A DNA stretch of 64,000 nt from Aequorivita sp. CIP111184. GTDB lineage: Bacteria; Bacteroidota; Bacteroidia; Flavobacteriales; Flavobacteriaceae. Shown piece after piece: positions 1-64,000 of this stretch; the first letter of the stretch is position 1, and each line of letters starts with the position of its first letter. A program made the position numbers and the translations under genes. The stretch is from assembly GCF_900489465.1 (NCBI RefSeq), contig NZ_UEFQ01000019.1, positions 1-64,000 on the forward strand, given 5' to 3'. The notes below the pieces were generated by a model, which had not been told where the DNA came from, made no database searches, and saw only the letters and a program-made list of their open reading frames with translations.

Positions 1-47
1 ATTGATTAAAATAGATAATTAAATATCATAATATTCTCTCTTAAAAT

Positions 48-845
48 CTACCACCCGCCACTAGCGCCCCCCCCACCGACACCTCCGCCGCCGAAACCGC
101 CACCAAAGCCGCCACCGCCGCCGAAACTTCCGCCACCGCCAAAGCTTCCGCCACCACCTCCAAAACCACCACGTCCAAGGCTACTGAGCACAATAATATC
201 TAATAGACTTCCGCCGCCTCCTTTACCACCGCCTTTGCCACCTTTGCGGATTAAAGCGAGAATAATAATGATAAAAACGAAGATGATAAAAAATGGAAAT
301 TTGCCGTTATCTTTTTTTTCAAAATCGCGGTCTTCCTTAAATTCGCCTTTCAAGGCTGCAAAAATTGCATCACTGCCTTTGTCGAGCCCTTCATAATAAT
401 TCCCAGCTTTAAATTCAGGAATCATTATTCGGTTGATGATTCGTTCAGACATTAAATCGGTAATTCGGTATTCAATGCCGTAACCCGTATTTATATCTAC
501 TTTGCGGTCGTCTTTTGCCAGCGTGATTACAATTCCGTTGTCTTCACCTTTTTGACCGATTTTCCATTTTTGACCCCATTCTGCCCCGAGCATGGAAATA
601 TCTTCCCCGTTAGTAGAACCAATAATAATACAAACTATTTGCGTGCTCGTGGAATCTGCATAACGAATTAATTTGCTTTCCAGAGCAGTTTTCTGTGAAG
701 GAGTAAGCAGGTTTACATAATCATACAGTGAAGTCTGAACCGAAGGAACCGGTGGAATATCATATTGAGCCGAAACATTTTCAGAAAAAAATGAAATGGC
801 AATTACTACAAATAGAATTTTATATTTCTGAAGAAATAGTTTCAT
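48..845 (-). CDS. TPM-domain protein with signal peptide and Gly-rich tail
   Basis: 265 aa. A signal peptide ends near SENVSAQ (about residue 27). A TPM (YgcG-type) domain follows at about residues 40-165, with the family's VDINTGYGIEYRITD region. One membrane helix lies at about 185-200 (FPFFIIFVFIIIILALI), and a tail of about 60 residues is almost only Gly, Ser and Phe, ending GGW. The TPM fold is linked to phosphatase-like or membrane-complex assembly roles; the substrate here is unknown. The domain should face the periplasm. It is last in a minus-strand run LemA - TPM - TPM, a common pairing in Bacteroidota. The Gly-rich tail makes the local DNA GC-rich, which reflects composition rather than transfer. 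Confidence 0.88.
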   Translation of the reverse strand: MKLFLQKYKILFVVIAISFFSENVSAQYDIPPVPSVQTSLYDYVNLLTPSQKTALESKLIRYADSTSTQIVCIIIGSTNGEDISMLGAEWGQKWKIGQKGEDNGIVITLAKDDRKVDINTGYGIEYRITDLMSERIINRIMIPEFKAGNYYEGLDKGSDAIFAALKGEFKEDRDFEKKDNGKFPFFIIFVFIIIILALIRKGGKGGGKGGGGSLLDIIVLSSLGRGGFGGGGGSFGGGGSFGGGGGFGGGFGGGGVGGGGASGGW

Positions 846-890
846 TAATTTTTTTTACGGGATACTGATTATTGTGAACTGACTACTAAA

Positions 891-1352
891 TTAACCTACC
901 GAAATATCATCTGGAAGTTCGTTCTTGTCGTCTTTTTTGTGAGGGAAATGTTTTTTCAACTGTTCTCCAGCTTTCAAAATTCCTTCCACCAAACCTTGTT
1001 TCATATCGCCATTTTTGAAATGGTTTATGATAATATCTTTGGTGCTTTCCCAAAAATTCTGGCCAACGATATCGTTAATGCCTTTGTCGCCCATTATTAC
1101 AAGCGTACGGTCTTTTACAGCTACATAAATGAGCACACCGTTGCTTTCTGCAGTATTTTGCATATTCAGCATATCAAATACTTCTGCTGCTCGGTCAAAG
1201 GCATCAATAGCTTCGTGGGGTTCTTCTGCGGAAATGGAAGTTGGTTCCAAATGCACCCGAATTTCGCCTGAAGTGTTTTTTTCAGCAATACGAATAGCTC
1301 CAACAATGACAGCTTCTTCTTCCGAAGTAAGAAAATCTTCTACTTTAGACAT
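891..1352 (-). CDS. TPM-domain protein, cytoplasmic form
   Basis: 153 aa with no signal peptide or membrane helix. It is a single TPM domain: an N-terminal helix (LTSEEEAVIVGAIRIAEKN), then SGEIRVHLEP, then the core VLIYVAVKDRTLVIMGDKG. The C-terminal end is charged. Its start overlaps the lemA stop by one base (TAATG), so the two are probably translationally coupled. It is a paralogue of the downstream secreted TPM protein without the tail or membrane anchor. Function is inferred only from the family and from its constant neighbour LemA. Confidence 0.87.
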   Translation of the reverse strand: MSKVEDFLTSEEEAVIVGAIRIAEKNTSGEIRVHLEPTSISAEEPHEAIDAFDRAAEVFDMLNMQNTAESNGVLIYVAVKDRTLVIMGDKGINDIVGQNFWESTKDIIINHFKNGDMKQGLVEGILKAGEQLKKHFPHKKDDKNELPDDISVG

Positions 1353-1960
1353 TATTTTTTATCTTTTCCAAAGTCAAAATCAACTTTTGGTGCATTTTCA
1401 CTGCCAGCATCTGCCTTGAAATATGCTTTTTCGTGGAAGCCTAACATACCCGCAAACATTTTTGTGGGAAATTGATTTACTTTTGTATTAAACTCACGCG
1501 CAGTGTCATTAAACCTATTTCGCTCAACGTTTATGCGGTTTTCGGTACGTTCCAGTTCGTTAATCAATTCCTTGAAATTTTCATTAGCCTTTAAATCTGG
1601 ATATCTTTCAAAAACGGCCAACAAGCGCGAAAGAGCGGAGGTAACACCTGCCTGTGCTTCTTGGTATTGCGCTAATTGTTCAGGTGTAATATTCGTTGGG
1701 TCAATAGTGACAGACGTTGCTTTGCTTCTAGCTTCAGTTACAGCAATTAAAGTTGACTGTTCAAATTCGGCATAACCTTTTGCGGTGCTTACTATATTTG
1801 GAATAAGATCTGCACGGCGTTGGTAAGAACTTTCCACATTTGCCCATTGGGCTGTTGCATTTTGGTCCAGTACAACCAGTTTATTGTTTAGGCTGGCCAT
1901 ATAGGCGCCAATGAGAAGAATAATGCCAAGAATAATAATAATGGGTAACCATTTTTTCAT
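1352..1960 (-). CDS. lemA: LemA family protein
   Basis: 202 aa. One N-terminal membrane helix (WLPIIIILGIILLIGAYMA) is followed by the LemA helical bundle with the family's NATAQWANVESSYQRRADL and LIPNIVSTAKGYA segments and a C-terminal NQFPTKMFAGMLGF stretch. Length is normal for LemA. The topology suggests a short outside N-terminus and a long helical cytoplasmic part; the biochemical role of the family is not settled. It lies 14 bp after a MerR gene and is coupled to two TPM genes. Confidence 0.93.
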   Translation of the reverse strand: MKKWLPIIIILGIILLIGAYMASLNNKLVVLDQNATAQWANVESSYQRRADLIPNIVSTAKGYAEFEQSTLIAVTEARSKATSVTIDPTNITPEQLAQYQEAQAGVTSALSRLLAVFERYPDLKANENFKELINELERTENRINVERNRFNDTAREFNTKVNQFPTKMFAGMLGFHEKAYFKADAGSENAPKVDFDFGKDKK

Positions 1961-1974
1961 GATGCGATTAGTTT

Positions 1975-2304
1975 TTAGAGTTGTTCTTTGATTTTTAAAA
2001 GTTCTGCTTTTACTGATTCCAATTTACGTATAATATCAAACTGGGCTAGTGTTTTTTGTTTGTTTTCCTTTAAATGAATTTTTGCTCCTTCCAGCGTAAA
2101 TCCACGCTCTTTCACCAAATGATAGATCAGTTCCAAATTTTTTATGTCCTGTGGCGTGAATTTTCTGTTGCCTTTGGCGTTTTTTTTTGGTTTCAATGCG
2201 TCAAATTCCTTTTCCCAAAAACGTATCAGCGATGTATTCACGCCAAAAGCCTCGGCTACTTCGCCAATGCTATAATATAATCTTTCGGGTAGGTCTATGT
2301 GCAT
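1975..2304 (-). CDS. MerR-family transcriptional regulator
   Basis: 109 aa. An N-terminal winged-helix MerR DNA-binding domain is seen at about residues 8-75 (YYSIGEVAEAFGVNTSLIRF, then a wing containing GNRKFT and the QDIKNLELIYHLV helix), followed by a short coiled coil for dimerisation. There is no effector domain and no metal-binding cysteines, so it belongs to the short MerR proteins common in Bacteroidota. It lies 39 bp downstream of the M23 peptidase gene and 14 bp upstream of lemA, so it may control this envelope operon. That is inference from position only. Confidence 0.9.
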   Translation of the reverse strand: MHIDLPERLYYSIGEVAEAFGVNTSLIRFWEKEFDALKPKKNAKGNRKFTPQDIKNLELIYHLVKERGFTLEGAKIHLKENKQKTLAQFDIIRKLESVKAELLKIKEQL

Positions 2305-2343
2305 TTTTTAAGTAATCTATTTTTAGTTGTAAGCTTTGAAAGA

Positions 2344-3321
2344 TTAGTCTAAAGACTGATTTTCCTGTTGTGCTTTTGTAAGTATTTCTGCAAATTCTTC
2401 CGCAGTTAAGCTTCCGTAATAAAAATTTATCGGGTTAATGCGTTCACCATCCTTAAACACCTCATAATGGCAGTGCGGTGCCTCACTTCTTCCAGTACTG
2501 CCCACAAAACCTATAATGTCTCCCCGCTGTACCTTTTGTCCGGCGCGAACATTATATTTATACAAGTGTCCATAAAGACTTTCGTAGCCGTAACCGTGGT
2601 CGATTACAATGTGGTTTCCGTAGCCAGTGGCGGTATTATCTGCTCGCGAAATAACACCATCACCCGTTGCATAAACAGGGGTTCCGCGTGGAGCGGTAAA
2701 ATCCATTCCGTAGTGAAACTTTCTAGCTTTTGTAAAAGGGTCTGTTCTGTAACCATATCCTGAAGCCATACGGGTTAAATCTTCATTCTTTACTGGCTGG
2801 ATTGCAGGAATGGCAGCCAAAAGTTTTTCCTTTTTTTCTGCAAGTTTTGCTATTTCATCTAAAGATCTAGATTGAACCACAATTTGCTTCGTCAAGATAT
2901 CTAGGTTTCGTGTTGCGTTAATAATCAATTTTGAATTATCAAAGCCCTCCAAATCCTTGTAACGGTTTATCCCACCAAAACCTGCTTTTCGCTGCTCTTC
3001 GGGAATGGGGTTTGATTCAAAATAAACGCGATACAAATTGTTATCGCGGTCTTCCACTTCCGCTAAAACTGCTTGGGCTTGATTCATTTTTTTATTCAGA
3101 AGTTCAAACTGAAGCTCCATATTGTTTAGCTCTCGTTGTAATGATAACTCCTTTGGGGTCTGAACAGATGGAAGGTTTATATAAATAAGAAGCAGCAAAA
3201 AACCACTTAGAAACATTCCCAAAAGACTAAGGACGAAAATCTTCAGTTTTCTCCCTTTTTTCTTTTCTATTTTTCGGTACGAAAGCGTTTCACTATCGTA
3301 ATAATATTTAACCTTAGACAT
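2344..3321 (-). CDS. M23 family metallopeptidase (LytM-type), membrane-anchored
   Basis: 325 aa. One membrane helix lies at about residues 27-48, a coiled coil at about 58-100, and the M23 domain at about 185-305. The zinc site is complete: HYGMD (His and Asp) and HCHYEVF (HxH); GYGYRTDPF precedes the domain. Proteins of this layout cleave peptidoglycan cross-links or activate amidases in the periplasm. It is first in the minus-strand run leading to MerR, LemA and TPM proteins, with a consensus-like promoter upstream (3383-3414). Confidence 0.92.
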   Translation of the reverse strand: MSKVKYYYDSETLSYRKIEKKKGRKLKIFVLSLLGMFLSGFLLLLIYINLPSVQTPKELSLQRELNNMELQFELLNKKMNQAQAVLAEVEDRDNNLYRVYFESNPIPEEQRKAGFGGINRYKDLEGFDNSKLIINATRNLDILTKQIVVQSRSLDEIAKLAEKKEKLLAAIPAIQPVKNEDLTRMASGYGYRTDPFTKARKFHYGMDFTAPRGTPVYATGDGVISRADNTATGYGNHIVIDHGYGYESLYGHLYKYNVRAGQKVQRGDIIGFVGSTGRSEAPHCHYEVFKDGERINPINFYYGSLTAEEFAEILTKAQQENQSLD

Positions 3322-3382
3322 GCGTTAAAAAATTGCTATTTTTGCGCGTTGCTTGTTGGCGCGAATTAAATGTAACGTTTTA

Positions 3383-3414
3383 CAAATATAGAAATTGTTT
3401 ACCAGTGCGCCCAA
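3383..3414 (-). promoter_or_regulatory. Promoter of the M23-MerR-LemA-TPM operon
   Basis: On the minus strand a TATATTTG -7 box (plus 3383-3390) and a TTG -33 element (plus 3412-3414) are separated by 21 bp, the Bacteroidota spacing. The start codon lies about 60 bp downstream. The promoter overlaps the divergent alaS promoter. Confidence 0.55.
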
Positions 3415-3426
3415 CCCTTAATTTTA
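3395..3426 (+). promoter_or_regulatory. Probable alaS promoter
   Basis: TTG at 3395-3397, 21 bp, then TAATTTTA at 3419-3426, one base from the TAnnTTTG consensus. The alaS ATG follows 17 bp later. The site interleaves with the opposite-strand promoter, so the two transcripts may compete. Confidence 0.4.
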
Positions 3427-3443
3427 GCATAAATTTATAACAA

Positions 3444-6056
3444 ATGAAGTCTAAGGAAATACGTTCCCAATTTTTAAAGTTTTTCGAGTCAAAACAACAC
3501 CTTATTGTACCATCGGCTCCAATGGTTGTAAAAAATGATCCAACCCTAATGTTTATCAATAGTGGCATGGCCCCGTTTAAGGAATATTTTTTGGGAAATG
3601 GAAAACCCAAAAACAACCGAATTGCAGATACACAGAAATGCCTTCGCGTTAGCGGAAAGCATAACGATTTGGAAGAAGTGGGAATGGACACCTATCACCA
3701 CACCATGTTCGAAATGCTGGGAAACTGGAGTTTTGGAGATTATTTCAAAAAAGAAGCCATCGAATGGGCATGGGAACTTTTGACCGAAGTTTTAAAAATT
3801 GATAAAGACATTCTTTACGTCACCATTTTTGAAGGCGACGAAAGTGAAGGTTTGGAACGGGATACTGAAGCCTACAATTTGTGGAAACAATTTGTTCCCG
3901 AAGACCGAATTTTAAATGGCAACAAAAAAGACAATTTTTGGGAAATGGGTGACCAAGGTCCGTGCGGCCCGTGTAGCGAAATACACGTAGATATTCGCTC
4001 AGCGGAAGAAAAAGCGAAAATTCCAGGAAAAGATTTAGTGAACAACGACCATCCGCAAGTGGTAGAGATTTGGAATTTGGTTTTTATGCAATTCAACCGA
4101 AAAGCTAGTGGTAGTCTTGAAAAACTACCTTCACAGCACGTTGACACAGGAATGGGCTTTGAACGTTTGTGTATGGTTTTGCAAAATAAACAGAGCAATT
4201 ATGACACCGATGTTTTTACACCTTTAATTCGTGAAATTGGTGCAATAACAAATTCAAAATACGGTAAAGACGAAAAGAAAGATATCGCCATCCGCGTAAT
4301 TGCCGATCACATTCGTGCCGTTGCATTTTCAATTGCAGATGGGCAATTGCCAAGTAATACTGGTGCTGGTTATGTAATTCGTAGAATTTTAAGAAGGGCA
4401 ATCCGTTACGGATTTACGTTTTTGGATAAAAAAGAACCCTTCATTTATAAATTAATTGAAACGCTGAGCGCGCAAATGGGCGATGCTTTTCCAGAGTTAA
4501 TTAATGAAAAGAATTTGATTACAAACGTTATCCGCGAAGAGGAAAATTCTTTTTTGCGAACACTTGATCAAGGTTTGGTTTTGCTAGAAAATGTTATTGA
4601 AACCGCAGATTCAAAAGAAATTTCAGGAAAGAAGGCGTTTGAATTATACGATACTTTTGGGTTTCCGATAGATTTAACGGCTTTAATTCTTCGTGAACGC
4701 GGGTATTCTTTAAATGAAAAAGAGTTTGATGCTGAGCTTAAAAAACAAAAAGAACGTTCTCGCGCAGCTACCAAAGTAGAAACTGGCGATTGGGTTGTTT
4801 TGGAAAAGGATGATGTGGAGGAATTTGTGGGGTACGATACTTTGGAGACTCAAGTAAGAATTACGCGTTACAGAAAAGTAGAAAGTAAAAAGGACGGCGA
4901 AATGTACCAGCTTGTTTTCAACTTAACCCCTTTTTATCCAGAAGGTGGAGGCCAAGTAGGCGACAAAGGGTATTTGGAAGCTACGGATGGTGGCGTAACT
5001 TACATTGTTGATACCAAAAAGGAGAACAATTTAATTATTCATTTTACGAAAACGCTTCCACGAAACCCAACAACCACTTTTAAAGCGGGAGTAGACGAAA
5101 AACAGCGCAGCCGAACCGCATCAAACCATACTGCAACGCATTTACTACACCAAGGATTGCGAAATATTTTGGGCGAACATGTGGCGCAAAAGGGAAGTAT
5201 GGTTCACAGCAGAAATTTGCGTTTTGATTTTTCACACTTTGCTAAAATGAATGATGAAGAATTAAAGCAAGTTGAGAATTTTGTAAATGCAAGAATCCGT
5301 GAAGGAATCGCTTTGGAAGAACGAAGAAACATTCCATACCAGCAAGCTATTGACGAAGGTGCTATTGCTCTTTTCGGTGAAAAATATGGTGATGCCGTTC
5401 GAGCAATAAAATTTGGAAAATCGATGGAATTATGCGGTGGAACGCACGTACCCAATACAAATGATATTTGGCATTTTATAATCACTTCTGAAGGCGCGGT
5501 TGCTTCTGGAATTAGAAGGATTGAGGCCATTACTGGAGATGCCGCAAAACAATATTTTATTGATAGAAGTGAATCGTTTGCAACGCTTCAAAAATCCTTG
5601 AACAATGCACAGGATCCTGTAAAAGCTGTAGAAAGCTTGCAGGAAGAAAACAACAATCTGCAAAAACAGATTCAGCAATTGTTAAAGGACAAAGCGAAGA
5701 ATTTAAAAGGCGAATTGAAAGCTGAAATAGAGCAAATAAACGACATAAATTTCCTCGCAAAAAAGATTGATTTGGATGCTGGTGGAATGAAGGATTTAGC
5801 TTTTGAAATGGGTGGTGAAACCGAAAATCTGTTTTTGATTTTTGGATCAGAACACGAAGGCAAAGCGATACTGGCTTGCTACATTTCGAAAGAATTAGCT
5901 ACTGAAAAAGGACTTGATGCTGGAAAAATTATCCGTGAACTTGGAAAATACATTCAAGGCGGTGGCGGTGGACAGCCATTCTTTGCAACTGCGGGTGGAA
6001 AAAATCCCGGGGGAATTGATGAGGCGTTGGAAAAAGCACAGGAATTTATAAAGTAA
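3444..6056 (+). CDS. alaS: Alanine--tRNA ligase
   Basis: 870 aa, full length. The class II catalytic core is N-terminal ([36 protein letters not shown]). The editing domain has the zinc-binding [12 protein letters not shown] and CGGTH motifs, and the C-terminal C-Ala region ends with a Gly-rich [14 protein letters not shown] stretch. It charges tRNA-Ala and hydrolyses mischarged Ser or Gly. It stands first in its own plus-strand unit, with a hairpin and the GSCFA gene downstream. Confidence 0.98.
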
Positions 6057-6103
6057 CAGTTTGCAGTGGCAGCTTGAAAACTGATTACTGCAACTGCAAA
6101 CTG
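6057..6103. repeat. Intergenic hairpin between alaS and the GSCFA gene
   Basis: A perfect 11-bp inverted repeat starts directly after the alaS stop: CAGTTTGCAGT (6057-6067) and ACTGCAAACTG (6093-6103). There is no T-tract, so it does not look like a classical terminator. It may be an mRNA-stabilising or attenuating stem, or a copy of the small word repeats typical of this genome. Confidence 0.6.
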
Positions 6104-6114
6104 AATACTAAAAA

Positions 6115-7098
6115 ATGAAACTTCAAACCGAAATACCACTAAAGCCCGAAGAATATCAAATAGATTATTCTTCGAAAATTCTTTTATTGGGAAGCTGTTT
6201 TTCGGAAAATATTGGAGGAAAGTTTGATTTTTATAAGTTTCAGAATTTGCAGAATCCGTTCGGGGTTATTTTCAATCCAGTTTCCATTGAAAAGCTGATT
6301 GTTCGTGCTATTGAAAAAGTTTCTTTTTCTGAGAAAGACATTTTTCATCACAACGAAATCTGGAAATGTTTTGAAGCCCATTCCGAACTTTCATCTTTGG
6401 TCAAAGATGAATTTTTAAAGAGTCTTAACTCGGCGCTTCAAAGTTTACGCGAAACACTATTTTCTTCAACTCACATTATTTTTACGTTCGGAACTTCATG
6501 GGTTTATCGGGAAAAAGAAAGCAAAGAAGTTGTTGCCAATTGCCATAAACTTCCGCAGAAAAACTTCACAAAAGAGTTGCTTTCCATCAAAGCGATTTCA
6601 AAAAGCATTCAAAATATTTTTGATCGAATTTCAGAAATAAATCCAAATGCAACTATAATAAATACGGTTTCACCAGTTCGTCATATTAAAGATGGTTTTG
6701 TGGAAAATTCGCTGAGTAAAGCACATTTACTTTCCGCAATCCACCAAACAATTTGTCACCCTGAGCTTGTCGAAGGGCAGCAATCTTCAATCGTTAATCT
6801 TCAATTCCATTACTTTCCTTCTTTTGAAATAATGATGGATGAACTGCGCGATTATAGATTTTATGCTGAAGACATGATTCATCCCAACAAAACTGCAATC
6901 GAAATTATTTGGCAAAAATTTTTCACCGTGTGGATTTCTTCTGAAACGGAATCTCTTCAAATGGAAATTGCCTCCATTCAAAGTGGTTTGCTTCATAGAC
7001 CTTTCAACCCAACAAGTGCAGAACATCATCAGTTTTTGGAAAATCTTCTACAGAAAATTTCCGCACTTAAAGAACAGCTTCCACACATTCAATTTTAA
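6115..7098 (+). CDS. GSCFA domain-containing protein
   Basis: 327 aa. The name-giving GSCFSENIGGK motif lies at about residues 26-36, and FTFGTSWVYR near residue 120 is a second conserved block; the family is related to SGNH/GDSL esterases. The substrate is unknown. It is commonly found next to alaS in flavobacteria. At about residue 213 the protein carries CHPELVEG, encoded by a dispersed palindromic repeat inserted in frame (6754-6778), so a small loop of this copy is repeat-derived. Confidence 0.9.
   Translation: MKLQTEIPLKPEEYQIDYSSKILLLGSCFSENIGGKFDFYKFQNLQNPFGVIFNPVSIEKLIVRAIEKVSFSEKDIFHHNEIWKCFEAHSELSSLVKDEFLKSLNSALQSLRETLFSSTHIIFTFGTSWVYREKESKEVVANCHKLPQKNFTKELLSIKAISKSIQNIFDRISEINPNATIINTVSPVRHIKDGFVENSLSKAHLLSAIHQTICHPELVEGQQSSIVNLQFHYFPSFEIMMDELRDYRFYAEDMIHPNKTAIEIIWQKFFTVWISSETESLQMEIASIQSGLLHRPFNPTSAEHHQFLENLLQKISALKEQLPHIQF
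6754..6778 (+). repeat. In-frame dispersed palindromic repeat (CHPELVEG type)
   Basis: A segment built on CTGAGCTTGTCGAAGGG is read as CHPELVEG inside the GSCFA gene. A close relative (CTGAGCCTGTCGAAG) lies in metH at 32166-32190 in the same orientation and the same reading frame. Confidence 0.65.
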
Positions 7099-7137
7099 GG
7101 ACTACCCTCTGCATCCAAATACTGCTTTCTAAAGAAT

Positions 7138-7183
7138 ACGTCAATTGCCCTATTGTGAAACGTTTGCATTTGGGACAATTTTG
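7138..7183 (+). promoter_or_regulatory. Operator-promoter site 1 (GTCAATTGCCC box)
   Basis: ACGTCAATTGCCCTATT at 7138-7154, overlapping a TTG -33 element (7153-7155), then 20 bp and CAATTTTG at 7176-7183. It is one of four copies in 7-12.2 kb and controls the lipoprotein gene at 7236. Confidence 0.65.
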
Positions 7184-7235
7184 CTTCAACTAATAATCAC
7201 GTATCCGCTAAGGCGGAGAATTAAAACCAAGCAAA

Positions 7236-7754
7236 ATGAAAACATTCAACAAAACAATTTTAGTATTGATGGCCGTAGTTGCCATTAGTTTAACTTCTTG
7301 TAAGAAAGACGATGACGGTGGCGACGGTGGCGGTGGAGCAGCTTCAGGAACTGTAAGTGCAAAAGTAAATGGGTCCAGTTATAATTCAGAACCACTTCTT
7401 ACAAGTGCCGTGCGCAGTGATGCTAATGGAACAAGTACTTTATTAATAACGGCTAACACAATGAATGGAAAAAATATTACTTTATCTATTGCGGGAGGTT
7501 TTGATGGAGTTGGTTCCTACAATATTGGTGGTGGAGCCAATGTTTTTAACACTGCAAACTATACTGAAATAGATGCTGGCAATCCAACTGATGCTCAAAT
7601 CTGGACTGCACCTTTTGATACTAGCGTTGCTGGTGAAATAAAAGTTTCTGATATTTCAAGCACAAATATTAAAGGAACTTTTAATTTTCGAGGGAAAAAT
7701 GCAGATGGCACCTTTAAAGAAATTACCGAAGGTTCTTTCAATGTAAACTTTTAA
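7236..7754 (+). CDS. Small lipoprotein, DUF6252-like
   Basis: 172 aa. The lipoprotein signal ends in SLTSC, with Cys at about residue 22, followed by KKDDDGGDGGGG. The remainder is predicted beta-rich, of the type seen in DUF6252-like proteins (for example GTVSAKVNGSSYNSEP and a C-terminal ITEGSFNVNF). It should sit in the outer membrane or periplasm. Function is unknown. Its promoter carries the palindromic box shared with the propeller, kinase and regulator genes downstream, so it is probably a target of that two-component system. A terminator follows. Confidence 0.85.
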   Translation: MKTFNKTILVLMAVVAISLTSCKKDDDGGDGGGGAASGTVSAKVNGSSYNSEPLLTSAVRSDANGTSTLLITANTMNGKNITLSIAGGFDGVGSYNIGGGANVFNTANYTEIDAGNPTDAQIWTAPFDTSVAGEIKVSDISSTNIKGTFNFRGKNADGTFKEITEGSFNVNF

Positions 7755-7798
7755 TAAAAGCTATAAAGAAAATCTCTATGTTGAGGTTTTTACGTGGG

Positions 7799-7836
7799 CC
7801 GGGGGCGAAACGCAAGTTTTTCCTCCGGTTTTTTTA
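7799..7836 (+). terminator. Terminator after the lipoprotein gene
   Basis: Stem CCGGGGG (7799-7805) with CCTCCGG (7822-7828), one G-T pair, loop of 16, followed by a run of eight T. Confidence 0.75.
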
Positions 7837-7880
7837 TTGAGTCGATTAGTTTATGAGTTTAGAAGTTTAAATTTTATTTT

Positions 7881-7957
7881 TTAACCATTAACCATTAACC
7901 ATTAACCATTAACCATTAACCATTAACCATTAACCATTAACCATCAACCATCAACCA
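7881..7957 (+). repeat. Tandem heptamer array, 11 copies
   Basis: Nine copies of TTAACCA followed by two of TCAACCA, perfectly in phase. The array ends 4 bp before operator site 2. Such arrays change copy number by slippage. Confidence 0.95.
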
Positions 7958-7961
7958 AAAT

Positions 7962-8007
7962 ACGTCAACTGCCCTATTGATTTCACTTTTTTTCTGAAGC
8001 ATCTTTG
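7962..8007 (+). promoter_or_regulatory. Operator-promoter site 2
   Basis: ACGTCAACTGCCCTATT at 7962-7978, TTG -33 at 7977-7979, 20 bp, then CATCTTTG at 8000-8007. The propeller gene starts at 8034. The layout matches sites 1 and 4. Confidence 0.65.
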
Positions 8008-8033
8008 AATCATCAACGTATAAAACCACAATT

Positions 8034-9902
8034 ATGAAAACTTCAATTAAATTTTACGCAATGGCTTGTCTTTCTTTGTTTATGACATTTACCATTGCTG
8101 CCCAAAAAGCAGAGCAACCGGATTTTCGATATGATACCGGAGCCAAAATAAACGAAATGTCATTAACGCAAGGAGGAACAATGGTTGTTGCTACCAACGA
8201 TGGTCTTGTGGGGATAAAACCAGGTAGCAACCAACTGTTGTTTAATTTCACAGAATACGGAAGAGTAAAACCAGAGGAGCTTACTTATATTCCCAATGCA
8301 CCTTATGTAATAGTTTATCAAGGTGGTTTTGCCAATTTGAGCTCTAAAAAAACAGTTATTGATTATATTTCAGGCAAAACGCTTTTTAGTACAGAAAGTA
8401 ATGGGTGGAAAGATGTTATAACATGCACTGTTATGATGCCTCAAAATAAATTAGTGGTAAGCGGGAATAGAACTTCAAAAGAAAAATATGCACAACAAGT
8501 CGCTGTTTATGACCTTAACACTGGAAAAGAAGATTATAGGTTTGATATAGGCGAGCCAGGACGAGTAGGTATAGCGAAAACTTATGCTGTTACAGGAACA
8601 CCGCTTCTGTTAAAGAATAGTCTGGTTGTGCCAACTTCCCAAGGGGTTTTTAATATGAAGGCTCAAACAGGAGAACTTATTTGGCAAAATGACATGAAGA
8701 ATATGAATTCACTTGTTGCCGATGCATCAGAAACTGAAATTTATGCTTTTGAACTAGTAAACCAAGGAAAAAATACTCGTATTCACAAACTAGGAATTAA
8801 CGGCGCTGAGCTTTGGAAAGACGATCATAAAGTAAAAGGGCAAGTAGTGAATTTTGAAATTCTTCCAAATGGTATTGCTGTGGTGAGCAATCAAAGCGAT
8901 GGCGGCAATGAAAGTGTTTTTGCGCGCAGCAACGAATCTAACATCGCATTTTTGAATGCTTCAAACGGGGAAGATCTTTGGGAGAAAGCACCAAAAACAA
9001 AAGGCTACGTTCAGCATTTCTACATAATGGAAGACGGAATTCTTTTCGGAATTTACCAAGGAGGAATCAACAAGATTTCGTTTGATGGACAGACGCTTTT
9101 CAAAAAGCCCTTAAAAACAGGAGAGAATATTTTAACGATGGCTGAAACACCACAAGGGTTGATTTATATCACTTCTGAAGATGCTAATATTGTAAACCTT
9201 AAAACTGGCGATCAAGTTTGGGACAAACCTTTAAAATATAAAAGAGCTGACGCTGTGAGCTCAACTTTTGATAGTAAAAACAATCGCTATCTTATTAGTG
9301 CAGACGAAAACTTATTTGCTGTAGATGCCACTTCTGGTGCTGTAACTACGTTGGCCGAGTCAAAATTTGATGGCAAGGAAGCTCCCTCACACGTAGAAAT
9401 TAGAGATGGCGGAATTCTATTGACCAGTGATCAAAATATGCTTTTAATGGACTGGAATGGCGGTAAGCAATGGCAAGAATATTACCGTGCGCCGGGGAAA
9501 AGTGCTATGGGTGCTATTTTAGCTGCAGTAGCAGCAGTAGCATCGGCAACAACAGCAATGGCTGCTGCAAACTCTTCTATGCAAAACAAATTGGCTGGAT
9601 ATGACAGGCAGTCTGAAATTGATGCCGATCTAGCCGGAGGAATGGCTGCCGCAACGGGAGCGTCAATTGCTGAAATGCTTAAACGTTTCAAAGCAACCGC
9701 AGCTACTAAAGACGACCAATTTATACTTACCAAACTTGAAGATGGTGTAGGTCTCGTGAAATTGAGTAAGGATACTGGTGAAAAAGGAAAGGAAATTGTG
9801 CTTAAAGACAAACAGCCGGAATATATAGTAGATGAAATTGGAGGGTTGCTTTATTACAAAGCAGATAACAACTCAATTTTTGCGTATGATCTTAAAAAAT
9901 AA
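8034..9902 (+). CDS. Secreted PQQ-like beta-propeller protein with Ala-rich insert
   Basis: 622 aa. A signal peptide ends around TFTIAAQ (about residue 23). Repeated blades of the PQQ/WD type follow through most of the protein, with recurrent motifs such as GELIWQND, GEDLWEKAP and GDQVWDKPL. At about residues 489-552 an Ala-rich, partly hydrophobic segment (AILAAVAAVASATTAMAAA) interrupts the propeller before the last blade. There are no PQQ-binding catalytic residues that I can recognise, so it is more likely a binding or sensing protein than a dehydrogenase. Its promoter carries operator site 2. A terminator follows. Confidence 0.85.
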   Translation: MKTSIKFYAMACLSLFMTFTIAAQKAEQPDFRYDTGAKINEMSLTQGGTMVVATNDGLVGIKPGSNQLLFNFTEYGRVKPEELTYIPNAPYVIVYQGGFANLSSKKTVIDYISGKTLFSTESNGWKDVITCTVMMPQNKLVVSGNRTSKEKYAQQVAVYDLNTGKEDYRFDIGEPGRVGIAKTYAVTGTPLLLKNSLVVPTSQGVFNMKAQTGELIWQNDMKNMNSLVADASETEIYAFELVNQGKNTRIHKLGINGAELWKDDHKVKGQVVNFEILPNGIAVVSNQSDGGNESVFARSNESNIAFLNASNGEDLWEKAPKTKGYVQHFYIMEDGILFGIYQGGINKISFDGQTLFKKPLKTGENILTMAETPQGLIYITSEDANIVNLKTGDQVWDKPLKYKRADAVSSTFDSKNNRYLISADENLFAVDATSGAVTTLAESKFDGKEAPSHVEIRDGGILLTSDQNMLLMDWNGGKQWQEYYRAPGKSAMGAILAAVAAVASATTAMAAANSSMQNKLAGYDRQSEIDADLAGGMAAATGASIAEMLKRFKATAATKDDQFILTKLEDGVGLVKLSKDTGEKGKEIVLKDKQPEYIVDEIGGLLYYKADNNSIFAYDLKK

Positions 9903-9924
9903 TCTACTAGCCAGATTATTTATC

Positions 9925-9958
9925 AAACCGAGGACGAAGTGAGGAGCGTCTACGGTTT
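9925..9958. repeat. Imperfect hairpin after the propeller gene
   Basis: AAACCG (9925-9930) pairs with CGGTTT (9953-9958), and GACG (9933-9936) with CGTC (9947-9950), around GAAGTGAGGA. It resembles a REP-like unit and immediately precedes the terminator. Confidence 0.55.
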
Positions 9959-9960
9959 TG

Positions 9961-9994
9961 AAACCCCATGTTCAACTATGGGGTTTATTTTTTT
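9961..9994 (+). terminator. Terminator after the propeller gene
   Basis: Stem AAACCCCAT (9961-9969) with ATGGGGTTT (9978-9986), loop of 8, then A and a run of T. Confidence 0.85.
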
Positions 9995-10051
9995 ATCAGT
10001 CTTAAATGAAGAAAATCCAGAAGAGAAGACATTAATATCTCAAAATTAAAT

Positions 10052-10097
10052 AAGGCAATTGCCCTATATGGTTAAAAATGAAAATGAGTTATCTTTA
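10052..10097 (+). promoter_or_regulatory. Operator-promoter site 3
   Basis: AGGCAATTGCCCTATA contains the perfect palindrome GGCAATTGCC. A TATCTTTA -7 box lies about 20 bp downstream (10090-10097). The small membrane protein and histidine kinase genes follow at 10121. Confidence 0.65.
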
Positions 10098-10120
10098 GGT
10101 TTTAAAACCAAACTCAAAAT

Positions 10121-10363
10121 ATGTTTTTTCAAACTGCCATAATCATAATTATACTCAGCTTAATTATTGGGCTTTTGGTTTGGTTCTTTACCGGGAAAAG
10201 GGCGTTGGTGCGCATTCACAATGAAGAAATTTCTATGCTTGAAACGGCCATTTCTACCAATCGTTTTCAAATAAATTTTAGAAATTCGAATTTGAACACC
10301 TACGATTTTTTAAAGTTCAATCTTAATGAAGCATTAATAGTACAACCGGAAACCCTACTATAA
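10121..10363 (+). CDS. Small single-pass membrane protein, unknown function
   Basis: 80 aa. A strong membrane helix covers about residues 5-27 (AIIIIILSLIIGLLVWFF) and is followed by a basic patch (TGKRALVR) and a soluble tail of about 50 residues. I recognise no family. It ends 3 bp before the histidine kinase start and shares its promoter (operator site 3), so the two are very likely co-translated. It could be an accessory sensor or a regulator of the kinase; that is inference from position. Confidence 0.75.
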   Translation: MFFQTAIIIIILSLIIGLLVWFFTGKRALVRIHNEEISMLETAISTNRFQINFRNSNLNTYDFLKFNLNEALIVQPETLL

Positions 10364-10366
10364 GAT

Positions 10367-12160
10367 ATGAAGCGATTTCTTCTTCTCCATTTTCTTTTAT
10401 TCAGTATTACGGCCACTTTTTCGCAGAATAAACAAATCATTGATTCCATAAATAAACTCTATGTTCAAGGACTTAATATTCCACAGGATTCCATAGTTTC
10501 TCTATTTCAAAAAAATTTAAAAGACGCCGAAAAAATCTCATACGAGCTTGGCATGGCTGATGCTTACTCACAACTCAGCTTGGTTTATGGCTATCAAGGC
10601 AAATATGAGGAAAGTGCCAAAAGTTCAATTGAAGGAATAAAAATCTATGAAAGACTGAACAAATTAGACAGGGTAGCAGATTACTACGCTGAAATGGGTT
10701 ACAGCATGAAATACCGCGATTTAAAACAGGCGATTTATTACATGCAAAAGGGAAAAACTGTTGCTGAAGCTAATAATTTTGAGAAAGAATTAAAGGACAT
10801 TTATAACAATTACGGGGTCTTAAAAGAAATTAACCAAGAGTTGGACAGTGCACTTTATTATTATAACCGAGGTTTAAAAATTAAACTAAAGATTAATGAT
10901 ACCATTGGCATTCCGTATAGTTGGAGCAATATGGCTGGAGTTTATGGTTTGCAGGAAAATTATTCAAAGGCTAGGGAATATTTCAACAAATCGCTTCAGC
11001 AACGATTGGTGTGGGCAGATTCGTTAGGAATTGCAGAAAACTACACTCAATTGGGCGAGGTTTTTATGGCAGAAAAGAAATGGAACGACGCAATTCCGTT
11101 AATGCATAAATCACTGCCTATTTCGCTTAAAAAACAATACCAAAACCTTACACAGTATAACTACAAAATGCTTTCAGATATATACAAAAAGTTGAATAAT
11201 ACGGATTCAGCTTTGTATTATTTTGAGCAATATTCAACGGTAAAAGATAGTGTGCATAGTATAAAAGTCCAGGAAAGCATCGCTTCTCTTAATATTGAAT
11301 TTGAAACCGAAAAGAAACAAAATGAAATCCTTCAACAACGCGCTCAATTAGCAGAAAAGGATTTGGAAGTCCGCCGAAAAAACACTTTTATTTTTGGCAG
11401 TTTAGGGCTTGCTCTAGTCTTGGGGTTATTGGGTTATTTACTTTACAGTCAGCAAAAATTGAAAAATCGGCAACTTCAAAAGGAGGGTGAGCTAAAAAAT
11501 GCGTTGGCTAAAATAGAAACTCAAAACAAATTGCAGGAGCAGCGTTTGCGAATTTCGCGCGATCTGCATGACAACATTGGGGCACAACTCACCTTCATCA
11601 TTTCCAGCATTGACAATCTGAAATTTGGGTTTACAGACATTAGTGAAAAATTGGGCAATAAACTTACCAATATTAGCAATTTCACATCCCAAACTATTTA
11701 TGAATTGCGCGATACTATTTGGGCAATGAATAAGGAAAATATCACCTTTGAAGACCTGCAGGCGCGAATCGCCAACTTTATAGAGCACGCCAAAAATGCT
11801 TCCGACAGAATTGATTTTTCTTTTAATATAGATAAAAATGTTGATCAGACTCACGTTTTTACTTCTGTGGAAGGAATGAATATTTACAGGATTATTCAAG
11901 AGGCAGTAAACAATTCTTTGAAATATGCCTCAGCAGATGAAATTGAGGTAAATATTTCAGAAAAGGAAACCCAATATCAAATTGAAATCGCTGATAACGG
12001 CAACGGGTTTGACCAAGAAACCATTGAACTGGGCAATGGATTGAACAACATGAAAAAACGCGCGCGTGAAATTAAGGGGACATTTCAAATAAAGTCTTCG
12101 AAAAAGGGAACTTCTATTACGTTAAATGCGCCAAAATTACCTTTAGAAAAAATTAATTAA
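10367..12160 (+). CDS. TPR-containing sensor histidine kinase (HisKA_3 type)
   Basis: 597 aa. A signal peptide (ending TATFSQN) is followed by periplasmic TPR repeats at about residues 40-310, a membrane helix at about 343-362 (FIFGSLGLALVLGLLGYLLY), a coiled coil, the HisKA_3 dimerisation box RISRDLHDNIGAQL with the phosphoacceptor His near residue 400, and an HATPase domain (NNSLKYASADEI; IADNGNGFD; GLNNMKKRAREIKG). It is the NarL-class partner of the LuxR-type regulator encoded 78 bp downstream. The TPR region probably senses a protein or envelope signal. Promoter: operator site 3. Confidence 0.94.
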   Translation: MKRFLLLHFLLFSITATFSQNKQIIDSINKLYVQGLNIPQDSIVSLFQKNLKDAEKISYELGMADAYSQLSLVYGYQGKYEESAKSSIEGIKIYERLNKLDRVADYYAEMGYSMKYRDLKQAIYYMQKGKTVAEANNFEKELKDIYNNYGVLKEINQELDSALYYYNRGLKIKLKINDTIGIPYSWSNMAGVYGLQENYSKAREYFNKSLQQRLVWADSLGIAENYTQLGEVFMAEKKWNDAIPLMHKSLPISLKKQYQNLTQYNYKMLSDIYKKLNNTDSALYYFEQYSTVKDSVHSIKVQESIASLNIEFETEKKQNEILQQRAQLAEKDLEVRRKNTFIFGSLGLALVLGLLGYLLYSQQKLKNRQLQKEGELKNALAKIETQNKLQEQRLRISRDLHDNIGAQLTFIISSIDNLKFGFTDISEKLGNKLTNISNFTSQTIYELRDTIWAMNKENITFEDLQARIANFIEHAKNASDRIDFSFNIDKNVDQTHVFTSVEGMNIYRIIQEAVNNSLKYASADEIEVNISEKETQYQIEIADNGNGFDQETIELGNGLNNMKKRAREIKGTFQIKSSKKGTSITLNAPKLPLEKIN

Positions 12161-12161
12161 T

Positions 12162-12207
12162 ACGGCAATTGCCCTATTTTCTCTGTAATTCTTAAAATGT
12201 ATTTTTA
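12162..12207 (+). promoter_or_regulatory. Operator-promoter site 4 (regulator autoregulation)
   Basis: ACGGCAATTGCCCTATT at 12162-12178 contains GGCAATTGCC. TATTTTTA (12200-12207) lies 21 bp after the box. The response regulator gene starts at 12238, so the regulator probably controls itself. Confidence 0.65.
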
Positions 12208-12237
12208 GTATCTTTATAAACAACTAACCAACCAAAG

Positions 12238-12885
12238 ATGCTTAAAATTGCAATAGTTGACGATAATACCTTCCTCATAAATGCGGTAAAGGAAAAACTT
12301 TCCTTTTTTGACGACATCACGGTAAAGCATACTTCATTAAATGGTAGCGATCTTCTTACCAAACTTGAGGAAAATCACAACCTCGATTTAATTTTGATGG
12401 ATATTGAAATGCCCGTTCTCAACGGCATTGAAACCACGCAGATAGTAAAACAGAAATACCCACACATCAAAATAATTATGCTCACCGCATTTGATAACGA
12501 TGAACATATTTTTAATGCCATAAAAGCAGGTGCAGACGGTTATCTGTTGAAAGAAATAAACCCAAAAGATTTATACGAAGGAATCGTTGAAACCTTAAAT
12601 GGCGGAGCGGCAATGAATCCTTCCATCGCAATGAAAACTTTGAAATTGCTCAGAAACCCAATTGATATTCAAAATCCTCGCGACCAAGAAGAAATTTCAC
12701 TTTCCACACGCGAAGTTGAGGTTTTGGAACAACTCAGTAAAGGCTTGAGCTATACCGTAATTGCCGATCATCTTTTTCTTTCGCCCAGCACCGTCCGAAA
12801 ACACATTGAGAATATTTACAAAAAACTTCAGGTGCACAGTAAGATTGAGGCGGTCCAAAAAGCGCGTAATCACAATATTATTTAA
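12238..12885 (+). CDS. LuxR/NarL-type response regulator
   Basis: 215 aa. The receiver domain (about residues 1-120) has the acidic pair DD at 8-9, phosphoacceptor Asp55 in LILMDIEMP, a Thr in MLTAF and Lys in YLLKEI. The C-terminal LuxR helix-turn-helix domain (about 150-210) has STREVEVLEQLSKGLS and SPSTVRKHIENIYKKL. All phosphorylation residues are present. It is the likely partner of the upstream TPR kinase and the best candidate to bind the GGCAATTGCC box found before its own gene and three neighbouring units. Confidence 0.95.
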   Translation: MLKIAIVDDNTFLINAVKEKLSFFDDITVKHTSLNGSDLLTKLEENHNLDLILMDIEMPVLNGIETTQIVKQKYPHIKIIMLTAFDNDEHIFNAIKAGADGYLLKEINPKDLYEGIVETLNGGAAMNPSIAMKTLKLLRNPIDIQNPRDQEEISLSTREVEVLEQLSKGLSYTVIADHLFLSPSTVRKHIENIYKKLQVHSKIEAVQKARNHNII

Positions 12886-12960
12886 ATTTTCCTTTCTAAA
12901 AATAGTTGTAGTTTTATGTTTCATTTCTGAAAAAAAACTTCGGAAGTTTACATTATCACT

Positions 12961-14511
12961 ATGAAAAAACTATTCTACTTTACACTCTATTTTCTTTTAT
13001 TTTATTCACTTTCAGTGTTTTCACAGGAAAAAAACCCTGTAATTGAAAATATTCAAAAAGAAGCTTACGAAAACTCACAACTTGAAATTCTCGGTCACGA
13101 ATTACTTGATGATATTGGTCCGCGATTGGTAGGGACACCCCAAATGCAACAGGCTCATGACTGGGCCGTATCAAAATATAAAACTTGGGGCATTTCCGCA
13201 GAAAATCAGCAATGGGGCGAGTGGAAAGGTTGGGAGCGTGGTATAACGCATATTGATATGGTTTATCCAAGAGTGCAAACTTTAGATGGAACGCAATTAG
13301 CGTGGAATCCCGGCACTTCTTCAAAAGGTGTAACTGCAGAAGTGATGGTGCTGCCAGAAATAAAAGACTCAATTTCTTTTAAAAATTGGCTGCCGAACGT
13401 AAAAGGAAAATTTGTGATGATTGCGATGAAACAACCCACAGGAAGACCAGACGAAAATTGGAAGGAATTTGCAACCCCAGAATCTTTTGAAAAAATGAAG
13501 AGGGAAAGGAGTGAACAGGCTAAAGCTTGGAACGAAAATATAAAGCGAAGCGGATACGACAGAAGAAGTATAATTCCCGCTTTGGAAGAAGCTGGCGCAG
13601 TTGGAATAGTTGATTCCTATTGGTCAAAAGGTTTTGGGGTAAATAAAATTTTTAGTGCCCGAACTAAAAAAATTCCCTCTATAGATATGGAATTGGAAGA
13701 TTACACCATGCTTTACAGAATGGTGGAACACGGTGACAAGCCGAAAATCCACGTGGTTGCAGAATCGAAAGATTTGGGAAGAGTGCCAACTTTCAATACA
13801 ATTGCGGAAATAAAAGGAACTGAAAAACCTGAGGAATATGTAATTCTTTCAGCCCATTTTGATTCTTGGGACGGCGGAACGGGCGCAACCGATAATGGAA
13901 CAGGAACTTTGGTAATGATGGAAGCAATGCGGATTCTGAAAAAAGTTTATCCAAATCCAAAGCGAACCATTTTGGTAGGGCATTGGGGAAGTGAAGAACA
14001 AGGTCTGAACGGGTCTTCTTCCTTTGTAGCTGATCATCCCGAAACTGTAAGCAATATTCAAGCAGTTTTTAACCAGGACAATGGAACCGGAAGAGTTACT
14101 AGCATCAATGGTGCAGGTTTTTTGCAATCGTATGATTATATGTCGCGCTGGTTGCGGGCAGTCCCCGATACCATTCGCAAAAATATTGAAATCACTTTTC
14201 CCGGCTCGCCAGCACGTGGTGGTTCCGATAATGCAAGTTTTGTTGCAGCTGGAGCACCCGCTTTCAGTTTGAGTTCTTTGAGTTGGGATTACTGGAATTA
14301 CACTTGGCACACCAATCGTGACACCTATGATAAAATAGTTTTTGACGATGTGCAAAGCAATGTAATTCTCACTGCAATTTTAGCTTATATGGCTTCGGAA
14401 GATGATTCAAAAACTTCACGGGAACAAGTTATTTTGCCAATTGATGATAAAACAGGAGAACCACAAACTTGGCCTACGCCAAGGGTTCCTGAAAGAAAAG
14501 GTGGGCAATAG
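12961..14511 (+). CDS. M28 family metallopeptidase, secreted
   Basis: 516 aa. A signal peptide ends at SLSVFSQ (about residue 21). A protease-associated (PA) domain-like insert occupies the middle (about 110-260), and the M28 zinc core is C-terminal: AHFDSWDGGTGATDNG (His, bridging Asp), GSEEQGLNGS (catalytic and ligand Glu), FNQDNGTGRV (Asp) and YTWHTNRDTYD (His). All ligands are present. It should be an aminopeptidase or carboxypeptidase acting outside the cytoplasm. It does not carry the palindromic operator, so it seems to be outside the upstream regulatory module. Its stop abuts the convergent amidase gene. Confidence 0.92.
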   Translation: MKKLFYFTLYFLLFYSLSVFSQEKNPVIENIQKEAYENSQLEILGHELLDDIGPRLVGTPQMQQAHDWAVSKYKTWGISAENQQWGEWKGWERGITHIDMVYPRVQTLDGTQLAWNPGTSSKGVTAEVMVLPEIKDSISFKNWLPNVKGKFVMIAMKQPTGRPDENWKEFATPESFEKMKRERSEQAKAWNENIKRSGYDRRSIIPALEEAGAVGIVDSYWSKGFGVNKIFSARTKKIPSIDMELEDYTMLYRMVEHGDKPKIHVVAESKDLGRVPTFNTIAEIKGTEKPEEYVILSAHFDSWDGGTGATDNGTGTLVMMEAMRILKKVYPNPKRTILVGHWGSEEQGLNGSSSFVADHPETVSNIQAVFNQDNGTGRVTSINGAGFLQSYDYMSRWLRAVPDTIRKNIEITFPGSPARGGSDNASFVAAGAPAFSLSSLSWDYWNYTWHTNRDTYDKIVFDDVQSNVILTAILAYMASEDDSKTSREQVILPIDDKTGEPQTWPTPRVPERKGGQ

Positions 14512-16152
14512 TTATTCTTTATATTCCGAAGGACTTTTTCTAACTGGGTTTTTTATTTCGAAGGCACGTGCCAATTGTAGCAATTTTGCTTCTTGAAAAG
14601 GTGCTCCAATAAACGTTAGTCCAAGCGGTTCGCCAGTATTTTTATAGCCCATAGGTATCGTTAAACAAGGGTACAAGGCAACCGCTGCATAGGCCGAGTG
14701 ATAATTGTTTATGGATAAAATAGCGTCAAGGTTGTGTTCTTTCATCGGTTTTTGAAAGAATTCAGTGCCGTTTATTTTCAACGTTTCTTTGATTTTCTGA
14801 AAATCTTCTTCGGAAGTTGTGTCTGCAATGATACCGTCAAAAATTCCTTGATCGTAAGGCATTCTATTTAGGCTATCCGTGGCATTGAAGGTCATGATTT
14901 CTTCAAGATTTTTAAATTTTATATTTTCTGAAGTATTCATTTTCAGATAAACCGGTAGGTCTTCTTTCATGTCAAGATTTAGCAATGTCAAAAAGTTGGG
15001 CAGGTCTATTTCTTCGGGATTATATTCAATAATAATAGCTCCTTCTTTTTGCAATTTTTTTACTGTGGTCGCATAAATGGAATCTGAGAGTAACGACTTC
15101 ATAACGCCAAGGCGCTTCCCTTTTAGAGTGGTATTTTTAATTTCGTTAATATAATTTGTAGATACAGCAATGGAAGCCGCATCTTCATTATCCTTCCCTT
15201 TCATAGCATCTAGCAGAATCGCATTATCAATCACGTTTTTTGTCATTGGGCCAGGTGTGTCGAGTGTGTGTGAAATTGGCACAATACCCGAACGGCTCAA
15301 AACGCCCACAGTAGGTTTTAGCCCCACCAAAGAGTTCTGGCTGGAAGGCGAAATAATGGAGCCCGCAGTTTCGGTTCCTACTGCAGCTACGGCATAGTTT
15401 GCCGCCACTCCCGTTCCGCTACCGGCACTACTTCCACCGGTTTCAAAAATCATGCTACCGTATGGATTAAGAGTTTGTCCGCCCACCGCGCTATATCCAA
15501 CCGGACAGCCATTACAGAAAAAATAAGCCCATTCACTCAGGTTGGCCTTTCCTATAATCAAAGCTCCGTTTTCTTTCAATCGCTGAACAATAAATGCATC
15601 TTCTGAAGGAGTATTGTCGATTAGCGCCACAGCGCCCGCAGTGGTTTTCATCGCTTTCGTATCAATATTGTCCTTCAATAGAATTGGCATTCCGAAGATT
15701 GGATTGTTCTTTGAACTTTTATTTTTGTCGCACTCGCGGGCTTCATTTAGTACATTTGGATTTAGCGCAATAATTGTATTTAACGTCTTTTCCGGATTCA
15801 ATTCATATTTGTAAATACGTTTTAGGAAAAACAGCGTAAGTTCTTCATAAGAAAATTTGCCTTTGGAAATTTCGCTCTGTAGCGTTGGAATATCTTTATC
15901 TAAAATAAGCGGCAACAATGCATCATAACGTTTTTCAGAAAAAGCCTGCACTTCAGAATATAGGGGTTGAAAAACTTGATTTTTATCTAAATATTTAGAA
16001 GCTATCAATTTGTATCGCATCCTTTCAATAGGATGATTTTGTTGTTTTTGAATTGTTTCGGTTTCATCCTGTGATTTCCAAAGCGTTTCCTGCGAATACG
16101 ACTGAAAGGTTACTATGCTAACAAAAGCAAAAAGGATTGCGATATTTTTCAT
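14512..16152 (-). CDS. Secreted amidase (amidase signature family)
   Basis: 546 aa from the ATG at 16152, chosen because it opens directly onto a signal peptide (MKNIAILFAFVSIVTFQSYS); an earlier in-frame start at 16215 would place a soluble extension before it. The Ser-cisSer-Lys triad is present: Lys in PILLKDNIDT, Gly-Ser-rich GGSSAGSGTG, and nucleophile region ETAGSIISPS. The family hydrolyses amides such as glutamine-like side chains or peptides; here the substrate is unknown and the enzyme is exported. It is convergent with the M28 peptidase gene with no gap, and 81 bp from the metK stop. Confidence 0.9.
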   Translation of the reverse strand: MKNIAILFAFVSIVTFQSYSQETLWKSQDETETIQKQQNHPIERMRYKLIASKYLDKNQVFQPLYSEVQAFSEKRYDALLPLILDKDIPTLQSEISKGKFSYEELTLFFLKRIYKYELNPEKTLNTIIALNPNVLNEARECDKNKSSKNNPIFGMPILLKDNIDTKAMKTTAGAVALIDNTPSEDAFIVQRLKENGALIIGKANLSEWAYFFCNGCPVGYSAVGGQTLNPYGSMIFETGGSSAGSGTGVAANYAVAAVGTETAGSIISPSSQNSLVGLKPTVGVLSRSGIVPISHTLDTPGPMTKNVIDNAILLDAMKGKDNEDAASIAVSTNYINEIKNTTLKGKRLGVMKSLLSDSIYATTVKKLQKEGAIIIEYNPEEIDLPNFLTLLNLDMKEDLPVYLKMNTSENIKFKNLEEIMTFNATDSLNRMPYDQGIFDGIIADTTSEEDFQKIKETLKINGTEFFQKPMKEHNLDAILSINNYHSAYAAVALYPCLTIPMGYKNTGEPLGLTFIGAPFQEAKLLQLARAFEIKNPVRKSPSEYKE

Positions 16153-16233
16153 AATAGAAATTTTTACTAAATGTAAAAAACCATCCTGATATTTCAGAAT
16201 GGTTTTCAATTTCATTTTAAATGGAAAGGTATT

Positions 16234-17487
16234 TTATAGACCGAAAGCTTTTTTCACGGCATCAACATAATCCAATTTTTCCCAAGTGAAAAGCTCCACT
16301 TCTTTTGTAATTTGTCCATTGTACGGACTTTCAAAAGTTTTGGTAATCACTTCGGGATTTCTTCCCATATGTCCATACGAAGCTGTTTCAGAATAAATAG
16401 GGTTTCTCAATTTTAATCTTTTTTCAATTGCTGCTGGGCGCATATTGAATATTTCTGAAACTTTTTTCGCGATGTCACCATCTGAAAGTTTTATGTTTTT
16501 GGAATTGTACGTATTCACCAAAATAGAAGTCGGTTCCACAACGCCAATTGCATAGGAAACCTGCACCAAGACTTCATCTGCAACGCCAGCTGCAACAAGG
16601 TTTTTTGCAATATGTCGCGAAGCATACGCAGCACTTCTGTCAACTTTACTCGGATCTTTTCCGCTGAAAGCACCGCCGCCGTGAGCGCCTTTTCCGCCGT
16701 AAGTGTCAACGATAATTTTTCTTCCTGTAAGTCCGGTGTCGCCGTGGGGTCCGCCAATTACGAATTTCCCGGTTGGATTTATATGATAAGTAATATCATC
16801 GTTAAATAATTCCTGAACGTATTCTGGCAATTGTTTTTTCACTCGCGGAATCAAAATTTCAACAATATCTTTTTTGATTTTTTTCAGCATCGGCTCGTCT
16901 GCATCAAATTCGTCGTGTTGGGTTGAAACCACAATCGCAACTATTTTCTGCGGAACATTATCATCGCTGTATTCAATGGTTACTTGACTTTTTGAATCGG
17001 GACGCAAATATTTTATTTCAGAATCTTCACGTCGAAGCGCAGCCAATTCAATCAAAATTTTATGCGAAATATCCAACGCCAAAGGCATATAGTTTTCGGT
17101 TTCCTTTGTGGCGTAACCAAACATCATTCCTTGGTCGCCAGCGCCTTGTTCTTCTTTATTTTCACGATCCACACCTTGATTAATATCTTGGGATTGTTCG
17201 TGAATTAAGGAAATTACACCACAGGAATCACCGCTGAATTTATAAGCTCCTTTCGTATAACCAATTTTGTTGATCACTTCCCGGGCAATATGCTGTACAT
17301 CCAGGTACGTGTTGCTTTTCACCTCGCCCGCCAAAACAACTTGTCCTGTAGTAACAAGTGTTTCACAAGCAACTTTACTTTCGGGATCAAAAGCTAAAAA
17401 ATTATCTAAAAGCGCATCGCTAATTTGATCCGCAACTTTATCTGGGTGTCCTTCAGAAACACTTTCCGAAGTAAATAAATAGGCCAT
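16234..17487 (-). CDS. metK: S-adenosylmethionine synthase
   Basis: 417 aa. Makes SAM from methionine and ATP. Family motifs are intact: [30 protein letters not shown], and the P-loop-like [20 protein letters not shown] long leader of about 200 nt begins with a SAM-II riboswitch (17640-17695), which fits feedback control by the product. It lies apart from the methionine cluster at 23-34 kb, which is controlled by a different SAM riboswitch class. Confidence 0.97.
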
Positions 17488-17535
17488 AAAATGTTTTTTA
17501 AATTTTAAAAAATTGAAAACGACGCAGGATAAAAA

Positions 17536-17598
17536 GACGTAAGACGTAAGACTAAAATTATTTCTTAATATGGATTAAATATATAATAGTCTTATGTC
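17536..17598. repeat. Dispersed hairpin repeat, copy A
   Basis: GACGTAAGACGTAAGACTA at the left and TAGTCTTATGTC (17587-17598) at the right form a stem. A second copy with the same words lies at 27022-27113. Confidence 0.6.
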
Positions 17599-17639
17599 AT
17601 TATTACAGAAGATTTGACGAAAGTGCCGAAGGGTAGTTT

Positions 17640-17695
17640 TCACTGCCTTTAGCATTTTTTAATGAGGTTGCAATCAGTCAAATCTGTCCTCTTAA
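17640..17695 (-). promoter_or_regulatory. SAM-II riboswitch upstream of metK
   Basis: Read on the minus strand: P1 arm GAGG, loop AGATTTGACTGATTGCAA, P1 arm CCTC, an A-rich linker, then TGCTAAAGGCAGT. These match the SAM-II signature (GAUUU, UUGCAA directly before the second P1 arm, GCUAAA). The pseudoknot is also present: ACTG in the loop pairs with CAGT at the 3' end. SAM-II usually blocks the ribosome site, but here about 150 nt separate it from the start codon, so the expression platform is not obvious. Confidence 0.8.
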
Positions 17696-17706
17696 TTTGT
17701 CTTGGG

Positions 17707-17735
17707 CAAAAGTAAAAAAATTAAATGAATAGCAA
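17707..17735 (-). promoter_or_regulatory. metK promoter
   Basis: Minus strand TACTTTTG -7 box (plus 17707-17714) matches TAnnTTTG; TTG (plus 17733-17735) lies 18 bp upstream. The predicted start of transcription falls a few bases before the riboswitch. Confidence 0.5.
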
Positions 17736-17833
17736 TTTTATTTGAAGTTTTTTGGCGAAATAATTAGTAGTGGTGCAATACCAACAAGTATGCATCTATG
17801 TTATTACTAAAAACCTTATAATCGAATTACCTC

Positions 17834-18193
17834 CTATTTAGGTAAAAGCTGTTCAATCTTTGCTATCAAATCGGCCATATCAAAGGGTTTGGAGATAAAA
17901 TCTGAAGCTCCTGCCTTCATGCAGTTTTCTCGTGCGTTGCTAAGTGCAGACATCATTAGTACAGGGGTTTTGGAGGTAGCGGCTGTTTTTCTGATTTTGG
18001 CACAAACGTCCGTGCCGTCCACCCCGTAGATAAGTTTGTCCAGCAACACAAGTTTTATGTCATGTTCAATTATATCTTCATTGGTGTGCAGGGGTTTTCT
18101 TGACAGCATAACATCGTAGCCGCTAAACCCAAGCATTTCTTCGATCATGATTCCCAAATTGTGATCATCTTCTACTATTAGTATCTTGTTCAT
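17834..18193 (-). CDS. Single-domain response regulator
   Basis: 119 aa, receiver domain only. Acidic pair DD at 9-10, phosphoacceptor Asp52 (LVLLDK), Ser in LMMSAL, Lys in FISKPF. No output domain, so it works as a CheY- or Spo0F-like relay. It is a close paralogue of the preceding gene (VEDD, LLDK, MMSAL, KPFDM are shared), pointing to tandem duplication. It is third in a minus-strand run after the giant CheB-CheR kinase and is probably phosphorylated by it. Confidence 0.92.
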   Translation of the reverse strand: MNKILIVEDDHNLGIMIEEMLGFSGYDVMLSRKPLHTNEDIIEHDIKLVLLDKLIYGVDGTDVCAKIRKTAATSKTPVLMMSALSNARENCMKAGASDFISKPFDMADLIAKIEQLLPK

Positions 18194-18222
18194 TGGGTAG
18201 GTTGTTTAGTATAGTTTTATTT

Positions 18223-18588
18223 TTAGTCGGTTTGGTTGAAGACCTTTTCAATCTTGTTAAAAAAGGCATTCATATCAAACGGTTTTGTTATGAAATCATG
18301 GGCTCCAGCCTGTATGCATTCTGCTTTTGCCTCCTCCAGCGCAGACATCATAATAACGGGAACGTGTGCCGTGGAGCTGTTGGTTTTTATTTTGTTGCAT
18401 ATTAGCAAACCGTCCAAACCGCCCAGAAACTTATCCAAGAGCACCAGGTCTATCCTATTTTCCTGGATATTATTATCTATTTCGCCCGGGTGTTGTTGCA
18501 CCCAAACTTTATATCCCTTAGAAGTAAACATATATTTTAACATTTCCCCAATTATGCGGTCATCTTCAACTATTAATATGTTCTTCAT
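18223..18588 (-). CDS. Single-domain response regulator
   Basis: 121 aa receiver. Acidic pair at 9-10, Asp52 (LVLLDKF), Ser in IMMSAL and Lys in FITKPFDM. No effector domain. Its ATG overlaps the stop of the giant kinase by 4 bases, so the two are translationally coupled and it is the most likely direct phosphorylation target. It is paralogous to the downstream receiver. Confidence 0.93.
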   Translation of the reverse strand: MKNILIVEDDRIIGEMLKYMFTSKGYKVWVQQHPGEIDNNIQENRIDLVLLDKFLGGLDGLLICNKIKTNSSTAHVPVIMMSALEEAKAECIQAGAHDFITKPFDMNAFFNKIEKVFNQTD

Positions 18589-21500
18589 ACATCCTTTATT
18601 TTATCGCTTCCAGAAATAATGGGAAGGGTAAAAATAAATTCAGATCCTTTTCCTTTTTTGCTCTTTAGGTCAACGCGCCCATTGTGACGCTCTATAATCT
18701 CTTTGGCCAAAAAGAGACCAATCCCAAAACCGGTAAAAGTGGTTTCGTCTTTTCCACTTACACGGTAAAACCTTTCAAAGAGGTGTTCGTGATCCTTTTT
18801 GTCGATCCCGATTCCTTTGTCTTTTACGCTTACGGCCCCATTTTCTTCATCTACTTTGTAAACACGAACAGTAATGTTTTTATTATCTGGGGAATACTTT
18901 ATGGCATTCGTTATGAAATTAATTAAAACCTGATTTATCCTGTCCTTGTCGCCATATACGCTGAAAGTATCATCCTGGATTATCTTTATTTTATATTCGT
19001 GGGTGGTATATTTTATGTCTTGCACACTGCTTTCCACAAGTTCATTTATACTGAAGGCTTCCCGTTGCAATTCCAGTTTGCTCTCCTCCACCCGTGTAAG
19101 ATCTAGCATTTCTGAAATTAGGCGGGTAAGCCGCGATACTTGGCTGTCTATACGTTCTAGGCTGGGTATTAATGGAATGCTGCCTAAGGTATCCTGCGTC
19201 CCACTTTTCAGCATCATCAACAACAATTGGGTATATCCTTTAATGGAGGTAACGGGGGTTTTGATCTCGTGACTTACCATTTTCATGAATTCCTCCTTAC
19301 GTTTTTCCTCATCCTTTAATTTCTGTATTTCGGTACTGGCACCTACCCACATAATGATTTTTCCGGTTTCATCCTTAACGGGATTGGCGCGGCTAATATG
19401 CCATTTAAAATCCCCATTTCTGTCAAGAAGTCTAAATTCCATCTCAAAATCATTCCCGGTTTTCACTGCACTCATCCAGTTTTGTTCTACTGTAGGTAAC
19501 TCCTCTGGGTGCATCAATTTCCCCCAGCCTTCTTTTTTTATTTTTTTCATAGTCAATCCCGAAAAATCGGTCCAGACGTTGTTGAAATAAAATAGTTCCC
19601 CATCCACGGTTGCATTGATTATCATATCTGGTACCAAGTCGGTCATTTGATGAAACCGAGCTTCGCTCAGTTTTAGTTTTTTATGCAGTTCGGCTTGGAT
19701 AGTAACTTCGGTCGAGATAACGGCAACACCCTCAATTTTTCCATCCAAATCCCGTTGGGCTTGGTAAACAAAATCGAAATATGGCATTTCCATTTTACCG
19801 TTGCGAATAAGGTTCATGGGCATTTCGTGGGCATGATAGGCTTTGCCAGTTTTTAGAACGTCCAGCAAATGCTTATCAAAACCCTGCCCTTCCAGTTCCG
19901 GTATAGCCTCCATTAAGGGCTTGCCGATGGCACTTTTATCTTTGCCCCACGCTTCCAAAATGGCATCGTTGGCCGTGGATATCACTAAATCTTCTCCTAC
20001 AAAAATAGCGATAAGGGAAGGCGAAGAATGTATCATTTCATTATACCTGTGCGCACTTTCCTCTACCATTTTTCGGGCAAGTACTTGCTCGGTTACTTCA
20101 TTTACTATTACCATAATACCCGTAATAATATTGTCCTGATCGCGCATGGGTTGGCACACAAAATTATAAAATCCCGGTTCGGCTTTCTTTTCCCTGCCCA
20201 TCTTCACTTCCATTTCGTTACCGTAGTAAGGTTCCCCGCTTTTTAGTGAGTTGTAAAGAAGTTTTTTGAGACCGTGTTCTTTAAGTTCGGGCAAGGCTTC
20301 AAAAATAGGCTTGCCCACAAAGTCTTTTTCTTTTTCAACCAAATGCAAGAAAAGATCGTTAGCTAGTTCTACTTTGTAATCTTTATCTTTTAAGAACATG
20401 ATGGCCACGGGGGCCTGCATTACTAAGTTTTTAAATTTCTCTAAAAGTTCTTGTTTTTTTTTCCAATGATGCTTTTGTGCCGTAATATCCTTAATGGCTA
20501 ATAGAATCAAATTCTTGGATCGGTCCTCCCGTTTAATCTCCGTGGCATTCAAACACATAGTGCGTTCCCCAATGTTTTCAAAAGTATGGACTACCTCAAA
20601 ATTTTCAAAGCTACTTTTTTTTGGCAGAATGGTTTCAAGTTGCCTACGTAATTCAGGGATGTTCCATTGGTTGTTGCCCAGTTCATAGATCAACTTGCCT
20701 TCTGTTTCCTTCTCTTTAGTATGAAAGGCTTTATAATAAGAATTGTTAGCGGCGGTTACTTTGAGGTTCTTGTCCAAAACTAACAAGGGTTCATGGATGG
20801 TTTCCACTATGCTTTCGGCATAATTACGCTCTTCCGTTACCAACTCGTTTAAGTTGATGAGCTCGTGGTTTATTACTGTTATTTCTTCATTTGTGCTTTG
20901 CAGTTCCTCCTTACTGGTTTCCAGTTCTTCGTTTAAGCTTTGCAGTTCCTCGCTTCCGCTCAGCAGTTCTTCATTTGCACTTTGTAGTTCTTCATTGGCG
21001 GCTTCTTGATCTTCGGTGATGCCACGCATATCTTCAAGAGTCTGCTCAAGTTCTTTTTCCAATTGCTGGATGCGCAGGTCCTTTTCATCTTTTTTGGAAT
21101 CTTTTTTATTTAGGGTAAGATCTTCCCGGGCTGCTAACTGCTGGTGAAACAGCACCAAATAATGCGGTTCAACCACATTTGGAAGCGGCACGGCTTCCAA
21201 AGAAATCATCTGCCGGACGTCATTTTCAACAAAAGCGATATTTTCTTTTGTAACCGAAGTGCCCTCTTTCATTACTTTATGGATGATGTTTCGCAACTCA
21301 ATCGTCAAACTCCCTTTTGCCATTTTGAACAGGTTATGGCTGGGTTTGCCACTTTGCTGCCCTAAATAACTGTTGGTGTTTCCATTGAAAAGGATAATAT
21401 CCATGTCCTCATTCACCACAACACTGGCAGGGGTAAAGCGGCTTAATAATAGTTCATCTGCTATTTTTTTAAAATCGGTGCGCTTTTTTTCGGTTTCGGG

Positions 21501-23039
21501 TTCAGATTCTTTATCGGTTTGCGATCTTTTTTCGCTATACCTAGTGGAGGTCTTTGTAACGGAAGTAGCCGTATTTTTCCGAGTATATAGCTTGTCTTTC
21601 TTATTTACTGGGCTAAATTGCTCAGGCATACTGTTATTGGTTTCCGATTTTCCAAGCAACAGATACCCACTTTCGTTTAAAGAGTAATGAAACGTAGAAA
21701 GGGCTTTTTTCTGTAAGTATGGCTGCAAATAGATGAGTACGTTTCTGCAGCTTATAATATCCATATTGGCAAAAGGAGGATCGCTCAGGAAATTATGAAC
21801 TGCAAATACGCACATTTCCCTGATTTCTTTATTAAGTTGGTAGCCGGTTTTAGTTTTGGTGAAGAATTCCTTCAACCGCTTAGGGCTTACATTTTCCACT
21901 TCACTAGTTGTGTACAACCCTTTTCGTGCCTTTGCTATCGCGGGCTCGCTGATGTCCGTCGCAAATAACTGTATTTTAATACCTGCCTTAGTTGCTGAAT
22001 CGCCAATAAGTGACGGGTTGGCATTTAAGTATTCCTTCAAGCAGATAATTAGGGAGTAAGCTTCTTGGCCGGTACTGCATCCTGCAGACCAAAGACGTAA
22101 GGATTCATTACCTTTTTTTTGCTGAAGCATCGATATTAAGCGTTCGCACAGCGAATCAAAAACATCCACATCCCTGAAAAATGATGTTACGGGAATCAGC
22201 AAATCTTGGTACAACACATCCTGCTCGTTCTTGTTTTCCCTTAAGTAAGCAAGATAGGATGCTGGCTTTTTGTTTTTATTAATGGCCATCCTGCGGAGTA
22301 TCCTTCGGCGGATGGTGGTCTGTTTATAATAGGTAAAGTCTGTGCCCTTGCGTATGCGCAACAATGAAAGTATTTTCCGGAAAACCTCTTCTTCCTGATG
22401 TGAAATGTCTTCTTTCTCAAAGCCATTTCTATCCATAGAGCGAATCAAATCCAAAATTTTGGTTGGTATTTCCTCAGGCTTGAGTATAAAATCAACCACG
22501 CCAGCATCTACAGCGCTCTGGGGCATCCCGTCCCACTCGGCAGATTGTTGGTCTTGTGCAAAGGTAATCCCGCCATTATCTTTAATGGCCATTAACCCCG
22601 CGGTACCGTCAGACCCTGTGCCGGAAAGCACAACGCCCAATGAATGATTTTGGTGCACTTCTGCCAGCGATCTGAAAAAGAGATCAATGGGCAGGTTTCG
22701 CACGCTCTTATTGGGAGTGGGTCGCGGGCTAAGCTCCAAAACCCCATCATTGGCCAAGAGCATTTTGTTGCTGGGGATAATGTATATGTGATCGGGTTCT
22801 ACTTTAATATCGTCTGCGATTTCCAGCACCGGGATTTTTGTAACCTTTTGCAACAGCTCTGCCAACAGACTTTCGTGGTTGGGATCTAAATGTTGCACAA
22901 GTACGTAAGCCATACCCGAATCTTCCGGGATGGCTTCTACTAATTTTTTAAATGCGCCAAGGCCACCGGCGGAGGCGCCAATGCCTACTACTGGGAAATT
23001 GTTAGCAGATTTTGTAAGGTTCTTTAATGGTTTGCCCAA
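18585..23039 (-). CDS. CheB-CheR-PAS hybrid sensor histidine kinase
   Basis: 1484 aa. In order: CheB methylesterase domain (about 14-195; Ser23 in GIGASAGG, His50 in LVQHLDPNH, Asp region GTGSDGT); CheR methyltransferase (about 210-490; RRRILRRMAI, SAM site LWSAGCSTGQEAYSL, ATDISEPAIAKA); a long Glu-rich coiled coil (about 660-750, repeating EELQS); several PAS domains (about 755-1230); HisKA with VSHEIKTPVTSIKG; and HATPase (NQVLINFITNAIKYSP; DKGIGID; GFGIGLFLAKEI). There is no receiver before CheB and no chemoreceptor nearby, so the methylation domains may act on something other than classical MCPs. Two coupled single-domain receivers follow. Confidence 0.94.
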   Translation of the reverse strand: MGKPLKNLTKSANNFPVVGIGASAGGLGAFKKLVEAIPEDSGMAYVLVQHLDPNHESLLAELLQKVTKIPVLEIADDIKVEPDHIYIIPSNKMLLANDGVLELSPRPTPNKSVRNLPIDLFFRSLAEVHQNHSLGVVLSGTGSDGTAGLMAIKDNGGITFAQDQQSAEWDGMPQSAVDAGVVDFILKPEEIPTKILDLIRSMDRNGFEKEDISHQEEEVFRKILSLLRIRKGTDFTYYKQTTIRRRILRRMAINKNKKPASYLAYLRENKNEQDVLYQDLLIPVTSFFRDVDVFDSLCERLISMLQQKKGNESLRLWSAGCSTGQEAYSLIICLKEYLNANPSLIGDSATKAGIKIQLFATDISEPAIAKARKGLYTTSEVENVSPKRLKEFFTKTKTGYQLNKEIREMCVFAVHNFLSDPPFANMDIISCRNVLIYLQPYLQKKALSTFHYSLNESGYLLLGKSETNNSMPEQFSPVNKKDKLYTRKNTATSVTKTSTRYSEKRSQTDKESEPETEKKRTDFKKIADELLLSRFTPASVVVNEDMDIILFNGNTNSYLGQQSGKPSHNLFKMAKGSLTIELRNIIHKVMKEGTSVTKENIAFVENDVRQMISLEAVPLPNVVEPHYLVLFHQQLAAREDLTLNKKDSKKDEKDLRIQQLEKELEQTLEDMRGITEDQEAANEELQSANEELLSGSEELQSLNEELETSKEELQSTNEEITVINHELINLNELVTEERNYAESIVETIHEPLLVLDKNLKVTAANNSYYKAFHTKEKETEGKLIYELGNNQWNIPELRRQLETILPKKSSFENFEVVHTFENIGERTMCLNATEIKREDRSKNLILLAIKDITAQKHHWKKKQELLEKFKNLVMQAPVAIMFLKDKDYKVELANDLFLHLVEKEKDFVGKPIFEALPELKEHGLKKLLYNSLKSGEPYYGNEMEVKMGREKKAEPGFYNFVCQPMRDQDNIITGIMVIVNEVTEQVLARKMVEESAHRYNEMIHSSPSLIAIFVGEDLVISTANDAILEAWGKDKSAIGKPLMEAIPELEGQGFDKHLLDVLKTGKAYHAHEMPMNLIRNGKMEMPYFDFVYQAQRDLDGKIEGVAVISTEVTIQAELHKKLKLSEARFHQMTDLVPDMIINATVDGELFYFNNVWTDFSGLTMKKIKKEGWGKLMHPEELPTVEQNWMSAVKTGNDFEMEFRLLDRNGDFKWHISRANPVKDETGKIIMWVGASTEIQKLKDEEKRKEEFMKMVSHEIKTPVTSIKGYTQLLLMMLKSGTQDTLGSIPLIPSLERIDSQVSRLTRLISEMLDLTRVEESKLELQREAFSINELVESSVQDIKYTTHEYKIKIIQDDTFSVYGDKDRINQVLINFITNAIKYSPDNKNITVRVYKVDEENGAVSVKDKGIGIDKKDHEHLFERFYRVSGKDETTFTGFGIGLFLAKEIIERHNGRVDLKSKKGKGSEFIFTLPIISGSDKIKDV

Positions 23040-23250
23040 GATGTTGTTTTAAATGGTTCAATTACTTTGGTTAGTTCTCTTGGAAGAGGGGAAAAATGAA
23101 CGCTGGAATATAATACTTTATAGTTTTATTTTTCCTAATATTATGATAATAAATCCTCGGTGCAATTAAATTTTTTGTGTTCTGGCAACCCATAGAATTT
23201 GGAGGATCGTTAGATTGGGGTTGGGAATTTCTATATTTATTTCAAAAAAA

Positions 23251-23283
23251 TTTGGTTATTAAATTTTTCTGACGTTATATTTG
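23251..23283 (+). promoter_or_regulatory. Promoter of the methionine operon
   Basis: TTTG (23251-23254), 21 bp, TATATTTG (23276-23283): a perfect match to the Bacteroidota consensus. The transcript would begin about 25 nt before the riboswitch. Confidence 0.75.
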
Positions 23284-23313
23284 CGCTCACAAAGTTCAAA
23301 CCTTTATTGAAAT

Positions 23314-23429
23314 GTTATCAAGAAAGGCCGAGGGATTAGACCCTATGACGCCTTAGCAACCCTTTCTCAGGAAAGAAGGTGCTACATTCTACAACGATTC
23401 TGGAATTTTTAGAATTGACGATAGATAAC
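23314..23429 (+). promoter_or_regulatory. SAM-I (S-box) riboswitch
   Basis: P1 GTTATC (23314-23319) pairs with GATAAC (23424-23429). Between them are the S-box hallmarks: AAGAAAGGCCGAGGG, GACCCTATGACGCC, TTAGCAACC, and AAGGTGCTACATTC, then a P4 stem ATTCT/AGAAT. It binds SAM and should switch off the metY-metX-hom transcript. Confidence 0.93.
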
Positions 23430-23436
23430 GACAAGA

Positions 23437-23475
23437 CAATTTCTAATCTGAAATTGCTTTTCATTTATTCTTTTT
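23437..23475 (+). terminator. Riboswitch-controlled terminator
   Basis: Stem CAATTTC (23437-23443) with GAAATTG (23450-23456), followed by a T-rich tail. The 5' arm can instead pair with TTAGAATTG (23409-23417) in the 3' arm of P4, with one bulged base, which would be the antiterminator when SAM is low. Confidence 0.6.
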
Positions 23476-23557
23476 AACATTTTTCTATTAAAGTACGTCG
23501 CAAGGCGCATTTTGGCTTTTGTTTTAATCTTTTTATTAACTCAAAAAAACTAGAAAA

Positions 23558-24853
23558 ATGAGTACACAAAACAAATTCGCAACAAACTTGTTGCACGCAG
23601 GACACGATGTAACCGCTAACGGAGGAACCAGAGCGGTGCCAATTTATCAAACTTCAAGTTACGTTTTCAAAAACAGCGACCACGCTGCAAACCTTTTCAA
23701 TCTTTCTGAACCCGGATTTATTTATTCGCGCTTAAACAATCCAACGTGCGATATTTTGGAAAAACGTTTGGCGGCTTTGGAAGGTGGCATTGGCGCAGTT
23801 ACTACAGCTTCTGGCGCTTCTGCCATTTCAACCACATTTTTAACATTGCTTCGTGCTGGCGACCACATTGTAGCATCTAGCAGTTTGTATGGCGGCACTT
23901 TCAATTTGTTGAATGTTACTTTACCGCGTTTGGGAATTACAACCACTTTTGTGGATGCTACGGAGCCTGAAAATTTTGGAAAAGCAGTTAAAGAAAATAC
24001 CCGTGCAATTTTTATTGAATCTCTTGGAAACCCAAAGTTGGATGTTTTAGATATTGAAGCGATTGCAACTGAAGCGAAAGCAAATAAAATTCCGCTTATT
24101 GTGGACAACACGGTTGCTTCTCCAGCTTTATTGAATCCCATTGCGCACGGTGCAAATATTGTAATCCATTCGCTAACCAAATACATTAACGGAAACGGGA
24201 CAACCCTTGGCGGCGCAATTATCGATGCCGGTAATTTTGATTGGACCAACGGGAAATTTCCCGAATTCACGGAACCTTCCGCCGGATATCACGGTTTGGT
24301 TTATTCCGAAGTTTTAAAGGAAGCAGCTTTTATAGCGAAAGTACGTCTTGAAGGTCTTCGCGATTTCGGCGCTGCGTTGAGTCCGTTTAGTGCTTTTCAA
24401 ATTATTCAAGGTTTGGAAACTTTGGAAATTCGAATTAAAAAACACAGCGAAAACGCACTGAAGTTTGCTAAATGGCTTCAAAGTCGCAAAGAAGTGGCTT
24501 GGGTGAATTATCCCGGTTTAGAGGAAAATCCTTATTTCAACCTCGCACAAAAATACCTTCCCGAGGGGCAAAGTGGTTTAGTTACTTTCGGCGTAAAAGG
24601 TGGTTTTGAAACCGCTAAAAAAGTAGTCGATAATGTGAAGTTATTTTCACTTTTGGCAAATATTGGCGATACAAAATCCTTGATAATTCATCCAGCAAGT
24701 ACAACGCACCAACAATTAAGTTTGGCAGATCAAACTGCATCTGGCGTGAGTCAAGATTTGATTAGACTTTCTATTGGTTTGGAAAATATTGAAGATTTAA
24801 CGGCAGATATCGAACAAGCTTTCGAAAGTGTTTTTAAAGAAGAATTGGTTTAA
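23558..24853 (+). CDS. metY: O-acetylhomoserine aminocarboxypropyltransferase (sulfhydrylase)
   Basis: 431 aa, a PLP enzyme of the Cys/Met metabolism family. It has YSRLNNPTCDILEKRLAALE, the PLP lysine in HSLTKYINGNGTTLGG, and the C-terminal substrate loop SLIIHPASTTHQ. The length and the HPASTTH loop fit O-acetylhomoserine (thiol)-lyase, which makes homocysteine from O-acetylhomoserine and sulfide, rather than cystathionine gamma-synthase. It is first behind the SAM-I riboswitch and is followed by metX-like and hom, which supply its substrate. Confidence 0.95.
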   Translation: MSTQNKFATNLLHAGHDVTANGGTRAVPIYQTSSYVFKNSDHAANLFNLSEPGFIYSRLNNPTCDILEKRLAALEGGIGAVTTASGASAISTTFLTLLRAGDHIVASSSLYGGTFNLLNVTLPRLGITTTFVDATEPENFGKAVKENTRAIFIESLGNPKLDVLDIEAIATEAKANKIPLIVDNTVASPALLNPIAHGANIVIHSLTKYINGNGTTLGGAIIDAGNFDWTNGKFPEFTEPSAGYHGLVYSEVLKEAAFIAKVRLEGLRDFGAALSPFSAFQIIQGLETLEIRIKKHSENALKFAKWLQSRKEVAWVNYPGLEENPYFNLAQKYLPEGQSGLVTFGVKGGFETAKKVVDNVKLFSLLANIGDTKSLIIHPASTTHQQLSLADQTASGVSQDLIRLSIGLENIEDLTADIEQAFESVFKEELV

Positions 24854-24886
24854 TGTTTTAATCTCACGTCTAATATCTCACTCTTA

Positions 24887-25897
24887 ATGTCTAACATCTC
24901 ATCTCAAACCATAAAAGAATACACCACCAAAAGTGGATTTCACTTTAAAAACCTTCCATTAACCTATCAGGTTTTTGGACAGAAATTGGGCACGGCGCCC
25001 ATTGTTTTAGTGACGCACGCACTAACTGGAAACAGCAATGTGTGTGGTGAAAACGGTTGGTGGAAATCTTTGATTGGTACTGAAAAGTGCATTGATGTTA
25101 ACAAATATTCCATTCTTGCTTTTAATATTCCCGGGAATGGATACGATGATTTTTTCATTGAAAACTATGAAGATTTCACCATTTACGATGTTGCCCAATT
25201 GTTTTTAATAGGATTAGCAAAACTACAAATACCGTCGGTTTTTGCAGGAATCGGCGGTTCATTGGGTGGAAGTATTCTTTGGCAAATGGCAGTTTTGAAA
25301 CCTGGATTGTTTCAGAATTTAATTCCCATTGCAACCGATTGGAAAGCGACAGATTGGGTGATTGCGCAATGCAGGGTGCAAAAGCAGATTTTAAATAATT
25401 CTGATAATCCTGTGCACGATGCGCGTATTCACGCAATGACTTTTTATAGAACGCCGCAATCTTTTAAGCAGAAATTTAATAGAAGTTTGAGTGACATACA
25501 GAATATTTATAATGTGGAAAGTTGGTTGTTACATCACGGCAAAACTTTAGACAAACGTTTTCAGTTGCAAGCCTATAAATTGATGAATCACTTATTGATG
25601 ACGGCGATTTGTGAAACAGAAGATGAATTCTTGGAATTAGCCTCAAAAATTGAAGGAAACATTTATTTGGTGGGAATAGACAGTGACGGACTTTATTTAA
25701 ATGAAGAGATAAAAGAGACCTATTCTTTATTAAAACCTATAAAAAGCAATGTGCATTTTGCTGAAATAAACTCCATTCACGGGCACGATGCATTTTTAAT
25801 AGAATACGAACAATTGGCGGGAATTCTGGGCCCCATTTTTAATTCAGAAAAGAATATTACAAAAACAAAAAATTATGAGCACGCAAATATTAGATAA
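24887..25897 (+). CDS. metX: Homoserine O-acetyltransferase-like alpha/beta hydrolase
   Basis: 336 aa. The alpha/beta-hydrolase fold has oxyanion region THALTGNSNV, the nucleophile Ser in GGSLGGSILW, Asp in LVGIDSDGLY and His in INSIHGHDAFL, the same arrangement as MetX. It should transfer acetyl (or succinyl) from CoA to homoserine for MetY. The first codons (MSNISSQ) lie in a short-word repeat (TCTAAYATCTCA, 24869-24903), so the true start could be slightly later. The 3' end overlaps hom by 23 bases. Regulated by the SAM-I riboswitch. Confidence 0.9.
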   Translation: MSNISSQTIKEYTTKSGFHFKNLPLTYQVFGQKLGTAPIVLVTHALTGNSNVCGENGWWKSLIGTEKCIDVNKYSILAFNIPGNGYDDFFIENYEDFTIYDVAQLFLIGLAKLQIPSVFAGIGGSLGGSILWQMAVLKPGLFQNLIPIATDWKATDWVIAQCRVQKQILNNSDNPVHDARIHAMTFYRTPQSFKQKFNRSLSDIQNIYNVESWLLHHGKTLDKRFQLQAYKLMNHLLMTAICETEDEFLELASKIEGNIYLVGIDSDGLYLNEEIKETYSLLKPIKSNVHFAEINSIHGHDAFLIEYEQLAGILGPIFNSEKNITKTKNYEHANIR

Positions 25898-27017
25898 TCC
25901 GGTTTTGGACCGAATTGACCTAAACAGTATAAAAAAGAAAAAAATAAACATCGCCATTTTTGGCCACGGAAATGTGGGCAGCCATTTGGTGGATCAAATC
26001 ATCTCCTCGAAGGAGGAGATCTCAAGAAGACGCGATTTAGACCTCAATATTTTCGCAGTTGCCAATTCAAAAACGGTTTTGCTTCAACAGAAAGGTTTGA
26101 ATGCAGATTGGAAGGAAGAAAAAGTTGAATCTGGGCAATCTTATAATGTTAAAGAAGTAATTTCCTTCGCAAAAACCAACAATCTTCAAAACCTGATTTT
26201 GGTTGACAATACAGCAGATGCTGGCTTTGTCCATAATTATTCAGCTTTTGTTGAAAACGGTTTTCATTTGGTTTCCTCAAATAAAATCGCCAATACGTTG
26301 GATTTGAAGTTTTACAAAGAATTACGCAGAAAACTGATTTCAAAACAGAGGCAGTATTTATATGAAACGAATGTAGGCGCAGGGCTTCCGTTGATTGATA
26401 CAATCAAACTTTTGCATCTTTCGGGAGAAAATATCACGAGAATTCGCGGTGTGTTTTCAGGTTCGTTGAGTTATATTTTTAACACTTTTTCCGAAGAAGA
26501 GAGATCGTTTAGCTCCGTTTTAAAATCGGCAATAGACAAAGGATTTACAGAGCCCGATCCGCGCGAAGACCTTTGCGGCAATGACGTTGGACGGAAATTA
26601 CTTATCTTGGCTCGTGAATTGGATTTGCATAACGAGTTTGCTGATATTTCAATACAAAACCTAATTTCAAAGGATTTGCGAAACGTTTCAAAAGAAGAAT
26701 TTTTGACGCGAGTACAGGAATTGGACGTTCCGTTTCAAATAAAAAAGAAAAATCAATCGAAGGACTGTGTGTTCCGTTACGTGGCAGATTTGCACGGCGA
26801 TTTGTCAAAAGAAACAGGCGCACTATTGGATGTGAGTTTGGTATCGGTTCCAAAAAATAGTATGTTGGGCGCACTTCGCGGCAGCGATTCAATTTTTGAA
26901 ATATACACCGAAAGTTACGGTGATAATCCAATAGTTATTCAAGGTGCCGGAGCGGGAGCAGCGGTTACGGCAAGAGGTGTTTTTGGTGATATTTTGCGAA
27001 TAAGCGATAAAGATTGA
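25875..27017 (+). CDS. hom: Homoserine dehydrogenase
   Basis: 380 aa. The N-terminal NAD(P)-binding motif IAIFGHGNVGSHLVD is followed by the catalytic domain (YETNVGAGLPLIDTI; GVFSGSLSYIFNTF; GFTEPDPREDLCGNDVGRK). No aspartokinase or ACT domain is present. It reduces aspartate semialdehyde to homoserine, feeding MetX and MetY. The start lies inside the end of metX, so translation is coupled. Placement behind a SAM-I riboswitch suggests that this copy serves methionine rather than threonine. Confidence 0.95.
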   Translation: MSTQILDNPVLDRIDLNSIKKKKINIAIFGHGNVGSHLVDQIISSKEEISRRRDLDLNIFAVANSKTVLLQQKGLNADWKEEKVESGQSYNVKEVISFAKTNNLQNLILVDNTADAGFVHNYSAFVENGFHLVSSNKIANTLDLKFYKELRRKLISKQRQYLYETNVGAGLPLIDTIKLLHLSGENITRIRGVFSGSLSYIFNTFSEEERSFSSVLKSAIDKGFTEPDPREDLCGNDVGRKLLILARELDLHNEFADISIQNLISKDLRNVSKEEFLTRVQELDVPFQIKKKNQSKDCVFRYVADLHGDLSKETGALLDVSLVSVPKNSMLGALRGSDSIFEIYTESYGDNPIVIQGAGAGAAVTARGVFGDILRISDKD

Positions 27018-27021
27018 AAAA

Positions 27022-27113
27022 AGACATAAGACCGCTGCGCTAAAAGATGTAAGACGTAAGACTAAAAAAATAAAAAATTTATTCCTACGCCCTAAGTCTT
27101 ATCGTACTATGTC
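27022..27113. repeat. Dispersed hairpin repeat, copy B
   Basis: GACATAAGAC, GATGTAAGACGTAAGACTA and, at the right, TAAGTCTTAT and TATGTC form imperfect stems. Same words and order as copy A in the metK leader. Confidence 0.6.
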
Positions 27114-27144
27114 ATTTTCAACTAAATAAAAAAAATATATAATT

Positions 27145-27570
27145 ATGAAAGTTACCCTAGACAGAAAAAACGAAAAATTCCTTTTTGAAGCAAAAGGCTC
27201 TTCCGGCGTTCCAGTTTTCATCGATAACAAATCTGATGAAGCTTCAAAAGGTGCCAGCCCAATGGAATTATTGTTAATGGGCGTTGGCGGTTGTAGCGCC
27301 ATAGATATAATCTTAATACTACAAAAACAACGGCAGGAAATCACTTCCTATAAAATGGAAGTTGAGGGCCAACGAAAGGAAGTTCGTGATTCCAAACCGT
27401 TTGAGGCAATTCACGTAACCCTTTATTTGGAAGGCAAAATTGATGAAGCAAAAGCAATTCGCGCAGCGCAGTTGAGTTTTGAAAAATACTGTTCGGTTTC
27501 CATTACCTTGGAAGGTTCAGTGAAAATTTCATATAGTATTGTGTTAAATGGGAAATCATTAGATATATAG
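27145..27570 (+). CDS. OsmC family protein
   Basis: 141 aa. Both redox cysteines of the OsmC/Ohr fold are present: Cys in GVGGCSAIDI and Cys in FEKYCSVSI, with SPMELLLMG before the first. Members reduce organic hydroperoxides or act on small thiol compounds. It stands 127 bp after hom, with a repeat (copy B) between, and 15 bp before metH, so it belongs to the methionine run. A link to sulfur-compound or redox balance is inference. Confidence 0.9.
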   Translation: MKVTLDRKNEKFLFEAKGSSGVPVFIDNKSDEASKGASPMELLLMGVGGCSAIDIILILQKQRQEITSYKMEVEGQRKEVRDSKPFEAIHVTLYLEGKIDEAKAIRAAQLSFEKYCSVSITLEGSVKISYSIVLNGKSLDI

Positions 27571-27585
27571 AATTATCAAAAAACA

Positions 27586-28602
27586 ATGATGAATAAAATA
27601 CAACAAGCACTTCAAAACCGAATATTGATCCTGGACGGTGCAATGGGCACGATGCTTCAGCGCTATAAGTTTTCCGAAGAAGATTTCCGTGGCGAGCGGT
27701 TCAAGGATTTCCATAAATCGGTAAAAGGGAATAACGATTTGCTTTCCATTACGCACCCGCAAGCAATTGCAGATGTCCATTCAAAATATTTTGCCGCAGG
27801 CGCAGATATTGTGGAAACCAATACTTTTTCTAGTACCACAATCGCGATGGCCGATTATGATATGCAGGATTTGGTTTATGAATTAAATTATGAATCCGCC
27901 AAAATTGCTAAACGAATCGCGGATGAATTCACTGCCAAAGAACCAAACAAGCCTCGTTTTGTTGCGGGAGCAATGGGTCCGACAAATAAAACCGCAAGTA
28001 TGAGCCCAGATGTGAACGATCCTGGATTTCGTGCGATTTCTTTTGAACAATTACGAGTTGCATACAGGCAACAAGCCGAAGCGCTTATTGATGGCGGCGT
28101 AGATTTTCTTTTGGTCGAAACTATTTTTGATACTTTAAATGCCAAAGCAGCACTTTTCGCAATTGATGAACTAAAGGAAGAACGAAATATCGACATTCCA
28201 ATAATGATAAGCGGAACCATTACAGATGCTTCGGGAAGAACACTTTCTGGCCAAACCGCGGAAGCATTTTTGATTTCAATTTCGCATATTCCACTGTTAA
28301 GCATTGGTTTCAATTGTGCTTTGGGCGCCAAACAACTCACTCCTCATTTGGAAGTTATTGCAAACCGCACCAATCTTGCCGTGAGCGCCTATCCAAATGC
28401 GGGATTACCAAACGCATTTGGCGAATATGATGAAACTCCGCAGCAAATGGCTGCGCAGATAAAAGAATATTTAGACAAAGGAATAGTAAACATTATAGGT
28501 GGTTGCTGCGGAACAACGCCAGAACACATAAAAGCCATCGCCGAAATCGCTTCGCAATACAAGCCGCGAGCAGTTTTTTCATCTGAAAATATTTCAATAT
28601 GA
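27586..28602 (+). CDS. metH: Methionine synthase, homocysteine-binding subunit
   Basis: 338 aa. It corresponds to the N-terminal domain of MetH, encoded separately as is usual in flavobacteria. ILDGAMGTMLQ, GADIVETNTFSST and the zinc cysteines in GFNCALGA and GGCCGTTPEH are intact. It binds homocysteine and passes it to the cobalamin module encoded at 30080. The stop overlaps the start of the PLP dehydratase gene (ATGA). Confidence 0.95.
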   Translation: MMNKIQQALQNRILILDGAMGTMLQRYKFSEEDFRGERFKDFHKSVKGNNDLLSITHPQAIADVHSKYFAAGADIVETNTFSSTTIAMADYDMQDLVYELNYESAKIAKRIADEFTAKEPNKPRFVAGAMGPTNKTASMSPDVNDPGFRAISFEQLRVAYRQQAEALIDGGVDFLLVETIFDTLNAKAALFAIDELKEERNIDIPIMISGTITDASGRTLSGQTAEAFLISISHIPLLSIGFNCALGAKQLTPHLEVIANRTNLAVSAYPNAGLPNAFGEYDETPQQMAAQIKEYLDKGIVNIIGGCCGTTPEHIKAIAEIASQYKPRAVFSSENISI

Positions 28603-29540
28603 TTCCAACAAAAATAGAAGTAGAAGAAGCTTGTGAACGCATAAAACCATATGTTCACAATACGCCAGTATTGAAATCATCCTATTTAAATGAACTTTCA
28701 GGCGCTGAAATTTTATTTAAATGTGAGAATTTTCAAAAGATGGGAGCTTTCAAAATGCGAGGTGCTACCAACGCAATTCTTCAACTTTCCGAAGAACAGA
28801 AAAAAGCTGGTGTTGTAACACATTCCTCTGGAAATTTTGCACAGGCACTGTCATTGGCTGCTAAAAATCTTGGAGTAAAAGCATACATAGTAATGCCTGA
28901 GAATGCTCCACAAGTAAAAAAAGAAGCAGTAAAAGGCTACGGTGGAATCATTACAGAGTCAGAGTCAACGCCAATTGCCCGTGAAAATGAGGCGGAACGT
29001 ATTCAGAAAGAAACCGGGGCGACTTTTATTCATCCTTCCAACGATAAAAATGTGATTCTCGGAAATTCGACTTCCGCCGCAGAATTATTGCAGTCCCATC
29101 CCGATTTGGATTATGTTTTCGCCCCAGTTGGCGGTGGTGGCTTGATTGCTGGCACATCGCTTTCTGTGAAATATTTCAGTGCTGATTGCAAAACAATCGG
29201 CGGCGAACCTTTTGAGGTTGACGACGCTTTCCGAAGTCTAAAAAGTGGAAAAATAGAATTCAACGAAACCACAAATACAATCGCCGACGGACTTAAAACT
29301 TTCCTAGGCGACGTAAATTTTCCGATAATAAAAGAATTGGTTTCAGAAATTATAAGAGTTGAAGAAGTCGAGATCATTACAGCAATGAAACTAATTTGGG
29401 AACGAATGAAAATTATTGTGGAACCAAGCAGCGCGGTTGCATTTGCAGCCTTACTTCGCGAGAAAGAACGATTTAGACATAAAAAAGTTGGTATTGTAAT
29501 TTCCGGCGGAAATGTGGATTTGAAGAATTTACCTTTCTAG
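28599..29540 (+). CDS. PLP-dependent threonine/serine dehydratase family protein
   Basis: 313 aa, fold type II PLP enzyme. The PLP lysine is in FQKMGAFKMRGATN, and the phosphate loop GGGGLIAGTS is present. There is no C-terminal ACT regulatory domain, so it resembles catabolic threonine dehydratase or serine racemase. It is translationally coupled to metH (4-base overlap). Why it sits inside the methionine cluster is not clear: it could remove serine or threonine or make 2-oxobutanoate. The substrate cannot be fixed from sequence. Confidence 0.88.
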   Translation: MIPTKIEVEEACERIKPYVHNTPVLKSSYLNELSGAEILFKCENFQKMGAFKMRGATNAILQLSEEQKKAGVVTHSSGNFAQALSLAAKNLGVKAYIVMPENAPQVKKEAVKGYGGIITESESTPIARENEAERIQKETGATFIHPSNDKNVILGNSTSAAELLQSHPDLDYVFAPVGGGGLIAGTSLSVKYFSADCKTIGGEPFEVDDAFRSLKSGKIEFNETTNTIADGLKTFLGDVNFPIIKELVSEIIRVEEVEIITAMKLIWERMKIIVEPSSAVAFAALLREKERFRHKKVGIVISGGNVDLKNLPF

Positions 29541-29547
29541 TTGATTG

Positions 29548-29564
29548 TTGTTGGTTGATAGTTG
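29548..29564 (+). repeat. Left inverted repeat flanking the four-helix gene
   Basis: TTGTTGGTTGATAGTTG, the exact reverse complement of 30099-30115. The overlapping ATAGTTGATGG (29558-29568) is also inverted at 29689-29699. Confidence 0.75.
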
Positions 29565-29726
29565 ATGGGTGAAAATCTTGATTTTTTTATAATTAAATAT
29601 TGAATAAAAATTGAATTAGTCTTTTTAAAGCTCAAATTAAAAACAGGAAATTAAAGGGAATCTTTATATCAAAAAATAATATGAAAATCCATCAACTATC
29701 CACTTATAACCAAAAACCAAATTTTT

Positions 29727-30080
29727 ATGGAATATAGAGATTTAGATGTGTGGAAATTTTCTCGGAGACTAGTCAATTCTATTTACGTACTGACCAAAAG
29801 TTTTCCGAAGGAAGAATTGTATGGATTGACAAATCAAATAAGAAGATGCGCAATTTCCATTCCATCAAATATTGCGGAAGGTTGCGGTAGAAGAACATCA
29901 AAAGACACAATTCAATTTTTATATATTTCTCGTGGTTCATTATATGAATTGGAAACACAATTATTCCTTGCTTTGGATCAAAATTTTATAAGTGAAAATC
30001 AATTGAATGAAATCGTTTCCCAGATAGGAAGTTGTAAAAAGCTGTTGAACGGATTTATTAATTATTACAAGAAATTATAA
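29727..30080 (+). CDS. Four-helix bundle protein (23S rRNA IVP / S23 family)
   Basis: 117 aa. Hallmarks are the start [16 protein letters not shown], then [26 protein letters not shown] and an ELETQL helix. The family forms pentameric helical bundles; members occur inside 23S rRNA intervening sequences and as isolated genes, and relatives (Avd) serve diversity-generating retroelements. No reverse transcriptase or rRNA is nearby. The gene interrupts the methionine operon and is flanked by inverted 17-bp repeats, which suggests a mobile or inserted cassette. Its stop overlaps the metH start by one base. Confidence 0.92.
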
Positions 30081-32839
30081 TGAAAGCCCAACAACCAACA
30101 ACTATCAACCAACAACCAAAATACCTGAAATTATCAGGTTTAGAGCCACTTATCATCACCTCCGAAAGTAATTTCATAAATGTGGGCGAGCGCACTAATG
30201 TGGCGGGTTCAAAGAAGTTCCTTCGACTTATAAAAAATCGAAATTTTGAAGAAGCACTTTCCGTGGCTCGCGAACAGGTGGAAAACGGTGCGCAAATTAT
30301 CGACATCAATATGGACGATGGCTTGATTGACGGCAAAGAAGCGATGGTGAAATTTTTAAATCTCGTGATTGCCGAACCAGATATTTCCCGCGTTCCAATT
30401 ATGATTGACAGTAGTAAATGGGAAATCATTGAAGCTGGATTGCAGGTTGTTCAAGGGAAATGCGTTGTGAATTCCATCAGTTTAAAGGAAGGCGAAGCAG
30501 AATTTATCCACCACGCAAAATTGATAAAACGTTACGGGGCCGCGGTAATTGTAATGGCTTTTGATGAAACAGGGCAAGCCGACAATTACGATCGAAGAAT
30601 TGAAATCGCCAGTAGATCTTATGATATTTTAGTGAATCAGGTGAAATTCGCCCCAGAGGATATCATTTTCGATTTAAACATTTTTCCCGTGGCAACGGGA
30701 ATGGATGAGCATCGAAAAAACGCAATCGATTTTATAGAAGCTACCCGCTGGGTTCGTGAAAATCTGCCGTACGTAAGTGTAAGTGGGGGCGTGAGCAATG
30801 TTTCCTTCAGTTTTCGCGGCAACGATCCCGTTCGCGAAGCGATGCATTCTGTGTTTTTGTATCACGCGATTCAGGCTGGAATGAACATTGGGATTGTAAA
30901 TCCCGCTATGATCGAGGTTTATGACGATATTCCAAAGGATCTTTTGGACCGAGTGGAAGATGTAATGTTCGATCGTCGCGATGATGCTACAGAGCGATTG
31001 TTGGATTTTGCCGAAACCGTAAAAGGCACAACAAAAGAAAGTAAAATTGATTTATCGTGGCGGGAAGAACCTTTGCAAAACCGTATTACGAGAGCTTTGG
31101 TAAAAGGAATCGATGAATTTATTTTAGAAGATATTGAAGAAGCTCGACAAAATGCCAATAAACCCATTGAGGTAATAGAAGGCAATTTAATGACCGGAAT
31201 GAATGTGGTTGGCGATCTTTTCGGAAGTGGAAAAATGTTCTTACCCCAAGTCGTTAAATCGGCGCGGGTTATGAAAAAAGCCGTGGCGTATTTACTTCCG
31301 TACATTGAAGAAGAAAAACTTAAAAATCCACAAATAGGTGATTCAAAAAACGCGGGAAAAATATTGATGGCAACCGTAAAAGGCGATGTTCACGATATTG
31401 GAAAAAACATTGTTGGCGTTGTTTTAGCTTGCAATAATTATGAAATAATAGACTTAGGCGTAATGGTCCCGCCCGAAAAAATTATAGCAACCGCAAAGGA
31501 AGAAAACGTGGATGCCATAGGTTTAAGCGGCTTGATTACACCTTCTTTGGACGAAATGGTCTTTCTGGCAAAGGAAATGCAACGACAAAATTTCAAGGTT
31601 CCTTTATTAATTGGTGGTGCAACTACAAGCAAAGCACACACAGCTGTAAAAATAGATCCGCAATACGAATGCGCGGTGGTTCATATAAATGATGCTTCAC
31701 GAGCGGTAACAGTTGTTGGGGATTTACTGAAAAGGGAAACTTCGGTTCTGTATAAAGAGAATTTGAAAAAAGATTACGATGTCTTCAGAAAAGATTTCCT
31801 GAAACGTCAAAAAGTAAAAACTTATTTGCCGATTTCCGAAGCGCGAAAAAATAAATTTCAAATTGATTGGAATACTTCAGAAATAATTAAACCGAAACAA
31901 CTTGGCGTTCAGGTTATAAAGGATTTCGATTTAAATCTTTTGGAACAATATATAGATTGGACGCCATTTTTCAGAAGTTGGGAACTTCACGGAAGATATC
32001 CCGATATTTTGAAAGATGAAATTGTTGGCGAACAAGCTTCTGAATTATTTGAGGACGCAAAAAAAATGCTTCAAAAAATAATTTCAGAAAAACTGTTGGA
32101 AGCAAGAGCTGTCTTTGGAATTTTTGAAGCGAATACGGTAAATGATGATGATATTGGTTTGGAAATTTGTCAGTCTGAGCCTGTCGAAGATCCAAATTCC
32201 ATCCCGAAGCTTCGGGACCAAATCCCAAATTCCATTTTCCGGACTTTACGCCAACAATCCCAAAAAGCAAAAGGAAAACCAAACATCGCTTTGTCAGATT
32301 TTATTGCTCCGAAAGAAAGTGGACTTCAAGATTATATTGGCTGTTTCTGCGTGAGTACTGGTTTTGGAACGGCAGAATTGGCTGCTAAATATGAAAAAGA
32401 GCACGACGATTACAATTCAATAATGGTAAAAGCTTTGGCAGACCGCTTGGCAGAAGCATTTGCGGAATATCTTCACAAAAAAGTACGGACAGAATATTGG
32501 GGCTACGCTTCCGAAGAAAACCTTAGCAACGAAGATCTGATTTCAGAAAAATATAAAGGAATTCGCCCCGCGCCAGGCTATCCCGCCTGTCCGGATCATT
32601 TGGAAAAACTTACTATTTGGGAGGTTTTGAAAGTGAAAAAAAATATAGGCGTGGAGCTTACCGAAAGCTTGGCAATGTGGCCGGCGGCTTCGGTTTCGGG
32701 ATATTATTTTGCGAATCCCGAAGCGCGTTATTTCGGAATTGGGAAAATAAAGGAAGATCAAATTGAAGATTTCGGAATTCGAAAGAATATGAATTTAGAA
32801 GAAGCCACGAAGTGGTTGAAAACCAATTTAGCGGATTAA
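30080..32839 (+). CDS. metH: Methionine synthase, pterin/cobalamin/reactivation subunit
   Basis: 919 aa. In order: methyltetrahydrofolate domain ([19 protein letters not shown]), cobalamin cap and B12 domain with [11 protein letters not shown] (the His ligates cobalt), and the SAM-dependent activation domain ([12 protein letters not shown]). It takes methyl from 5-methyl-THF made by MetF and passes it to homocysteine bound by the 27586 subunit. The first about 14 residues ([12 protein letters not shown]) are encoded by the right inverted repeat. At about residues 694-733 a repeat-derived insertion (CQSEPVED, then a TCCCGAAGCTTCGGGA palindrome) lies between the B12 and activation modules. Confidence 0.95.
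30099..30115 (-). repeat. Right inverted repeat, inside the metH 5' end
   Basis: CAACTATCAACCAACAA, perfect complement of 29548-29564. It encodes part of the N-terminus of the downstream metH. Confidence 0.75.
32166..32217 (+). repeat. Two dispersed repeats inserted in frame in metH
   Basis: CTGAGCCTGTCGAAG (read SEPVE, same family and frame as 6754-6778) followed by the 16-bp palindrome TCCCGAAGCTTCGGGA (32202-32217). The reading frame stays open. Confidence 0.65.
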
Positions 32840-32897
32840 TAACAAAAAGATACCCGCCAAAGTTTATATTGAGCGGAGACGAAATACGGGCATTACT

Positions 32898-33854
32898 ATG
32901 AAAGTAACAGAACACATAAAAAACGGTAACGGAAAAACACAATTTTCTTTTGAAATTTTACCGCCATTGAAAGGTGAAAACATACATTCCATTTTTGAAA
33001 ATATTGATCCATTGCTGGAGTTTAAGCCGCCCTATATCAACGTAACATACCATCGCGAGGAATATGTTTTTAAAGATTTGAAAGACGGTTTAATAGAAAA
33101 GAAAGTGGTTCGCAAACGTCCGGGAACTGTTGGTATTTGTGCCGCGATTCAAAATAGATATGAGGTTGACGCGGTGCCACATATTCTTTGTGGCGGATTT
33201 ACAAAAGAAGAAACAGAGAATTTTTTAATCGATCTTCAGTTTTTGGGGATTGATAATGTGATGGCACTTCGGGGCGATGCGGTGAAAAGTGAAACCTATT
33301 TTTCACCAGAAAAGAACGGACATAAATACGCTTGCGACCTCGTTTCACAAATAAATTTCTTAAATAAAGGCGCTTATTTGGATGATGAACTTCAGCATAC
33401 TTTTCCGACGGATTTCTGTGTGGGCGTTGCGGGTTACCCCGAAAAACATATGGAAGCGCCAAGTAGCGAAAGCGATATTCATTTCCTTAAAAAGAAAATT
33501 AAAAACGGTGCAGAATATATTGTAACGCAGATGTTTTTTGACAATGAAAAATATTTCAAATTTGTTGAAAAATGTCGAGCAGAAGGCATTACCGTTCCAA
33601 TTGTTCCAGGATTGAAGCCTATTGCAGTAAAGTCGCATCTCAATCTAATTCCACATAGATTTAAAGTAGATTTACCCGATGCTTTGGTTATGGAAGTTGT
33701 GAAAGCGAAGGATAATAAAGCCGTTCGGCAAATTGGGATTGACTGGTGCGTTAAGCAAAGTCAGGAACTTGTAAAAGCTGGCGTGCCTTTTCTTCATTAT
33801 TATTCTATGGGGAAAAGCAGCAATATTAAGGAAATCGCTTCGCAGGTATTTTAA
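32898..33854 (+). CDS. metF: Methylenetetrahydrofolate reductase
   Basis: 318 aa TIM-barrel flavoenzyme. FSFEILPPLKG carries the catalytic Glu; NVMALRGD and YIVTQMFFDNEKYF are family blocks. It reduces 5,10-methylene-THF to 5-methyl-THF, the methyl donor for the MetH subunit encoded 58 bp upstream. It closes the methionine cluster. Confidence 0.96.
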   Translation: MKVTEHIKNGNGKTQFSFEILPPLKGENIHSIFENIDPLLEFKPPYINVTYHREEYVFKDLKDGLIEKKVVRKRPGTVGICAAIQNRYEVDAVPHILCGGFTKEETENFLIDLQFLGIDNVMALRGDAVKSETYFSPEKNGHKYACDLVSQINFLNKGAYLDDELQHTFPTDFCVGVAGYPEKHMEAPSSESDIHFLKKKIKNGAEYIVTQMFFDNEKYFKFVEKCRAEGITVPIVPGLKPIAVKSHLNLIPHRFKVDLPDALVMEVVKAKDNKAVRQIGIDWCVKQSQELVKAGVPFLHYYSMGKSSNIKEIASQVF

Positions 33855-33874
33855 GATTGCTTTATTTTGCGACA

Positions 33875-34966
33875 ATGTCCCGAATCGTATTTTTTTTATT
33901 TCTTATCACGGCTTCTTTTGTTTTTTCACAGGAAAAGAACAAGGATTTTTTCGTGGATGCAAATTATTTCTACGGAACCATTCTTCGGCATAATAAGGAT
34001 ATTTCGCATTTGGTAAACAATCATCCCGATGGTTTCATTGTTGGTTTTAACCGAAAAACTTACGGAACCAAACGCTGGCATCAGGAATTTAACTACCCCG
34101 ATTGGGGCTTTTCATTTGTGCATCAAAACGCACATTATGATGTTTTGGGTGAGAATTATGGCCTTTATGGACATTTCAATTTTTACTTTTTAAAGCGAAA
34201 TCTTTTCTTCCGAATAGGGCAGGGCATCGCTTATAATACAAATCCGTTTGATTTGGAAACCAATTTCAAAAACAATGCTTACGGAAGCCGTTTGTTGAGT
34301 TCAACGTATTTGATGCTGAATTACAATAAGCAAAATATTTTTAAAAATTTCGGGCTACAGGCAGGAATTGCTTTGGTGCATTATTCCAATGGAAATTTTA
34401 AAGCGCCAAATTCGAGTACGAATGCTTTTACTTTAAATGTAGGGGTGCAATATTCGGTTTCAGAAAAGCCTTCAGAATATATTTCCGATTCGCTTCCGAA
34501 GAAAATTTCTGAGGCAATTAAATACAATTTCGTGCTTCGCGGCGGCTTGAATGAAAGTGATTATTTAAATCTTGGGAAACATCCGTTTTTTGTAGTTTCA
34601 GCATTTGCAGATAAACGGTTGAGTTATAAAAGTACGCTGCAATTGGGCGCAGATTTTTTCTATTTACCATTTCTAAAAAAAGAAATAGAATATCTTTCAG
34701 TAGCTTTTCCAAGTTTCGGCGTTAAAGGCGATGAAGATTTTAAGCGCGTGGGGATTTTTGCGGGCCATGAATTGCGCATCAGTAATTTGGCAGTGGTTTC
34801 TCAAGTAGGCTACTATGTTTATTACCCCTATGATTTTGAAGGAAGAACTTATTTTAGGGTTGGTTTGAAATATTATATAACCGATAAATTTTTCAGCGCA
34901 ATCACTTTAAAATCACATGGCGCCAAAGTAGAAGGTGTGGAATTTGGAGTGGGAATTAGAATATAA
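33875..34966 (+). CDS. PagL-like acyloxyacyl hydrolase (lipid A deacylase family), copy 1
   Basis: 363 aa from the ATG at 33875, chosen because it opens on a signal peptide (MSRIVFFLFLITASFVFS). A beta-barrel outer-membrane protein follows. The HYSNGNFKAPNSST motif carries His and Ser at the positions of the PagL active site. The family removes 3-O-acyl chains from lipid A; the substrate here is inferred. It is 3 bp upstream of a head-GIN lipoprotein gene, and the whole pair is repeated immediately downstream (35750-37633). The last codons FGVGIRI end in a typical barrel strand. Confidence 0.88.
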   Translation: MSRIVFFLFLITASFVFSQEKNKDFFVDANYFYGTILRHNKDISHLVNNHPDGFIVGFNRKTYGTKRWHQEFNYPDWGFSFVHQNAHYDVLGENYGLYGHFNFYFLKRNLFFRIGQGIAYNTNPFDLETNFKNNAYGSRLLSSTYLMLNYNKQNIFKNFGLQAGIALVHYSNGNFKAPNSSTNAFTLNVGVQYSVSEKPSEYISDSLPKKISEAIKYNFVLRGGLNESDYLNLGKHPFFVVSAFADKRLSYKSTLQLGADFFYLPFLKKEIEYLSVAFPSFGVKGDEDFKRVGIFAGHELRISNLAVVSQVGYYVYYPYDFEGRTYFRVGLKYYITDKFFSAITLKSHGAKVEGVEFGVGIRI

Positions 34967-34969
34967 ATT

Positions 34970-35722
34970 ATGAAGAAATTATTTACCATCGGTTTGATTT
35001 TTTTACTGTTTTCGTGCAATTCCGAAAAGAGTTGGGATTGTATTCAAGCCGCAGGAGATTCTGTTTCCAAAGAATACTTTATTTCAGATTTTTCAAAAAT
35101 TAGGATCGAAGATGATGTTACACTTTATTTAAAACAAGGTGAAACACAACAGGTAAAACTTGAAACCGGTGAAAACCTTTTGGGCGATATTTCCGTAAGT
35201 ATTGAAGAAAATACACTTGTAGTGAAAGATCATAACAATTGCAATTTGGTTCGCGATTACGGAATCACAAAAGTTTTTGTAACAACCCCAAATATTTCTG
35301 AAATTAGAAATAGTTCGGCTTACGATGTAATTGGGGAAGGAATTTTAAATTTTCCACAACTTACATTGGTAAGTAATACTACTGCCGGACCTGAAACTTT
35401 TAGGAAGAGCGGTGATTTTTATTTAAATATTATCTGCGACGAATTCCGGGTAGCTGCCAATGGGCAAAGTGTTTTTTACATTACCGGAAATGCTAATAAA
35501 GCCACATTGAGTTTTAATGATGAAATGCCCCGATTTGAAGGCAAAGATTTTTTAATAAATGAACTTATTGTTTTTCAAAGAAGTGCGAATAAAATGATAG
35601 TGAATCCGCAACAAAGTATTCTCGGAAAAATCGTGGCAACGGGTGATATTGTTAGCTACAATCGCCCTGCTTTGGTAGATGTAAAAGAATTATTTACAGG
35701 TAGGTTATTATTTGAAGATTAG
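34970..35722 (+). CDS. Head-GIN (DUF2807) lipoprotein, copy 1
   Basis: 250 aa. The lipoprotein signal ends LLFSC (Cys at about 16), then SEKSWDCIQAAG. A right-handed beta-helix of the DUF2807 type follows (LYLKQGETQQVKLETGENLL; NNCNLVRDYGITKVFVTTPN). Function is unknown; such domains are surface or periplasmic. It is encoded 3 bp after the PagL-like gene, probably as a functional pair. Its paralogue lies at 36884. Confidence 0.88.
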   Translation: MKKLFTIGLIFLLFSCNSEKSWDCIQAAGDSVSKEYFISDFSKIRIEDDVTLYLKQGETQQVKLETGENLLGDISVSIEENTLVVKDHNNCNLVRDYGITKVFVTTPNISEIRNSSAYDVIGEGILNFPQLTLVSNTTAGPETFRKSGDFYLNIICDEFRVAANGQSVFYITGNANKATLSFNDEMPRFEGKDFLINELIVFQRSANKMIVNPQQSILGKIVATGDIVSYNRPALVDVKELFTGRLLFED

Positions 35723-35749
35723 TTTATCTTTACTCGCGTTGAAAAAAAT

Positions 35750-36859
35750 ATGAAGCACCTTCTTTCCGTATTCACAATTCTAATTTTAAGTTTTCCGCTC
35801 TTTTCGCAGGAAAAAGAATTAAAGCCAGTTTCTTTGGAGGCTGATTTTTTCTACGGAAGTGTTTTGGAACACAACCCAGATATTGAACATTTAATATCGG
35901 GGCATCCCACAGGTTTTATTTTTTCATTCAACAGAAAAACATACGGTTTTAATGAATGGGAACGCCGTTATAATTATCCCGATTGGGGTTTTACGGTTGC
36001 TTATCAAGATTTGCACGATGAATATTTGGGCGAAGTTGTTGGGGCTTATGGACACTTCAATTGGTATTTTTTAAACAGAAATCTTATGGTTCGGGTGGGA
36101 CAAGGAATAGCCTATTCTGGAAACTCATTTGATACCCAATCAAACTATAATAATAACGCTTACGGCACACAATTTTTAAGCACAACTTTTTTAAAAGGGA
36201 ACTACGTACGAGAAAACATTTGGAAAGGTCTCGGGCTTCATGCGGGCTTCACAATCATTCATTACAGCAATGCTAATTTTAAAGCACCAAATAATAGTAC
36301 TAACTCATTTCTGTTAAATGCAGGGGTAAGTTATCAATTGGATTATAAAGACTTTCCCGAATACATTCATAAAGAAGATTCACTCAGTAAAACACATGCC
36401 GAAAGATTTAAATATAATCTTGCCTTTAGAACTGGTTTAAATGAAAGTGATGTAGTTGGCCTTGGGCAAGAACCATTTTATGAACTTTCATTCTTTGTAG
36501 ATAAACGCATTAACTACAAAAGCACATTTACCGCTGGTGTAGATGTATTCTTTTCAACCTTTTTAAAGGAATTGATCACCTATCGCTCCATTGCATATCC
36601 TGAAGATGGACTTTCTGGGGATGAAGATTACAAACGCGTTGGTGTTTTTGTAGGCCATGAATGGCGTTTTAATCGAGTAGCTTTTGTTTCTCAATTGGGC
36701 TATTATGTTTACTGGCCCTATGATTTTGAAAATCGCGTTTATAACCGTTTGGGCTTAAAACGTTATTTCTTTAATGATAACATATTTGCTTCCGTAACAG
36801 TGCATGCGCACTGGGCCAAGGCTGAAGCTGTAGAATTTGGCGTTGGATATCGATTATAG
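35750..36859 (+). CDS. PagL-like acyloxyacyl hydrolase, copy 2
   Basis: 369 aa. Signal peptide ending LSFPLFSQ, then the same barrel layout as copy 1: GFIFSFNRKTYG, YNYPDWGF, GQGIAYSGN and the active-site motif HYSNANFKAPNNSTN, with YYVYWPYDFE near the C-terminus. Both catalytic His and Ser are kept, so both copies may be active. It probably arose by tandem duplication together with the following lipoprotein gene. Confidence 0.88.
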   Translation: MKHLLSVFTILILSFPLFSQEKELKPVSLEADFFYGSVLEHNPDIEHLISGHPTGFIFSFNRKTYGFNEWERRYNYPDWGFTVAYQDLHDEYLGEVVGAYGHFNWYFLNRNLMVRVGQGIAYSGNSFDTQSNYNNNAYGTQFLSTTFLKGNYVRENIWKGLGLHAGFTIIHYSNANFKAPNNSTNSFLLNAGVSYQLDYKDFPEYIHKEDSLSKTHAERFKYNLAFRTGLNESDVVGLGQEPFYELSFFVDKRINYKSTFTAGVDVFFSTFLKELITYRSIAYPEDGLSGDEDYKRVGVFVGHEWRFNRVAFVSQLGYYVYWPYDFENRVYNRLGLKRYFFNDNIFASVTVHAHWAKAEAVEFGVGYRL

Positions 36860-36883
36860 AATTTTTTTTCAGAAACAATAAAT

Positions 36884-37633
36884 ATGAAAAATATAATTTA
36901 CGTTGTACTGATGCTACTTTTTGCCGGATGTGATTCGGAAAATGGTTGGGATTGTACACAAAAAGCAGGCGCTATTGTAGAAACGGAATTTACCGTGCAA
37001 CCATTTACAAAAATACTTGTGTGGGAGCGTATACAACTTTTTGTTAAGCAAGGCGACGAACAAAAAGTAGTTGTAGAAACTGGTGAGAATTTAATGAATG
37101 ATGTTGAAGTTTCAGTTATCGATGGAAAGCTTGAAATTCACAATAACAATTCCTGTAATTTGGTCCGCAATTATGGAATGACAAAAGTGTACATCACTTC
37201 ACCAAATATTACTGAAATACGCAGTAGCACAGGCTTGCCGGTGGAAAGTATTGGAGTACTACAATATCCATCTTTAACGCTTTTATCTGAAGACCAACTA
37301 AACGAAGACGCATACCACACTGATGGTGATTTTAAAATGAATCTGGACGTTGGGCACTTGAATGTTGTGGCGAATGGTCTTTCTAAATTTTATTTAAGCG
37401 GAAGTGCCACAAGTGCCAGTTTTGGTCTGTATGCAAGCGATTGTAGAATTTTTTCTGAAAATTTAATCGTTCAGAATCTGATTATTTTTCACAGAAGTAC
37501 GGGAGAAATGGTTGTAAATCCACAGCAGGCCATTAGAGGTAAAATAGTGGGTTTGGGCAACGTGATTTCAAAAACAAGACCGCCAATTGTTGAGGTGGAG
37601 GAATTGTATCGCGGGAAACTTATTTTTGAATAG
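36884..37633 (+). CDS. Head-GIN (DUF2807) lipoprotein, copy 2
   Basis: 249 aa. Lipobox LFAGC (Cys at about 15), SENGWDCTQKAG, then LFVKQGDEQKVVVETGENLM and NNSCNLVRNYGMTKVYITSPN, all matching copy 1. Both end with VVNPQQAI/VNPQQSI and a final ELY/ELF strand. The 3' end overlaps the convergent gldA by 14 bases. Confidence 0.87.
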   Translation: MKNIIYVVLMLLFAGCDSENGWDCTQKAGAIVETEFTVQPFTKILVWERIQLFVKQGDEQKVVVETGENLMNDVEVSVIDGKLEIHNNNSCNLVRNYGMTKVYITSPNITEIRSSTGLPVESIGVLQYPSLTLLSEDQLNEDAYHTDGDFKMNLDVGHLNVVANGLSKFYLSGSATSASFGLYASDCRIFSENLIVQNLIIFHRSTGEMVVNPQQAIRGKIVGLGNVISKTRPPIVEVEELYRGKLIFE

Positions 37634-38519
37634 TAAGCTCGCTGAATAGCTTTTCTAAAGTAGTATTTTTTTGATGCAGTTGAAGTATTTTCAAACCATT
37701 GTCGTGCGCAAAATCGAATACCTTTCCGCGCATATCCTGTTCGGTTTCAAAATAAAGCTGATAAACAAAACCAATTGAATTTTCAACCTTATCAATTTTT
37801 GGAAGCTGCTGAAGCGCCACTTCTTCAACACGGTAATCAAATTCCACTTCAATAATTTGTTGCTTTTTGTTCTTCAAGTCTGAAAGCTTTTTATCAAGAA
37901 CAATTTCACCTTTATTTATAATTATAACGCGGTCGCAAATGGCTTCTACTTCCTGCATAATATGCGTGGAAAGCAAAACTGTTTTTTCCCTTCCAACATT
38001 TTTTATGAGTTGACGAATTTCAATCAATTGATTTGGATCCAAGCCTGTTGTTGGCTCATCAAGAATCAAAACTGCGGGGTTGTGCAGCAACGCATTTGCA
38101 AGCCCAACACGTTGGCGGTATCCTTTTGAAAGTTGACCAATTTTCTTATTCGCTTCTGGTGTCAATCCTATCTTTTCAATGATGCTTTCCACTTCAGATT
38201 TTGGAATATTATAAATCCCCGCATTAAAAAGAAGGTATTCGCGAACGTACATATCCAAGTAAAGGGGGTTGTGTTCGGGCAGATAGCCCACACTTTTTTT
38301 AACGGCAATACCATCTTTATTTACTTCAAAACCGTTCACGATAGCAACTCCTTCCGAAGCAGGAAGAAAAGTAGTTAGAATTTTCATCATGGTAGATTTT
38401 CCAGCGCCATTTGGACCCAGAAAACCGACGATTTCACCTTTTTCAATGGAGAACGAAACCTTGTTCAGCGCTTTTTGTTCGCCGTAGGTTTTGGTGATAT
38501 TTTCAACTTTTATAGACAT
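37620..38519 (-). CDS. gldA: Gliding motility ABC transporter ATP-binding protein GldA
   Basis: 299 aa. Walker A GPNGAGKST, signature LSKGYRQRVGLA, Walker B VLILDEPTTGLD and the H-loop STHIM are intact. The C-terminal part (about 215-299) matches the GldA extension. With GldF and GldG, not in this window, it forms a transporter needed for gliding in flavobacteria. It is convergent with the head-GIN gene and has no operon partner here. Confidence 0.92.
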   Translation of the reverse strand: MSIKVENITKTYGEQKALNKVSFSIEKGEIVGFLGPNGAGKSTMMKILTTFLPASEGVAIVNGFEVNKDGIAVKKSVGYLPEHNPLYLDMYVREYLLFNAGIYNIPKSEVESIIEKIGLTPEANKKIGQLSKGYRQRVGLANALLHNPAVLILDEPTTGLDPNQLIEIRQLIKNVGREKTVLLSTHIMQEVEAICDRVIIINKGEIVLDKKLSDLKNKKQQIIEVEFDYRVEEVALQQLPKIDKVENSIGFVYQLYFETEQDMRGKVFDFAHDNGLKILQLHQKNTTLEKLFSELTIQK

Positions 38520-38631
38520 ATTATTACAAAAACAAAGCTACATAAATTTCTTCCGAAGTGATTCTACTCTTCGATTTTAAATTTTTCATAAAACGTTTTA
38601 AAAATCACATTTATTGGCTAATTTAGCCGCA

Positions 38632-38697
38632 ATGAATACAAATCTTATATACAATCCTTCCAAGGCGTGGTGGCATATGTTCAGAAGCATTCGCTAG
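38632..38697 (+). CDS. Trp-containing leader peptide of an attenuator
   Basis: A 21-codon ORF with two adjacent TGG codons (13 and 14) followed by His and Met, in the context AWWHMF. The short length, tandem Trp codons, and position directly before a terminator hairpin and a DAHP synthase gene fit transcription attenuation by charged tRNA-Trp. Stop codon TAG is followed by GTGGGG, which can pair with the terminator 5' arm. Confidence 0.8.
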   Translation: MNTNLIYNPSKAWWHMFRSIR

Positions 38698-38726
38698 TGG
38701 GGTAATTGTATTTTAAATATACTATG

Positions 38727-38753
38727 AAAAGTCCCATTCTTGGGGCTTTTTTT
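38727..38753 (+). terminator. Attenuator terminator before DAHP synthase
   Basis: AAAAGTCCC (38727-38735) pairs with GGGGCTTTT (38742-38750, one G-T), then a T-run. TGGGG (38698-38702) can pair with TCCCA (38732-38736) instead, giving an antiterminator when the ribosome stalls at the Trp codons. Confidence 0.8.
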
Positions 38754-38767
38754 ATGAAATTGAATTT

Positions 38768-39850
38768 ATGGAAAATAAGAAAGAATTACGCGGTTGGCTA
38801 GATGCTTTTGGATTGGATCATCCACTTGTTATAGCTGGGCCATGCAGTGCCGAAACTGAAGAGCAAGTGCTGAAAATTGCACATCAGCTAAAAAATACAG
38901 ACACTTCAGTTTTACGTGCTGGAATTTGGAAACCACGAACCCGTCCCGGAAATTTTGAAGGCGTGGGTGCTTTGGGATTAAAGTGGCTTCAAAAAGCAAA
39001 AGAAGAAACAGGATTGCTTACAACTACTGAAGTGGCAAACGCCAATCACGTTGATTTGGCCCTGAAACACGATGTAGATATTTTATGGATTGGGGCCCGC
39101 ACAACGGTTTCGCCATTTATTGTACAAGAGATTGCAGATGCCGTGAAAGGAACCGATAAAATTGTTTTGGTTAAAAATCCAGTTAATCCAGATTTGGCTT
39201 TGTGGCTTGGCGCCGTTGAACGTTTTTATGAAGCTGGAATAACCAAACTCGGTGTTATCCACCGCGGGTTTTCTACCTATGAAAAAACGCGTTACCGCAA
39301 CAATCCAGAATGGCAAATCCCTATTGATCTTCAAAATACATTTCCAGATCTGCCGCTCATTTTGGATCCGTCACACATTGCCGGTAGACGCGATATAATT
39401 TTTGAACTTTGCCAAACTGCGCTCGATTTAAATTATGACGGTTTAATGGTAGAGACCCATTTTGATCCCGATAATGCTTGGAGTGATGCCAAACAACAAA
39501 TTACGCCAGCTACATTGGAAAAAATGACCATTGATCTTAAAATTCGAAAAGTGGAAGGTGATGAGGTTGAATTCAAGAACCAATTGAACACAATGCGAAC
39601 ACAAATTGACTTAATTGATGACCAAATAATGGATATGTTGGGCAAGCGAATGAAAATTGTGGATAATATTGGAGCTTTGAAAAAGAAGAATAATGTTGCA
39701 ATCCTTCAAGTAAAACGGTGGAACGAAGTCTTGGGAAGAATGATTCTTGAAGGCGAAGAGAATAAACTTAGCGAGGAGTTTGTGCTAAAAATTTATAAAG
39801 CAATTCACCAAGAATCCATCAACCATCAGAAAAAGGTTATTAATGATTAA
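38768..39850 (+). CDS. Bifunctional 3-deoxy-7-phosphoheptulonate synthase / chorismate mutase
   Basis: 360 aa. The N-terminal DAHP synthase barrel (about 1-265; PLVIAGPCSAETEEQ, RAGIWKPRTRPGNFEG, LILDPSHIAGRRD) is fused to a C-terminal AroQ chorismate mutase (about 270-355; LNTMRTQIDLIDDQIMDML, GKRMKIVDNIG). It commits carbon to the shikimate pathway and makes prephenate. The Trp attenuator upstream suggests that supply of tryptophan sets its transcription. rsgA follows closely. aroA, a later step of the same pathway, lies at 45866. Confidence 0.95.
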   Translation: MENKKELRGWLDAFGLDHPLVIAGPCSAETEEQVLKIAHQLKNTDTSVLRAGIWKPRTRPGNFEGVGALGLKWLQKAKEETGLLTTTEVANANHVDLALKHDVDILWIGARTTVSPFIVQEIADAVKGTDKIVLVKNPVNPDLALWLGAVERFYEAGITKLGVIHRGFSTYEKTRYRNNPEWQIPIDLQNTFPDLPLILDPSHIAGRRDIIFELCQTALDLNYDGLMVETHFDPDNAWSDAKQQITPATLEKMTIDLKIRKVEGDEVEFKNQLNTMRTQIDLIDDQIMDMLGKRMKIVDNIGALKKKNNVAILQVKRWNEVLGRMILEGEENKLSEEFVLKIYKAIHQESINHQKKVIND

Positions 39851-39859
39851 AAAGTTTTG

Positions 39860-39867
39860 CAACTTTG
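39860..39867 (+). promoter_or_regulatory. Possible -7 element for leaderless rsgA
   Basis: CAACTTTG, one base from TAnnTTTG, ends 4 bp before the ATG at 39872. No clear -33 element. Confidence 0.3.
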
Positions 39868-39871
39868 TGGA

Positions 39872-40819
39872 ATGAAAGGCCTTGTCTATAAATCTACCGG
39901 AAGCTGGTACAGTGTGAAAGCTGAAAACGGCAATTTTTACGATTGCCGTATAAAAGGCAAATTCCGTATTGGCGGGATCAAAAGTACTAATCCCGTAGCG
40001 GTGGGGGATCATGTGGGTTTTGAAATTGAAAAAAAAGGAGATGAAACCGTAGGCGTAATTTCACATATTGATGAGCGTGATAATTACATCATTCGTAAAT
40101 CTGTTAATCTTTCCAAACAAACACATATTATTGCGGCCAATATTGACATTGCGTTTCTATTGATTACCCTAAACAATCCACCAACATTTACTACTTTCAT
40201 CGACAGGTTTTTGGTTACTGCGGAAGCATATCACATTAAAGCTGTGCTTCTTTTCAATAAAATTGACACTTACGACGAAGATCAATTGTTGGAAATAAAA
40301 CTTCTTGCCGCGCTTTACCGAAAAGTTGGGTATGAGTGCATCGGAATTTCAGCAATTACAGGAAAAAATATCGACAAAGTAAAAGCTTTAATGCAGGATA
40401 AAGTAACGATGTTTTCAGGCCATAGCGGTGTTGGGAAATCTACTTTAATCAATGCTTTGGAACCAGGATTAGGTTTAAAAACCTCAAAAATTTCTGAACA
40501 ACATTTACAGGGGCAACACACTACAACCTTTGCTGAAATGTTCGACCTTTCTTTTGGGGGACAGATAATTGATACCCCTGGCATCAAAGGCTTCGGAGTG
40601 GTTGAAATTGATAAAGAAGAATTGGGAGATTATTTTCCAGAGTTTTTTGATCTAAAAGAAAATTGTAAGTTTAACAACTGCCTTCATTTGGAAGAACCAC
40701 AATGTGCAATAAAAGAAGCTTTGGAAAAAGAAGAAATAGCTTGGTCCCGCTACAAAAGTTATCTGCAGATTCTGGAAGGCGAAGAAGACCATTTCAGAAA
40801 AGACATCTATGAAAAATAG
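39872..40819 (+). CDS. rsgA: Ribosome small subunit-dependent GTPase A
   Basis: 315 aa from the ATG at 39872; a TTG at 39857 is in frame but adds nothing like the family N-terminus (MKGLVYKSTGSWY). Circularly permuted GTPase: G4 NKIDTY first, then G1 GHSGVGKST and G3 DTPGIKGFG, followed by the zinc site CKFNNCLHLEEPQC. It assists late 30S subunit maturation. It lies 21 bp after the DAHP synthase gene. Confidence 0.95.
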   Translation: MKGLVYKSTGSWYSVKAENGNFYDCRIKGKFRIGGIKSTNPVAVGDHVGFEIEKKGDETVGVISHIDERDNYIIRKSVNLSKQTHIIAANIDIAFLLITLNNPPTFTTFIDRFLVTAEAYHIKAVLLFNKIDTYDEDQLLEIKLLAALYRKVGYECIGISAITGKNIDKVKALMQDKVTMFSGHSGVGKSTLINALEPGLGLKTSKISEQHLQGQHTTTFAEMFDLSFGGQIIDTPGIKGFGVVEIDKEELGDYFPEFFDLKENCKFNNCLHLEEPQCAIKEALEKEEIAWSRYKSYLQILEGEEDHFRKDIYEK

Positions 40820-40849
40820 CAATCCAAAGAGCCAATAATCCAAAGAATA

Positions 40850-41302
40850 GTGCGTGTTTTAATTCAAAGAGTAAAAAAAGCATCCGTGAGTATTGAAGGA
40901 AAAGTTTTTTCTGAAATAAGTCAGGGCTTGCTTATATTTTTGGGAATTGAAGCCGCAGATAACCAAGAAGACATAAATTGGTTAGCCGGAAAAATTGCCC
41001 GTTTGCGGATTTTTTCTGATCAAAATGATGCAATGAACCTTTCTGTTCAAGATGTAAAAGGCGATTGTTTGGTTGTTAGCCAATTTACACTTCACGCAAA
41101 TACCAAAAAGGGCAACCGACCTTCATTTATAAATGCAGCAAAGCCAGAAACTGCTATTCCCCTTTATGAAAAATTCATTCTTCAGCTTGAAAATGAGACC
41201 AATAAAAAAACATATACAGGAAGCTTTGGTGCTATGATGGATATTGCTTTGGTGAACGACGGTCCCGTTACAATTTGGATTGATTCAAAAAAAAGAGAAT
41301 AA
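40850..41302 (+). CDS. dtd: D-aminoacyl-tRNA deacylase
   Basis: 150 aa with a GTG start (MRVLIQRVKKASV). Catalytic SQFTLHA and the GPVTIW cross-subunit motif are present, and KKGNRPSF is normal. It removes D-amino acids from tRNA. The 30-bp gap from rsgA holds two copies of AATCCAAAGA (40821, 40837), a short spacer repeat. Confidence 0.95.
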   Translation: MRVLIQRVKKASVSIEGKVFSEISQGLLIFLGIEAADNQEDINWLAGKIARLRIFSDQNDAMNLSVQDVKGDCLVVSQFTLHANTKKGNRPSFINAAKPETAIPLYEKFILQLENETNKKTYTGSFGAMMDIALVNDGPVTIWIDSKKRE

Positions 41303-41365
41303 TTTCTTTAACTTTTTTTTAACCTTTCATATATTTTATATATTGCCAAGCCATAAAATGTACCC

Positions 41366-43264
41366 ATGAAAAAGATTTTTTGCTTGGCAATGCTATTTTG
41401 CTCAGCTAGTATATTTTCCCAAAAGGACTATTCTATAAAGTCCATTCCTAAAGAGTTAACAGAATCTTCAAATAGCGTTTTGATTGATGAATTGGTAGAA
41501 ATTGATGTTACCGACATTGGCAAAATGAAAGAAAAAGCCCATCGAGTTATCGCGGTTTTTAATAAGCTTGGGGATGAAGATACCAACCTTTATGAATATT
41601 ATAATGAAAACTCGCGAGTAAAGGATATTGAAGTGCGAATCTTCAATGCTGCTGGAAAGGAAATTGAACACTTTAAAAAGAAAGATTTTATGGACGTGAG
41701 CCGCACTGGCAATAATATGTACATGGATTCGCGAGCTTTGTATTTAAGATATACGCCCACAACCTATCCTTATATTGTGGTTTACGATAGTGAAACAGAA
41801 ACAGGGGACTCTGCATTCATAAGCCCGTGGTATCCTTTAAGCGGATATGCCGAAAGCACCCAAAAAAGCGTTTTAAAAATTAAGTTTGATCCATTAAACA
41901 AACCAAAATATAAGCCTAAAAATCTGGAAGGTTGGGATATAAAAATTTCAGAAACTCCTGAAGAAATCACTTTTTCGGCTTCAAATCTTACTACAATACG
42001 TTATGAAGAGCACAGTCCTTCACCTAGTGATATTTTTCCAAATGTAACCATTGCCCTAGACAATTTCCGATTGAAAGGTACTTCTGGCTCGGGTAAGGAT
42101 TGGAAACAATTTGGAAGTTGGATGGACAAAAGTTTGCTATCAGATGTCCGTGATTTACCCGAAGGCACTTTAGCACGGGTAAAAAGTTTGGTTGCCAATG
42201 AAACCACCAATGAAGGAAAGGCTCGAAAAATTTATCAATTTCTTCAAGATAAAGTGCGTTACGTAAGTATACAGATAGGCATTGGCGGGTGGAAACCTAT
42301 GCTTGCATCTGATGTTGATAAACTGAGTTATGGCGATTGCAAAGCGCTGACAAATTACACCAAAGCTATGCTTGAAGCTGTTGGCGTTCCATCTTATTAC
42401 ACTATTCTGTATGGCGATAGAAGTAAAAGAAATATTGTTGCAGACTTTTCGTCGCTACAAGGAAACCATATGATTTTAGCCATTCCCGATGGTGAAGAAA
42501 TAACTTGGTTGGAGTGTACAAGTCAAGATACACCTTATGGCTTTATTGGAGATTTTACAGACGATAGGGATGTGTTGATAATTACGCCGGAAGGCGGGAA
42601 AATAGCCCACACAAAAGTTTATGAAACTGAAGATAATTCCCAAGAAAATGTATCAAAAGTAAAAGTTGATAAAGAGGGAAATGTAATTGCTAATTTTAAA
42701 GGTGTTTCAAAAGGGCTTCAGTATGATGACAAATATTTGCTTCCGAAGGAAAAAAAAGAAGATTTGGATGAAAAATACAAAAGCCGATGGAGTTATATTA
42801 ACGGTTTTTCAATAAACGATGTGAATTTAAATAATGATAGGGAGGAGATTGCTTTCACTGAAAACTTATCGCTCACTATTCCCAATTATGCAAATCCGGT
42901 AGGTAATGATTATCTTTTCTGTGCTAATATTTTTAACCAAAACCAATACATTCCGCCGCGTATTGAAAACCGCAAGCAAAATCTTTTTATAGGTACTGGA
43001 TTTATGGATGTTGATACAGTAGAAATTGAAATTCCTGAAAATTTTAGTATTGATGGGCTTCCGGAAGAAACCGTTTTGGAAACCAAATTTGGTAAATATG
43101 AAATGAGTTTCAGTAAAGTATCTGACAATAAGTTAATCTACAGTCGAAAAATATTAATCAATAAAGGCGAATATCCTCCTTCTGAATACGAGAATTACAG
43201 AGATTTTTTACGATCAATCGCCCGTTTGGACAAAACAAAAATACTTTTAAAACAAAATATCTAA
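41366..43264 (+). CDS. Secreted DUF3857/transglutaminase-like protein, intact active site
   Basis: 632 aa. Signal peptide (MKKIFCLAMLFCSASIFSQ), DUF3857 beta domain at about 45-210, then a transglutaminase-like core with Cys325 (YGDCKALTNY), His368 (GNHMILAIP) and Asp388 (TSQDTPYG), and a C-terminal DUF3858-like part. The Cys-His-Asp triad is complete. The substrate is unknown; the location is periplasm or surface. It is first of a tightly coupled run with a degenerate paralogue, a MazG-like protein, a small membrane protein and aroA. Confidence 0.88.
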   Translation: MKKIFCLAMLFCSASIFSQKDYSIKSIPKELTESSNSVLIDELVEIDVTDIGKMKEKAHRVIAVFNKLGDEDTNLYEYYNENSRVKDIEVRIFNAAGKEIEHFKKKDFMDVSRTGNNMYMDSRALYLRYTPTTYPYIVVYDSETETGDSAFISPWYPLSGYAESTQKSVLKIKFDPLNKPKYKPKNLEGWDIKISETPEEITFSASNLTTIRYEEHSPSPSDIFPNVTIALDNFRLKGTSGSGKDWKQFGSWMDKSLLSDVRDLPEGTLARVKSLVANETTNEGKARKIYQFLQDKVRYVSIQIGIGGWKPMLASDVDKLSYGDCKALTNYTKAMLEAVGVPSYYTILYGDRSKRNIVADFSSLQGNHMILAIPDGEEITWLECTSQDTPYGFIGDFTDDRDVLIITPEGGKIAHTKVYETEDNSQENVSKVKVDKEGNVIANFKGVSKGLQYDDKYLLPKEKKEDLDEKYKSRWSYINGFSINDVNLNNDREEIAFTENLSLTIPNYANPVGNDYLFCANIFNQNQYIPPRIENRKQNLFIGTGFMDVDTVEIEIPENFSIDGLPEETVLETKFGKYEMSFSKVSDNKLIYSRKILINKGEYPPSEYENYRDFLRSIARLDKTKILLKQNI

Positions 43265-43281
43265 TAAATACCTCAAACTCT

Positions 43282-45300
43282 ATGAAGTCAACATTACTCA
43301 CTTGTCTTGTAATATTATGTTTTCTGAATGTATTAGTTGCACAAAATTATAAATTCGGAAAAGTTTCCAAAGAAGAATTAGCCCAAAAACAGCATCCCAC
43401 AGAACCATCAGCAGATGCTGCCGTGCTTTATAGGGAAATCAAGACTGAGTTTCAATATACTCAGGATGCCGGATGGTATATGGTTACTGACTACTTTGAG
43501 CGGGTAAAAATTTATTCTAAAGAAGGTTTTGATTGGGCAAATGCCACTATAGATCTTTTCACAGGTGAAGGAGAGGATAAGCTTATAGGCCTAAAAGGCT
43601 ACACATATTATTTAGGAGCCGATGGAAAAGTGGAAGAAGTGAAGCTTAAAAGTGACGGTATTTTTGAACAGGAAACCACTAAATATCTTTCACAAACAAA
43701 AATTACTATGCCAGATGTTCGGGAGGGCTGCATTATTGAATACAAGTACACAATCAATTCTCCTTTTATATTTAATATTGATGAGTTTAAATTTCAAGAA
43801 ACAATTCCAGTAGATAAGGTAAAGGTGGTTTTCAATTCACCGGAATATTTTGCTTACAAGACACATCAAAGAGGGTGGATTCCTTATAAAGTTGCTTCGG
43901 AAACTAGAGATAGAACGATGAGCTATCGGCAAACGAGCCAAGATATAAAAGCTTTTTCTGGCGCTGGACTTCCAGAAACAACAACTCGTGAAGTGAAATT
44001 TAAAGAAAACGTATATACCGTAGAATTGGAAAAAGTTCCAGCAATTAAGGAAGAACCATATGCTGGGAATATAAATAATTACGCTACTGCTCTTCAGTTT
44101 GAAATGAGCTATATGGATTTTCCGGGAAGCCCTTTAAGAACATACTCAACAACTTGGGAAGATGTTTCTAAAGGTATTTATAAAGTTGATTTGTTTGGAG
44201 CAGAGTTGGAGCGAAACAATTATTTTGAAGATGATTTAAAAAACCTACTGAATGGTGTAAGCAATCCCGAAGAAAAGACAGCGCTTATATTTTCATATGT
44301 TATAAACAAAATGAGTTGGAATGGCTTTAATGGATATTACACCAATGAAGGCGTTAAAACCGCCTATAAAAAAGGCTCAGGAAATGTTGCAGATATCAAC
44401 CTCATGCTAATAGCTATGTTACGCTATGCAAACTTGCCTGCAAACCCTGTTTTGGTGAGTACTACCTCGCATGGAATTCCGTTGTTCCCAACTCGAAATG
44501 GTTTTAATTATGTTATTGCCGCTGTAGAATTGCCACAAGGTACTATATTGCTAGACGCCACAAGCAAGGATGCCGAAATGGGCATTTTGAAATCAAATAT
44601 AATGAATTGGCAAGGCCGAATTATTATGAAAGATGGAACTTCTGGTTGGGTGTCATTAAGCCCTCAAAGTCCCGCAGTAAAGAGCGCGATGGTGAATGTT
44701 GAAATCAAACCAGATTTTTCAGTTATTGGTAAAGCGCAAAACAGATATACTGGTAACTATGCCTTTCACTACAGAACAGACTTTAAAAGCTTAAACGAAG
44801 ATGCACAGCGCAAAGCAATTGAAAAGAACAGTAGCCAAGTGGAAATTTCAGCGCTTCATTTTGAAAATTTAGAAACTGCTGGAAAACCAGTTTCTCTGGA
44901 ATATGATTTCGAATCCTTGGATGCAGTGGAAGATGTTGCAGGGAAATTATATTTTTCTCCAATGGTTTTTATGGCAACCAAAGAAAGCCCTTTCAAGCCT
45001 GAAACCCGTCAATATCCAGTTGATTTTAACTACCCCATGAAAGATCGATACATTATAAATATAGCTTTGCCCGAAGGATATAAAGTTGAGTCTATGCCCG
45101 AAAATGCGGTTTTCAGTTTAGGCGAAAATATAGGAAGCTATCGTTATTTAATTTCCCAGCTAGGCAACAAACTGCAACTATCCGTGGAGTTTTCCATAAA
45201 CAAATCCTTCATCGCAGCTGAAGAATATGGAAATTTGAAAAAATTCTTTGAACTTTTAATAGCGAAGGAAAACGAAAAAGTTGTACTTTCAAAAGCATAA
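43282..45300 (+). CDS. Secreted DUF3857 protein, probable transglutaminase pseudoenzyme
   Basis: 672 aa. Signal peptide (ending LNVLVAQ), DUF3857 domain and a transglutaminase-like core. In the core the catalytic Cys is replaced by Val369 (GNVADINLML) and the His position by Tyr (GFNYVIAAV), while the Asp region LLDATSKD remains. It is therefore likely a binding protein rather than an enzyme. It is paralogous to the preceding gene (17 bp gap), and its stop overlaps the MazG-like start by one base. Confidence 0.88.
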   Translation: MKSTLLTCLVILCFLNVLVAQNYKFGKVSKEELAQKQHPTEPSADAAVLYREIKTEFQYTQDAGWYMVTDYFERVKIYSKEGFDWANATIDLFTGEGEDKLIGLKGYTYYLGADGKVEEVKLKSDGIFEQETTKYLSQTKITMPDVREGCIIEYKYTINSPFIFNIDEFKFQETIPVDKVKVVFNSPEYFAYKTHQRGWIPYKVASETRDRTMSYRQTSQDIKAFSGAGLPETTTREVKFKENVYTVELEKVPAIKEEPYAGNINNYATALQFEMSYMDFPGSPLRTYSTTWEDVSKGIYKVDLFGAELERNNYFEDDLKNLLNGVSNPEEKTALIFSYVINKMSWNGFNGYYTNEGVKTAYKKGSGNVADINLMLIAMLRYANLPANPVLVSTTSHGIPLFPTRNGFNYVIAAVELPQGTILLDATSKDAEMGILKSNIMNWQGRIIMKDGTSGWVSLSPQSPAVKSAMVNVEIKPDFSVIGKAQNRYTGNYAFHYRTDFKSLNEDAQRKAIEKNSSQVEISALHFENLETAGKPVSLEYDFESLDAVEDVAGKLYFSPMVFMATKESPFKPETRQYPVDFNYPMKDRYIINIALPEGYKVESMPENAVFSLGENIGSYRYLISQLGNKLQLSVEFSINKSFIAAEEYGNLKKFFELLIAKENEKVVLSKA

Positions 45301-45626
45301 TGGATATAAAAAACGCACAAAAAGCAGTTGATAACTGGATACAGGAACATGGCGTTCGCTATTTCAACGAGTTGACCAATATGGCCCAGCTCACGGAAGA
45401 AGTGGGCGAGGTGGCACGAATCATTGCCCGACGTTATGGCGAGCAGAGCGAAAAGGAAAGTGATAAAAACAAAGATTTGGGCGAAGAGCTTGCAGATGTT
45501 ATTTTTGTAGTACTTTGCCTCGCCAATCAAACCGGCATTGATCTGGAGGAAGCTTTCAAAAAAAAGTTGGAGATTAAAACTAAACGTGATCACGATAGGC
45601 ATCACGAAAATAAAAAACTAAAATAA
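45300..45626 (+). CDS. MazG-like nucleotide pyrophosphohydrolase
   Basis: 108 aa, one domain. The metal-binding pattern EEVGEVAR...DLGEELADVIF (EExxE with ExxD) is intact. Enzymes of this size hydrolyse non-canonical nucleoside triphosphates. It is translationally coupled to the DUF3857 gene before it and to the small membrane protein after it. Confidence 0.92.
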   Translation: MDIKNAQKAVDNWIQEHGVRYFNELTNMAQLTEEVGEVARIIARRYGEQSEKESDKNKDLGEELADVIFVVLCLANQTGIDLEEAFKKKLEIKTKRDHDRHHENKKLK

Positions 45627-45869
45627 ATGTTCAAAAGAGTAATAAACACAAAAGGTTTTTGGAAATCTGTCTTTTCTTTGGCCGTTGCTTTCTCTGTGCT
45701 TTTTACATTTATAAAATGGGCAATAGAAGGTTTTGAAATGGCATATTTTACTGAAAGAAATCCAGTGATGCTTATACTTACAATAGTGCTTGCAGGCTTT
45801 GTTTATGGGTTTTTTGTAACCTTTGGAAAGTTTAGAGCTAAGTTGAAAGAAAACGATTCTGGACGATGA
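45627..45869 (+). CDS. Small two-helix membrane protein, DUF-like
   Basis: 80 aa with two membrane helices (about 12-30, SVFSLAVAFSVLFTFIK; about 45-65, VMLILTIVLAGFVYGFF) and a basic C-terminus. I do not recognise a function. It starts directly after the MazG-like stop and its own stop overlaps aroA (ATGA), so it is firmly part of this operon. Confidence 0.85.
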   Translation: MFKRVINTKGFWKSVFSLAVAFSVLFTFIKWAIEGFEMAYFTERNPVMLILTIVLAGFVYGFFVTFGKFRAKLKENDSGR

Positions 45870-47110
45870 AAGTCATTCTCGAACGTGGAGATTTTCCCTT
45901 AAAAAAAGTAAAAATTAACATTGGAGGTTCCAAAAGCGAATCGAACCGTTTGTTAATTCTGCAATCGCACTTTCCGCATATCTCTATTGAAAATCTTTCG
46001 GAAAGTGATGATACCTCCGTACTTCAAAAGGGACTAAAAATAACAAAAGGAACAGTAGACATTCACCATGCAGGAACGGCTATGCGCTTTCTCACTGCTT
46101 ACTTTTCAGCAAAAGAAGGAGCAGAAATAACGCTCACCGGAAGTCAGCGTATGCAGGAAAGACCCATCGGAATTTTGGTAGACGCACTAAGAAAATTAGG
46201 TGCCGATATTGAATATATTAAAAGAGATGGTTTTCCGCCATTAAAAATAAAAGGAAAATCCTTAGAAAAAAATGAAGTAAAAATCAAAGCCAACATCAGC
46301 AGCCAGTATATTTCAGCATTGATGCTTGTAGCGCCCAAGCTCCCAAATGGTCTTAAAATTTCCTTGGAAGGCAAATCTACTTCAGTACCCTATATTGAAA
46401 TGACGCTTTCATTGCTAAAAAGAATTGGAGTAGAAGGAAATTTCAATAAAAATATAATCTCAATTCCTGCCGCAAATAATGTTGAAGAAAATGTCTTGAT
46501 TGTTGAGTCAGATTGGAGCTCGGCATCCTATTTTTATAGTTTGGTTGCTCTTTCAGAAAATTTTGAGATAACTCTCGGAAGCTTTTCAAAAGAAAGTCTG
46601 CAAGGGGATTCTGCTTTAGTACAGATTTATGATTCTTTGGGAGTTGAAACTATTTTTAATATTTCTGATAACACCATTTCACTTTCAAAAAAAAATACAG
46701 AACTCCCAGATTCACTTTTACTCGATTTAACAGACACTCCAGATTTAGCACAAACTATTGCCGTAAGCTGTTTCGGATTGGGCATTGGCTGTAAGTTAAT
46801 GGGTCTTCATACTTTAAAAATTAAAGAAACGGACAGGCTTTTAGCTTTAAAAAATGAATTGGAAAAACTTGGAGCTATGATTCAGGTGGACGAAAATTCA
46901 TTAAATCTTGAAAAAACAATTCATATTTTTGAAAGTAAAACAGTTGAAACCTATCAAGACCACCGTATGGCCATGGCTTTTGCGCCTCTCGCGGTAAAAG
47001 CTAATCTCACTATAAATGATGCCGAAGTAGTTTCAAAATCGTACCCTCGTTTTTGGGAAGATTTGCAAAAAGCAGGCATTAAGTGTGAGTTTGCAGATTC
47101 ATTAAAATAG
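45866..47110 (+). CDS. aroA: 3-phosphoshikimate 1-carboxyvinyltransferase (EPSP synthase)
   Basis: 414 aa. Substrate-binding motifs are seen: GSKSESNRLLIL, HHAGTAMRFLTAY, SSQYISALML, DLTDTPDLAQTIAV and KETDRLLAL. It transfers enolpyruvyl to shikimate-3-phosphate. It is last in the DUF3857 operon, an unexpected host for an aromatic-pathway gene, with a 4-base overlap with the small membrane protein. Confidence 0.95.
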   Translation: MKVILERGDFPLKKVKINIGGSKSESNRLLILQSHFPHISIENLSESDDTSVLQKGLKITKGTVDIHHAGTAMRFLTAYFSAKEGAEITLTGSQRMQERPIGILVDALRKLGADIEYIKRDGFPPLKIKGKSLEKNEVKIKANISSQYISALMLVAPKLPNGLKISLEGKSTSVPYIEMTLSLLKRIGVEGNFNKNIISIPAANNVEENVLIVESDWSSASYFYSLVALSENFEITLGSFSKESLQGDSALVQIYDSLGVETIFNISDNTISLSKKNTELPDSLLLDLTDTPDLAQTIAVSCFGLGIGCKLMGLHTLKIKETDRLLALKNELEKLGAMIQVDENSLNLEKTIHIFESKTVETYQDHRMAMAFAPLAVKANLTINDAEVVSKSYPRFWEDLQKAGIKCEFADSLK

Positions 47111-47181
47111 CTACTGGGTTTTTTTCTTCTAGCTTCTAACACCCAGCAATACACATTTCTAAATAATAAACAGTCATTTAC

Positions 47182-47213
47182 TTGACAACGCCTATTTTGA
47201 GGTTGTATATTTG
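47182..47213 (+). promoter_or_regulatory. queA promoter
   Basis: TTG (47182-47184), 21 bp, TATATTTG (47206-47213): a textbook Bacteroidota promoter 33-39 bp before the start codon. Confidence 0.75.
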
Positions 47214-47251
47214 CACCCTTTTAAAATCTAAAGACGCAACGAATTATGGGA

Positions 47252-48301
47252 ATGAAACTTTCAAATTTCAGCTTTAACCTTCCAGAGGAATTATTAGCCG
47301 AATATCCAGCACCAAACCGCGACGAATCACGCCTGATGGTCCTTAACAGAAAAACCAAAACTATAGAGCACAAAATGTTCAAGGATCTTATTGATTACTT
47401 TGAGGAGGATGATGTGTTGGTGACCAATAATACCAAGGTTTTTCCCGCACGTTTATTTGGGAATAAAGAAAAAACAGGTGCGCGTATCGAAGTTTTCCTT
47501 TTGAGAGAATTAAATTCTGAAACTCGTCTTTGGGACGTTTTGGTTGATCCAGCACGAAAAATAAGAATAGGGAACAAACTGTATTTCGGCGATGATGAAA
47601 CTCTTGTGGCTGAAGTTATAGACAACACTACTTCACGTGGAAGAACACTTCGTTTTCTTTTTGATGGTTCTTATGAAGAATTTAGAAATAAATTGACTGA
47701 GTTGGGTGAAACGCCTCTTCCAAAATATATAAAAAGAGAAGTTGAGCCAGAAGATGCAGACCGTTATCAAACCATTTTCGCAAAGATTGAAGGAGCTGTA
47801 GCTGCCCCAACCGCAGGCTTGCATTTTTCAAAACATCTATTGAAACGCCTTGAAATTAAAGGGGTAAACATTGCTGAAGTTACACTTCACGTAGGTTTGG
47901 GAACTTTCAGCTCTGTTGAGGTTGAAGATCTTTCTAAACACAAAATGGATTCTGAAGAAATGAGTATTCTTCAAGACTCTGTAGATGTTATAAACACAGG
48001 TATAAAACGAAAAAAACGTGTTTGCGCGGTGGGAACAACCGCGATGCGTGCATTAGAGAGTTCAGTATCTTCAAACCATACACTTAATGCATATACGGGG
48101 TGGACAAATAAATTTATTTTCCCTCCTTATGATTTCAGTATCGCAAACGCAATGGTTACCAATTTTCACACTCCAAAATCTACTTTGTTGATGATGGTTT
48201 CCGCCTTTGCAGGTCATGATTTTATAAAGGAAGCATATGCTGAAGCAATAAAAGAAAAATACAGATTTTACACATACGGAGACGCAATGTTGATTATCTA
48301 A
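47252..48301 (+). CDS. queA: S-adenosylmethionine:tRNA ribosyltransferase-isomerase
   Basis: 349 aa from the ATG at 47252 (family start [16 protein letters not shown]); an ATG two codons earlier (47246) is equally possible. Conserved blocks are [19 protein letters not shown] and [17 protein letters not shown]. It makes epoxyqueuosine in tRNA using SAM. It has its own promoter and a terminator. Confidence 0.95.
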
Positions 48302-48321
48302 TAAATAGTACATATATTTTA

Positions 48322-48350
48322 AAAATCCTGATGCTAATCAGGATTTTTTA
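48322..48350 (+). terminator. Terminator after queA
   Basis: AAAATCCTGAT (48322-48332), loop GCTA, ATCAGGATTTT (48337-48347), with the T-run in the 3' arm. Confidence 0.85.
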
Positions 48351-48429
48351 TTTTATAAGCGTTTGGTTTTCAAATGTCAAAATAATAATTTACCTTAGTC
48401 TGTCATTTAAAAATTAATTGGCTGTTTGA

Positions 48430-50085
48430 ATGAAAAAAACTATACTTTTCATTTTTTTTCTTGCTTTTTTTTCTGCCTTTCCACAAGGTGGCGAAGACTA
48501 CCTGCCCGAAAGCTGGAGTCTTAATTTACTTGAACAGCCCAATATTGTTCGTCTTCCAGCTTTAGATTTTGAATTGATAATAGAGCAAGACAGTATTAAC
48601 GATTTAGATAAAAGCATGCCTTGGCGCTATGGAATTGAAAGATCTGTGGCTATAAATATGCAACATGGTGGACTTTGGACTGTTTTGCCCGATGGAGGAA
48701 AAATATGGCAAACAGTTATAAAATCATCGGGAGCATTGAATCTTAGTGTGAATTTTAACGATTACTATTTGCCAAAAGGTTCACGTCTTCAGCTTTACAA
48801 TCAAGATCATACTGATATTACAAATACTTATACTAATTCCCATAATAGAATGGATGGAAGTATAGGTACTTGGTTTGTTGAAGGGGATATCATTTGGGTA
48901 GAATATTATCAGCCTCCAGGAACGCAGGATTCCCCTAAACTTCAAATTAATAGTGTTATTCACGGTTATAGAATGGGAAGGGTAAATGCACTGCTTGGAG
49001 AAAACCGCGGTATAAATGATTCCGGAGAATGCAATTATGACGTAAATTGCCCCATCGGAAATGATTTTGATTCAAAAAAGGATTTAGTTAAAAAGACAGT
49101 TGCATTGTTGAATTTAGGCAATGGATATTTATGCTCTGCTGCCTTAGTGAACAATACTACAAATGACAAAACTCCGTATCTGCTAACCGCAAACCATTGC
49201 TTGGAAAACAGTAACCCCAGTCTTTGGACTATCCGGTTTAACTGGGTAAGCCCTGTCCCGGTTTGTGGAACAGGCGATGAGAGTGGAGATCTGCAGACCA
49301 ATTTTACCATTAGCGGTGCAGAATTAAGAGCAAACAATAGCAAAAGTGACTTTGCGTTGGTAGAACTTTTTGATCCCATCCCAGAGTCTTGGGATGTTGC
49401 TTTTGCTGGTTGGGATAATTCAGACAACAACCCTTTGTATGAAGTGGGAATCCATCATCCTAACGGAGATATTATGAAAATATGTCGTGATGATTCTGGA
49501 ACCCAAAAAATAGATGCCAATGGCACTCAGGTTTGGCTAATTGGCGGTGGATCACACGGTAATGGTAATGGCTGGGAAATAGGTACAACTGAAAGTGGAT
49601 CTTCGGGTTCTCCTTTATTTGATGAAAATGGAAGAATTATTGGACAGCTGTATGCAGGGCAATCTGCCTGTAACGGTTTAGAAAACAACCACGATTATGA
49701 TATTTATGGTAGGTTCGGGGTTTCTTGGAGTACCGGGACAACCCCCGAATCTCGTTTAATGGATTGGTTGGATCCAGCCAATTCGGGACACACTACTGTA
49801 GAAACACTTCAAAATCTTTTGAATACTCCAGATTTTGAACTTCTTGGTGAGCTTAAAATTTATCCAAATCCTGCAAGTACTACCATCACAATTATGAACA
49901 ACAGATATCCGCATTTGTCCTTTCAGATGATTAATGTAATTGGGCAACGTATCCACGCTGGATCATTGGCTAATACTATGAACACCATTGCTGTTGATAA
50001 TCTTGCAGAGGGCGTTTATTTTCTTTATTTATTAGATGAAGACAGTAAAGATAGTATCACAAAAAAAGTAATAATAAAAAAGTAA
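48430..50085 (+). CDS. T9SS-exported trypsin-like serine peptidase
   Basis: 551 aa. Signal peptide (FFLAFFSAFPQ), prodomain, then a chymotrypsin-fold domain with His (LTANHCLEN), Asp (SKSDFALVEL) and Ser (GSSGSPLFDENGR), close to lysyl endopeptidases. The C-terminal about 75 residues are a type A T9SS sorting domain (LKIYPNPASTTITI ... VIIKK). It should be secreted across the outer membrane by T9SS and degrade external protein. Confidence 0.93.
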   Translation: MKKTILFIFFLAFFSAFPQGGEDYLPESWSLNLLEQPNIVRLPALDFELIIEQDSINDLDKSMPWRYGIERSVAINMQHGGLWTVLPDGGKIWQTVIKSSGALNLSVNFNDYYLPKGSRLQLYNQDHTDITNTYTNSHNRMDGSIGTWFVEGDIIWVEYYQPPGTQDSPKLQINSVIHGYRMGRVNALLGENRGINDSGECNYDVNCPIGNDFDSKKDLVKKTVALLNLGNGYLCSAALVNNTTNDKTPYLLTANHCLENSNPSLWTIRFNWVSPVPVCGTGDESGDLQTNFTISGAELRANNSKSDFALVELFDPIPESWDVAFAGWDNSDNNPLYEVGIHHPNGDIMKICRDDSGTQKIDANGTQVWLIGGGSHGNGNGWEIGTTESGSSGSPLFDENGRIIGQLYAGQSACNGLENNHDYDIYGRFGVSWSTGTTPESRLMDWLDPANSGHTTVETLQNLLNTPDFELLGELKIYPNPASTTITIMNNRYPHLSFQMINVIGQRIHAGSLANTMNTIAVDNLAEGVYFLYLLDEDSKDSITKKVIIKK

Positions 50086-50106
50086 ACCATAATTCTATTT
50101 ACTGGT

Positions 50107-50137
50107 AAGCCTCTATTCTGAAAAGGAAGGGGCTTTT
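50107..50137 (+). terminator. Terminator after the T9SS peptidase
   Basis: AAGCCTC (50107-50113) pairs with GGGGCTT (50129-50135, one G-T), then T. It ends 16 bp before the rlmN -7 box. Confidence 0.7.
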
Positions 50138-50152
50138 TACTTTAAATTAAAG

Positions 50153-50160
50153 TAGTTTTG
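50153..50160 (+). promoter_or_regulatory. rlmN -7 element, suggesting a leaderless mRNA
   Basis: TAGTTTTG is a perfect TAnnTTTG and ends 4 bp before the ATG at 50165, so transcription should begin at or next to the start codon. Confidence 0.5.
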
Positions 50161-50164
50161 CAAA

Positions 50165-51205
50165 ATGATTTCAGAAAAAAAAGACATACGGGCACTTTCA
50201 AAAGAAGAACTTCGAAGTTTTTTCGAACGCATTGGCGATAAGGCCTTTCGTGGAACGCAAGTTTACGAATGGCTTTGGAGTAAAGGCAGTCACAGTTTCG
50301 ATGAAATGACAAATCTATCAAAGGAAACACGTGCGCATTTGAACGAAAATTTCGTCATCAATCATATAAAAGTTGATCATCTTCAAAAAAGCGCTGATGG
50401 TACAATAAAAAATGCAGTAAAACTTCACGACGATTTAATTGTTGAATCTGTCTTGATTCCAACAAAAAAAAGGACTACTGCTTGTGTTTCGTCACAAGTG
50501 GGCTGTAGTTTAGATTGTACATTCTGCGCCACTGCAAAGTTGAAAAGAATGCGAAATCTAAACCCTGATGAAATTTACGACCAAGTAGTTGCAATAGATA
50601 AAGAAAGTCGCCTTTATCACGACAAGCCGCTCTCAAATATCGTTTTTATGGGAATGGGTGAACCGCTGATGAATTATAAAAACGTTCTGGAATCTATTGA
50701 AAAGATCACATCTGATGAAGGTTTGGGAATGTCACCAAAACGAATTACGGTTTCCACATCTGGAGTGCCAAAAATGATAAAAAAATTGGCTGATGACGAA
50801 GTGAAATTCCATCTTGCCGTATCTCTTCATTCGGCAATTCAAGAAACCCGTGAGCAAATTATGCCCTTTGCAAAAAACTTTACCTTGCCAGATTTGCGTG
50901 AGTCTTTGGAATATTGGTACAGTAAAACGAAGCGTAAAATAACTTACGAATACATCGTTTGGAAAGACATCAATGACAAATGGGTAGATATGGAAGCATT
51001 GGTTACTTTCTGCAAATATGTGCCGTGTAAAGTAAATATTATTGAATACAACCCAATTGACGATGGCCATTTTCAACAAGCTTCTTCAACAGTAATCGAT
51101 GATTATATACAAGCCTTAGAGCACAGTCGAATACCCGTGACGGTTCGCCGAAGCCGTGGAAAAGACATTGACGCTGCTTGCGGGCAGTTGGCTAATAAAC
51201 AATAA
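50165..51205 (+). CDS. rlmN: Dual-specificity 23S rRNA/tRNA adenine C2 methyltransferase
   Basis: 346 aa radical-SAM enzyme. The iron-sulfur motif is CSLDCTFC, preceded by TTACVSSQVG; GMGEPLMNY follows. The catalytic cysteine lies near the C-terminus in DAACGQLANKQ. It methylates A2503 of 23S rRNA and A37 of some tRNAs. It stands alone between two terminators. Confidence 0.96.
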   Translation: MISEKKDIRALSKEELRSFFERIGDKAFRGTQVYEWLWSKGSHSFDEMTNLSKETRAHLNENFVINHIKVDHLQKSADGTIKNAVKLHDDLIVESVLIPTKKRTTACVSSQVGCSLDCTFCATAKLKRMRNLNPDEIYDQVVAIDKESRLYHDKPLSNIVFMGMGEPLMNYKNVLESIEKITSDEGLGMSPKRITVSTSGVPKMIKKLADDEVKFHLAVSLHSAIQETREQIMPFAKNFTLPDLRESLEYWYSKTKRKITYEYIVWKDINDKWVDMEALVTFCKYVPCKVNIIEYNPIDDGHFQQASSTVIDDYIQALEHSRIPVTVRRSRGKDIDAACGQLANKQ

Positions 51206-51232
51206 AAAAGAGCGGCTTTTGGCCGCTCTTTT
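51206..51232. terminator. Bidirectional terminator
   Basis: AAAAGAGCGGC (51206-51216), loop TTTTG, GCCGCTCTTTT (51222-51232). A-run and T-run on the two sides let it serve rlmN and the convergent T9SS gene. Confidence 0.92.
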
Positions 51233-51253
51233 CAATTCAATATAAAAAGTAAA

Positions 51254-52060
51254 TTAGTTTTTTACAATTTTAAAAGACTTGCTTGCACCATCAATAGAAA
51301 CAGTAGCAATGTAAACTCCAGATTGCAATCCAGAAAGCTCAATAGTTTCGTTGCTGTTGTTTAGTTTTTGAGAAACAACTTGTTGTCCCAACATATTGTA
51401 AAGTACAACATTCTCCATTGAAGTATTTGCTGAAAGGCTCAATTGGTTGTTTGCTACAAAATAGTTGAAGCCTTTAAACTCATTAGTTCCAACTGCCAAT
51501 ACACCAGCAACAGTTACATCATCAATAGAAAGAAAATCTTGATCAGTAACATCGTGATGTCTGAAAGCAAGGTAAACAGTCTCACCAGCTAAGCTAGAAA
51601 GATCTAAAGTACGATCGTATTGTGTTCCCAAGTCTGCTGGATCATCATAAACTTCAGTAAAAGTAACAGTAGCAGATTCTAAATCAGCTATGTCGCTGCT
51701 TGTACCTACATAAACGCTGTATTTTTCTAAATCCCAAGAAGCTGCGGCAGCTTGAACTTTCCAAGTTAATTGAACAAGACCAGTTGCAGTTGTCAAATCA
51801 ATTGCAGGAGATACAATCCAGTTGTCTGGAAATAGAGGAGCACCTTGCCAAGATCTTGAGATAATCGAAACTGGAGTTACAGGGTTTCCGCTTCCGTCTT
51901 CAACCACAAAAAGATCAGCAAAAAAGTTTCCATCACCATCTTCGTCATAACGTGTCCAATCTGAAACGTCTTCATCGTTAAAATCGTCTGAGAAGAAAAC
52001 AGTCTGTGCATTCATAGCAAAGCCAGCAAATAATGTGAAAAATAATGTAATTTTTTTCAT
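51254..52060 (-). CDS. T9SS-sorted secreted protein, choice-of-anchor J type
   Basis: 268 aa. Signal peptide (ITLFFTLFAGFAMNAQ), a beta-sandwich typical of cleaved-adhesin or choice-of-anchor J domains (VFFSDDFNDEDVSDWTRYD; DNWIVSPAIDL; VYLAFRHHDV; FLSIDDVTV), then a type A T9SS sorting domain (about 195-268, ending GASKSFKIVKN). It should be attached to or released from the cell surface. No enzyme motif was seen. Confidence 0.9.
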   Translation of the reverse strand: MKKITLFFTLFAGFAMNAQTVFFSDDFNDEDVSDWTRYDEDGDGNFFADLFVVEDGSGNPVTPVSIISRSWQGAPLFPDNWIVSPAIDLTTATGLVQLTWKVQAAAASWDLEKYSVYVGTSSDIADLESATVTFTEVYDDPADLGTQYDRTLDLSSLAGETVYLAFRHHDVTDQDFLSIDDVTVAGVLAVGTNEFKGFNYFVANNQLSLSANTSMENVVLYNMLGQQVVSQKLNNSNETIELSGLQSGVYIATVSIDGASKSFKIVKN

Positions 52061-52372
52061 TGTAATTATTAATTAAGAGATTAAAAATTGATTTTTTCAA
52101 AAATAAGACGACTCCTTTAGAAATATAGGATTTTTAATGATTTTAACGCCTTTTTGAAAATCATCAAAATATTATTGAAATATTAAATTATCTAATTGAT
52201 ATTAACAGCCTTTTTAAAGCATTCTATTTTTTGCCTATCATTGCTTAGTTATTTTATTATACTGCTTTAAAGCGTAATTATTAAAAAATGTTAAATGTGA
52301 AGTTCAGTCTTCAGAAAACAATCAATTCTACTTAGTTCACGCATTAAAACCATCATCCAATTTTAACTATCT
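52061..52372. other. Intergenic region
   Basis: 312 bp between divergent genes, strongly AT-rich. The right end holds the -7 box of the polyprenyl synthase gene. I see no ORF, RNA gene or repeat in the rest. Confidence 0.6.
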
Positions 52373-52375
52373 TTG
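52368..52375 (+). promoter_or_regulatory. -7 element of the polyprenyl synthase gene
   Basis: TATCTTTG, a perfect TAnnTTTG, ends 6 bp before the ATG at 52382. The leader would be only a few bases. Confidence 0.5.
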
Positions 52376-52381
52376 AACCTT

Positions 52382-53359
52382 ATGAAGATAGTTTCTCACA
52401 TCAAACTTCCTATTGAAAAGGAAATGGAGCTTTTTGAAAAAAAGTTCTCTTCTTCCATGTCTTCAAAAGTTTCGCTTTTAAACAGAATTACACATTATGT
52501 AGTTAATCGAAAGGGAAAACAGATGCGCCCCATGTTCGTTTTCCTTATTGCGAAAATGACAGGCGATGGCAAAGTGAATGAGCGAACTTATCGCGGCGCC
52601 TCGGTCATCGAACTTATACACACAGCAACATTGGTTCACGATGACGTTGTAGATGACAGCAACCGCCGCCGTGGTTTCTTTTCCATAAATGCACTTTGGA
52701 AAAATAAAATTGCCGTGCTTGTTGGTGATTATTTATTATCTAAAGGATTGTTGCTTTCTATAGATAACGATGATTTTGATTTACTTAAAATAATTTCCGT
52801 AGCCGTTCGTGAAATGAGCGAAGGTGAGTTACTTCAAATTGAAAAAGCCCGAAGCCTGGATATTACTGAAGATGTTTATTTTGAAATAATACGTCAAAAA
52901 ACAGCAACACTTATTGCTGCTTGCTGTGCAATGGGCGCCCGCTCTGTAATGGCTCCCGATGAAGAAGTTGAAAGAATGCGCAAATTCGGGGAACTTATAG
53001 GAACTGCTTTTCAAATTAAAGATGACCTTTTCGATTACGGAAACGAACACATTGGCAAACCGACGGGTATAGATATTAAGGAGCAGAAAATGACACTACC
53101 TTTAATATATGCACTAAATAATTCTACTTCCGAAGAAAAAAAATGGATCATCAATTCGGTTAAAAACCATAATAAAGACAAACAGCGCGTAAAGGAAGTC
53201 ATCACTTTTGTAAAAGATAACGGCGGCCTGGATTATGCCGTTACAAAAATGAAGGAATTCCAAAAAGAAGCTCTTCGCCTATTGGAAACTTATCCCGCTT
53301 CGCCCTATAAGAAATCTCTAGAGTTGATGGTGAATTATGTTATTGACCGGAAAAAGTAA
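52382..53359 (+). CDS. Polyprenyl diphosphate synthase
   Basis: 325 aa from the ATG at 52382; an upstream in-frame TTG at 52373 falls inside the -7 box. The two Asp-rich motifs are HDDVVDDSNRRRG and QIKDDLFDYG, with GKQMRPMFV near the N-terminus. The bulky residues before the first motif suggest a long-chain product (octaprenyl type) for menaquinone, but chain length cannot be fixed from sequence. Confidence 0.93.
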   Translation: MKIVSHIKLPIEKEMELFEKKFSSSMSSKVSLLNRITHYVVNRKGKQMRPMFVFLIAKMTGDGKVNERTYRGASVIELIHTATLVHDDVVDDSNRRRGFFSINALWKNKIAVLVGDYLLSKGLLLSIDNDDFDLLKIISVAVREMSEGELLQIEKARSLDITEDVYFEIIRQKTATLIAACCAMGARSVMAPDEEVERMRKFGELIGTAFQIKDDLFDYGNEHIGKPTGIDIKEQKMTLPLIYALNNSTSEEKKWIINSVKNHNKDKQRVKEVITFVKDNGGLDYAVTKMKEFQKEALRLLETYPASPYKKSLELMVNYVIDRKK

Positions 53360-53499
53360 ATAAATGAAATTATGAATCCTTGAATTCGTGAGTTTGTTTA
53401 TTCAATTTGAAACTTGAAACAAGAATTTTTTTCTCCTCAGGCAACCATTCTTCAAAAACCTGCGTCTATTAAAATAGAAGCACAAACAGCAAAGCTTGC

Positions 53500-54067
53500 G
53501 TGAAGATAATATCGTTACATAAAAACTATTCAAATTTAATTGAGAAAGCGTCCAACGGCGACCGTCGCGCGCAACACCAATTGTTCGAAATGTTTTCGCC
53601 AAAAATGCTGGGAGTTTGCAGACAATATTTAAAAAACAACGATTTAGCAGAAGAAGTAATGCTTTCTGGATTTTTGAAAATGTTTACCCACTTAAACGAT
53701 TTTAAAAACGAAGGTAGTTTTGAAGGTTGGATTCGCAGGATAATGGTGAACGAAAGTATTTCTCAACTTCGGAAAGACAAAAAGCTGCAATTTATTTCTG
53801 AAACTGAAATAGAGAACACGACCGAACATTCCACTTACATTGAAACCGAGTTGGAAACAGCTGAAATTCAAAAAATGATAGACAGCCTGCCAGACGGTTA
53901 CAAAACAGTTTTTGTGCTTCTATGCAGTTGAAGGTTACAAACACGGTGAAATTGGAGAGTTATTGCAGATAAGCGAAAACACTTCAAAAACACAACTTTT
54001 TAAAGCCCGTAAAATGCTTCAGAACATGGTTAAACAACAAAACAATTTAAGTTATGGCACCTTATAA
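53500..54067 (+). pseudogene. ECF-type RNA polymerase sigma factor, frameshifted
   Basis: A GTG start opens a sigma-70 region 2 (GDRRAQHQLFEMFSPKML; NEGSFEGWIRRIMVNE) and the linker. After YKTVFVLL the frame ends at TGA (53931), but region 4 continues perfectly in another frame from TAT at 53921 (YAVEGYKHGEIGELLQIS ... FKARKML) to TAA at 54067. One extra base in GTGCTTCTATGC explains it. It may be a sequencing error, a real mutation or a shift site. The gene heads a run with a membrane protein and an OMP. Confidence 0.8.
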
Positions 54068-54878
54068 ACTGGAAGACAACATCCGCGAAAAGCTAGAAGC
54101 GAGGGAAATGAAACCTTCCGCAGAGGCGTGGAAAAAATTGGAAGCACAATTGGAGACAAAACAGCCCAAAAAGAAAACTGTTGTTTGGTATTACATTGCC
54201 GCAAGTTTTGTGGGGCTGCTCATTTTGGCTTCGGTTTTCTTTAGTAGAAATAATACTGAAGTGAACAACCAAATAGTGGATGAAAATTCAGAAAAACAAA
54301 ATATTGATGTTGAATCTGAAATTATTCCAAATAATTCTGAAGCTGAAGAAATTGCTTCTGAAACCAATAATTCAGAAAAAATTGAAACGAATGTTTCCAA
54401 AAAGGAAACTGAAAAGAAACAATCAAATTCGGTTCAATTGAAACCACTTCCGCAGAAAAAGTCTGCACTTGACAAAAAGATTGAAAAAACAGATGCCATC
54501 GCTAAAGTTACGAATGAGGAAATGCCACAAGTTGGAAACAAGGAAAAACCAATTAAGTCCGAGCTGTCTTCTGAATCCATAGCAAAACTTAAGGAAGATA
54601 AAATTTTTAACACGAAAGTGGACGAGGTAGTAGCCTCTGTAAAAAAACTTCAAGAGAATAATACAGAAGTATCCACAACCGAAGTGGAGGCACTACTGAA
54701 CAGCGCGCGTCGCGAAATACAGACCCAGCGGATACTAAACAGTCCAAAAGTAGATGCTATGGCGTTGTTGCAGGATGTTGAGTGGGAACTCGAAAAAAGC
54801 TTCCGCGACAAAGTGTTTGACGCCCTTGGGGAAGGTTTTCAAAAAGTGCGCACTGCCGTGAACGAACGGAATGATTAA
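54054..54878 (+). CDS. Membrane protein, possible anti-sigma factor
   Basis: 274 aa. A cytoplasmic N-terminal part (about 1-42), one membrane helix (about 45-62, VVWYYIAASFVGLLILASVFF), then a long Glu/Lys/Asn-rich periplasmic part with little order and a helical end. Its start overlaps the tail of the sigma factor frame by 14 bases. The layout fits an anti-sigma factor, but I do not see a ZAS-type motif; the call rests on context. Confidence 0.8.
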   Translation: MAPYKLEDNIREKLEAREMKPSAEAWKKLEAQLETKQPKKKTVVWYYIAASFVGLLILASVFFSRNNTEVNNQIVDENSEKQNIDVESEIIPNNSEAEEIASETNNSEKIETNVSKKETEKKQSNSVQLKPLPQKKSALDKKIEKTDAIAKVTNEEMPQVGNKEKPIKSELSSESIAKLKEDKIFNTKVDEVVASVKKLQENNTEVSTTEVEALLNSARREIQTQRILNSPKVDAMALLQDVEWELEKSFRDKVFDALGEGFQKVRTAVNERND

Positions 54879-54970
54879 TCAATCAATAATTAATATTACT
54901 GATTCACATACTCACTTATTCACAAATTCATCAATAGTAAAATTCATCATTAATCAAAAATCGAACAGTT

Positions 54971-56041
54971 ATGAAATTAATTACAATCACTATCGCCTTT
55001 TCTTTATGGCTATTTGCGGCAATGTATGCACAGGCTCAGGAAATGGACCACGACGCCCAGGCAGCTGTGGAGCAGCTAACGGAATTAAAAGAAAAAATAA
55101 TTCAGGAAGAAAAAGATGCCCTTTTCGCTGATGTTGAAAACATCAATGCCCGTTTGGAAAATGAGGCAATTACAAAAGAAGAGGCCGAAACATTAAAGCA
55201 GGAAGCTGCAGAAAGGCACGCGCTTAATATTGAAAATCGACTTGCTATCATTGACAATAAAGTAGCACTGTTAAAACGTAATGGAAGTGTTGAAGAAGAC
55301 GAAGACAGCGGTATGGTTATTCGCATTGGTTCCAGTGGCAAAAACAATGAGAATGACAATGTACTTTATATCGGCCCAAAAGACAAAAAACGCAAATATG
55401 ACCGCCGTACTACCTCAGACCTCGTTTTCGCTTTCGGTTTAAACAACGTAATTACAGAGGGAGAATCTTTGCAGGATTCAGACTTTAAAGTTGGAGGTAG
55501 TCGCTTTGCAGAGTTAGGCTGGGCTTGGAAAACACGTGTTTTCAAAAACACTAATTGGTTACGGGTTAAGTACGGGGTTTCTTTTCAATTTAATGGATTG
55601 AAACCGACTGAAAATCGTTTCTATGTAGATACTGGTTCAGAAACTGTGCTTCAGGAATATCCTTTAAATCTCGACAAATCAAAATTTAGAATGGATAATT
55701 TGGTGGTGCCAATTCATTTTGAGTTTGGCTCTTCCAAAAAAGAAGAACACGATGGCTACTTTCGCTATAACACAGAAAACCAAATAAAAGTAGGGCTTGG
55801 TGGTTATGCAGGTATCAATTTGGGCGCGCGCCAAAAACTAAAATTTGAAGAAGACGGCGAAGATCAAAAGCTAAAGTTAAAAGCAGATTACAATACAAAT
55901 AACTTCATCTACGGATTAAGTGCTTACATAGGTTGGCAGGGCGTGGCTGTATATGCCAAATATGATTTAAATACAATCTTTAAAAATAATCTTGTGGACC
56001 AGCGCAATGTATCTCTCGGACTGCGTTTTGATATGGATTAG
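54971..56041 (+). CDS. Outer-membrane beta-barrel protein with coiled-coil N-terminus
   Basis: 356 aa. Signal peptide (IAFSLWLFAAMYAQAQ), a helical coiled coil at about 25-110 rich in Glu and Lys, then a barrel of the PorT/OMP_b-brl type (LVFAFGLNNVITEG; LRVKYGVSFQFNGL; IKVGLGGYAGINLGARQKL; VSLGLRFDMD as the last strand). No enzyme motif. It is third after the sigma factor and membrane protein genes and is a likely target or sensor of that system. Confidence 0.85.
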   Translation: MKLITITIAFSLWLFAAMYAQAQEMDHDAQAAVEQLTELKEKIIQEEKDALFADVENINARLENEAITKEEAETLKQEAAERHALNIENRLAIIDNKVALLKRNGSVEEDEDSGMVIRIGSSGKNNENDNVLYIGPKDKKRKYDRRTTSDLVFAFGLNNVITEGESLQDSDFKVGGSRFAELGWAWKTRVFKNTNWLRVKYGVSFQFNGLKPTENRFYVDTGSETVLQEYPLNLDKSKFRMDNLVVPIHFEFGSSKKEEHDGYFRYNTENQIKVGLGGYAGINLGARQKLKFEEDGEDQKLKLKADYNTNNFIYGLSAYIGWQGVAVYAKYDLNTIFKNNLVDQRNVSLGLRFDMD

Positions 56042-56070
56042 CCAAAACGATTTCATTATTGATTGTTTAA

Positions 56071-56108
56071 AACCTGCACATTTTATATTTTAAAGTGCAG
56101 GTTTTTTT
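56071..56108 (+). terminator. Terminator after the OMP gene
   Basis: AACCTGCAC (56071-56079) pairs with GTGCAGGTT (56095-56103), followed by a run of T. Confidence 0.88.
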
Positions 56109-56162
56109 ACTACTTTTATATCAGACAAAAACTGAGCGTTTCAACATCATAATTCTTAAACT

Positions 56163-56549
56163 ATGAAAAGAGACCTCCGTAAACAAAACCTAAAACTGAA
56201 AATTCAGTTAAATAAAGGTTTAAATATTCCTTCGCTAATTTCAGACAGCTGCTACGTTAAGGATATAGATGATCAGCATTACCTTATTTCTTTGGATCTA
56301 TCTAGAGGCAAAAGCATCAACGCCCAAGATTACGAAACGCTTAATAATAGTTTCGACGCACTTGAGCAAATAGAAATAGAAGATGATAATGCAATAAAGA
56401 ACTTCAAAAAATACTACATACATCGATATGGAAACAATCAAGGCGTTTCCTTAAAAAATGTGTCCGTAAATCTAATAATGGACTATACTCGTTCCATCAC
56501 CTGCAATATAGAAGTAGAAAAAGTATTAAAGCTTTCAAAAGTTAGTTAG
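56163..56549 (+). CDS. Hypothetical protein
   Basis: 128 aa, no signal peptide or membrane helix. Basic N-terminus (MKRDLRKQNLKLKIQLNKG), then mixed alpha/beta sequence with SCYVKDIDDQHYLISLDL and IMDYTRSITCNIEV. I do not recognise a family. It stands alone between a terminator and dnaG, about 200 bp upstream of the latter. Confidence 0.7.
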   Translation: MKRDLRKQNLKLKIQLNKGLNIPSLISDSCYVKDIDDQHYLISLDLSRGKSINAQDYETLNNSFDALEQIEIEDDNAIKNFKKYYIHRYGNNQGVSLKNVSVNLIMDYTRSITCNIEVEKVLKLSKVS

Positions 56550-56748
56550 CGTTAATACATAGTTTTTGAAAAAGCTCTGTAGATGAATGTTTACAGGGTT
56601 TTATTTTTTTATAGTAAATAATTATTTAAGTCATAAAGCAGCAAAACGCATAGAACCGCAAGTGTGTCAATCTATACTTACAACTTTAAACTTGAAACTA
56701 TAAAGAAATCCCTATTTTTACAAATCGAAAATCTAACACTCCAAAATT

Positions 56749-58707
56749 CTGATATCTAAAACCACCATAGACAACGTTTTTGAAACCGCCCGTGTAGAGG
56801 AGGTGATAGGCGATTTTGTTCAGCTTAAAAAATCTGGAAGTAACTTTAAAGGGTTAAGTCCTTTTACAGATGAACGCTCGCCAAGTTTTATGGTGAGTCC
56901 CGTAAAGCAGATTTGGAAAGATTTCAGTAGCGGAAAAGGAGGGAATGTAGTTGCTTTTTTGATGGAGCACGAACACTTTACTTATCCCGAAGCCATAAAA
57001 TATCTGGCAAAAAAATACGGTATTGAAGTAGATGAAACCGAACAGACAGCCGAAGACAAAGAGCAGGCCAATGAAAGGGAAAGTTTATATTTGGTAAGCG
57101 AATTCGCAAAGGATTATTTTCACAGTACATTATTAAAAACTGAAGAAGGAAAAGCTATTGGTCTTTCCTATTTTAAGGAACGTGGATTTACTGATGAAAC
57201 CATCAAAAAGTTTGAGCTAGGTTATTCGCCCGATTCTTGGGATGCCTTTACCGGCCACGCTATAAAAAAAGGCTACAAGCTAGAATTTCTTGACAAAACA
57301 GGTTTATCTATTGTAAAAGAAGAAAAACAATTTGACCGTTTTAAGGGAAGGGTAATGTTCCCAATTCTCAGTATGAGTGGTCGTACACTTGGTTTTGGGG
57401 GACGGATTTTAACTTCTGATAAAAAGGCTGCAAAATATCTAAACTCTCCCGAAAGCGACATTTATCATAAAAGTAAAGTGCTCTACGGCATTTTTCACGC
57501 CAAACAGAGCATAGCCAAAGAAGACAATTGTTATTTAGTTGAAGGCTATACAGATGTTATTCAATTTCACCAAACGGGTATTCACAACGTAGTATCTTCT
57601 TCGGGAACGGCTTTAACTTCGGAGCAAATTAGGCTCATAAATAGGCTTACCAAAAACATAACTGTGCTTTTTGATGGTGATGCGGCTGGACTTCGCGCAT
57701 CACTCCGCGGTATCGACTTAATTTTGGAACAGGGAATGAACGTTAAGATCTGCACCTTTCCAGAAGGGGAGGATCCTGACAGTTTTTCGCGTAAAAATTC
57801 ATTACAGGAGCTTACGCTTTTTTTGGAGGAAAACTCCAAAGACTTTATCACTTTTAAAGCCTCATTACTCGCTTTGGATGCGAAAAATGACCCTATAAAA
57901 AAGAGCGAGACCATTCACGATATGGTCAATAGTATTGCTAAAATTCCCGATGTTATTAAACGTGAAGTATATATAAAGGAATGTTCGCGTATTATGGATA
58001 TTTCGGAGCAGGTGCTTTTTAATACACTTGCTCAAATTTTTCAAAAGGAAAGAAAAGATTCTTCAAAAAAAGCTGAAACTCCACGCGAGCCGTTTGAGGT
58101 TGTTTCCTCAGAAAAAAAGATTGAAAAAGTAGATGTGCAGTTTCAGTTAGAACAGAAAATAATAGAATTGTTACTTCTTTATGGCAATGTGGAAGAGAAT
58201 TTTGAGGAATTAATTCTTGAAGCAAACGATAAAGGTGAAATTTCATTAAAGCCTGAGATTCACAAATCAAGGGTTTATGAGAAAATATTTTTGGATTTGC
58301 AGGAAGACGAAATTGAATTTACAAACCAAGAATTTAAAGAATTGTATTACGAAGTGGTAAACCGTTTTACCCAAAATCCTGAGGCTAGAGCAGAAACTTT
58401 TATCAATGAACTAGAGCCAGAAATGGCATCTGCAGTTACTCACGTTTTGATGGAAGAGGAAAGGTATATACTCCACAACTGGGAGCGAAAGGAAATTTAT
58501 GTAAAGGAAAAGGAACAAACCATAGCCCAAATGGTTAGTGAAACTATTCTAAATCTGCGTAGGCATTTGGTTTCGCAAAAAATAAATGAACTCTCCGAAA
58601 CCATGAAGCAGGAAAATAGTTCCGAAAAAGAAACAGGCTTGCAGGAAATTGTAGACTACATTAGTCTCAAAAAAGTTCTTTCCGAAAAATTAAACAGAGT
58701 ATTGTAA
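56749..58707 (+). CDS. dnaG: DNA primase with degenerate zinc domain
   Basis: 652 aa if started at CTG 56749, giving the family N-terminus MISKTTIDNVFETARVEEV; the first GTG (56803) would cut 18 conserved residues, and a stop lies five codons upstream of the CTG. The N-terminal zinc-ribbon fold is kept (PSFMVSP, GKGGN) but its ligands are Ser37, Thr40, Asp58 and Ser61. The TOPRIM catalytic region follows (YLVEGYTDVIQFHQTG; LFDGDAAGLRASLRG), then a DnaB-binding helical C-terminus. It makes replication primers. The stop abuts the convergent regulator gene. Confidence 0.93.
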   Translation: MISKTTIDNVFETARVEEVIGDFVQLKKSGSNFKGLSPFTDERSPSFMVSPVKQIWKDFSSGKGGNVVAFLMEHEHFTYPEAIKYLAKKYGIEVDETEQTAEDKEQANERESLYLVSEFAKDYFHSTLLKTEEGKAIGLSYFKERGFTDETIKKFELGYSPDSWDAFTGHAIKKGYKLEFLDKTGLSIVKEEKQFDRFKGRVMFPILSMSGRTLGFGGRILTSDKKAAKYLNSPESDIYHKSKVLYGIFHAKQSIAKEDNCYLVEGYTDVIQFHQTGIHNVVSSSGTALTSEQIRLINRLTKNITVLFDGDAAGLRASLRGIDLILEQGMNVKICTFPEGEDPDSFSRKNSLQELTLFLEENSKDFITFKASLLALDAKNDPIKKSETIHDMVNSIAKIPDVIKREVYIKECSRIMDISEQVLFNTLAQIFQKERKDSSKKAETPREPFEVVSSEKKIEKVDVQFQLEQKIIELLLLYGNVEENFEELILEANDKGEISLKPEIHKSRVYEKIFLDLQEDEIEFTNQEFKELYYEVVNRFTQNPEARAETFINELEPEMASAVTHVLMEEERYILHNWERKEIYVKEKEQTIAQMVSETILNLRRHLVSQKINELSETMKQENSSEKETGLQEIVDYISLKKVLSEKLNRVL

Positions 58708-59340
58708 TTAATTAAATTGAAACATCCGTGCCTGGTTAATCAAATCTGCCAAGCTTGTAACATTTAGTTTTTTCAAAAGACGTGTTTTGTATGTGCTTAC
58801 CGTTTTCTCATTTATTTCAAGAAGTGTGGCAATGTCTTTATTGCGTTTGCCATTAGATAGCAGATTGAGCACTTCAATTTCACGTGCAGAAAGTTTTTTA
58901 TAGCGTCCTACAATAGTATTATCGTTTATGGCTTTGCTGTTCAATGCAGCTGCAAGTTCCTCGTTTAAAAATACTCCCCCCATTGCTATACGTTTAATTG
59001 CTTGAAGAAATATTTCTTTAGAGGATGTTTTTGGAATATAACCAGCAGCACCAGATTTTATGGAGCGCAGTGCATAAATTTCTTCAGGGTGTGATGAAAA
59101 AATGGCTATTCGTGTTTTTGGAAATTCTTCACGAATGCTTCGCAGGGCATGAAACCCGTTGATTTCAGGAATATCTAGCTCTAAAATTAGAATGTCTGGA
59201 CGTTCTTTTTCTAAACATTTCAATAATTCTGACCCTCTTGCTACTTTGCCGACTATTGAATAATCGGTTGAGCTATTTAGCAAAACAGCAATCCCTTTTC
59301 TAGTGATAGGGTGGTGGTCTGCAATTACAACTTTTTTCAT
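58708..59340 (-). CDS. LuxR-type response regulator with atypical receiver
   Basis: 210 aa. The receiver fold is at about 1-120 and the LuxR helix-turn-helix at about 145-205 (SAREIEVLNLLSNGKRNKDI; NEKTVSTYKTRLLKKL). At the phosphorylation position the residue is Glu54 (ILILELDIP) instead of Asp, and the acidic pair is Asp8-His9 instead of Asp-Asp. Lys in YIPKTSS remains. It is therefore probably not phosphorylated in the usual way, and Glu may mimic the active state. No kinase gene is nearby. Confidence 0.93.
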   Translation of the reverse strand: MKKVVIADHHPITRKGIAVLLNSSTDYSIVGKVARGSELLKCLEKERPDILILELDIPEINGFHALRSIREEFPKTRIAIFSSHPEEIYALRSIKSGAAGYIPKTSSKEIFLQAIKRIAMGGVFLNEELAAALNSKAINDNTIVGRYKKLSAREIEVLNLLSNGKRNKDIATLLEINEKTVSTYKTRLLKKLNVTSLADLINQARMFQFN

Positions 59341-59504
59341 CTTATTGTATTTATAGATTCTTCAATATATAAAACCATCAGACTTGGGGAGTTATTAAGT
59401 TTTATGATAGTAATATTAATACTACATTTCGGATATATAAAATCTTAAGGAGAAGAATAATAAACCTTTCGTTTAATGGTTAAATTATTCGATAAGTAGC
59501 AATG

Positions 59505-60293
59505 CTATTTCAGTTCTTTGGGGATTTCGCAAATGGGAATCGGGATCATTTTGTGTTTATTGGCTTTATTCAATTTATTATAAATATCAAAAACTACTTG
59601 TTGCCTTCCGGAAAAGTCTGAGCTAATTTTACCAGCTTCTTTCATTTTCATTGCCCATTCTAGCTCATCATAACTTGCGCCAATTTGGTCTTCATCGGTT
59701 CGGTCATCGCCCCATAACCCATCGGTGGGAGCTGCTTCTATGATTTCATTATTTATACCCATTTGTAGGGCAATTTTATAAACTTCACTTTTCATTAAAT
59801 CAGCAATCGGGCTTAAGTCCACGCCCCCATCACCATATTTTGTATAAAACCCCACGCCAAAATCCTCCACCTTATTGCCAGTACCTGCAACTAAATATTT
59901 TTGCAGCGCTGCAAAATAATAAAGCGTTGTCATACGCAATCGTGCCCGAGTGTTTGCAAGTGACATGAAGCGATCTTCTTCTTTTTCAACTTTTGGTAAT
60001 GCTTCAATCATTGAATCAAAAACTGAGGTAAGGTTCACTTCAATCTTAGTGACATTTGGAAAATTTTCTTTTAACCATGCTATATGGTTATAAGCACGAT
60101 TTACTTGGGAAGGTGCTTGATGTATGGGCATTTCTATACATACTAAGTCAAGTCCTGTTTTTGCGCATAACGCTGAAGTTACGGCAGAATCAATGCCTCC
60201 GCTTATACCAATTACAAAACCATTCATTTTTGCGTTTTCTGCATAGGTTTTTAACCAATTTACAATGTGATCTATTACTTTTTCGGTTTGCAT
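59505..60293 (-). CDS. nadE: NAD+ synthase, ammonia-dependent
   Basis: 262 aa, synthetase domain only (no glutaminase). The ATP loop is GISGGIDSAVTSAL; GTGNKVEDFGVGFYTKYGDGG and KSEVYKIALQMG are present. It amidates nicotinate adenine dinucleotide using ammonia. It is followed on the minus strand by the regulator at 58708 after 164 bp. Confidence 0.95.
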   Translation of the reverse strand: MQTEKVIDHIVNWLKTYAENAKMNGFVIGISGGIDSAVTSALCAKTGLDLVCIEMPIHQAPSQVNRAYNHIAWLKENFPNVTKIEVNLTSVFDSMIEALPKVEKEEDRFMSLANTRARLRMTTLYYFAALQKYLVAGTGNKVEDFGVGFYTKYGDGGVDLSPIADLMKSEVYKIALQMGINNEIIEAAPTDGLWGDDRTDEDQIGASYDELEWAMKMKEAGKISSDFSGRQQVVFDIYNKLNKANKHKMIPIPICEIPKELK

Positions 60294-60487
60294 TTTCTGT
60301 GTTTTTAATCTTTTATAATAATACCTTTGCAGCGCAAAAGTTGTTAAAGATAAAATTAATATAAAGGAATGGCGTTAACCAATAACAACATTTTTTCTGT
60401 TATGAAAAGCCCCTTAACAAATAGTGTATTAACTAAAATTGGTAATTTGGGCATTCCATATTCCTGTTTCTCAAATATTTTATACAG

Positions 60488-61444
60488 ATGAAATATTGCC
60501 TATTGGTCATTTTCGGGGTTCTCCTTTTTTCGTGTAACAATGAAAACAAGGTTGAAAAGGAAATTGAAAAAATCCCTATAAATTTCGAGATAATTCGTTT
60601 TGATAGAGAGTTTGCTAAAGCCACTCCAGCAGATCTTCCTAAATTGAAAACAGAATACCCTGCATTTTTTCCGAAGCAATACAACGACAGTATTTGGATA
60701 GAAAAATTAAATGATACGCTTCAAGATCAACTAGAAAGTGAAGTGGCGAAAACTTTTCCAAAAAATGAAGTGTTTAATGAGATGCTTGTCACATTGTTTC
60801 AGCATATAAAATACTATTTTCCAAAATTTCAGACTCCCGTGGTTGTAACTACAACTTCAGACGTAGATTATCGCAATAAAGTGATTCTTTCGAATAATAT
60901 GTTGATAATAGGCTTAGATAATTATTTGGGTAGTGAGCATCGTTTTTACGAAGGTATTGATAAATACATTTCAAAGGAAATGAAGCCATCTCAGATTGAG
61001 CCAGACGTTGCGGATGCTTATGCAAGACTATATATACAGCCGCCGAGTAAAGCTACATTTTTGGGTCAGATTGTATATTTTGGGAAAAATCTTTATTTGA
61101 AGGATCTTTGGCTTCCAAATATTAACGATGCCGAAAAAATAGGTTACACTGAAGAAGAATTTCAATGGGCTGAGGAGAATGAGGAATATATGTGGCGCTA
61201 TTTTGTGGAGAAAGAATTGCTTTATAGCACTGACTCTAAACTGGGTGCTCGTTTTATAAGTCCTGCGCCATTTTCAAAATTTTATCTAGACATTGACAAC
61301 GAATCTCCCGGAATGTTGGGACGTTATTTGGGATGGAAAATTGTGCGTGCCTATATGGAAAATAATGACACAGACATCCAGCAATTAATGATTACAGATG
61401 CCGACGAAATATTTACAAATTCAAAATACAAACCAAAGAAATAA
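60488..61444 (+). CDS. gldB: Gliding motility lipoprotein GldB
   Basis: 318 aa. Lipobox LLFSC (Cys at about 16) in the signal VIFGVLLFSCNN. The body matches GldB: INFEIIRFDREFA, FQHIKYYFPKFQTP, GLDNYLGSEHRFYEGIDKY, and RYLGWKIVRAYMEN at the end. It is required for gliding in flavobacteria and is anchored in a membrane. The stop overlaps gldC by one base (TAATG). Confidence 0.94.
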   Translation: MKYCLLVIFGVLLFSCNNENKVEKEIEKIPINFEIIRFDREFAKATPADLPKLKTEYPAFFPKQYNDSIWIEKLNDTLQDQLESEVAKTFPKNEVFNEMLVTLFQHIKYYFPKFQTPVVVTTTSDVDYRNKVILSNNMLIIGLDNYLGSEHRFYEGIDKYISKEMKPSQIEPDVADAYARLYIQPPSKATFLGQIVYFGKNLYLKDLWLPNINDAEKIGYTEEEFQWAEENEEYMWRYFVEKELLYSTDSKLGARFISPAPFSKFYLDIDNESPGMLGRYLGWKIVRAYMENNDTDIQQLMITDADEIFTNSKYKPKK

Positions 61445-61782
61445 TGGCAATAAAACATACTTCTGAAATAAAACTAAACATAGGCCTTGACGAAAATAAA
61501 ATTCCTGAGACCGTTCATTGGACTGCTGAAGATGGTGGTGTCTCAAATGAAGAAACAAAGGCAGTAATGCTTTCTGTTTGGGATAGTAAAAAAAAGGAAT
61601 CTCTTAGAATAGATCTTTGGACGAAAGACATGCCTGTGGATGAAATGAAAATATTTTTTCACCAAACGTTAAGCGCTATGGCAGACACGTTTCAACGTGC
61701 CACGAATGATGATAAAATGAGCGCCACAATGCGTGATTTTTGCGATTATTTTGCGGAAAAGTTAGAGTTGAAGAAGGAGTAA
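61444..61782 (+). CDS. gldC: Gliding motility protein GldC
   Basis: 112 aa. HTSEIKLNIGLDENKIPE, then VHWTAEDGGV and SLRIDLWTKDMPVDEMK are GldC hallmarks. Soluble protein that supports gliding. It is translationally coupled to gldB and convergent with engB, 6 bp away. Confidence 0.94.
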   Translation: MAIKHTSEIKLNIGLDENKIPETVHWTAEDGGVSNEETKAVMLSVWDSKKKESLRIDLWTKDMPVDEMKIFFHQTLSAMADTFQRATNDDKMSATMRDFCDYFAEKLELKKE

Positions 61783-61788
61783 CAAAAA

Positions 61789-62400
61789 TTAAAATTCTGA
61801 GGTTTGAATTGTATTGTTAAGTTCTTCAATATAATTCAAAACCTCGTCTCTCCCTGAAGAATCACTCGCCGAAGTAATAAAATAGGGTGGCATTTCTTCC
61901 CAGGTCTCTAGCATTTTTTCACTGTAAACTTGAATACTTCGTTCCAATACTTTTGGCTTTAGTTTATCTGCTTTAGTGAAAATAATATTGAAAGGAACTC
62001 CGCTTTCACCCATCCATTGCATAAATTCCATATCGATGGGCTGGGGTTCATGGCGACAGTCTACTAGAACAAATGCGAGTACCATTTGTTCTCGCTTCTC
62101 AAAATAATTAGTAATAAATTTTTGAAAAACCTTCTTGCTGCTTTTTGAAACGCGGGCGTAACCGTAACCCGGCAAATCTACCAAATACCAGTTTTTGTTG
62201 ATGAGAAAGTGATTGATAAGTTGCGTTTTTCCTGGTCTACCTGAAGTTTTTGCCAAGCTTTTGCGCAACATAAGCATATTTATTAGGGAAGATTTCCCCA
62301 CATTACTTCTGCCAATAAAAGCGTATTCGGGCATACGGTCTTTTGGACATTTGGCAACATCACTGTTGCTCATCACAAATTCCGCAGATTTAATTTGCAT
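61789..62400 (-). CDS. yihA: Ribosome biogenesis GTPase YihA/YsxC (EngB)
   Basis: 203 aa TRAFAC GTPase. G1 [13 protein letters not shown]3 DLPGYG, G4 FTKADK, and G2 Thr in GRPGKTQLI. It is essential for 50S assembly in many bacteria. It lies between a hydrolase gene upstream (53 bp gap) and the convergent gldC. Confidence 0.95.
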
Positions 62401-62453
62401 TGTTTTTAATTATAAGTTATTCTGGAAATTACGCGTTTTAAAAACCTGAATCG

Positions 62454-63218
62454 TTAATAGCCTCGCTTTTCCAACCAGGAATAAAGTAATTTGTTAAATT
62501 CGTCCGGATGCTCCATCATGGCGGCGTGACCACATTTATCAATCCAAAAAAGTTCAGAATCCGGTAAAAGTTCATCAAATTCTATTGCCACCTCTGGAGG
62601 AGTAACATTATCATTTTTTCCCCAGATAATACAGGTTGGATTGTGCATTTTTGGCAAATCCTTCGCCATATTGTGCCTAATGGCACTTTTTGCAATTGCC
62701 AGTGTTCTAATTAGTTTATTTCTGTCGTTTACGGTTTCGTAAACATCGTCTACAATTTCCTTTGTGGCAACTGCAGGGTCATAAAAAACGTTTTCGGCTT
62801 TTTGTTTTATGTATTCATAATCACCACGTTTTGGGTAGCTTTCGCCCATGGCACTTTCGTACAGTCCAGAACTTCCAGTAATTATTAATGCTTTCACCTT
62901 TTCAGGGTACATTTTTGTGCAGAGTAGACCGATATGTCCACCTAGGGAATTTCCCAATAGAATTACTTCCTCGTAGCCCAAATGGTCAATAAACTGCGAT
63001 ACGTATTTTGCGAAATTTTTCACATTTGTTCGCAATAAAGTCATTTTATAAATAGGCAATTCCGGAATTAGGATTTTGTAACCTTTTGGAGGAAAGAAAT
63101 TAGCAACCCCGTCAAAATTACTCAATCCCCCCATAAGCCCATGAAGGATGATTATTGGAGTGCCTTCACCTATTTCTAAATATGAAAATTTTCCTTCTTT
63201 CTTTAAGTTTTCCGACAT
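62454..63218 (-). CDS. Alpha/beta hydrolase
   Basis: 254 aa from the ATG at 63218 (MSENLKKEGKF); an earlier ATG at 63257 adds 13 residues without family character. Oxyanion region LHGLMGG, nucleophile Ser in LGNSLGGH, Asp in WGKNDNVTP and His in KCGHAAMMEHP form a complete triad. Substrate unknown. It is the last minus-strand gene before the mraZ promoter. Confidence 0.9.
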   Translation of the reverse strand: MSENLKKEGKFSYLEIGEGTPIIILHGLMGGLSNFDGVANFFPPKGYKILIPELPIYKMTLLRTNVKNFAKYVSQFIDHLGYEEVILLGNSLGGHIGLLCTKMYPEKVKALIITGSSGLYESAMGESYPKRGDYEYIKQKAENVFYDPAVATKEIVDDVYETVNDRNKLIRTLAIAKSAIRHNMAKDLPKMHNPTCIIWGKNDNVTPPEVAIEFDELLPDSELFWIDKCGHAAMMEHPDEFNKLLYSWLEKRGY

Positions 63219-63324
63219 GCGTTGGTTGCTGCAATTTAGAATGACAAAAGTAAACAAAATTATTTCATAAGATCTATTTATAATTACGCTTTGTTGATTA
63301 CTGCTCCGATTTCACTTTATCTAC

Positions 63325-63391
63325 AAAGTGGTGAAACTTATCAACAAAGTGGTAGAATGTGGTAAAATGTGGTAAAAGTTATATATATTTG
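63325..63391 (+). promoter_or_regulatory. mraZ promoter with four MraZ-type boxes
   Basis: Direct repeats AAAGTGGT (63325, 63346) and AATGTGGT (63356, 63366), spaced 21, 10 and 10 bp, precede a TATATTTG -7 box (63384-63391). They occupy the place of the -33 element. They resemble the AAAGTG/TGGG repeats bound by MraZ in other phyla. Confidence 0.75.
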
Positions 63392-63423
63392 AAACTACAA
63401 ATTACAAACACGGAATATTCACA

Positions 63424-63897
63424 ATGCTCAATCTAATAGGCACATACGAATGTAAGGCAGACGTAAAGGGACGGGTCATGGTGCCTGCGCCTTTAAAAAA
63501 GCAGCTGGCATCTTTAGCGCCAGAAGGGTTTGTGATTAAACGTGCCGTGTTTCAGCCTTGTTTGGAAATGTATCCAATGAAGGAGTGGGATGCTCTAATG
63601 CTGAAAATGGGCGAACTTAATCGTTTTAGCAGAAAAAATAACGATTTCATTAGAAGATTTACTGCTGGTGTAAAAACAGTAGAGCTTGATGCTACAGGCC
63701 GTTTATTGATCCCTAAAGACCTGCTTTCTTTTGCGGGGATTAGTAAAGAAATAGTGCTCTCTTCCGCAATAAATATTATTGAGATTTGGGACAAAGATAA
63801 GTATGAACAAGCCATTGATGATGCTGCAGATGATTTTGCTGATTTGGCCGAAGAAGTAATGGGGAATAAAAGCAGTAATGGTGATGGAATATCATAA
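63424..63897 (+). CDS. mraZ: Division/cell wall cluster transcriptional repressor MraZ
   Basis: 157 aa with two SpoVT/AbrB-like repeats: first [20 protein letters not shown], second [20 protein letters not shown]. It binds repeats in its own promoter and represses the division and cell-wall cluster. The array at 63325-63373 is its likely target. The 3' end overlaps rsmH by 14 bases. Confidence 0.95.
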
Positions 63898-64000
63898 CCC
63901 GGTTTTGCTGAATGAAACAGTCCAAGGGCTAAATATAAAACCCGATGGAGTTTATGTGGACGTTACTTTTGGCGGGGGCGGACACTCCCGAGAAATATTA
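63884..64000 (+). CDS. rsmH: 16S rRNA (cytosine1402-N4)-methyltransferase, 5' part
   Basis: Only the first 39 codons are in the window. [13 protein letters not shown] and the SAM motif [15 protein letters not shown] identify RsmH. An in-frame GTG (63881) and ATG (63878) lie directly upstream; 63884 gives the usual family start. It overlaps mraZ and continues the division cluster beyond the right edge. Confidence 0.9.

Follow-up and report, generated by a model that had tools for sequence, protein, structure and literature searches.

The locus analysed here in Aequorivita sp. CIP111184 raises the question of whether a NarL/LuxR-type response regulator controls four neighbouring promoters, one of which is its own. 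The window was the whole stretch of 64,000 nucleotides that was studied (contig NZ_UEFQ01000019.1, positions 1 to 64,000). To our knowledge, few regulons of NarL-type regulators have been mapped in Bacteroidota. The sequence patterns found in our study argue strongly for an autoregulated NarL-type two-component regulon, in which a palindromic box is very probably the operator of the 12238–12885 regulator, itself probably an activator. The best reading of the comparison with relatives is that this regulon is widespread in the Flavobacteriaceae.

The box and the genes that follow it

The initial annotation had described a box of 17 bp before the genes of a lipoprotein, a beta-propeller protein, a small membrane protein with a histidine kinase, and the regulator, and all four copies were found at these places (Table 1). 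The length had to be revised, as the reported consensus had 16 letters and the full unit was an 18-bp palindrome beginning two bases further to the left. In the window, its inner 16 bp had the 7-2-7 layout of NarL sites. All four boxes matched RNGKCAAYTGCCCTAT with 0 mismatches, and a fifth exact copy was absent from the 64 kb, as the annotation had also stated. With up to 3 mismatches, RNGKCAAYTGCCCTAT had 15 matches in the 64-kb window against 7.4 expected by chance, a number reached in 1 of 100 shuffles; 8 of the 15 match rows were the four palindromic sites, each read on both strands. The genome-wide search proposed as a check of rarity found the 16-bp core TAVGDCANNTGHCBTA at only 7 places in the own genome and the reversed control at 0. 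These were the four window boxes, one intergenic place before a gene of an exported protein (contig C11), and two places inside coding sequences, which count against the regulon reading.

Table 1. Features of the locus (positions in the window)
Feature	Position	Strand	Remarks
Operator box 1 (putative)	7136..7153	+	ATACGTCAATTGCCCTAT
-7 element, box 1	7176..7183	+	CAATTTTG, 22 bp past box; TTG abuts box
Lipoprotein, DUF6252, 172 aa	7236..7754	+	lipobox Cys22 invariant among 46 aligned sequences
Conserved two-hairpin 3'-UTR RNA element including terminator	7767..7835	+	after lipoprotein gene
Operator box 2 (putative)	7960..7977	+	ATACGTCAACTGCCCTAT
-7 element, box 2	8000..8007	+	CATCTTTG, 22 bp past box; TTG abuts box
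Exported PQQ/BamB-like beta-propeller protein, 622 aa	8034..9902	+	low-confidence Ala-rich helical stretch near 489-555
Operator box 3 (putative)	10050..10067	+	ATAAGGCAATTGCCCTAT
-7 element, box 3	10090..10097	+	TATCTTTA, 22 bp past box
Small membrane protein, 80 aa	10121..10363	+	first gene of kinase operon
Histidine kinase	10367..12160	+	TPR repeats, HisKA_3, HATPase_c domain matches
Operator box 4 (putative)	12160..12177	+	ATACGGCAATTGCCCTAT; base 1 is last base of kinase stop codon
-7 element, box 4	12200..12207	+	TATTTTTA, 22 bp past box
NarL/LuxR-type response regulator, 215 aa	12238..12885	+	receiver and GerE helix-turn-helix

The Pfam matches of the regulator, Response_reg (85.6 bits, cut-off 30.2) and GerE (65 bits, cut-off 23.5), placed it among NarL/FixJ (LuxR-type) regulators, and those of the kinase, HisKA_3 (38.6 bits, cut-off 24) and HATPase_c (48 bits, cut-off 26.4), placed it among HisKA_3 two-component kinases. 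A signal sequence and one membrane span were read by eye in the kinase translation. The search of four proteins for defence systems gave only a generic TPR model, matching the kinase. The model of the lipoprotein had no match at E<=0.001 in a fold search of the PDB, so that its function was not given by its fold. The model of the propeller protein had many beta-propeller matches, all 50 listed at a TM-score below 0.45, and these matches give the fold class only.

The locus resembles E. coli NarL in that a regulator with receiver and GerE domains is paired with a HisKA_3 kinase, and the box resembles E. coli NarL operators, which are 16-bp inverted repeats whose two 7-bp elements are separated by 2 bp and which start with TAC and end with GTA; the 7-2-7 site is given in PMC4549865 and PMC9314961. 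It differs in the inner half-site, the TPR sensor, the Bacteroidota -7 element, the proposed autoregulation and the exported-protein outputs, and the regulator scored 130.4 bits against the NarL equivalog (NCBIfam PRK10651), under the curated cut-off of 250. VraR and NarL were the closest solved structures of the regulator by sequence. Systems of the VraSR/LiaSR type, to which VraR belongs, are autoregulated and sense the envelope; here the kinase is a TPR protein that scored 80 with the LiaS model, far below the cut-off of 450, and the targets are others. Porphyromonas FimS, of the FimS/FimR system, was among the NCBIfam matches of the kinase (NF053520), with part of the match in the TPR region, whereas its 56.6 bits were under the curated cut-off of 600.

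Promoter geometry and direction of control

Each box was followed by a -7 element, as in the initial annotation, at a distance of exactly 22 bp instead of about 20 bp. Box 4 had a second candidate, TATCTTTA, 31 bp past the box. The four window elements were each one base off the strict TAnnTTTG, and the degenerate form YANNTTTR was used for counting in 81 sequences, which were 80 relatives and the first 20 kb of the window; related sequences (e.g. L044 and L046) inflate these counts. The element was found at exactly +22 in 123 of 153 strict boxes, compared with 4 at +21, 2 at +23 and a mean of 0.53 at other offsets. When the outer positions were relaxed, 77 of the 81 sequences had composite boxes, 175 of them on the same strand as the gene and 3 on the opposite one.

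The -7 element of Bacteroidota lies at -12 to -5 (PMC9723704), and with the 22-bp spacing the predicted box centre falls near -43.5, close to the earlier estimate of -45. In layout, this agrees with a class II promoter, where the activator site adjoins the core promoter. The NarL site of one activated promoter is centred at -44.5 (PMC4549865, PMC9314961). NarL activates from -66.5 and -77.5 as well (PMC9314961), so that position alone is no proof of class II action.

A TTG abutted the box at the would-be -33 position in 39 of 44 lipoprotein promoters and 13 of 14 propeller promoters. A bound protein could therefore hinder the polymerase, and the regulator might bind the box and repress the promoters (negative autoregulation). 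We consider repression unlikely, since an operator that directly precedes the core promoter with an unvarying spacing and a centre near -43.5 stands in a usual place for an activator; NarL activates from -44.5. Moreover, the -7 elements of the lipoprotein and propeller promoters mostly had C as their first base, where the consensus has T (50 of 58 were CANNTTTG), as is expected for promoters that need help.

Box and regulator in Flavobacteriales

The box was found to be kept before orthologous genes in related flavobacteria, the comparison that the annotation had proposed. The box-plus-promoter pattern was present in 25 of 393 Flavobacteriales genomes and 0 times in the control. A regulator match (E<=1e-40) was found in 23 of the 25 box-bearing genomes versus 46 of the 368 box-free ones (69 of 393 overall; Fisher p=3e-17). 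The box-bearing genomes G050 and G119 were without such a match, and the strict composite box was absent in 46 of the 69 genomes with one; putative diverged operators were seen in some relatives. The 260 bp before the regulator reached a box score of 13–14 in 43 of 81 sequences (window included) versus 1 of 1600 shuffles, and in 29 of the 81 upstream regions the score never exceeded 10, the chance level. In many of these box-poor regions the kinase gene ended nearby, and an upstream promoter may therefore serve the regulator there. In another family of the order, the box lay directly upstream of regulators 49–51% identical to the present one (L151 and L155; one genus, two genomes). Beyond the Flavobacteriales, 12 genomes carried the box.

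The first ORFs after 170 composite boxes included 44 DUF6252-type lipoproteins, 32 regulators, 18 kinases and 14 propellers, and in relatives the box also preceded various other proteins, mostly exported. A rough signal-sequence heuristic, to which membrane spans also respond, was positive for 119 of 138 non-regulator first ORFs versus 458 of 1066 background ORFs.

Control by another transcription factor, whose site happens to lie in the two-component locus, would fit the two box-bearing genomes without a regulator match and the 46 with a match and no strict composite box. This explanation is improbable in view of the co-occurrence of box and regulator across the 393 genomes, the box before the regulator gene in another family, and the size, symmetry and position of the box, which are those of a NarL-type site. 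The boxes as repeat copies or one duplicated promoter without regulatory meaning, suggested by four similar copies inside 5 kb, were rejected as next to impossible: conserved geometry, with near-invariant spacing to the -7 element, contradicts it, the flanks differ between copies, many relatives have kept the copies at orthologous positions, and the rest of the genome is almost free of them.

Where the regulator had P at the first recognition-helix position, half or more of the boxes in that sequence had CA..TG in 42 of 43 cases; with the x-G helix form, this was so in 10 of 34. Helix type and operator centre thus appear to go together among these sequences; the phylogenetic sign test of this covariation was not significant, with few independent changes (5 and 8) and a poorly resolved tree.

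Proposed circuit and RNA element

In the proposed NarL-type circuit, the kinase, whose TPR region would lie outside the cytoplasm, would phosphorylate the regulator upon an envelope signal. A regulator dimer would then bind the operator centred near -43.5, contact RNA polymerase and activate transcription in the class II manner. It would raise expression of its own gene and of the kinase gene, a positive feedback, and switch on the lipoprotein and beta-propeller genes as well as one dispersed gene of an exported protein. The layout and position of the box fit the NarL-class activator named in the initial annotation, and box and regulator co-occur across genomes. The autoregulatory placement also held; for this small circuit, "closed" was slightly too strong, because the box stood at one more promoter of the own genome (contig C11) and at several dispersed promoters in other Aequorivita genomes. 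Likewise, the two secreted outputs, lipoprotein and propeller, were joined by the further exported-protein gene with a box. In agreement with the statement that the system was not a recognised one, no description of such a circuit was found in openly licensed PubMed Central papers.

Across much of a family, the putative operator can be recognised in sequence along with its promoter geometry, the regulator and the targets, and the pattern is ready for target finding. It offers a test case for how NarL-type activators work at the unusual promoters of Bacteroidota, and opens a way to the function of DUF6252 lipoproteins and of the conserved exported propeller protein.

In many relatives, the RNA element ends the lipoprotein transcript or, in a clade with adjoining lipoprotein and propeller genes, stands behind the propeller gene at the end of their joint transcript. 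Its pattern, AAUCUY...GUUGAGRUU followed by the terminator, was usually single-copy; loops of unequal length were misplaced in its MAFFT alignment. No Rfam match at E<=1 was found in 6900–13200. The two-hairpin RNA might be released as a small RNA and give the circuit an RNA arm, a tentative and somewhat doubtful suggestion; if true, the family would hold a regulator–RNA circuit for cell envelope remodelling. Within Aequorivita, the element was better conserved, by eye, than the lipoprotein coding sequence. In two Aequorivita sequences, the propeller gene was lost while its box promoter and terminator were kept.

Box-bearing locus of the window

In our study, a NarL-type regulon was recognised that is real, well conserved and probably autoregulated, and that is unusually legible in the DNA. 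The genome of Aequorivita sp. CIP111184 comprises 3.54 Mb in 44 contigs, and the 7.1 to 12.9 kb region of the window contained genes for a lipoprotein, a propeller, a membrane protein, a kinase and a response regulator, with one box (an 18-bp palindrome with a 16-bp core) ahead of each of four presumed transcription units. The initial annotation had proposed an operator shared by four promoters; all four boxes matched its consensus with 0 mismatches, and no further exact copy was present in the window. By eye, the kinase was found to have a signal sequence, then TPR repeats and a single membrane-spanning segment ahead of its kinase core, an arrangement that would probably put the TPR region in the periplasm. 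The kinase would phosphorylate the regulator, which would then bind the operator and recruit polymerase. A literature search of openly licensed papers returned no description of the circuit. The regulator was 99% identical to its A. antarctica SW49 counterpart in the search for relatives. Tandem 7-bp repeats (ATTAACC) were present between the lipoprotein and propeller genes, immediately upstream of box 2.

Features of the window, of stretches of relatives (L-numbers) and of a genome outside the order (G712)
Feature	Sequence	Position	Description
Lipoprotein	window	7236..7754	DUF6252
Propeller	window	8034..9902	exported, PQQ/BamB-like
Membrane protein	window	10121..10363	80 residues
TPR histidine kinase	window	10367..12160	HisKA_3, HATPase_c
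Response regulator	window	12238..12885	NarL/LuxR-type
Box 1	window	7136-7153	18-bp palindrome
Box 2	window	7960-7977	18-bp palindrome
Box 3	window	10050-10067	18-bp palindrome
Box 4	window	12160-12177	18-bp palindrome
Two-hairpin RNA	window	7767-7835	3' of lipoprotein stop
Tandem repeats	window	about 7882-7957	
Box just downstream of regulator	L079	10649	
Box just downstream of regulator	L082	10649	
Box just downstream of regulator	L098	10664	
Box just downstream of regulator	L106	10661	
Close box pair	L031	7601-7830	213 bp apart
Close box pair	L033	7651-7835	168 bp apart
TPR-kinase-like gene	L032	5617-8000	behind second box
Composite promoters	G712, contig C2	654202-664255	three

A genome-wide search placed the 16-bp core at 7 places in the own genome (reversed control, 0). 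Beyond the window's four, two were in coding sequences and one was intergenic, on contig C11, upstream of a 525-codon ORF with a signal-like start; its box is separated from TATTATTG by the 22-bp spacer of the window promoters. A partial copy of the ORF's protein had a weak T9SS sorting-tail match at its end, below the Pfam cut-off.

Promoter geometry and promoter grades

The geometry sample comprised the first 20 kb of the window and 80 relatives fetched by regulator, and held 153 strict boxes, counts that are not independent since some relatives are near-identical. YANNTTTR was found exactly 22 bp downstream in 123, at 21 bp in 4 and at 23 bp in 2; the mean at other offsets was 0.53. With looser outer positions, composites (box plus -7 element) numbered 175 on the gene strand versus 3 on the opposite, in 77 of 81 sequences. 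Because an excerpt of PMC9723704 places the sigma-A -7 box at -12 to -5, the box would span about -52 to -35 of the predicted start, centred at -43.5. According to a part of PMC9314961, NarL at a single 7-2-7 site activates from -44.5, and also from -66.5 and -77.5. The NarL site in an extract of PMC4549865 starts with TAC, ends with GTA and is 16 bp long, a length common to the box core.

TTG abutted the box in 39/44 lipoprotein and 13/14 propeller promoters, and CANNTTTG was present in 50 of these 58; the abutting TTG was rare elsewhere (3/32 regulator, 6/29 kinase promoters). T at the first -7 position was commoner in regulator and kinase promoters than in lipoprotein and propeller promoters. 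The promoters fall into two grades, which may give feedback and output different thresholds.

Regulator, operator and targets across relatives

The composite was present in 25/393 Flavobacteriales genomes (control 0/393) and a regulator match (E<=1e-40) in 69/393, including 23 of the 25 (Fisher p=3e-17, which overstates independence, the genomes being akin and the pattern derived from the same group). The strict composite was absent from 46 of the 69 regulator-bearing genomes. Across 81 sequences, the region upstream of the regulator contained a strong box (score 13-14) in 43, an intermediate one in 9 and none above chance in 29. The box also stood directly upstream of regulators 49-51% identical in another family of the order (stretches L151 and L155). 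The composite was found in 14/296 genomes of the class (control 0), 12/283 outside the order. Genome G712, in the same class, carried identical boxes in three composite promoters within about 10 kb. The first recognition-helix position was P in 43 PS, 2 PA and 1 PG sequences, and CA..TG was kept in 42/43 P-type sequences with scored boxes versus 10/34 of the x-G form; in the latter, the outer C and G were invariant (48/48 boxes). A sign test for helix-operator covariation was not significant, with few independent changes on the tree; that operator and recognition helix vary together is supportive only.

In many relatives the locus runs from alaS through a GSCFA gene, lipoprotein, propeller and kinase(s) to the regulator, with boxes ahead of the same genes; others were devoid of one or more. 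The target sample covered 102 stretches: those of 80 relatives and L111, the first 20 kb of the window, and 20 from other genomes picked for holding a box. It contained 170 composite boxes, whose first ORFs formed 35 clusters, mainly 44 lipoproteins, 32 regulators, 18 kinases (some preceded by a small membrane-protein gene, as in the window) and 14 propellers. Minor clusters were OmpA-tailed, RCC1-like, MORN-like and TPR-CHAT-like, assigned by eye. A signal- or membrane-like start was found in 119/138 non-regulator first ORFs versus 458/1066 background ORFs. Among the matches listed in other Aequorivita genomes, an ORF with a signal-like start followed the box at 11 of 12 further places, the exception being L194; a 257-258-residue protein followed it in five genomes, with the -7 element not at +22, and a 298-residue protein in two. 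The L203 place was within about 12 kb of its genome's main box cluster.

In several Flavobacterium relatives, a box just 3' of the regulator preceded an ORF of about 480-700 codons. The L032 gene, 46% identical to the window kinase, took the propeller's place, and several relatives had two kinase-like genes in tandem. Boxes 168 bp apart were also present in genomes G007, G012 and G014. L031 and L033 had lost the propeller gene, its box promoter and terminator region being kept as a short remnant.

A two-hairpin RNA element

The lipoprotein stop was followed by a two-hairpin RNA, AAUCUC...GUUGAGGUUUUUACGUGG, and then a terminator. Its 17-mer core (<=1 mismatch) had one copy in 22/28 Aequorivita genomes and was not found in 6/28; one more match came from a different family. 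The reversed control gave 3 matches (59 genomes). The pattern lay <=30 bp 3' of the lipoprotein gene in 14/51 orthologues of several genera, and was not within 30 bp of it in A. sinensis (L034) and A. capsosiphonis (L035). A similar hairpin, AUCUUGUUGUUGAGAU, was found directly 3' of the propeller stop in 15/37 propeller orthologues, among them 9 of the 17 with a lipoprotein-propeller gap <75 bp; a further 3 sequences had it 3' of the lipoprotein gene. Exactly one exact copy was present in 11/12 such genomes picked by their loci; at 1 mismatch, 4/12 had extra matches (reversed control, 1). The two forms may be homologous, because GUUGAG and position are common to both. No Rfam family matched window 6900-13200. 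Folding z-scores of eight stretches, one being the window propeller 3' region, ranged from -4.1 to -6.0, and a terminator hairpin alone would likewise score low. The element is a candidate small RNA or transcript-end element, and an RNA arm of the regulon is possible. Across L031-L110, this 3'-UTR RNA was observed behind lipoprotein or propeller genes, as a single copy in most carriers.
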